In this document: positions 1 to 25,689 of the stretch, piece by piece
Position numbering within the stretch: the stretch's first letter is position 1
Layout of the letters: every line of letters starts with the position of its first letter
Origin: a virus
DNA: 25,689 bases
Direction: 5' to 3' (one strand)
IMG/VR virus record: IMGVR_UViG_3300009621_000016
Location: 1-25,689 of that record
Notes under the pieces: generated by a model
What the model saw: only the letters and a program-made list of their open reading frames with translations
Told to the model about the DNA's origin: nothing
The model's database searches: none
Made by a program: the position numbers and the translations under genes

Positions 1-13
1 GGGATTTGAGTAG
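1..13 (+). CDS. possible 3' end of an upstream gene (partial)
   Basis: The second forward frame reads Gly-Phe-Glu and then TAG at 11-13, leaving a 38-base gap that holds the strong ribosome-binding site of the next gene. TAG is the preferred stop of this genome and same-strand genes are closely spaced, so this is plausibly the tail of an upstream virion gene, a tail sheath by synteny. Only three codons are visible, so no function can be read. Confidence 0.3.
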
Positions 14-51
14 GATGCCGCCCGTATAGGTCGGCTTTCAGGAGGAAGACA

Positions 52-744
52 ATGGCGCAGGGTGGTTACATCTATCAGCAGGGGGCGAGCCCCCAGACGG
101 AAGCCGTCATCAGCTCCCGCTTCAAGATTTTCACCGACGTCGTGGGCGTCGGGAAGTTCGTGAAGCTGGGCGTGACGTCCTCCTTCCAGATTTCCGAGAC
201 GCGCACGGTCGAGGCCATCCGCGGGCTAGGCTACGGCGATCAGATCGCCGAGCTGGTGCCCGGCGTCACCGAGCCGCTGAGCATCACCATCCAGCGCACG
301 TGCCTCTACCTGGCCAACATCATGCAGGTGCTGGGCTACAAGGCGGGCGTGAGCGGCGGCGTACGCTCCATCCGCCACCACAGGTGGCCCTTCGACATCA
401 AGACCGAGATCGTGTTCAGCCAGCTCGCCTCCGAGGATCCCGCCAACGCGGCCGGGACGGGCGGGGGGACCCCCGACCTTACCAAGGCCGACATCCCGAA
501 CGAGGGCGGCCTCAACAACCTCGGCAACCCGGGCCTGTTCGCCGTGGCCACAGTGTACGAGGGTTGCTGGATCAGCAACTATACGACGGGGTACGCCATC
601 GAGACCGCCGCCGTGAACGAGAACGTCACCGTGTCGGTGACGGACATCTTCGACGTGTCCGGCACGGTCTACGGCGAGTTCCTGGACAGCGGCATGAACG
701 CTGGCGACGCCACCGGGCGCAGCCTGCTGTACTCGATTTCGTAG
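52..744 (+). CDS. putative phage tail tube protein
   Basis: A 230-residue protein with no signal peptide or membrane segment, rich in beta-prone stretches, Gly, Thr and Val. This is the look of a virion building block. The start is fixed by an AGGAGGAAG Shine-Dalgarno site 4 bases before ATG. Residues about 45-100 (around SETRTVEAIRGLGYGDQIAE and the following SITIQRTCLYL) resemble tail-tube proteins of contractile-tailed phages, where such subunits stack into hexameric rings inside the sheath. The assignment rests on size, composition and position upstream of the head genes. It could instead be another small virion protein. It ends 94 bases before a convergent minus-strand gene. Confidence 0.5.
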   Translation: MAQGGYIYQQGASPQTEAVISSRFKIFTDVVGVGKFVKLGVTSSFQISETRTVEAIRGLGYGDQIAELVPGVTEPLSITIQRTCLYLANIMQVLGYKAGVSGGVRSIRHHRWPFDIKTEIVFSQLASEDPANAAGTGGGTPDLTKADIPNEGGLNNLGNPGLFAVATVYEGCWISNYTTGYAIETAAVNENVTVSVTDIFDVSGTVYGEFLDSGMNAGDATGRSLLYSIS

Positions 745-770
745 AGACGGGCCTTTAGTCAAGGACGGGA

Positions 771-785
771 CGGGCACATGGCCCG
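771..785. terminator. short GC hairpin after the tail-tube gene
   Basis: CGGGC-ACATG-GCCCG forms a 5-bp stem with a 5-base loop, 27 bases after the stop of the tail-tube gene. No T-tract follows directly, so it is at best a weak terminator or an mRNA 3'-end structure between two convergent genes. Confidence 0.35.
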
Positions 786-802
786 CATCCTGTTGTGTCG
801 TT

Positions 803-846
803 CCATTCTTAGCCTATTCTGTTGTACCATTTTTAGCTTATTGTGT
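803..846. repeat. imperfect 20-bp tandem repeat, AT-rich
   Basis: Two copies of CCATTYTTAGCYTATTSTGT lie at 803-822 and 827-846, with three mismatches and a period of 24 bases. They sit in an AT-rich patch in otherwise GC-rich DNA. The second copy overlaps the last codons of the minus-strand gene ending at 838. It may be a protein-binding site, a recombination junction of the inserted cassette, or part of a termination region. Confidence 0.6.
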
Positions 847-1206
847 CGAGGTCATGAGCATCTTGTATCTCTTCGACGGATGCTTGGTGAGGAACCCCGT
901 CCTCCTCCCCTTCTCGTAGGGAATGCGCTCGTCCTTCCACTGCCCCGCCGTGGGGTCGGCTATACTTCCGTCGTCCCTGGCCAGGAACCAGTGGGTCCAT
1001 CCCGGGCCGCTCAGGACCACCAGGACGTATCCCCTTTGCCTTCCCCATATGTGGAACAGGGTTTCGGCGGCAAGATAGCAGTGCCCGAAGGTGAAGTGGT
1101 CGCCCGGCTTCCTTTTCTCCAGCCATTCCGGGCTCATCAGGTCGTCCGACAGGGCTTCCTGGACGGCCCGCATGGCGCTTTTCTTGGTCAGGTCCCGTGT
1201 GCTCAT
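838..1206 (-). CDS. small protein with Cys-His-Asp arrangement (unknown function)
   Basis: A 122-residue protein transcribed against the virion genes on both sides. Conserved-looking motifs are GHCYLAAETLFHIWG (Cys43), GWTHWFL (His72) and IADPTAGQW (Asp84), followed by YEKGRRTGFLTKHPSKR. The order Cys, His, Asp at the start of a helix and on two strands is that of papain- and transglutaminase-fold proteins, so a cysteine hydrolase-like or amidase-like fold is possible, but I do not recognise a named family. Only a weak GATGAG ribosome site precedes ATG at 1206. It faces the start of the 1280 gene across a region with an inverted repeat, and it looks like an inserted accessory gene. Confidence 0.7.
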   Translation of the reverse strand: MSTRDLTKKSAMRAVQEALSDDLMSPEWLEKRKPGDHFTFGHCYLAAETLFHIWGRQRGYVLVVLSGPGWTHWFLARDDGSIADPTAGQWKDERIPYEKGRRTGFLTKHPSKRYKMLMTSTQ

Positions 1207-1211
1207 GGGCT

Positions 1212-1260
1212 CATCGGATGCAATACCGGTTTTTCGTCAGAAATCCGTGTCTATCCGATG
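1212..1260. promoter_or_regulatory. inverted repeat in divergent intergenic region
   Basis: The 8-bp arms CATCGGAT (1212-1219) and ATCCGATG (1253-1260) are exact inverted copies 33 bases apart. They lie between the start of the minus-strand gene (1206) and the plus-strand gene (1280). GGTTTTTCG at 1228-1236 lies inside the interval. The location suits an operator serving divergent promoters. No clear -35/-10 pair is visible. Confidence 0.4.
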
Positions 1261-1279
1261 CTTTATGTGAAAGGCGAAT

Positions 1280-4200
1280 ATGGCTTCCAGCTCTCTCTTG
1301 CTCAAGAAGTCCGCTTTGCTCCCAGTTCCCGGAATCGGGGAAGGGGTGGGGGGCATCGACCTCGTCACCAAGGAAAACCTCATAGACGACCCGGGGTACG
1401 CCGCTCACCAGCACCATGCCGACCCGGAGTACGACATGCCGTTCGGCCAGAAGGGGACGGAGGTGGAGGGCACCAAGCACGGATCCGCCAAGCACGCCGA
1501 CTCCTCCGTCTGCGTCTGCGGGCACATGTGGCACGAGCACTGGGACAAGGGGGACTTCGGCTGCAAGAGCGAAGGACGCGGCTGCGAATGCAAGGGATTC
1601 AAGGCGAAGGCGGCCTCCCGGCCCTCGGAGCCGTCCTACAGGGCGGCCGAGGTCCTTGCCCATTTCGGCAGGATACGGAAGGGGAGCATCCGCAGGACGG
1701 CGCTGGCCCTCGACCGCATGGCTGCCGAGGACGCCAGGGATTTCGCCCATGAGCCCGTCGAGGAGTTTACCAAGAGGGTGACGCCCGTCAGCCCGCTCCT
1801 CAAGGAGCCGGACCCCGAGACCGCCACGTTCTTCAAGGAGAGCGAGGAGGGCACCGAACGGGGCGGGGACGCCCCGCCCAGCGCCGACCCGGACCTGGTT
1901 GCCTACATAAAAAGCAAGGGCATGGACCCTCGCTGGATTCCGGTCGAGCGCCTGCCCGGCAAGCGGATGAAGGACTACCCCATAACCAGGGCGATCCTGG
2001 AATGGGAGAAGTCGACGGGGAAGCATTTCGGGGACCCCTCCCTGACCGATGCCGAACGGGAAAGGCTGACGAAATGGGGCGGGGGGAAGAAAGAAAAGGT
2101 AGATACCATTTCTTTCCAGGAAACGGAGGATTGGGGTATCGTTCCCCTGGACGAGGACATCGGCGTCGCCTTCGACAGGGAGGAGCTCAGGGAGGCGATA
2201 AGAGGAGTCCTGGGCACGCTGACCCCTCGCGAGCAGAAAGTCATCGAAAGGCGGTTCAACCTGGACGGAAGGGGCGGGGCCACCCCTGAGGAAATAGGGA
2301 ATGAGTTTGCGGTTAACAGGGAGCGGATACGCCAGATCGAGGCAAAGGCCCTGCGCAAGCTGCGCCATCCCTCCAGGAGCAGGCGCTTGCGCCCGTTCGT
2401 CTCGGCCCTCCTCAAAAAGGCGGAATGGGATAGTAGACAGGCCGCCGAGGCCATAGGAAAGGTGTTCGTCGGCGAGTGGAACGACATCCCGGACGACGTC
2501 ATTGAGGAGGCTGCCAAGATGGCATCCGGCATCTTGGGGACGGCCTACATATTCTTTTCGCCCGAGGGGGCAAGGAACATTCGGTCGCAAAATGCTGGGT
2601 GGTCCGTAGGCAGCAAGTCGGTTCCCCTACAAGAAGGATCTAAACTGGTGGCAATGGTGGGCACCCCAAAGCCCAAGCAGGCCACCACGAAGTCCTACGG
2701 CGCTGGCACTCCCATCGGCGGGACGGCGAACGGCGTGGGGCAGCCCGCGCCCGGCGACCAGCCCACCCACCCCGCTTCGTTCCAGCAGCCCGCCCAGCAG
2801 CCAGCCCAACAGAGTGCCCAGCACCCAGCCGGGCCCGTGCAGCAGGAACAGCAGCAAACGCAGCAGCAAGGGCGGCAGGGGCGGCCCTACCAACGAGGCC
2901 AGTCCCTGTCGGTCGATCCCAATGCCCCGCCTGGCGTTCCGCAGAACGTCGCCGACCAGGACAGCATGGTCAGCGAGATAGTCAGGCAGCTCCAGGAGAA
3001 GATGTCGGCCCTAGAGTCGAAGGTGGAAATCCACGAGTCACCCGACCTGCTGCCGCCCCGCACCGAGCTCAGGAAGCACCTCGACCCGTCGCTCGTGGAC
3101 GAGGAGGACAGGATTCCCATCCCGGTGAGCAAGGGGGCGGGCAGCGCCGAGGAGGACGACGAGGACGACGAGGACGACAGGGGGCCGATACCCGACCTCG
3201 GCACCCTGTACGGGAGGCCGATAGAAAAGACGGATTTCCCGGCTCCTTCCGGACCGCAGGTGCATTGCCCCGTTTGCTGGCAGAACCAGACGGATTGGAC
3301 GGACGATGAGATTCGGCGGCATGCCCAGAGTTGTGGGAAGGCCTCGGGGCCGTCCGGGGGTGGGGAGCTTAATGACCTCGTGGAGAGGGGCACCCACGAC
3401 CGGTGCCAGGAGCCGGGATGCGGGGCGATAATAAGCAAGCTGTATATGAAAGACCACATGCGGACCTTCCATCCCCATGCCGACCCGGCGTCGTACCTGG
3501 ACCTCACCGACGAGGACAGGAGGTTCCTCCAGGAGATGAGGATACGGGGGGCCAAGAAGGCCTCCGACTGGGATCCCATCGGGGCGAAGAAGCAGTACGA
3601 CGAGGCATGCAGGCTGTGGGACGAGGGCAGGCAGAACGATGCGACGGAGGCGCTGCGCTCCTCCGTCCGCTCCAACCCCTACCACGGGCCCGCCCACTTC
3701 AGGCTCGGGGTGGCCCTCGCCCATGAGGGGAACGAGGAGGAGGCGCTCGCCGAGCTGGGGCTGGCGCTCAAGGCAAGGCCCAGGAACACGTGGGCCTACC
3801 ATACCATCGTGGCGGAGATGGACAAGAAGGGCGACCTGGACGGGCTGCCGCAGTCCGTGAGGAAGTTCATCGGGGACAATATGGTCTCCAAGCAGGCGGG
3901 AGGGGGGCCGACCAAGCGCTGCGGGCCCATCATCATCGATCAGAATGGGTGGCTTACCCCGGAAGGCGACTTCGTTCCCGTAGCAGTGGACAAAAGCCAC
4001 CTTGAAGAAGGCTTCGAATCGGCGGTCCGGGTCATTTGCACTCCGCCTTTCGTCGCCTTCGACATCCAAGTAGACTCCCCGAGAGTTCGGGAAGTGGTCA
4101 AGGAGGCCTTGCGCAACAACCCAGGGCTGCAAACCGTGGAAATCGAGATTCAGGGGGTCGAGTTCGAGGACAAGCTCAATCCGGAACAAGCCGAGGAACT

Positions 4201-4387
4201 CCTGGACAGCTACCGCTGGAGGCCCGAGTACCGAAAGAAAAGCAAGGTCGCCGTCCAGACCGAGGAAGGGGTCAACGAGGTGTGCCCGAACTGCCATGGC
4301 CAGAAGACCAAGCCCGTCGACGACCCGGAGGTGGAGGGCGGAAACCTAGTGGAATGCCTGACTTGCGGGGCATTCTTCGCCAAGTAG
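1280..4387 (+). CDS. giant multidomain virion-operon protein with sigma-70 region 4, zinc-binding modules and TPR
   Basis: A 1035-residue protein. In order: a CxCGH...CxC zinc-binding segment (Cys78, Cys80, His82, His87, Cys95, Cys102, Cys104); a complete sigma-70 region 4 at about 290-373, starting [13 protein letters not shown] (314) with the recognition helix [20 protein letters not shown]; a Gln/Pro-rich linker (about 465-560); a predicted coiled coil and an EDDEDDEDD acid run; two C2H2-like fingers (Cys663, Cys666, His681, Cys685 and Cys709, Cys714, His726, His731); a TPR-like helical repeat (about 770-857); and a C-terminal zinc ribbon (Cys1002, Cys1005, Cys1026, Cys1029). Region 4 binds the promoter -35 element and the RNA polymerase flap in bacterial sigma factors. 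The position between tail-tube and protease genes suggests a structural or virion-associated protein, but a regulator of late transcription is equally possible. Start: GAAAGGCG precedes ATG 1280. Confidence 0.8.
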
Positions 4388-4424
4388 GGATCACGGCGGC
4401 TACGCAAGCTTATATTAGGGAACC

Positions 4425-5327
4425 ATGTCGTTCAAGAAGATAGCCCAGGCCGTGCTTTTCGAGCCTACGATGACTTCCTGCGACTGGGGGAGGATGTGGG
4501 GGGATCGCGCCTTCCGCGGGTGCGCCGTCGACAGGGCGCATCCCTTCTGCAAGACCGCGGCCGACCACACCAAGTACCTGCTCAGCCATTGCACCATTAT
4601 GAGCTCGGTGGCCTGCGAGTCCGAGCCCAACGACTACCTGATCCGCCCCGCGTCGGCGCATCTCGTTAACAACAACGACGATGCATGGGAGAATTCCGTC
4701 CTCAAGCTGTCCCACAAGAGCTTCGTGGGGGCATTCAACTTCGTCGAGCACTTCCAGAACAGCAAGTATGCGAAGGGGCACGTCATCGACAGCATCCTCC
4801 GCAAGATACACCTCACCCAGGACCCCCGGGACGACGTTTTCTTCGTCGACATCCTCGTGGCGACGGACCTCTCGCACCACAAGCTTGCCGACGACATAAG
4901 GAGCAGGAAGGTCAAGTACCTGTCGATGGGGTGCGTCACCGACCTCGTCATATGCTCCTTCTGCGGGCAGCACGTCACGGACGCGAGCAGCTACTGCCAC
5001 CACCTCCAGTTCAACAAGGGCACGTTCCTGCCGGACGACGACGGGGTGCCGCGCCGCGTGGCGGAGCTCTGCGGGCACAGGACCCTCCCCGGAGGGGGGG
5101 TGAAGTTCGTGGAGGCCAGCTGGGTGCAGACCCCGGCGTTCCCGGGGGCGATGCAGAGGTCCATAGTGGCGGACGAGTGGCTGGGCCCCGCCACCCGCTT
5201 CACGAGCAGGGTCGAGGCCTCGGGAAAAGAGGCGTTCTCCAAGGCGGCCTCGGAAAGTGGCGACTATTCAAGTCCTTATTTGGGGGAGCTGTTGCTCTCA
5301 AGTGACGACGGAAGGAACCTAAGGTAA
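4425..5327 (+). CDS. prohead maturation protease
   Basis: A 300-residue serine protease of the phage prohead type, which cleaves scaffold and capsid precursors inside the immature head. His109 in FNFVEHFQN and Ser167 in KVKYLSMGC are the likely catalytic pair. Their 58-residue spacing and the hydrophobic strand between them (FFVDILVATDL) match herpes-protease-fold prohead proteases such as T4 gp21. A CxxC...CHH cluster follows the serine (Cys177, Cys180, Cys191, His192, His193) and may bind zinc, as seen in some large-phage relatives. The gene lies directly before the scaffold-like gene, its TAA overlapping the next ATG by one base (TAATG), which implies translational coupling. AGGGAACC precedes the start. 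Confidence 0.8.
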   Translation: MSFKKIAQAVLFEPTMTSCDWGRMWGDRAFRGCAVDRAHPFCKTAADHTKYLLSHCTIMSSVACESEPNDYLIRPASAHLVNNNDDAWENSVLKLSHKSFVGAFNFVEHFQNSKYAKGHVIDSILRKIHLTQDPRDDVFFVDILVATDLSHHKLADDIRSRKVKYLSMGCVTDLVICSFCGQHVTDASSYCHHLQFNKGTFLPDDDGVPRRVAELCGHRTLPGGGVKFVEASWVQTPAFPGAMQRSIVADEWLGPATRFTSRVEASGKEAFSKAASESGDYSSPYLGELLLSSDDGRNLR

Positions 5328-7510
5328 TGGCAAAGCCAAAGGCCGATACGATCATTGCAACCTACAGGCGCAAGCTCGCCGAGCTCGGCGAGCTGGACAA
5401 CGAAATCAAGAGCCTGGACATGTCCCTCCCCGAGGGGGAGGGGGAGAAGACGTTCGACTACCTCGCCGAGAAGCGGGGGGAGATCGAGCAGGAAATCCGG
5501 GCCATGAAAGAGAAGGTGGACCTCCTCACCGCGTGGGAGAGGTTCAAGGAGAGCCAGAACTGGTCGGACGAGCTGAAGTCCGAGCTGGACGGACTGGACG
5601 AGGAGATAGGGAACATCGCCACCGGCAAGGGCACGGACCTGGTGGAGGCTGGCGGGAACCTGGTCCCCGAAACGCCGCCCGCGCCTGCGGGAGCCAAGCC
5701 AGACGTGCCGGAAGCGCCCCCGGCCGAGGGGGAGGGAGTCCCTCCCGAAACCCCCCCGGAAGGGGCATCGCCAAGCGAACCATCGGCGGGGGCCGCGCCC
5801 CCGTCTGAAGCGCCCCCGCCCGCCCCGGCAGGGGCACCGTCCGCCTCCCTAGCGGGGGAGCCGGTGCAGGCCAGCAAGGAAAGCAACTACCAAACTCAAG
5901 ATAAGAAGGGAAATTGTCCGCCCGAAAAGGGGACGAAGCAGAGAGGAAGAGCCATGGCAAATGAAAAGAAGTCTTCGCTGAAGGAAAAGCTCGCCGAGAT
6001 GAAGGTCAGCAGGGAGGCGATCACCCGGGAGGCCAAGACCCGCGTCGCCTGCGCCTGGACCATCGCCAAGACGATGCTGCCGGGGGCCCCGCCCGAAACG
6101 CAGCAAACGTTCGCGGCGTCGCTGCTCCAGAACAAGACCTGCGCGCTCAAGGCGGCCCTGCGCCAGACGGCGATCAACGCCCACTACACCAAGGTGGCGG
6201 AAACGCTCAAGGAGGTCCACAAGGTCGAGATGAACGACCTACTTGAGAAGCCCGAAGTCCTCGCGAAGGAAAAGAGCGCCGTCAAGGCTGAGGTCCGGGG
6301 CGAGGCGAAGAACGCCGCCCCCGCCGAGAAGACGGCCGACGACCGCAAGGACGCCGGACCCCAGACGCCGACCTACAACGACGGTCGCGGATGCGGGGGA
6401 GGGACGCACAGCGAGCCGAAGGAGCTCGACGCCTCCAAGGCCGGGGAGCGCCCCGGGGCCGGGGAACGTCCCGGCGACACCGTGGACCTGTCGGAAGGCA
6501 AGTCCGCCTCCGGGAAGAAGGCGGCGGCATGTGCCGAGTGCAAGCCTGGCAAGCCGTGCCCGAAGTGCTCCAAGGAAGCCAACGCCAAGAAGGCGGACGA
6601 CCCCGATGCAGGGCTCCACGGGGAGGATGCCGCCCCGCCAGCAGGTACCGCCCCGCCAACCGAGGCCGCCCCACCGGTCGAAGCGCCGCCGGCCGGCGAC
6701 GCAGGCCTTCCCGGGCCCGGGCCGGAAGCCCCCGCCGCCGAGATGGTGACGGAGGAGAAGATCAAGGACCTCGGGGAGAAGGCCGACGAGCTGGCGGACG
6801 AAATCCACCAGCTTGAGGAAGCCGTCGAGAAGGAAGAAAAAGAAGGCGAGGAGGTCCCCAAGGGCGTCGTCGAGAACGAGGGCGACGAGCTTGAGGCCGG
6901 ACTGCCCGAAGGCGAGGGCCAGGAGCTCAAGCTGGAGGAAATCTTCAACGACGAGGAGATGGGAGAGAAGGCCGCCGCCCTGGCCAACGAAGGCGATCCC
7001 GGGGGGACGGACTTCTTCGCCCCGTCCGCGGCCGCCGAGATGGAGGCCTCGCTGGAGGACGGCGACGGCATGGGCACCATCAGCGACATGTTCAACAGGC
7101 AGGGATCGGACGACGACCCATTGGCCGCCCTGATGACGGTCAAGTCCGCCGCCGAAGTGGCGGGGATCAGCGTCGTTCCCAGCTACACTGGGGAGGCGGC
7201 AAAGCACTTCGAACAGAACGAGGCCCCCAAGGAGACCCGCAATACCTCCAGCGACCACGAGGACGACCTCTGGGCCGAGGTGATACCGGATGGGAAGCCC
7301 GAGGAGCAGGGGGCCAAGCGGACCCCGCAGGACGCGACCAACGAACTGAAGCCCCCGAAGGAGGCTTCCGCCAAGGAGGGGGAGAAGAAGGCCGCCGCAC
7401 CGGCAGCGCCCCCGACCCTGAAGAGAATCAAGCCGGTCATCGCCTCCGACAAGGAGCCGCCGCGCATCAACGTGGCCGCGGCCCTGTTCGCCGACGATTT
7501 CGAAGGATAG
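5327..7510 (+). CDS. acidic scaffold-like head morphogenesis protein with probable nested product
   Basis: A 727-residue, Glu/Asp/Lys/Ala-rich protein. Residues 1-95 are a predicted coiled coil. Residues about 110-185 are a Pro/Ala/Glu linker. Residues 210-320 are helical (MANEKKSSLKEKLAEM...). A cysteine cluster CAECKPGKPCPKC lies near 403-415. A second long acidic coiled coil (about 475-560) and a disordered tail ending in LFADDFEG follow. High charge, coiled coils and a location between the prohead protease and the capsid protein are the hallmarks of an assembly scaffold, which is inferred here. An in-frame ATG at 5954 with its own ribosome site could give a separate 518-residue protein, as Nu3 is nested in lambda gene C. 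It may instead be two fused genes. I recognise no sequence family. Confidence 0.6.
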   Translation: MAKPKADTIIATYRRKLAELGELDNEIKSLDMSLPEGEGEKTFDYLAEKRGEIEQEIRAMKEKVDLLTAWERFKESQNWSDELKSELDGLDEEIGNIATGKGTDLVEAGGNLVPETPPAPAGAKPDVPEAPPAEGEGVPPETPPEGASPSEPSAGAAPPSEAPPPAPAGAPSASLAGEPVQASKESNYQTQDKKGNCPPEKGTKQRGRAMANEKKSSLKEKLAEMKVSREAITREAKTRVACAWTIAKTMLPGAPPETQQTFAASLLQNKTCALKAALRQTAINAHYTKVAETLKEVHKVEMNDLLEKPEVLAKEKSAVKAEVRGEAKNAAPAEKTADDRKDAGPQTPTYNDGRGCGGGTHSEPKELDASKAGERPGAGERPGDTVDLSEGKSASGKKAAACAECKPGKPCPKCSKEANAKKADDPDAGLHGEDAAPPAGTAPPTEAAPPVEAPPAGDAGLPGPGPEAPAAEMVTEEKIKDLGEKADELADEIHQLEEAVEKEEKEGEEVPKGVVENEGDELEAGLPEGEGQELKLEEIFNDEEMGEKAAALANEGDPGGTDFFAPSAAAEMEASLEDGDGMGTISDMFNRQGSDDDPLAALMTVKSAAEVAGISVVPSYTGEAAKHFEQNEAPKETRNTSSDHEDDLWAEVIPDGKPEEQGAKRTPQDATNELKPPKEASAKEGEKKAAAPAAPPTLKRIKPVIASDKEPPRINVAAALFADDFEG
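5940..5956 (+). promoter_or_regulatory. internal ribosome-binding site and start codon
   Basis: AGAGAGGAAGAGCC immediately precedes an in-frame ATG (5954, Met210 of the 727-residue ORF). The preceding 70 bases are noticeably more A-rich than the flanking coding DNA and encode a nondescript linker, so they look like an intergenic leader that happens to stay open. The downstream N-terminus resembles the one at 17934. Confidence 0.5.
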
Positions 7511-7511
7511 C

Positions 7512-7569
7512 GTACGCTTCGCGAGCGTGCCTTAATTCCCTTCCGGGAGCCGCAAGGGTCCCGGAGGGG
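7512..7569 (+). terminator. two hairpins downstream of the scaffold-like gene
   Basis: GTACGCT-TCGCG-AGCGTGC (7512-7530, one G-T pair) is followed by CCCTTCCGGGA...TCCCGGAGGGG (7538-7548 with 7559-7569, one G-T pair, 10-base loop). ATACGCTTTTA follows. The second is strong enough to act as a terminator, attenuator or mRNA-processing barrier ahead of the capsid genes. Confidence 0.45.
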
Positions 7570-7659
7570 ATACGCTTTTATGGCGTCGCGAGGACCCGTC
7601 CAGCCGCCGTTCCAGGCGTCTTTCCTCGGCAAAATGCCCCCCGCATCCCCTGGCCACAA

Positions 7660-7687
7660 GGTTTTTCGACTACGGACTCCATATACT
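7660..7687 (+). promoter_or_regulatory. candidate promoter before the decoration/capsid genes
   Basis: The 270-base gap between the scaffold-like gene and the decoration gene holds a -10-like TATACT at 7682-7687 with GGTTTTTCG 13 bases upstream (7660-7668). There is no TTGACA-like -35. The same GGTTTTTCG 9-mer occurs at 1228. TTTCG also lies 12 bases before TATACT in the 24006-24040 element. A dedicated promoter for the abundant capsid proteins would make sense, but this is inference. Confidence 0.3.
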
Positions 7688-7780
7688 GAATGGGTGCCGA
7701 GGCTAAAGTCCCGCCGTCCCTCCATGGACTGAGGACTGGCCAAGGCACAATCCAACCATTCCTGAAATTGGAGATGTCCA

Positions 7781-8338
7781 ATGTCCTTGAAATTGGTATA
7801 TTACGGACAAAACGACAGCGTCAACTGCGTGCCGGACGTAACCTTGACCGGCGACCCGGGGACCGACCAGGCCACGCTCACCGCGGCCGGGTACCTGGGG
7901 GGCAAAATCATGACAATCGGAGCACCTGGAGACAGGGGCAACGATGCCTATGGTGAGGCTTCCAACACGGAGTCCGTCATCTATCCGTGCGACAGCGAAT
8001 CCAAAGCCCCGTTCGCGACGCTGCTCAACGGCCCCGGAGAATTCTCCGGCGCGATCGGCCCCGCAGGGTCGAAGAAGGCCCCCGTCGTCCGTGCCCTGTG
8101 GCAGGGCAACGTCAACAACGAAGCCTACGACACGGGCGCAACCTGGACCGGCTCGCTCGGTGCCTTCCTGTTCTGCGGCGGGACGACCAACACGATCATC
8201 GGGAAGTACACCCTGGTCGCCCGGCTCAACACCAACACCCTAGTTACGGCCATCGAGGCCGGGAAGCTTCCCGTGGGCATTTGCACCCACATTCCGTCAA
8301 CCTCCGAGCCCTGGCTCGGCGTAGCCTCTCTGCTGTAG
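7781..8338 (+). CDS. putative capsid decoration / minor head protein
   Basis: A 185-residue, Gly/Thr/Ala-rich protein without signal peptide or membrane segment, lying 59 bases upstream of the major capsid gene. Small beta-rich proteins directly before the capsid gene are commonly head decoration proteins that bind the outside of the shell (gpD-like or Hoc-like); that role is inferred from position and composition only. The start ATG 7781 is preceded by TTGGAGATGTCCA. No motif identifies a fold. The central segment (about 50-150) is rich in Gly-Thr turns. A UUCG-loop hairpin follows its stop. Confidence 0.5.
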   Translation: MSLKLVYYGQNDSVNCVPDVTLTGDPGTDQATLTAAGYLGGKIMTIGAPGDRGNDAYGEASNTESVIYPCDSESKAPFATLLNGPGEFSGAIGPAGSKKAPVVRALWQGNVNNEAYDTGATWTGSLGAFLFCGGTTNTIIGKYTLVARLNTNTLVTAIEAGKLPVGICTHIPSTSEPWLGVASLL

Positions 8339-8349
8339 AGGAAAAGGAA

Positions 8350-8365
8350 TCCTCCTTCGGGGGGA
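8350..8365 (+). promoter_or_regulatory. UUCG-tetraloop hairpin between decoration and capsid genes
   Basis: TCCTCC-TTCG-GGGGGA folds into a 6-bp stem (one U-G pair) closed by the very stable C(UUCG)G tetraloop. It sits between the decoration stop (8338) and the capsid ribosome site AAGGAGAATCACC (before 8398). It could block upstream 3'-to-5' decay or allow partial termination, and so set the protein ratio. Confidence 0.5.
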
Positions 8366-8397
8366 CCACCTGAAAGGAAAGTTCAAGGAGAATCACC

Positions 8398-9399
8398 ATG
8401 GCAAACCTCAGCCGCACACAGCAGCAGACCGCTATGATCGGTCAGTTGCTGAAGACCGCAGGAGGCCGCCAGAAGCTGGCCGCCTCGCTCGGACCGTCTC
8501 TCCGCAGGCGGCGTGACTACATGAGCATCGCACGCAAGGCGCTCATGGTCGAAACGCTGCCGGACGGCGCTCTGCCCATCTACGACAAGGAATTCGACAC
8601 CGCGGCCCAGACCGTGGGCTCCACCCCCGGTGGGTCCTTCGTCGAAGCCTTCGTCGTGGGCGAGGAGGGCGGGGATATCGTCAGGGTCACCAAGCCCAAG
8701 AGGGTCACGGTGCCCACTTTCGAAATCGTTTCCAACCCGATGATCCCGATCTCCCAGATCAAGGAGCGTCGGTTCGATTTGGTCGCCCGTGCCCTTAACC
8801 TGGCGAAGGCCGAGGTTGGGGCCGCCGAGGACGGCTACGTGTTCGGCTTGTTCGACGCCGTAGCAGCCTCCGCGAACACGGCAGTGGCCGCGGACAACCA
8901 AGCGAGGAGTGGAAGCGGCACGTTCGACCCCATCTACAACGGCGACATCGCCATCAACGCCCCCATCGACCTCAACTCGATGGCGGACGGCTTCGGGCAG
9001 GTGCAACGGCACGACCTCTCGGTCGCGTTCTGCTTCTTCAACCCGAGGGACTACGTCGACCTGCTCAAATGGACCCAGCAGAATATTGACAGGGAAACCC
9101 AGCGCAAACTGCTCAAAACAGGAGTGATGGGCTATCTGTGGGGGGCCACGCTCCTCCAGTCCCGTAAGGTCGGTTACGGCTGCGTGTACATCCTGGCGGA
9201 CGCCGAGTTCCTGGGCGTCATCCCGGAGCGCATCCCGCTGACCGTCATGTCCGCCGACCGTCCCGACCTGCGCCAGATCGGCTTCTCGATCTTCGAGAAC
9301 CTCGGCTTCCTGGTCTTCAACCCGTCAGGCGTCCAGCGCCTGACCATCAACGGCAGGTACGAAGCGTTCGTCGCCAACCAGAACGTCGGCGAGAACTAG
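8398..9399 (+). CDS. major capsid protein (HK97-fold type)
   Basis: A 333-residue protein that forms the head shell. Evidence: position after protease, scaffold-like and decoration genes; a basic helical N-terminus (about 1-45, RRRRDYMSIARKALM) resembling the N-arm or delta domain; an E-loop-like beta region (about 75-125, VTKPKRVTVPTFEIVSNPMI); a long spine helix area (RRFDLVARALNLAKAEVGAAED); and a C-terminal P/A-domain-like stretch (YILADAEFLGVIPERIPLTV, then GFSIFENLGFLVFNPSGVQRLTI) of the type found in myovirus capsid proteins. It has an excellent ribosome site (AAGGAGAATCACC) and a perfect terminator directly downstream, as expected for a highly expressed gene. Cleavage by the 4425-5327 protease is possible; no site is evident. 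Confidence 0.85.
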   Translation: MANLSRTQQQTAMIGQLLKTAGGRQKLAASLGPSLRRRRDYMSIARKALMVETLPDGALPIYDKEFDTAAQTVGSTPGGSFVEAFVVGEEGGDIVRVTKPKRVTVPTFEIVSNPMIPISQIKERRFDLVARALNLAKAEVGAAEDGYVFGLFDAVAASANTAVAADNQARSGSGTFDPIYNGDIAINAPIDLNSMADGFGQVQRHDLSVAFCFFNPRDYVDLLKWTQQNIDRETQRKLLKTGVMGYLWGATLLQSRKVGYGCVYILADAEFLGVIPERIPLTVMSADRPDLRQIGFSIFENLGFLVFNPSGVQRLTINGRYEAFVANQNVGEN

Positions 9400-9421
9400 A
9401 ACTAGCCGCTTGGCAAGCCTC

Positions 9422-9452
9422 AATGCGAGGGCCCTCCTTGGGCCCTCGCATT
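9422..9452. terminator. strong rho-independent terminator after the capsid gene
   Basis: AATGCGAGGGCCC-TCCTT-GGGCCCTCGCATT forms a perfect 13-bp stem with a 5-base loop, followed by TTCTTTG on the plus strand. It ends capsid transcription, and being symmetric with an A-rich left flank it could also stop the opposing methyltransferase transcript. Confidence 0.9.
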
Positions 9453-9483
9453 TCTTTGTCTGCATGGGCAGGCATGTCCGCAT

Positions 9484-9503
9484 AGGCCCTTTCGGCCTTT
9501 TTT
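9484..9503 (+). terminator. second small terminator hairpin
   Basis: AGGCC-CTTTC-GGCCT (9484-9498) followed by a run of T to 9503. It has a short stem with a good U-tract on the plus strand, behind the main capsid terminator. Confidence 0.5.
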
Positions 9504-9509
9504 CCCCAC

Positions 9510-9583
9510 TTATCCGGACATTTGGCCCGATAAATGGCCTGATAGGCCGACATGTAACTTTTCGTTACGGTTATCCGGACATT
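9510..9583. repeat. 13-bp direct repeat TTATCCGGACATT
   Basis: Exact copies lie at 9510-9522 and 9571-9583, 61 bases apart, in the gap between the capsid terminator and the end of the methyltransferase gene. Between them lie a GTAAC-TTTTC-GTTAC hairpin and several TGGCC/AGGCC words. They might be cassette-boundary repeats or protein-binding sites. Confidence 0.6.
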
Positions 9584-9591
9584 CGCCGGTC

Positions 9592-10158
9592 CTACCTGAG
9601 GTTGCCCTTCCTGCTGAAAAGCAGGTAGTCCGCGTGGTTCCTCCGCAGGGAGTTGTTGGACACCCATCGTCCGCTGATGCGCTTCTGCGCCCGTCCCACT
9701 ATGAGCCACTCGAACGGCTCCCCGCATACCGAGATGGCCCACAGGGGCATCCATTGCGGCTTGTGGTTGTGGACGAACCCCTGGCACTTCACCAGCAGGA
9801 ATGCCTTCGTGACGCGCCAGCACTCTTTGGTCCCGGCGATGAAGCGCTCCTTCATCTCCGCGTCGTTCCGTCCCATCGTGCTGAAACGGGCATCCTCGGC
9901 GGTCCCCACGTCCGGGTGGAACGGTGGGTCGAAGACCACCGTCGGTATGCTTCCGTCCGCGAACGGCAGGCGCAGGAAGTCGGCCACGAAGTCCTTGGCC
10001 CGCAAGGGGTTTATGTCCCCTCCCAGCACCCTGCGGGAGCTGCCCTTCCAGAATGTCCCGTTGCCGTAGGTGACGTCCACGACGGGGGAGGGGGCCCCGA
10101 CCAGGTCGAGCAGGCCGCCCACGGCGTCCCCGGACGTCCCGACCATGAAGCTGTTCAT
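9592..10158 (-). CDS. SAM-dependent DNA methyltransferase (N6A/N4C type, putative)
   Basis: A 188-residue protein with the two landmarks of class I amino-methyltransferases. The SAM-binding loop is VVDVTYGNGT (28-35) followed by an acidic strand end GGDINP (48), and the catalytic DPPF motif is at 77-80 after LPFADGSIPTVVF. DPPF/Y is typical of adenine-N6 or cytosine-N4 DNA methylases. It has no visible target-recognition domain and no endonuclease partner, so a solitary phage methylase protecting against host restriction is likely. Start: GGGGGC precedes ATG 10158. An upstream in-frame ATG at 10227 would overlap the divergent gene and is less likely. It runs opposite to the virion genes and looks like an inserted cassette. 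Confidence 0.8.
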   Translation of the reverse strand: MNSFMVGTSGDAVGGLLDLVGAPSPVVDVTYGNGTFWKGSSRRVLGGDINPLRAKDFVADFLRLPFADGSIPTVVFDPPFHPDVGTAEDARFSTMGRNDAEMKERFIAGTKECWRVTKAFLLVKCQGFVHNHKPQWMPLWAISVCGEPFEWLIVGRAQKRISGRWVSNNSLRRNHADYLLFSRKGNLR

Positions 10159-10165
10159 GCCCCCA

Positions 10166-10186
10166 AATACCGCAATTTCGGGTATT
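10166..10186. promoter_or_regulatory. operator-like inverted repeat upstream of the methyltransferase
   Basis: AATACC-GCAATTTCG-GGTATT is a 6-bp-arm inverted repeat in an AT-rich patch, 8 bases upstream of the methyltransferase ATG and 44 bases upstream of the divergent plus-strand GTG at 10230. Its position suits a shared operator or a promoter core. Confidence 0.4.
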
Positions 10187-10229
10187 AGCAGTCGTCGGGC
10201 ACTATCCCGTCCTTCTATGGGGGGCAAGA

Positions 10230-10709
10230 GTGAAATCCTACTTCGTCAACACGACCGTCAATTTCGAGAAGTCCAAGTTCTACGTCCGGCCCGGCGACCT
10301 GCTGTCGTACGACGCCCAGCACGGGAACTCCCTCGCCGTCTACCGCAACGGGCAGCTCCTCAAGGTGCTCAAGCAGGATCCCCTGGCCGTCGAGGCGTTC
10401 GTGAAGAGCGGGTTCATCGTGGAGGTCAGGGCCCCGCAGCCCGAGAAGGCGAAGGACGTCCCCGAACGGACCCTCCATCTCCCTTCCTACGTGGGGGTGG
10501 TCCCCCAGCCTCCCGTGGCGGCAAGGGACGAGAAGCCCCCCGCCGACCTTCCCGCCAAGGAGCCCCCCAAGGAAGGCAAGAAGCGGAAGAAGGAAGAGGA
10601 GCCGAGGCAGGCCAGGATAGACGATCCCGTCCGTTCCCCCAAGGGGCCGCCCTCCCAGTCCTCCGGACGAGCCGATGAACCGGAACAAAGCCATCTAGCC
10701 GACTCCTAA
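10230..10709 (+). CDS. unknown protein, beta N-terminus and basic disordered tail
   Basis: 159 residues starting at GTG 10230 behind a GGGGGGCAAGA ribosome site. Residues 1-70 look like a small beta domain (FYVRPGDLLSYDAQHGNSLAVYRNGQLL, SH3-like in flavour). Residues about 70-159 are Pro/Lys/Glu-rich and probably disordered, with a strongly basic KKRKKEEEPR patch. It lies 12 bases before the next gene and is probably co-transcribed with it. I recognise no family. A virion or head-tail accessory role is only suggested by location. Confidence 0.65.
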   Translation: MKSYFVNTTVNFEKSKFYVRPGDLLSYDAQHGNSLAVYRNGQLLKVLKQDPLAVEAFVKSGFIVEVRAPQPEKAKDVPERTLHLPSYVGVVPQPPVAARDEKPPADLPAKEPPKEGKKRKKEEEPRQARIDDPVRSPKGPPSQSSGRADEPEQSHLADS

Positions 10710-10721
10710 TTGAGGGAGTCT

Positions 10722-12488
10722 ATGGCCTTTTCCCGCCCGCCGACAGTCATGTACCACGGCACTTCCGTACGTTCCTGGGAGCGGCATATCCCCGAAGGCA
10801 CCTTGTTCCTTACCTCCAATTCCGAGGAGGCCCTTTATTTTGCGCTCGAAACCGCAAGGCATGACGAACACGAAGGGCGGAAGCCCGAGCCCATCGTGCT
10901 CGAAATCAAGTTTTCCGACCTAAGGGCCGGATCGGTCACACTCGAACCCGACTGGCTGGCCTACAACGAGACCGAGGAATCCCCCGACAATCCGACATGG
11001 GAAGACACCCTGAGCAAGTTTGGCACGTTTGCCATAAGCGGGAACGTCGAGGAATTGAAGGAGAAATTCAGGGTCGTAGAAAGGCCGGACTTTCGTAAGA
11101 TGGGCTCCAGGATATGGGTCACCATACCGGTCCTGGTCCTCCGCCCGCCCTACACCAAGGTGGCGATCAGCCTCCCCGAGCTCATCCGGCAAACCAACGC
11201 GTTCTCGGTCAAGCGGCGGGCGGGATGCAATCCCACCCTCAAGAAGTCCCGGCCCAAGGACCTTTATTTGGAGTACAAGGTCGTCTGTCATGAGAACTAC
11301 AGCGACCCCGCCGGGCACGACGTGCAGGTGCAGTTCGACCTCTCGCAGGTCGAGAAGACCCAGGACGCCAAGCGCCTCGACGTCCGGTGCTCGTGCAGTT
11401 GCCCCGCCTTCCTCTACTGGGGGGCGCAGTGGAACCTCCACCAGCGGGACGGGCTCCAGGGGCAGCCGCGCCCCCTCCTCCAGGCCCCGACGCAGAGGCT
11501 GGATCTGCGGAACAACTTCGTCATCTGTAAGCACGTCAAGGCGGTGTTCGAGCGCATCCTGCCGGCCGTGCAACACAACATCGTCAACATCGTCAGGGAG
11601 CGCGAGGTGCGCCAGCAGAGGGAGCGCATGGAGCAGAAGCCCCCGACCGAGAAGGGCAAGCGCCTGAAGGAGAGGCAGGAGGAGCTCTGGAGGAAGAAGC
11701 AGATAGAGAAGATCGTCAGGACCAAGGACGAGGAGAAGCAGAAGGCGATGATCGACGAGCTGGTCGAGAGGGAGGGCAAGCGCCTCCAGGAGGAGGAGGC
11801 CCCCCCTGTCCCGCCAGCCCCGGCCCCCGCGCCCCCTCCGGCGACCCCCGCACCCGCGCCTGCGCCCCCGGCAGCCGGGCCGGAGGAGGCAAAGGTCATC
11901 AAGAGGGACGAGCCCGCCACGGCAAGGCCTCCCGCCCCCCCTCCGGCACCCGCCGCACCGGCCCAGCCGAGCCTGCGCGACCTGGTCAGGCGGGAGGAAA
12001 GGAAGCTGCAGAAGGGCAAGAAGCCAGGATACCGCTACGTCTGCCCCTACGACGGGTTCAGGACGAACCTCCCCTGGAAGTTCAAGGAGCACCAGGAGGC
12101 CCACGCCCCCCGAAAGGCGTCCTCCCGGGCCCCGGCAGGGGTCGGGGCACGGGAAAGGCTCAAGAATAGGCGTACGAGCTTGGAGGCGTCGCTGGTAGGC
12201 ATCGTGGGGGCCTCCTCGTCGGGGAAGGACGCCATGGGCACCCCGCAGGAGGTCGCCGACCTCATGGAGCGCCGCTCGTTCCAGGAAGAGGCCAGGCACG
12301 ACGACTATGCCATCTATTCCCGGCACGACGGGAAGATTTCCCTCACGGTGAGGTTCGAGGGCGGGAAGGTGAGGGACTCCACCCTGACGCTGATGTCGGG
12401 GGAGCGGGGCGAGGACCGCAAGGAGAGCGCCACCACCGAGGAAGGATTCGAGGGGGTCTGGCACGCCGCCCAGGCCTACGGGGACTAA
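10722..12488 (+). CDS. ADP-ribosyltransferase-like / SWIM zinc-finger fusion protein
   Basis: 588 residues. N-terminal region 8-115 has the outline of an ADP-ribosyltransferase fold: YHGTS (11-15), TSNSEEALYFAL (31-42), then IVLEIKFSDL (58-67), as in small ART-like phage domains that transfer ADP-ribose from NAD. The usual catalytic Glu is not certain. A SWIM zinc finger follows: CSCSCPAFLYWG (Cys225, Cys227) with CKH (Cys269, His271), giving CxC...CxH, a nucleic-acid- or protein-binding module. Next come a long charged coiled coil (288-360), a Pro/Ala linker (361-417) and a degenerate C2H2 finger (Cys441, His457, His461; second Cys absent). The C-terminal 90 residues are unknown. It is large, modular and in the virion operon, so it could be an injected effector. 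GAGGGAG precedes ATG 10722. Confidence 0.7.
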   Translation: MAFSRPPTVMYHGTSVRSWERHIPEGTLFLTSNSEEALYFALETARHDEHEGRKPEPIVLEIKFSDLRAGSVTLEPDWLAYNETEESPDNPTWEDTLSKFGTFAISGNVEELKEKFRVVERPDFRKMGSRIWVTIPVLVLRPPYTKVAISLPELIRQTNAFSVKRRAGCNPTLKKSRPKDLYLEYKVVCHENYSDPAGHDVQVQFDLSQVEKTQDAKRLDVRCSCSCPAFLYWGAQWNLHQRDGLQGQPRPLLQAPTQRLDLRNNFVICKHVKAVFERILPAVQHNIVNIVREREVRQQRERMEQKPPTEKGKRLKERQEELWRKKQIEKIVRTKDEEKQKAMIDELVEREGKRLQEEEAPPVPPAPAPAPPPATPAPAPAPPAAGPEEAKVIKRDEPATARPPAPPPAPAAPAQPSLRDLVRREERKLQKGKKPGYRYVCPYDGFRTNLPWKFKEHQEAHAPRKASSRAPAGVGARERLKNRRTSLEASLVGIVGASSSGKDAMGTPQEVADLMERRSFQEEARHDDYAIYSRHDGKISLTVRFEGGKVRDSTLTLMSGERGEDRKESATTEEGFEGVWHAAQAYGD

Positions 12489-12492
12489 GTAG

Positions 12493-12783
12493 ATGATAAC
12501 CGTGCAGACCAACGGGCCGTACCCCAACCGCATACAGCTCCTCCTGGGGGACTGGGTGGGCCCGCTCGTCCGCCCCACGAGCCCGCCTGAGGCGTTCGAC
12601 CCGTCCGTGGACCTGGAGGTGTACGTGGACGGGCTCCCCGTCCCCGTCTCCGCCTGGTTCTTCGACAGGATAAACAACCGGTACCTCCTGTTCACGGACA
12701 GGCCGATAAACCTCCGGGGGGTAATCCAGGTCATCCACCACATGCCGGACCCGCCGTTCCAGTATGGCGTGGCGATAGGGTAG
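12493..12783 (+). CDS. small unknown virion-operon protein
   Basis: A 96-residue beta-rich protein without Cys clusters, signal peptide or membrane segment. It begins 4 bases after the stop of the ART/SWIM gene and ends 7 bases before the Ig-repeat gene, so the three are likely co-translated. Its pattern of short strands (LEVYVDGLPVPVSAWFFDR...NNRYLLFTDRP) recalls small adaptor or baseplate-like domains that decorate a larger virion protein. I recognise no family. Confidence 0.7.
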   Translation: MITVQTNGPYPNRIQLLLGDWVGPLVRPTSPPEAFDPSVDLEVYVDGLPVPVSAWFFDRINNRYLLFTDRPINLRGVIQVIHHMPDPPFQYGVAIG

Positions 12784-12790
12784 GGGGGAT

Positions 12791-14866
12791 ATGCTGGCAT
12801 CCATCGTACAACAGGCATACTACAGGCTCGGAGTTCCCGACACTTCCTCGTCCGGCGTCGTGATGGGGGCGGGCAACTTCACCTTTACGACCTCGGGCTC
12901 CGTCGCCTACGTGCCCGGCCAATGGGTGCGGATGAGCCTTGCCGCCGACTCCAGCATCTACATGGACGGCATCGTGACGGCCTACTCCGCGGGAAGCCTT
13001 TCGATCAGCGTCCCCAACTATCCCATCGTCGCCGTCGACGTGGGGGCCAAGACCTTCACCATAACGGGCGACTGCGTCGACTATCTCGCCTCCGTCAACG
13101 CCTATGCACAGGGCGGCGAGGCCTTCACCATCGACGGCGGCCCGAACCATGGATACCAAGTCGCGAAATCGGCGGCATTTTCGGGCGGCCAGACCATCGT
13201 AACAGTAGGCAACACCCCAGGCAGCGGGTTGAGCGGCGGGGTAATCCAGACCTTTAGCGGCAGCGGGATTCAGACCGGATGGAACATCCTCACCCTGACC
13301 GCCACGCTGAACCTGCCCTCCGCCCCCACGCCGGGCAACGACCTGCTGCTCATCGTCGAGGGCAGGTATGCGGGCGACGGAAGCGGCGGGTTGCCGCTCT
13401 ATGGCTACACGACCCTCACCGGCCTCCAGGCGTCGATGCCCCCGTTCAGCAACGTCAAATCCTTCACCACCGACACCCCGACGGGGGCCTGGTTCGGCAG
13501 GCGCACCGTGCAGCCGGGGGACGGGGCCGCCTACACGGTCTCGATCCGCAACACGGGGGAGGAGCCCGAGGTCCAGACCACCCACATCCTGATCCTGGAG
13601 ATAGCGAACGTCGTCGCGGCCTCGGCCCAAGTGCTGTACGAGCTGGGAAGCTACGGCTCGACGGACGCCTCCGGGGCGAGCCAGGGCACCAGCGACGTCC
13701 GGATCGTCTGCGCCCTGACGGGCGACGGCGCTACGATTGTCCTCTCCGGGACCGGGTACTCGCCCCTGCGGTACGTCTACGACAGGGCCGTGCCCGGCTC
13801 CTTCCTGTGCAGCGTCGGGATCGCCCACGCCACCGATGGGCAGGCCCCCTTCACGATGACCTTCGGGGACGCCCCGGTCCACGGGGGGGAGAACACGCAG
13901 ACGGGCTATCAGGCGTGGATAGCGGAATACCTCGCCAAGACCCCCACGACCACGACGGTCGGCACCAGCCAAACCCCGTCCCTAGACGGGCACAGCGTCA
14001 CCCTCACCGTGACGGTCGCCGGTAGCGGCGGCCCCCCCACCGGGACGGTGACGCTGACCGACAGCCTCGGCAGCATCGCGCCGCAGACCCTCAGCCTCGT
14101 GGGCGGGGTCGCAACCTACAGCACGAGCGCCCTGTCCATCGGCATCCATACCATGGGCGCGGCCTACAACGGCGACGGCGCGTTCGCCACAAGCTCGGGA
14201 AACGTGGTGCAGGAAGTGGACAGCCTGTACCCCACGTTCCTTGCCATAAGCAGCGACTACAACCCCCAGTTCTTCGGGGACGAGGTCACCCTCACCTTTG
14301 CCGTCACGTCGTCGTCCGGCGTGCCGGCCGGCACCGTGGACGTTTCCGACAGCATAATGGGGGACCTCGGGCCGTTCCCCCTGATCGACGGCGTCGTCGC
14401 GCTCGTCATGGACATGGCGCACCCCTGGGCGGTGGACAGCCACCTCTTCGCCGCCGTCTATGGCGGGGACGGCACCCATGCCGGAAGCAGTTCCGGCCTC
14501 GTGCAGCTCATCCTTACGGCGAGCGGGCTCTTCCCGCTGGACCTGCCGGGCTTTGCGGTCATGGCGTCCTACGACGAGGAGGGCGACGTAAACCTCCCTC
14601 CATGGGCGAGCTTCTCCGCCGTCCCCTCCATGGCCAGCCCGCTCCAGCCGGTGTACGTCCTCTGGACCAGCGTCAACGTGGCCAAGGTCCGCATATCCGG
14701 CACGAACGGCATCGACACCCTGGATACGGGCAACCTTTTCACCACGGGGTCCGGGACCTACGAGGTGGCGTCCGGCTTCCACGACACGATAACCCTGAAT
14801 TGCGCCGCCTACGACTCGTCGGGGAACGCCGTGGCCACGCAAAGCCTGCAAGTGACGGTGGCATAG
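12791..14866 (+). CDS. large Ig-like-repeat virion surface protein (putative fiber/adhesin)
   Basis: 691 residues, Gly/Thr/Ser/Val-rich, no signal peptide. About 1-380 is beta-rich with Gly-Thr turns. Two bacterial Ig-like repeats of the Big_3_5 type follow (about 383-474 and 477-578), recognisable by TVTLTDSLG, the closing AYNGDG and AVYGGDG loops, and the preceding IG-H and V-S strands. A third, more divergent Ig-like domain closes the protein (about 592-691, PPWASFSAVPS...LQVTVA). Such repeats in tailed phages sit on head fibers, tails or adhesins and give weak binding to cell surfaces or mucus-like polymers. GGGGGAT precedes ATG 12791. The role is inferred from domain content and location. 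Confidence 0.7.
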   Translation: MLASIVQQAYYRLGVPDTSSSGVVMGAGNFTFTTSGSVAYVPGQWVRMSLAADSSIYMDGIVTAYSAGSLSISVPNYPIVAVDVGAKTFTITGDCVDYLASVNAYAQGGEAFTIDGGPNHGYQVAKSAAFSGGQTIVTVGNTPGSGLSGGVIQTFSGSGIQTGWNILTLTATLNLPSAPTPGNDLLLIVEGRYAGDGSGGLPLYGYTTLTGLQASMPPFSNVKSFTTDTPTGAWFGRRTVQPGDGAAYTVSIRNTGEEPEVQTTHILILEIANVVAASAQVLYELGSYGSTDASGASQGTSDVRIVCALTGDGATIVLSGTGYSPLRYVYDRAVPGSFLCSVGIAHATDGQAPFTMTFGDAPVHGGENTQTGYQAWIAEYLAKTPTTTTVGTSQTPSLDGHSVTLTVTVAGSGGPPTGTVTLTDSLGSIAPQTLSLVGGVATYSTSALSIGIHTMGAAYNGDGAFATSSGNVVQEVDSLYPTFLAISSDYNPQFFGDEVTLTFAVTSSSGVPAGTVDVSDSIMGDLGPFPLIDGVVALVMDMAHPWAVDSHLFAAVYGGDGTHAGSSSGLVQLILTASGLFPLDLPGFAVMASYDEEGDVNLPPWASFSAVPSMASPLQPVYVLWTSVNVAKVRISGTNGIDTLDTGNLFTTGSGTYEVASGFHDTITLNCAAYDSSGNAVATQSLQVTVA

Positions 14867-14959
14867 GGTGGAAACCAGTCTACGGCATCCCTTTATAGGG
14901 CAAGACTGCCCGTGCTGCGCAGGCCCGCGAGGCCCCGGCAGCCGAAACAGGAGAGCAAA

Positions 14960-15181
14960 ATGTCCAAGAAGATAGCAAAGGTCGACGCGGAGGCGATGAA
15001 CTCCCTCTACGGGTCGGAGCTGGCCAAGGTCGGGGTCAAGCTGGCGACCGACAAGGAAGGCCCCAAGGATCCCCAGGCGTTCGAGGATCACAGCGACTAC
15101 CTGTCGACCATGGAGGCCGTCCTGAGCGAGTCCAAGAACGTCGGGGGCTCCCACGACCCCAACGACAAAGTCAAGGACTAG
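14960..15181 (+). CDS. small charged unknown protein
   Basis: 73 residues, starting at ATG 14960 behind AGGAGAGCAAA. A longer reading frame from 14912 lacks a ribosome site. The sequence is Lys/Asp/Glu-rich with helical stretches (EAMNSLYGSELAKVGVKLAT) and no cysteine. The 93-base gap upstream carries CCCTTTATAGGG, a short self-complementary stretch. It is followed after 15 bases by the 493-residue gene. I recognise no family. Confidence 0.7.
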   Translation: MSKKIAKVDAEAMNSLYGSELAKVGVKLATDKEGPKDPQAFEDHSDYLSTMEAVLSESKNVGGSHDPNDKVKD

Positions 15182-15196
15182 CTGGCGAGGGCCCAC

Positions 15197-16678
15197 ATGG
15201 TTTCCCGCAAGACGGCGGAATCCCGCCTCATCGTCCCCGGGCGCATCGTCGGATCGACCGACGGCCGGGTGTTCCTCGTCCTGTCCAGCGTCGCCACGAA
15301 GGACGGGCTGAGCTTCAAGCTCGCGGATTTGGACGGCGGGCCGGTCGACGCCACGGGGTTCGATCCCGTGCCGCCCCAGTTCGTCCGCCTGGCGTCCATG
15401 CTCCGCCTCGGGTTCGACAGGAACATAGACGAATATGTGAAGACATACATACGCGAGGCGGGCCTGCCCGTCGACGACAAGATGAACTGGGCGAGCTTCA
15501 TCTATACGACCCTGAGGTCGAAGGCGGGGACGTTCAACGAGGACATCATAGACGACGCCATCCGGGAGATCGTCATCAGGGTGCTGGGGAGCCGGAAGTT
15601 CCTCAGTCCGTCCAAGTTCAAGCACGTCCTGGAAAATTTCGCCGCCTCCCCAGAGCATCCCGGCTTCGACAAGCTCCCGCTCGTCAAGCAGGTCACCCAG
15701 GTCCTCAAGAGCCACTTCAACAGCAGGGGCAGCGAGATGAGGCGGGTCGTCAGGTACCTGGAGGACAGGGGGAAGCCCTCCGATGAGCTCTCCCAGAGCA
15801 ATTTCCTGACCGTCACTCCGGAAGACGGCCCATCTCCCATCGAGACTTCCGAGCATGCCACCGGCACCCGGGACTTCGAGCAGGCCGAGGAGGCCGTGGA
15901 GATGGGGGACTACACCGGACGCTCCAAGAACGTGACCATCGGAAGGTTCGCCAACGGGTTCAGGGAATGGCTCCTCAAGAGGGAACGCCTCCCGGTCGTA
16001 AGGCAGACCATGCGCCTCCTCAGCATCCTGCACGAGGGGACCCAGGCGCACGGGATGGTTCCCAAGCTGGACGACATCGAAAGGAGATGGACGTACCTCC
16101 AGAACAGGGACGACAGCAGCAAGAACCGCCTTGCCGTCGACAAGCCGAGGCTGGTCACGGAACGGGGCCAAGTGCTGGACGACGCCCAGAAGGCGCTGGT
16201 GAAGCGCTACAGGGACGAGGCCACCCGCAATGGCCTCAACGCCAAGGAACTGGGCATAATCAACGGGCTTGGCAGGGTCATTGAGCTTCCTTCCATGAAG
16301 GAGCTTCTGTTCGGCCTGCCCATCGTAATGGAGACGTACGTCAGGACGCATTTTCACGGGCAGGAGAGCGTCCTTCCCCTCCTCGTCCGCACCCTGGTGA
16401 AAATCGGCGAGGAGAAGCGGCAGAAAAAGCTGGAGGAATCCGGGAGGGACCGGGCGGAGAGGGCAAAGGTGAAGGAGGAGGGCGCGGAAGCTCCTCCCGT
16501 CCCGCCTTCCGAACCCAAGACCTCCGCCCAGAAAGGGCGGTGGGTGCCGCCCAAGTGCCGCGGCTGCGGCGGCGGCGAGGACCTCAAGGCGTGCCCCGAG
16601 TGCAAGGGGAACTTCTGCATGCTCTGCATGCGGGACCACCACGCCAACAACCCGGGCCACGACGGGGTGGGGAGATAG
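15197..16678 (+). CDS. unknown helical protein with C-terminal zinc-binding domain (possible sigma-region-2-like segment)
   Basis: 493 residues. 1-50 is a small beta domain. 60-200 is helical, and WASFIYTTLRSKAG...FNEDIIDDAIREIVIRVL followed by LVKQVTQVLKSHFNSRGSEMRRVVRY has the rhythm of the first sigma-region-2 helices in ECF-type factors. This resemblance is weak and the promoter-melting aromatic motif is not evident. About 230-400 is helical and unknown. A charged linker leads to a C-terminal cross-brace-like zinc module (Cys454, Cys457, Cys466, Cys469, Cys474, Cys477, His481, His482, His488), B-box-like in spacing. GCGAGGGCCCAC precedes ATG 15197. Its stop is one base before the next ATG, so the two are translated together. 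Confidence 0.65.
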   Translation: MVSRKTAESRLIVPGRIVGSTDGRVFLVLSSVATKDGLSFKLADLDGGPVDATGFDPVPPQFVRLASMLRLGFDRNIDEYVKTYIREAGLPVDDKMNWASFIYTTLRSKAGTFNEDIIDDAIREIVIRVLGSRKFLSPSKFKHVLENFAASPEHPGFDKLPLVKQVTQVLKSHFNSRGSEMRRVVRYLEDRGKPSDELSQSNFLTVTPEDGPSPIETSEHATGTRDFEQAEEAVEMGDYTGRSKNVTIGRFANGFREWLLKRERLPVVRQTMRLLSILHEGTQAHGMVPKLDDIERRWTYLQNRDDSSKNRLAVDKPRLVTERGQVLDDAQKALVKRYRDEATRNGLNAKELGIINGLGRVIELPSMKELLFGLPIVMETYVRTHFHGQESVLPLLVRTLVKIGEEKRQKKLEESGRDRAERAKVKEEGAEAPPVPPSEPKTSAQKGRWVPPKCRGCGGGEDLKACPECKGNFCMLCMRDHHANNPGHDGVGR

Positions 16679-16679
16679 C

Positions 16680-18590
16680 ATGCCGATCCTGGACATGATG
16701 GTCTCCCGCACCGAGTCGTTCACGTCCTTCACCCCGGAAAGCAGGAGGGGCCGGGAGTGGCTCGCCGACATGTTCGGCCTGGACGAATGGAGGCGCGAGA
16801 ACGGGGGCTCGGAGCTGGTCAAGGCGGAATACACCGACCGAGTCATCGAGGCGATGCGCGAATATGGCCTGACCGTCGCCACGCAGGAGGAGCTGACGAC
16901 CCCGGGATGGGCGAAGGAGCACGGGATCACGCACGAGGAGCCCGGTGGGCGGCCCATTGAGGTAGAGGATCAGGGTATTACTCCAGAGGAGGAACTGGAG
17001 ATGATCAGGAAGGGAATCGTGGCCCCGCCCGGAAAGAGGGCGGCGACCCCGCCCCCGGCAGGGCGGTCGCTGTACCCCGAGGGCGATCCAGCGGCCGACG
17101 TCAAGGCCGACCCGTGGGGCATGCTCAGCGAGGTCACGAGCCAGCCCGACGACGACGACGACGAGCCGGGAAGCACGCCGAAAAGGCCGCTGAGGCACAC
17201 GATAGAGCCGGAGATACCAGGGGGGCCATACCACATGACGGGAGCGGAGAAGAAGGCATCCACGGGCCATAACTGCGAGTTCGTGGAGTGGCAGCCCGGG
17301 CAATGGTATTACGTCCTCGAAGACTATGGCTCCTCCAAGGATGCGTGGGACTGGAGGGAGAACGCCAGGGCATACGGGCCATTCGGTTCCGAGGGGGAGG
17401 CACACCGGCATCTGGCCGACAACCATCCGAACCCCGGGGGAAGCTCCACCGTCCGCTACAGCCCCGAGCTCGGAAAGGACAAGGTCCTGCAAGAATTGAT
17501 GTCCAAGGCCGGGAAGGGCGGCACCAACTTCGTATCCTGGGCATCCAAGAAGGCCAAGGACGCCTACTGCGACGCCTGCGACCGCCCGGAGTCCCAGTGC
17601 GTATGCAGCCCGTGCCATTGCGACCTGACCAGGACGGCATCCGCAAGGAACAAGCGGGCCACAAGCACCACCTCGCCCGCCTTCACCGAGGCGCTCTGGG
17701 AGGCCAAGACGCAGGCGAGGAAGCTGAACCGCACCGTGGGAGTATTCGAGACGCCGGAGGGGTTCTATGCCAGGGAGGTGAACCTCCGGTCAGACCCGAT
17801 TGGCAACATGCTGGCCGTCGCCTATCCCTCGGGCAGGGTCATAAGCCAGGACACGCTGAAGACGGGCGGCGGAAAACCAAGGCCAGCGAATACCAAACCC
17901 ATAGTAGGAGCCGCAAAGGCGGCGGAGGACAACATGGCAAAGAAATCGTCGAGGGAAGCGCTCAGGGAGAAGGTCGCCGAGATGGCCAAGGAAAGAAGGG
18001 CCCGCGAGTACGGCCGGATGAGGGAGGTGGCGGCAAAGGAGCCGAAGAAGGTGGCGGACGCCATCGGGGAGCTTTCCCAGTCCCTCCAGGTCATGGGGAG
18101 TTCCCTGTCCTATCTGAGGGAGAACCTGGACCTTGCGGTGCCCAGGTCCGCCTCACTGAGGGAGCGCATCGCCTCTCGGAAGAAGTACGCCGCCGAGTTC
18201 CGACGCCTCGCCGAAGAGGACCCGGAGAAGATAGCGGGTGCCATCGTCGAGCTCTACCGCTCGCTGGACGAGATAGCGGCCGGCGTGGAGAACCTGGCGA
18301 GCAACCTGGGGGTCGAGCTGCCGGAGCCCGGAGAGGACGAGGGCCTCCCAGAGGAGGGGGCCGGGACGGAAGGCGGGGCCGCAGAGGAGCCCGAGTACCA
18401 GAAAAAGGAAGGGGAGGATGGACACGAGGGCACCGCAGGCGACGACGGCAATGAAATAAAGGAAATCATCGGCAAGGAAGCCACCGGATCGGCGGGCTTC
18501 GTGACCGACCGCGACCAGAAGGCCGAGCCCAAAGGGGTGGAAAAGGCGGAGATTCCCCAGTCCCAGGGCGAGGCCGCCATCAAGGCCTAG
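16680..18590 (+). CDS. unknown modular protein with cysteine cluster and internal helical duplication
   Basis: 636 residues. About 1-95 is helical and charged, followed by a Pro/Asp-rich linker. About 195-270 is compact (CEFVEWQPGQWYYVLEDYG, Trp/Tyr-rich). A cysteine cluster YCDACDRPESQCVCSPCHC (about 300-318) probably binds zinc. About 335-400 is a small alpha/beta unit. 419-545 contains two tandem copies of a helical repeat with core EPKKVADAIGELSQSL and DPEKIAGAIVELYRSL. The acidic tail ends GEAAIKA. An in-frame ATG at 17934 with GGCGGAGGACAAC could start a 218-residue nested product. Its first residues resemble the nested start at 5954. The 3' end is partly duplicated at 19538-19572. Function unknown. 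Confidence 0.65.
   Translation: MPILDMMVSRTESFTSFTPESRRGREWLADMFGLDEWRRENGGSELVKAEYTDRVIEAMREYGLTVATQEELTTPGWAKEHGITHEEPGGRPIEVEDQGITPEEELEMIRKGIVAPPGKRAATPPPAGRSLYPEGDPAADVKADPWGMLSEVTSQPDDDDDEPGSTPKRPLRHTIEPEIPGGPYHMTGAEKKASTGHNCEFVEWQPGQWYYVLEDYGSSKDAWDWRENARAYGPFGSEGEAHRHLADNHPNPGGSSTVRYSPELGKDKVLQELMSKAGKGGTNFVSWASKKAKDAYCDACDRPESQCVCSPCHCDLTRTASARNKRATSTTSPAFTEALWEAKTQARKLNRTVGVFETPEGFYAREVNLRSDPIGNMLAVAYPSGRVISQDTLKTGGGKPRPANTKPIVGAAKAAEDNMAKKSSREALREKVAEMAKERRAREYGRMREVAAKEPKKVADAIGELSQSLQVMGSSLSYLRENLDLAVPRSASLRERIASRKKYAAEFRRLAEEDPEKIAGAIVELYRSLDEIAAGVENLASNLGVELPEPGEDEGLPEEGAGTEGGAAEEPEYQKKEGEDGHEGTAGDDGNEIKEIIGKEATGSAGFVTDRDQKAEPKGVEKAEIPQSQGEAAIKA
17921..17936 (+). promoter_or_regulatory. 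internal ribosome-binding site and start codon
   Basis: GGCGGAGGACAAC precedes an in-frame ATG at 17934 (Met419). The downstream sequence MAKKSSREALREKVAEM is similar to MANEKKSSLKEKLAEM at 5954, so both may be genuine starts of related helical proteins. Confidence 0.4.
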
Positions 18591-18605
18591 TACGGAAACG
18601 AGGCT

Positions 18606-18917
18606 CTATTTGAGTCCGTCCTCGACCCGGGAAAGAAGCAGTCTTTTGTATTTGTTGCAGAGGTGCGTGGTGATGAAAGTGCCTCCGACCTTGATGTAGT
18701 CCTCTGGTGCCGAAGGCCATGTTTGTTGAAATTCCTCAAGGCTGGAGAAGATTCCGGTGACCTTGCCCGCCAAGTTGAGCAGCCCGCCCGGTTTCTTTTC
18801 GTCAAGCTTCCTTAGCTCAGTTTCCCAAGCCCTGGTATAGGGTGCGCCACGGGCTTCGGTCTCTTCGGCCTTCCGTTCCTCGCGTGCTTTCGGTTCTTCG
18901 TTTTCGACGAACGTCAT
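18606..18917 (-). CDS. unknown protein, possibly 3' part of a broken gene
   Basis: 103 residues from ATG 18917, Glu/Lys/Arg-rich at the N-terminus (NEEPKAREERKAEETEARG) and more ordered after residue 45 (GLLNLAGKVTGIFSSLEEFQQTW). No ribosome site precedes ATG 18917. The frame stays open a further 35 codons upstream, encoding plausible protein (LEILKNPSEWVVYTP), back to the TAA that ends the neighbouring gene in the same frame, and no ATG, GTG or TTG occurs in that stretch. The true start is therefore unclear: this may be the tail of a longer gene interrupted by TAA at 19023-19025. G+C is lower than in neighbours. Function unknown. Confidence 0.5.
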   Translation of the reverse strand: MTFVENEEPKAREERKAEETEARGAPYTRAWETELRKLDEKKPGGLLNLAGKVTGIFSSLEEFQQTWPSAPEDYIKVGGTFITTHLCNKYKRLLLSRVEDGLK

Positions 18918-19022
18918 GTAGGCGTCCCACGAGTAAGCGAAGCATGGGGTCGAGTCCGAAGCATCGGGCGTGTATACAACCCACTCGGAGGGATTCTTGA
19001 GGATTTCAAGGATGGGATAAGT

Positions 19023-19472
19023 TTATGATTTTGCGGTATTTATGAATTCTACTACTTCAGGATCATGAGAAACCGATTCTATGAAGGCGATCATGCACAG
19101 ATCGCAGTAGAGGACGGGCACTGGGTCCACACATGGGCGAGCAAGCTTGGCGGGCCTGCCGCAAACCGTGCCATCGGCCCTGACGTTCTTGCACCAGCCC
19201 CCGTAAGCATAGAATGCATACTCGTAGCCACGGTAATGCTTTTCTACATATTCGTAGAGAAGGCGGCCTCGTTCGGTATGTTCTTCGCAGAAGAAAGCAT
19301 AGCCATCGGGGGAACAAGCAATGCTCGTTGGCTCTTTACCGCATCCGCAGCGAGCCGCAGAATGGAAGCACCCAGCGCACAGTGGGGCCGGGGGGTTGCT
19401 TCGACACATATGTGGGATGGAATAGGCGGGCGTTCCTCCACAGAGGACACAGACAATCGGTTGTTTGATCAT
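19023..19472 (-). CDS. cysteine-rich zinc-binding protein
   Basis: 149 residues with about a dozen cysteines in paired arrangements: CVLCGG (8-11), HMC, LCAGC, CGCGK, FFCEEH in the first half, then WCKNVRADGTVCG and YCDLC in the second. These suggest two or more zinc ribbons or treble clefs. Such proteins usually bind nucleic acid or partner proteins, but no family is recognisable. The start ATG 19472 has only a weak ribosome site (CCGGAAATC), with a -10-like TATACT 18 bases upstream. The stop TAA is in frame with the downstream gene at 18606. The gene sits in the low-G+C cassette opposite to the virion operon. Confidence 0.7.
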   Translation of the reverse strand: MIKQPIVCVLCGGTPAYSIPHMCRSNPPAPLCAGCFHSAARCGCGKEPTSIACSPDGYAFFCEEHTERGRLLYEYVEKHYRGYEYAFYAYGGWCKNVRADGTVCGRPAKLARPCVDPVPVLYCDLCMIAFIESVSHDPEVVEFINTAKS

Positions 19473-19489
19473 TTTTGATTTCCGGTAGT

Positions 19490-19495
19490 AGTATA
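19490..19495 (-). promoter_or_regulatory. -10-like TATACT upstream of the cassette genes
   Basis: On the minus strand TATACT lies 18 bases before the start at 19472, inside an AT-rich stretch. No good -35 hexamer is found at 16-18 bases. It could drive the two-gene cassette. Confidence 0.35.
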
Positions 19496-19537
19496 CCCAA
19501 TGTTGAGGAAAAAATGGAAGGTTTTAATAATGCTCAT

Positions 19538-19582
19538 GGGCTTCGTGACCGACCGGGGCGAGGCCGCCATCAGGACATCATA
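19538..19582 (+). pseudogene. duplicated remnant of the 3' end of the 636-residue gene
   Basis: 19538-19555 is identical to 18494-18511, and 19556-19572 is identical to 18566-18582, both within the end of the upstream gene. The copy therefore lacks exactly 54 bases (18 codons), keeps the frame (GFVTDR-GEAAIR), and ends in its own TAG at 19580-19582. It is followed by a strong hairpin as a real gene end would be. It marks the far edge of the inserted low-G+C cassette. Confidence 0.75.
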
Positions 19583-19590
19583 GCCGATCC

Positions 19591-19623
19591 GCCCGGCCCC
19601 CTTGCAACCCCACGGGGCCGGGC
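19591..19623 (+). terminator. strong hairpin downstream of the gene remnant
   Basis: GCCCGGCCCC (19591-19600) pairs perfectly with GGGGCCGGGC (19614-19623) across a 13-base loop, 8 bases after the TAG of the remnant. There is no T-run. It was probably the original 3' structure of the upstream gene before the cassette arrived. Confidence 0.6.
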
Positions 19624-19658
19624 ACCATCAAACCACCGAGATTGCACGGAGGCAACCC

Positions 19659-20381
19659 ATGAAGAGATTCGTAGCTGTACTGACGGCGCTGCTCGTTTCC
19701 GCCGTTCCCCTGCCCGCCCAGCGCAACGCTGGGCGAGGCTCGTCTGCGCCCGCTTCCGCCCCGCGTTCGTCGGGCACCCACTATTCGTCCGGGGGGCGTT
19801 CCGCCCCCGCCCCGTCCCGCAATTACGCCCCCTCCCGTAATTATGCCCCGCCCCGCAACTATGCCCGGCTCGGCGGCCAGGCCCGCGGCATTTCCCCGGC
19901 CCGCTACGCCGCCCGGTTCGGCCCGGCGCACCCATTCCGCCCCTGGCATGGCGTCCGTCCCGGCCCATGGGGGCACGGATGGGGGCATGGCTGGGGACAT
20001 CCGTGGTTCTGGTACGGCGGGCTCTACTGGGGGTTCGCCTTCTGGCCCTACGAGGTCGGGCCTTACTTCTGGGGATATGACGACCCAATCTACATCGTGG
20101 TGGAGGACGGGAACTACTACGCCTGCGATACGCTGCATCCCGACCAGAAGGTGGGCGTCGCGCCCGGGCAGGGCGAGGGCACCGGCTGGGTCAGGATAGA
20201 GGACAAGGCATACGGCGACCCCGTCTACATCGACGGGGGGCTGGCCGGGCAGACCGGGGACCTGAAGGAGTTCAGGCTGCCCGCCGGGCCGCATACCATA
20301 GAGGTCAAGGGAAAGAGGTACCTCGGGGAGGACGTCACGGTCGTCGCCGACCACGTGCTCGTGGTCGAGGTGCCGGACTAG
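19659..20381 (+). CDS. secreted PEGA-domain protein
   Basis: 240 residues with a clear Sec signal peptide: MKRF, hydrophobic core VAVLTALLVSAVPL, likely cleavage after PLPA or PAQ. A Ser/Ala/Pro/Arg segment carries a threefold RNYAP repeat (about 53-68), followed by a GHGWGHGWGHPWFWYGG His/Gly/Trp-rich stretch. A C-terminal PEGA-type beta domain (about 175-240, DPVYIDGGLAGQTGDLKEFRLPAGPHTIEVKG) closes the protein. PEGA domains occur in bacterial envelope proteins, notably in phyla such as Acidobacteriota. The gene looks host-derived and may alter the cell envelope of a lysogen or infected cell. Start: ACGGAGGCAACCC before ATG 19659; an upstream ATG at 19602 would spoil the signal peptide. Confidence 0.8.
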   Translation: MKRFVAVLTALLVSAVPLPAQRNAGRGSSAPASAPRSSGTHYSSGGRSAPAPSRNYAPSRNYAPPRNYARLGGQARGISPARYAARFGPAHPFRPWHGVRPGPWGHGWGHGWGHPWFWYGGLYWGFAFWPYEVGPYFWGYDDPIYIVVEDGNYYACDTLHPDQKVGVAPGQGEGTGWVRIEDKAYGDPVYIDGGLAGQTGDLKEFRLPAGPHTIEVKGKRYLGEDVTVVADHVLVVEVPD

Positions 20382-20395
20382 GCATTGAGGCCTAG
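20378..20395. terminator. convergent hairpin containing both stop codons
   Basis: CTAGGC-ATTGAG-GCCTAG, a 6-bp stem with a 6-base loop. The left arm contains the TAG of the PEGA gene and the right arm the TAG (minus strand) of the 20392 gene. It separates the two transcription directions, although it lacks a T-run. Confidence 0.5.
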
Positions 20396-20682
20396 AAGCA
20401 AAGCTTCCCGAACTTCGTGGTGCGGCGCGCTTTCCGCTTCTTCTTCCCGTGGCACTCCCGCTTGGTGAGGGGGCGCATCCAGCCTTCCGGCAGCCATGAC
20501 GTGCCGAACCCGAGGTCGTATTCGTAGGTGAGCTTCTCCGGCAATACCAGTTCCCTTACCCCACAAACCTTGTAGAAGTGCCCGCTGTCGACCCGCTTCG
20601 GGGGTAACGTCATGCTTGGGCCGGGCGCGTAGGTCAGTTCCGCCACGACCTGTTTGAGTCCGTACTTTGGCTTCCTCTTCAT
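20392..20682 (-). CDS. small basic unknown protein
   Basis: 96 residues, Lys/Arg-rich at both ends (MKRKPKYG and KKKRKARRTTKFGK). Start ATG 20682 is chosen because GGAGG lies 7 bases upstream; another ATG 6 bases earlier is too close to that site. The middle (VVAELTYAPG...FYKVCGVREL...TYEYDLGFGTSWLPEGWMRPL) is probably a small beta domain. It is the last gene of the minus-strand cluster. No family is recognised. Confidence 0.65.
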   Translation of the reverse strand: MKRKPKYGLKQVVAELTYAPGPSMTLPPKRVDSGHFYKVCGVRELVLPEKLTYEYDLGFGTSWLPEGWMRPLTKRECHGKKKRKARRTTKFGKLCF

Positions 20683-20713
20683 CGGCATTCCTCCATTTAA
20701 GGATTTTTTCCAC

Positions 20714-21079
20714 TTAGTATTCGTCTTCTTCCCTGGGGCACGGATCCTTGTGCTCCTTGCTTCCACAGTTCAGGCATGCGCCTTCCTTCTTTCGCTTTGC
20801 CGTGACCATGCTGTTTTGCGTTGGCTGACGCCTGATTTTCGGCAAAACCACCTCGTACAGGTCGTCGATGTCGTTAAGCTGATGGGAGACTACTACATCG
20901 CAAGGAGATGCGAGCGTCAGGCCAAACCACTCTCGGTGAAACTTACCCAGGCTCCACCCGAAAATCGTGTGGGCGAGGTAAGTCTTCTTGAAGTTGATGA
21001 TGGGGTTCTCCGACGTTCCGTCCAGCCTAATGCGCTTTGATTCAATCCTATCCTGCACTAGCTTCTTCTGGAGTCGCAT
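20714..21079 (-). CDS. unknown protein with C-terminal CCHC zinc-knuckle-like motif
   Basis: 121 residues from ATG 21079 with GGAGAGAGCAA upstream. The gene overlaps the end of the previous one by 32 bases. The N-terminus is basic (LQKKLVQDRIESKRIRLDG), the middle has VVVSHQLNDIDDLYEVVLPKI, and the tail carries CLNCGSKEHKDPC, a CX2CX4HX3C variant of the zinc knuckle that usually binds single-stranded nucleic acid. The spacing is one residue short of the classical CX4C. Function unknown. Confidence 0.65.
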   Translation of the reverse strand: MRLQKKLVQDRIESKRIRLDGTSENPIINFKKTYLAHTIFGWSLGKFHREWFGLTLASPCDVVVSHQLNDIDDLYEVVLPKIRRQPTQNSMVTAKRKKEGACLNCGSKEHKDPCPREEDEY

Positions 21080-21455
21080 TTGCTCTCTCCTTTTTCTCAT
21101 CCCCAGCATCATGTATTGCTCCGAGCCATCCGGTGGTCTGCCCAGCAATCCGAAAGGCTTCTTTTTCTTTCATTTCCTTGATCTCCTGGCGGGTGGCCCG
21201 ACGCTGGCTTCCGAGCGTCGTCCGTACCATCACAGGCTTGTCCTTGCGCCAGTGCTTCACGTTGTTGGCGTAGAACCTCTCCGGCCGGTTGTTGTTCCAC
21301 GAGGCAACGACGTAGTCGCTCGCCGGGGGCTCCGCGAGGTGCACCTTGATGATCCTCACCGAGAATACGTCGGTGGACTTCATCATGGTGTGGCCCATCC
21401 TGCGGCGCATCGTCATCCATACCACTTGTTCCGGCTTGAGGTCCTTGATCTTCAT
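21048..21455 (-). CDS. unknown small protein, SH3-like N-terminus
   Basis: 135 residues from ATG 21455, with GGAAAGGGA upstream. The N-terminal MKIKDLKPEQVVWM and following YVVASWNNNRPERFYANNVKHWRK look like the small SH3-like modules of unknown function common in phage accessory regions. The C-terminal 45 residues are a charged helix and disordered tail. It overlaps the next gene by 32 bases, suggesting coupled translation. Confidence 0.65.
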   Translation of the reverse strand: MKIKDLKPEQVVWMTMRRRMGHTMMKSTDVFSVRIIKVHLAEPPASDYVVASWNNNRPERFYANNVKHWRKDKPVMVRTTLGSQRRATRQEIKEMKEKEAFRIAGQTTGWLGAIHDAGDEKKERANATPEEASAG

Positions 21456-21476
21456 CGTCCCTTTCCTTTGCCTGCG

Positions 21477-21496
21477 GCGCACGTCAGGACGTGCGC
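21477..21496 (-). promoter_or_regulatory. perfect hairpin straddling a stop codon
   Basis: GCGCACGT-CAGG-ACGTGCGC is a perfect 8-bp stem with a 4-base loop. On the minus strand it contains the TGA stop of the 21484 gene and ends 21 bases before the next start (21455). It could act as an attenuator or an RNA stability element affecting coupling between the two genes. Confidence 0.5.
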
Positions 21497-21717
21497 TCGC
21501 GATGGGTGATTATGACCGTCACGGGGCCCGCCTTGCACTTCCCGTTCTTGTTCCTCGCCGCCCTGGCAGCCATGTAGTTCAGGTCGTCCCGGCTGACCAG
21601 GACGTCGAACACCAGGAGTTCCTTCCCATCGGGGACCGTCTCGTAGCTGTCGCCCTCGGCTCGCTTCCTGAATTCCCTTACCGCCCGCAATCCCGCGTAT
21701 ACCCTCGTCTGTTTCAT
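21484..21717 (-). CDS. small unknown phage protein
   Basis: 77 residues from ATG 21717 with a strong GGAAGGAAAAGGAC leader. Pattern: a basic N-terminal helix (LRAVREFRKRAEG), a central strand (ELLVFDVLVSRDDLNYMAARAARN) and a final strand (GPVTVIITHRER), consistent with a compact alpha/beta mini-domain. It lies directly downstream of a conserved 35-bp intergenic element, which may be its promoter. No named family is recognised. Confidence 0.7.
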   Translation of the reverse strand: MKQTRVYAGLRAVREFRKRAEGDSYETVPDGKELLVFDVLVSRDDLNYMAARAARNKNGKCKAGPVTVIITHRERTS

Positions 21718-21737
21718 GTCCTTTTCCTTCCATCATC

Positions 21738-21772
21738 ATTATACATCGGGATACATCAAATTTCTAGGGATT
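21738..21772 (-). promoter_or_regulatory. conserved 35-bp intergenic element, copy B
   Basis: On the minus strand it starts AATCCCTA and ends TGTATAAT. It matches copy A (24006-24040) at 28 of 35 positions with no gaps. It ends about 20 bases before the start at 21717. The terminal TATAAT is a perfect -10 hexamer; no TTGACA lies at the usual spacing. A phage promoter or regulator-binding site is likely. Confidence 0.55.
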
Positions 21773-21991
21773 CCTCAGCCCTTCTGGCAGCACCACGGCC
21801 CATTTCCACACGTACCACAGGAGGCTCCATATCTCGTCCATCAGGGCCTTGGCCTCCTTGTCATAGGTCAGGCACAGCGTGACGGCGCTGTCGATGAGCG
21901 CAAGCGACATTATGAGCGCCATCGCCACCCGCAGCGGCATGCCCATGAGCCACCACGTTTCCTGGACGAGCTTGTCGAGGAAGTCCCGCAT
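21764..21991 (-). CDS. small membrane protein (holin-like or membrane anchor)
   Basis: 75 residues from ATG 21991 with GGGACGGAAG upstream. It has one clear transmembrane helix (about 19-42, MPLRVAMALIMSLALIDSAVTLCL) and a second Trp-rich hydrophobic stretch (WSLLWYVWKWAVVL, about 55-68). Size and topology would fit a holin or an accessory membrane protein, but it lies apart from any recognisable lysis enzyme, so function is open. Its stop codon falls within the conserved intergenic element B. Confidence 0.65.
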   Translation of the reverse strand: MRDFLDKLVQETWWLMGMPLRVAMALIMSLALIDSAVTLCLTYDKEAKALMDEIWSLLWYVWKWAVVLPEGLRNP

Positions 21992-22000
21992 CTTCCGTCC

Positions 22001-22222
22001 CTATCCGGCGCTGGCTCTCCCCAGGTTTCTGGCGAGCTGGTCGGTCCTGGCCCTGCTGGTCTCCAGTTGCTCCCTCATCCCCGCATGCTTTTTCCCGAGC
22101 TCGTCCGTCCATCCCGGGTAGGCGTCGAAGTCCTCCTTGGTCAAGCATTCCCTGCATGCCATGCCGTGCGTCGTCACGTACTTGTCAACCCCCTGGTGGG
22201 GGCATTCCCCTTCCGTTACCAT
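22001..22222 (-). CDS. small protein with cysteine/histidine cluster
   Basis: 73 residues from ATG 22222 with GGGAGGACGAC upstream. CPHQGVDKYVTTHGMACREC near the N-terminus offers three Cys and two His for a small zinc site. The rest is a charged helix (ELGKKHAGMREQLETSRARTDQLARNLG). It begins 14 bases after the previous gene. Function unknown. Confidence 0.65.
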   Translation of the reverse strand: MVTEGECPHQGVDKYVTTHGMACRECLTKEDFDAYPGWTDELGKKHAGMREQLETSRARTDQLARNLGRASAG

Positions 22223-22235
22223 GTCGTCCTCCCGT

Positions 22236-22637
22236 TCAGATTTCCTCTACGACCGTCCTCGTCGTGGATTCCTCCACCCTCACTATGCGCATGCGGCGGG
22301 AAAGCTTCCTGCATCTGGCAATCTCTTTCCTGTTGAGCCGCTTCAGCTCCTGGGGGGATCCCTTCAGGTCGATCCCCCACCACATTCCTTCGTCGTCCAT
22401 CATCTCCAGGGAGAAATGCGTCTTCGTGAGTGCAGGTACGTTCCTGGAGGCCTGCTCCAGGTCGTGCCTGGCCTTGGCGGCGCATAGGAACTTGGCGTTC
22501 GCCTCCCTGTCCGGCCCCGTGCATACGGCGACGAGGGGCATGTCCTTCGGCCCGGCCTTGGCGATGACGACGACCTGGGCCTCGTCGAACCTTTTCCATT
22601 CCCACTTCCCGGACGTGGGCATATCTTTTGCTGCCAT
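22236..22637 (-). CDS. unknown accessory phage protein
   Basis: 133 residues from ATG 22637, chosen for its GGAGGACCACG leader over a longer frame. N-terminal GKWEWKRFDEAQVVVIAKAG and VCTGPDREANAKFLCAAKARHDLEQASRN suggest a small alpha/beta domain, followed by a basic region (KRLNRKEIARCRKLSRRMRI). No catalytic motif or named family is recognised. Confidence 0.65.
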   Translation of the reverse strand: MAAKDMPTSGKWEWKRFDEAQVVVIAKAGPKDMPLVAVCTGPDREANAKFLCAAKARHDLEQASRNVPALTKTHFSLEMMDDEGMWWGIDLKGSPQELKRLNRKEIARCRKLSRRMRIVRVEESTTRTVVEEI

Positions 22638-22657
22638 CGTGGTCCTCCCGGAACTCG

Positions 22658-23002
22658 CTATTCCTTCACTTCCAGCATCCCCCTGCTGATTTGCAGGGCA
22701 ATCACCCATACCAGCCTGTCCGTGAGGCCGTCGCTGCCCGTGGTCAGGGTGAACCCGCGCTGCGCGTTCCCCATGCTGTTGCACCCGGGCTTGGCGACGA
22801 TCTTGTAGAAAGCCGCGGGGTAGCGGCACTCGACGATTTCGACCGCGTGACCGTCCGCACCTCCCTTGGGGATTCTCGCCACGACGTAGTCCTTCGCGTG
22901 CTCGAACTCCTTCGGGGGCTTGTAGTGCTTGTCCTTCAGGTCCTGCCCCGCCTTATACGGGGCGCTTTGCCCGAATACTAAGGTGACGTCGATTTCGCTC
23001 AT
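22658..23002 (-). CDS. unknown accessory phage protein
   Basis: 114 residues from ATG 23002 with GGAGAAAAAGCC upstream. An alternative ATG at 23023, seven codons earlier, overlaps the preceding stop as ATGA and would allow coupled translation. The protein is beta-rich (MSEIDVTLVFGQSAPY...DYVVARIPKGG...VEIVECRYPAAFYKIV) with a final hydrophobic stretch RLVWVIALQISRGMLEV. No family is recognised. Confidence 0.65.
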   Translation of the reverse strand: MSEIDVTLVFGQSAPYKAGQDLKDKHYKPPKEFEHAKDYVVARIPKGGADGHAVEIVECRYPAAFYKIVAKPGCNSMGNAQRGFTLTTGSDGLTDRLVWVIALQISRGMLEVKE

Positions 23003-23019
23003 GGCTTTTTCTCCGTTCG

Positions 23020-23523
23020 TCATATGAATAGCGGCTTTTCTTCCTCGGTGAACTCCAGGCCCGCCTTCTCGGCAATCTCCCGGATCAGGCACAGCTCCAC
23101 GCCGCAGTCGGGCACGTCGTTCTCCCTGTGGTGGCGTACGAGGTTGAGCAGGCTCTGCTTGGCGGACTGCCAGCGCTGGGCTGCCCGCCTTTTCTCGTCC
23201 TTCTTTTTCTCCTCTTCCCTGCGTTCCTTTTTCTCCCATGCCACGAACGCCTCATGGGCCTCGGCGACGATCCCTTGCGCCGCCGCCAGCCGCGTCGGGT
23301 ACGCCTCCTCGCGCCACGGGACGGGCTTTCCTTCCTCGACCGCCGACATCCACAGCGCCTTCCATCCGTCCGGGAACTTCTTGAGGTATATTCCGAACAC
23401 GGAATGCCCGTCGGGCATGTCGGTGTCCGTCCTGACCAGGGCCTCCCAGTCCACCAGTTGCCTCATGCCGAACTGGGGCTTTTCCACCACGCCGAGCTGG
23501 ACTACCTTTGGGTAGGTTCCCAT
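23020..23523 (-). CDS. unknown accessory phage protein with charged helix
   Basis: 167 residues from ATG 23523, one base after the stop of the previous gene. The N-terminal half is compact (GMRQLVDWEALVRTDTDMPDG, FGIYLKKFPDGW). Residues about 97-115 are an extreme Lys/Glu/Arg helix (EKKERREEEKKKDEKRR). The C-terminal domain has one CGVELC pair. No named family is recognised. Confidence 0.65.
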   Translation of the reverse strand: MGTYPKVVQLGVVEKPQFGMRQLVDWEALVRTDTDMPDGHSVFGIYLKKFPDGWKALWMSAVEEGKPVPWREEAYPTRLAAAQGIVAEAHEAFVAWEKKERREEEKKKDEKRRAAQRWQSAKQSLLNLVRHHRENDVPDCGVELCLIREIAEKAGLEFTEEEKPLFI

Positions 23524-23524
23524 G

Positions 23525-23986
23525 CTATTTCACCTCGTTTAGGATGGCTGCCTGCGGGTATTTGGCCCGCACCCTTGCGATGGCTTCGGGCGTCGGGGCA
23601 ATTCTTATCATGCGGTAGTCGGGCTCCACGTCCTTGGGGAGCCGGAAGCATACGTACTTCTTGAGGTCGCGGTTGATCCTCTTTTGGAACGGGGTCCGAT
23701 CCACCAGCTTGCCGAGGACGGTCTCAAGGTTCTGCTTCATCCCGTCCGGCCACAGCTCGGCCCCCGTGGGGTCGGCCTTCGGGTCGAAGACCTCGACCGG
23801 CAGGGTCCCGATGTAGGCCTCCACCGCCGTCCTGTCGGCAGGATTCTTCCAGTAGACGAATGGCGACCCGCCGCAGCCCTCGTCGAGCACGTGCCCCATG
23901 TGCCTGCCATCGGCGTACAGCTCGGCGTTGTAGCCCTGCCCCTCCATCCCTCGGTGCGTGACCAGCTTCTTCAATTCCAGGTTCAT
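23525..23986 (-). CDS. unknown accessory phage protein
   Basis: 153 residues from ATG 23986 with an excellent GGCGGGAGGAAACACA leader. It follows the conserved 35-bp element A and is likely the first gene of a transcript. Motifs: MNLELKKLVTHRGMEGQGYNAELYADG, then GHVLDEGCGGSPFVYW and a basic RINRDLKKYVCFRL. The start resembles small proteins common in phage accessory clusters. Function unknown. Confidence 0.7.
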   Translation of the reverse strand: MNLELKKLVTHRGMEGQGYNAELYADGRHMGHVLDEGCGGSPFVYWKNPADRTAVEAYIGTLPVEVFDPKADPTGAELWPDGMKQNLETVLGKLVDRTPFQKRINRDLKKYVCFRLPKDVEPDYRMIRIAPTPEAIARVRAKYPQAAILNEVK

Positions 23987-24005
23987 TGTGTTTCCTCCCG
24001 CCTAT

Positions 24006-24040
24006 AGTATACACCGGGCTACACGAAATTCTTAGGGATT
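24006..24040 (-). promoter_or_regulatory. conserved 35-bp intergenic element, copy A
   Basis: On the minus strand it starts AATCCCTA and ends TGTATACT, matching copy B at 28 of 35 positions without gaps. Both hold the direct repeat TGTAkCCCGrTGTA. It lies immediately after the stop of the 24039 gene and about 20 bases before the start at 23986. TATACT fits a -10 box. Confidence 0.55.
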
Positions 24041-24314
24041 ATTCGTGGACCCGCTGCCGAGCCGCCCTCCGGTACGTCTCGTCGCTGACGTAGGGAAGCT
24101 CGCCGAACCCGCCGAGCGAGTAGCCGATGAGCTGGGCGAACTGCTCCCTGTCCTCGTTGCTGAACGGCATGAGGGCCAGCTCGTTCATCTTGTTCCTGCT
24201 GGTGTCGTACAGGAACTGCACGATCTTGTTCGCCTTGAACCGGACCGTACCCTTCGGCATGGTGACCAGCGGCTGTACTGGATGCTTGGGTTCCTTCTTC
24301 TTGTTTTTCTTCAT
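24039..24314 (-). CDS. widespread small phage/bacterial protein of unknown function
   Basis: 91 residues from ATG 24314 with a purine-rich leader (AAGATG region). The stretch VRFKANKIVQFLYD...NELALMPFSNEDREQFAQLIGYSLGGFGELPYVSDE is a pattern I have seen in many small uncharacterised phage and bacterial proteins, with the AQLIGYS-GFGEL-YVSDE core most constant. No biochemical role is established to my knowledge. It lies one base downstream of the gene at 24316. Confidence 0.75.
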   Translation of the reverse strand: MKKNKKKEPKHPVQPLVTMPKGTVRFKANKIVQFLYDTSRNKMNELALMPFSNEDREQFAQLIGYSLGGFGELPYVSDETYRRAARQRVHE

Positions 24315-24315
24315 C

Positions 24316-24711
24316 TTATGGCTCCTTCTTGCGCTCGGGGATGGGGAAGCGCTCGTTGACTTCCTTCTCCACGTAGTCCCGCATGCGGTTCTTCGCGAAC
24401 TCCCTGGGGCCGTACTTCTGGCAGGCCCATTCCATGGCCTGCCGGATCGCCTCCCGCTTGGCCAGGTGGAAGGGCCCCTCCTGGAGGTAGCGGTGGACGG
24501 GGAACGCCTTGCGCCCGTAGTCCAGGAAGTGGGCCTTGGGGTCGGTCACGACCTCCCTGCCGTCCTTGATGCGCGCCACCAGCACGCAGGCGGAGGTGCC
24601 GCCCCTGCCGTAGTCGCCCGCCTTGTAGAGGATGGCTATCCGGTCGCCCCCGGCCGCCTTGCATTGGTCGAAGGTGTTTATGAGCCTCGGTTTGGTCCGT
24701 TCCTCGTCCAT
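24316..24711 (-). CDS. unknown accessory phage protein
   Basis: 131 residues from ATG 24711 with AGGATGGACGA upstream. An alpha/beta pattern: DRIAILYKAGDYGRGGTSACVLVARI, then a helix REAIRQAMEWACQKYG and a basic region AKNRMRDYVEKEVNERF. It ends one base before the 24314 start, implying coupling. No family is recognised. Confidence 0.65.
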   Translation of the reverse strand: MDEERTKPRLINTFDQCKAAGGDRIAILYKAGDYGRGGTSACVLVARIKDGREVVTDPKAHFLDYGRKAFPVHRYLQEGPFHLAKREAIRQAMEWACQKYGPREFAKNRMRDYVEKEVNERFPIPERKKEP

Positions 24712-24743
24712 TCGTCCATCCTATCGAAATCCCGCGGCGGGGC

Positions 24744-25019
24744 CTATTCTTCCCCCTCGACGAACCGTCGAAGGGCGTTCATGAGCCATCTGGCCTGTCC
24801 CACGTCGAGGTGGGCCCCGGCCAGAATTTCCTGGTTCGGCTTGAGGGGGACCGGCTGGTCGTTTTCCATGAGGCAGCCGTCGACGTACACCCTCATGGCC
24901 CTCGGCCCCATGGCGCTGGATCGCACCACCTTCAGCGGCCTCCCGTCCAAATCGTTGATCCTGCCGTAGATGGCGAATCCGCGGGCGGTCCTTTTCAGCC
25001 TTTTCTTCTTTTCCGCCAT
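24744..25019 (-). CDS. small unknown phage protein (SSxM/HL-type)
   Basis: 91 residues from ATG 25019, sharing one base with the stop of the upstream gene (TGATG), so translationally coupled. The core FAIYGRINDLDGRPLKVVRSSAMG and the end AHLDVGQARWLMNALRRFVEGEE follow the layout of a common family of small phage proteins of unknown function, which have an S-S-A/L motif and a terminal H-L--x(n)-LL--L-F helix. The N-terminus is very basic. Confidence 0.7.
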   Translation of the reverse strand: MAEKKKRLKRTARGFAIYGRINDLDGRPLKVVRSSAMGPRAMRVYVDGCLMENDQPVPLKPNQEILAGAHLDVGQARWLMNALRRFVEGEE

Positions 25020-25444
25020 CAGAGGGCCTCCGCATAAATCTGTTGAAGCCGTTTTAGCATAGCGGGGTCGGCAAATTCCTTGATCAGTGAGACGCCATTT
25101 TTTACGGTGTCTCGATGCGTCTGTATGGCGGGAGCGTGTGCAAGGACTAGCTTCTCTCGTGGGATTTCGGCCACGAGTTCCGGATGTCCGAATATGTCAG
25201 TCCTAACAAAGGTGAGTATGTCCCATTCTGCCGAGGCTCCGGTATGCCTGTTCGGCGAGGATGTTCCGCCTTTGACCTCCCTCTTTCTTCCATCCTCCGT
25301 CAGAACATCATACTTGCTTCCGGGAGGCATGAGTTTTCCGTTGCCGTCTATGGCAACCAGGAATTCCGCTACCTTGCCCCTGGCTTGAGGAACGTCCTCA
25401 CAGGCCGGGATGACTTTTTTGAGTCTTTCTCGATAGTCCCTCAC
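25019..25444 (-). CDS. putative PD-(D/E)XK-fold nuclease
   Basis: 141 residues. GTG at 25444 is chosen because it has GGAGG 4 bases upstream and overlaps the preceding stop as GTGA. The order of elements fits the restriction-endonuclease fold: a helix with Glu27 (RGKVAEFLVAI), then Asp46 in SKYDVL, then Glu56-x-Lys58 in KREVKGG on the following strand. Together these are the usual metal-binding and catalytic residues. A variable region and AEWDILTFV strand follow. Local G+C is lower than in neighbours (32 of 60 bases in 25081-25140), suggesting later acquisition. A defence, counter-defence or recombination nuclease is possible. No methylase partner is adjacent. Confidence 0.55.
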   Translation of the reverse strand: MRDYRERLKKVIPACEDVPQARGKVAEFLVAIDGNGKLMPPGSKYDVLTEDGRKREVKGGTSSPNRHTGASAEWDILTFVRTDIFGHPELVAEIPREKLVLAHAPAIQTHRDTVKNGVSLIKEFADPAMLKRLQQIYAEAL

Positions 25445-25689
25445 AATGCCTCCGCATCGACGAACGTGGGCTGCGACGGGGCGTCCGTGCCCCCGCTCCA
25501 CCCCAGTTTCTGTGCCGCCGCCACGACTCTGGGCCACGACTTGGCGGACTTGGTGCGGGTGGCGGGGTCCCATCCGTGCATCTTCGCCAGGGGGAGTGCC
25601 CTGTGGTCGGTGAAGACCACATCGCCGTTCGTGGCGTCGTACCCGACCCATCCGGTCAGGAACCAGAAGCACTGGTGCTGGCAGAGCCC
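25441..25689 (-). CDS. unknown protein, 5' end beyond the window
   Basis: The last 82 residues of a gene entering from the right edge and ending TGA at 25441-25443, overlapping the GTG start of the nuclease-like gene. The visible part (HQCFWFLTGWVGYDATNGD, then FTDHRALPLAKMHGWDPATRTKSAKSWPRVVAAAQKLGW) shows an aromatic-rich stretch and a basic helix. It does not identify a family. Confidence 0.65.
   Translation of the reverse strand, partial: GLCQHQCFWFLTGWVGYDATNGDVVFTDHRALPLAKMHGWDPATRTKSAKSWPRVVAAAQKLGWSGGTDAPSQPTFVDAEAL

Follow-up and report, generated by a model that had tools for sequence, protein, structure and literature searches.

A sigma region 4 of the RpoD type as one of several exchangeable inserts in a size-variable head-operon protein of a jumbo phage

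In phage T4, the core protein genes adjoin the head protease gene, and Alt is a packaged ADP-ribosyltransferase. The beta flap tip of RNA polymerase is described as the binding place of both sigma domain 4 and T4 gp33, and gp33 as having no discernible sequence similarity to sigma (PMC2988020). The T4 core proteins gp22, gp67, gp68, Alt and the IPs are stated to meet the protease inside the prohead, and the internal proteins to use a capsid-targeting sequence (PMC5694885). An isolate relevant to the present locus is Tunturiibacter phage Tunturi_5, a 309-kb myovirus of an acidobacterium (PMC11924767). No report of a sigma region 4 within a virion-operon protein was found in the literature searched.

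The stretch of viral DNA analysed as a whole, hereafter the window, comprises 25,689 nt of an IMG/VR record and is contained within a 157-kb contig (G001). Its plus strand carries a frame at 1280..4387 that is uninterrupted over 1035 codons and that was delimited, from the open frame and its homologues, as a modular 'chassis' protein of 1035 aa (P0001). Only 38 nt separate its end from the start of the head maturation protease gene (4425..5327, plus strand, 300 aa; phrog_18299 at 6.6e-15, the Tunturi_5 homologue being annotated so). The major head protein (8398..9399, plus strand, 333 aa; phrog_2522 at 1.9e-41) is 68.9% identical to that of Tunturi_5 and 34.3% to gp27 of phage G, and the upstream virion-operon gene (52..744, plus strand, 230 aa), for whose product domain searches returned no family match of its own, is homologous to Tunturi_5 ORF329, a 'virion structural protein'. 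A sequence-only reading of the window had raised the possibility that a frameshift or an assembly error had fused an independent sigma gene to its neighbour. This is unlikely because the window and two further contigs, possibly not independent samples, agree across 1280-4387: L003 equals the window over 12,384 compared bases, and L002 differs from it at four bases, none within the gene.

Some other features of the window were also recorded. A 122-aa ORF on the minus strand (838-1206) opposes the operon just upstream of the chassis and has 50-59% identical copies in nine relative loci, with a weak YunG match (0.014, below cut-off). A 592-aa protein (10710-12488), with a 'YHGTS' start that by eye resembles the ADP-ribosyltransferase-like modules described below and a SWIM zinc finger match below cut-off (0.0028), has relatives of 301 to 1291 aa and is thus a second size-variable protein of the operon. 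A tRNA-Gly (gcc) lies amid the virion genes at 12536-12615, overlapping an ORF at 12493-12783, and a 691-aa protein at 12791-14866 contains bacterial Ig-like domains (PF16640, 1.5e-21).

The sequence-only reading had placed an RpoD-type -35-recognition region in P0001 and had proposed a profile search of it. Pfam Sigma70_r4 (PF04545) matched residues 310-363 (2207-2368, plus strand) at E 1.6e-15, with 56.8 bits against a cut-off of 24.1 and over the whole profile (positions 1-50 of 50). NCBIfam RpoD models matched residues 300-374, the best at 4.6e-28, and the PHROG 'RNA polymerase sigma factor' matched the module at 1.7e-20. A phmmer search of the PDB returned 67 sequences at E <= 0.001, the best being SigA at 4e-23, and the best 60 of the 67 were all named sigma factors or sigma-beta chimeras. 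Together with an alignment to RpoD, these searches delimited a module at residues 297-375 (2168..2404, plus strand) with a recognition segment at residues 347-371 (2318-2392, plus strand), in which the RERIRQ motif stands at 347-352 as had been claimed. The Pfam, PHROG, NCBIfam and PDB sequence matches assigned the region to sigma region 4 and ruled out a non-sigma HTH identity. Judged by these matches, residues about 297-375 of P0001 are a true RpoD-type sigma region 4, and, taken alone, the domain has nothing unusual for an RpoD region 4.

The rest of a sigma factor was sought around this module. Region 2 (PF04542) gave no match at E <= 0.1 within P0001, and none was found within the 157-kb contig, which may be incomplete; the profile searches thus upheld the description of a large virion-operon protein that has, within a single open frame, a complete region 4 and no region 2. 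The supposed likeness of the preceding segment to the end of region 3 was not borne out: the best 14 NCBIfam matches start at residues 297-303, and residues 276-291, compared for the region 3.2 finger, lack eight positions at which 80 RpoDs are 99-100% conserved. Without region 2 and without the region 3.2 finger, P0001 is, as far as its sequence goes, not a sigma factor. The structure prediction that had also been proposed was informative for some parts of the protein. AF2 yielded the TPR, a helical pair at 117-156, a finger near 660-690 and the C-terminal ribbon, at a mean pLDDT of 51.3 with 623 of the 1035 residues below 50. At region 4 the pLDDT was only 45-62, with no other region 4 in the alignment. 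A PDB search with the AF2 model of P0001 returned the TPR only, and profile A2 had no matches among PDB sequences at E <= 0.01. The description of the protein as zinc-rich held for the C-terminal ribbon, whose cysteines (1002, 1005, 1026 and 1029) are almost invariant in 24 relatives; a further finger, at 656-685, fell below Pfam's cut-off.

To characterise the divergence of the module, 30 RpoDs were used, namely the best-scoring from 149 acidobacterial genomes, found by an RpoD model and not by the phage peptides. The phage region 4 is 55-64% identical to these over 76 residues, and the RpoDs mutually average 83%. Within residues 297-375, 43 columns are invariant across the 30 RpoDs and the phage keeps 34 of them: all 19 in residues 347-371 versus 15 of 24 elsewhere, with a Fisher p of 0.0025 that serves as a guide only, the segment having been defined after the alignment was seen. 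Of the nine lost columns, eight lie within residues 299-339 and the ninth is at 346; conservation is strongest in the DNA-recognition segment rather than in the 4.1 half. The E. coli residues R584, E585 and Q589, which touch the -35 element, have R347, E348 and Q352 as their equivalents in P0001. The module has diverged and yet retains its DNA-reading face. In a donor scan seeded with the phage's own peptides, the best genomes among the matches listed were Acidobacteria/Terriglobia at 68% (L091-L093); clostridial, deltaproteobacterial and other RpoDs were also 60-69% identical to the module, and no single donor was singled out. The host RNA polymerase is the likely target of the module, because no multisubunit RNA polymerase gene (beta-prime) was detected in 24 related records, with a control found in 14/14; the single-subunit polymerase model PF00940 matched 0/24 records, its control also matching nowhere, which makes that negative uninformative.

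The family to which P0001 belongs was assembled from two IMG/VR scans with the head protein, which gave 153 and 160 relatives, the best 80 of each being used. In these relatives, except at contig ends, a chassis homologue occupies the position upstream of the head maturation protease gene. The distance from the chassis end to the start of the protease is -60 to +100 nt at 32 of 40 loci and 622-1450 nt at the other eight. In jumbo phages related to Tunturi_5 and phage G, chassis homologues are encoded just ahead of the head maturation protease. Six short landmarks were modelled on 43 chassis proteins, which are not independent (32 representatives at 50% shared 5-mers), and all six are present in P0001, on the plus strand. 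They are TE (residues 33-67; 35/43 proteins), which lies within an N-terminal tag recognised by its signature pattern, from ..SLLLKK.. to ..KGTEVE (residues 1-67, 1280..1480); FFKE (174-193, 1799..1858; 30/43); TKSYG (467-488, 2678..2743; 33/43); IHETP/LPPR (578-622, 3011..3145; 41/43); TLYG (630-650, 3167..3229; 19/43); and the C-terminal zinc ribbon (989-1035, 4244..4384; 31/43).

With the first match of each landmark counted, their order was kept without violation in 42/42 proteins having any landmark, and the gaps between neighbouring landmarks span, in order, 12-402, 0-617, 12-1061, 0-129 and 93-535 residues. As the models were built from the same proteins that they map, shuffled proteins and ORFs outside the set served as the control: no landmark matched in 215 shuffled chassis proteins, and among 4,034 outside ORFs there were two matches for TE, seven for IHETP, two for the C-terminal zinc ribbon and none for the others, which by inspection were further tag-bearing ORFs or pieces. 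Complete chassis proteins range from 169 aa (Tunturi_5 ORF330) to 1952 aa (L305), and the 214-aa protein of L266 has the TE and IHETP tags alone. In L010 the chassis is split into ORFs at 1444-3594 (716 aa) and 3558-4205 (215 aa), where L011 has a single ORF of 920 aa.

The tags were also considered as sites of the head protease, since they contain phi-x-E. FFKE, IHE, GTE and KSYG patterns occurred nowhere outside P0001 among 200 ORFs of the 157-kb contig; a looser phi-x-E-[ST]-P pattern was found in seven of its ORFs, including the 727-aa one, and a GTxYG pattern also in the 230-aa ORF. The protease had one conserved phi-x-E-small site, and the head protein and the 230-aa family had two each; no conserved phi-x-E or phi-x-E-small site was found in the 727-, 185- and 592-aa families. 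With tags that other virion proteins do not share and no conserved site in these three families, the motif-sharing test gave no support to protease processing.

Between the landmarks lie modules that differ from one relative to another. The gap between FFKE and TKSYG in P0001 measures 273 residues and holds module A (residues 187-248, 1838..2023, plus strand; 43.5% identical to L024 residues 526-587), region 4, and module B (residues about 396-460, 2465..2659, plus strand; with a relative in L032 from residue 483). L024 and L032 carry A or B without region 4; region 4 thus fills one gap, flanked by two modules found separately in relatives. Residues 773-845 (3596..3814, plus strand) form TPR-like helical repeats, for which Pfam TPR_16 scored below its cut-off (1.3e-06) and AF2 gave a pLDDT of about 95, with PDB TPR folds matching at Z 12.1 and rmsd 4.6 over 100 aligned residues. 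Residues 884-976 (3929..4207, plus strand) are 60% identical to residues 213-304 of L268, where the module precedes the TE tag and so occupies a slot other than that of P0001; modules therefore move between slots. Two of 22 'different slot' alignments (P0001/L268 and L267/L268) were counted as real relocations, the rest spanning a landmark.

Pfam identified a TPR in 10, region 4 in one and GNAT in one of the first 24 chassis proteins, GNAT being additionally found in L267 and L269; zinc ribbons are also among the inserts, and the tag-bearing ORFs of L263, L297 and L298 matched 0 Pfam families. A module common to six loci (L052, L055, L291, L296, L303 and L305) was predicted at a mean pLDDT of 74.9, and Foldseek returned 20 matches at E <= 0.001, to tRNA 2'-phosphotransferases, DarT and ADP-ribosylating toxins, the best at E 1.4e-4 with a TM-score of 0.56 by query; as modelled, it has an ADP-ribosyltransferase-like fold. 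Besides this module, the L055 protein (ORF 1-4701) has by eye a nucleotidyltransferase-looking stretch near its C-terminal part, for which Pfam gave no family. In the 485-kb phage LR745208 (L181), a 508-aa fusion of a HAD_SAK RNA-repair-type domain and a topoisomerase IB core stands upstream of the head protease (3534-5060); it matched no landmark model and is a lead, not evidence on the chassis. Taken together, the comparisons across the family indicate that region 4 is not a fixed part of this size-variable family but one among its several different inserts.

The rarity of the insert was assessed in two ways. Across IMG/VR, 443 contig stretches encode relatives of the region 4 module; among the best 80 of these 443 matches, 78 end no more than 11 residues after region 4, and only P0001, represented by two contigs, continues beyond it, by 660 aa. 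Among related records, PF04545 exceeded its cut-off in three of 50, namely G001 and G002, of the same species, and G020, whose match is a 266-aa ORF with region 2 also present, and, in a second search, in one of 24 (G051, a 210-aa ORF with region 2); PF04542 was found in 2/24 related records, in small separate sigma-like ORFs also holding region 4. Within the related records searched, PF04545 lies inside a chassis protein in this phage species only, which rules out region 4 as a fixed family feature, and relatives with 91-93% identical head proteins have no region 4. With region 4 inside a chassis confined to a single species and 78 of the best 80 viral matches ending within 11 residues after region 4, this is one recent or rare capture. 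In unrelated virus contigs, short ORFs at 3972-4637 of L184, 3462-4277 of L191 and 7854-8234 of L208 have a terminal RpoD-type region 4 and no evident region 2, and region 4 may have been captured by viruses more than once.

The reading we favour, held tentatively and at a little under even confidence, is that P0001 serves in the head core as a chassis for exchangeable cargo, which here is a sigma-4 module aimed at the host RNA polymerase or at -35 DNA. Short conserved tags (N-terminal, IHETP/LPPR and usually the C-terminal zinc ribbon) would hold exchangeable modules on flexible linkers, and one gap would have taken up a copy of region 4 from the primary sigma factor of a bacterium. The chassis would be built into the prohead core beside the head protease, a location argued from the protease adjacency and the conserved N-terminal tag with T4 as the parallel, and it would be packaged and enter the cell together with the DNA. 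There the module might engage the polymerase flap, -35 DNA or both, and so compete with the host's own sigma region 4 or hold the polymerase at -35 elements. The sequence-only reading had suggested redirection to late promoters, sequestration of the flap or injection with the genome, and all three are possible. Region 4 alone cannot start transcription because there is no region 2, and redirection fits less well because it needs a region-2 partner, of which none was found in the contig, itself maybe incomplete; engagement of the flap or -35 DNA, competition with host sigma, or delivery in the virion fit better.

The low confidence of the AF2 model over 623 residues, the gaps that range from 0 to over 1000 aa, and the confinement of region 4 to one species whose relatives with 91-93% identical head proteins lack it would also suit an assembly protein that is not packaged, or is scaffold-like, and can take insertions in its loops, with the sigma module as a neutral recombination passenger that has no role. 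We regard this as unlikely, given that the module remains in frame and intact, that its recognition segment kept every invariant column where the remainder kept 15 of 24, and that the same protein in relatives holds recognisable enzyme folds, which would be odd for filler. That the best-kept part is the DNA-recognition segment, and that several inserts (zinc ribbons, region 4) are of a nucleic-acid-binding type, could instead point to an element that binds or organises DNA in the head or during packaging and does not act on transcription; specific recognition of a -35 sequence would be an unlikely means of condensing DNA in general, however, and no role in packaging is obvious for the GNAT, TPR and ADP-ribosyltransferase-like modules, which makes this proposal rather improbable.

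A real sigma-4 could also serve, if made late and acting in the cell, as a split-sigma partner in the manner of T4 gp33 with gp55, alongside a region-2-like phage protein that escapes detection. The lack of a PF04542 match in the 157-kb contig speaks against this, although gp55-like proteins may escape the model and the contig may be incomplete; moreover, where related records have region 2 (2/24), it is in small separate sigma-like ORFs with region 4, and relatives manage without the insert, so that we consider the proposal improbable. Finally, a stand-alone region 4 would compete for any region-4-binding protein and might be a decoy that soaks up anti-sigma proteins, for instance region-4-binding inhibitors that belong to the host or to competing phages, but the locus gives no hint of such a partner and this is very improbable. 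Returning to the head-core chassis, a broader form of it is possible and at present doubtful: in Tunturi_5/phage-G jumbo phages, one head-core gene would be a plug-in rack whose tags load the head and whose horizontally acquired effector modules (sigma-4, ADP-ribosyltransferase-like, GNAT, perhaps topoisomerase/RNA-repair domains) are delivered at ejection, the captured host sigma piece here seizing the polymerase before phage gene expression.

The presence in a giant soil phage of a sigma factor's promoter-reading end as an interchangeable block suggests swappable host-takeover cargo in a head gene. If the chassis is packaged, its gaps would be a catalogue, readable via the tags, of what giant phages deliver with their DNA, and a sigma region 4 without region 2 would, if the reading is true, be a host transcription fragment turned against the host. 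Packaging is directly testable in Tunturi_5, an isolate with a short chassis.

Compared with known systems, P0001 shares with RpoD/SigA region 4 a homology over about 76 residues and an intact recognition segment, and differs in being without regions 2 and 3 and in extending over 1035 aa, 660 of them beyond the module. The region-4-only ORFs of unrelated virus contigs (L184/L185, L191 and L208) likewise have an RpoD-type region 4 with no evident region 2, as judged by motif pattern only, but they measure 126-271 aa with region 4 at the C-terminus and have no chassis. The P0001 module would occupy the same polymerase site as T4 gp33, the beta flap tip; gp33, however, has 112 residues and no discernible sigma similarity, whereas P0001 is encoded in a head operon and contains a true region 4; unlike the gp33/gp55 split sigma, it has no gp55-like partner found by PF04542 in the contig, which may be incomplete. 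As with the T4 prohead core and internal head proteins (gp67, gp68, IPs and Alt), the chassis gene adjoins the head protease, and its N-terminal tag precedes variable cargo as the T4 capsid-targeting sequence does; unlike in T4, one chassis gene holds many different modules, and the likeness drawn is one of gene position and layout. Tunturi_5 ORF330 (PP885688) is placed likewise, with ORF329 on one side and the head maturation protease on the other, and matches the N-terminal tag model, but it has only 169 aa, no region 4, and an IHETP-like stretch seen by eye with no model match. Packaged internal head proteins and phage proteins at the sigma-4 site are thus known, and what is new is region 4 as an exchangeable load in a size-variable head-operon protein.
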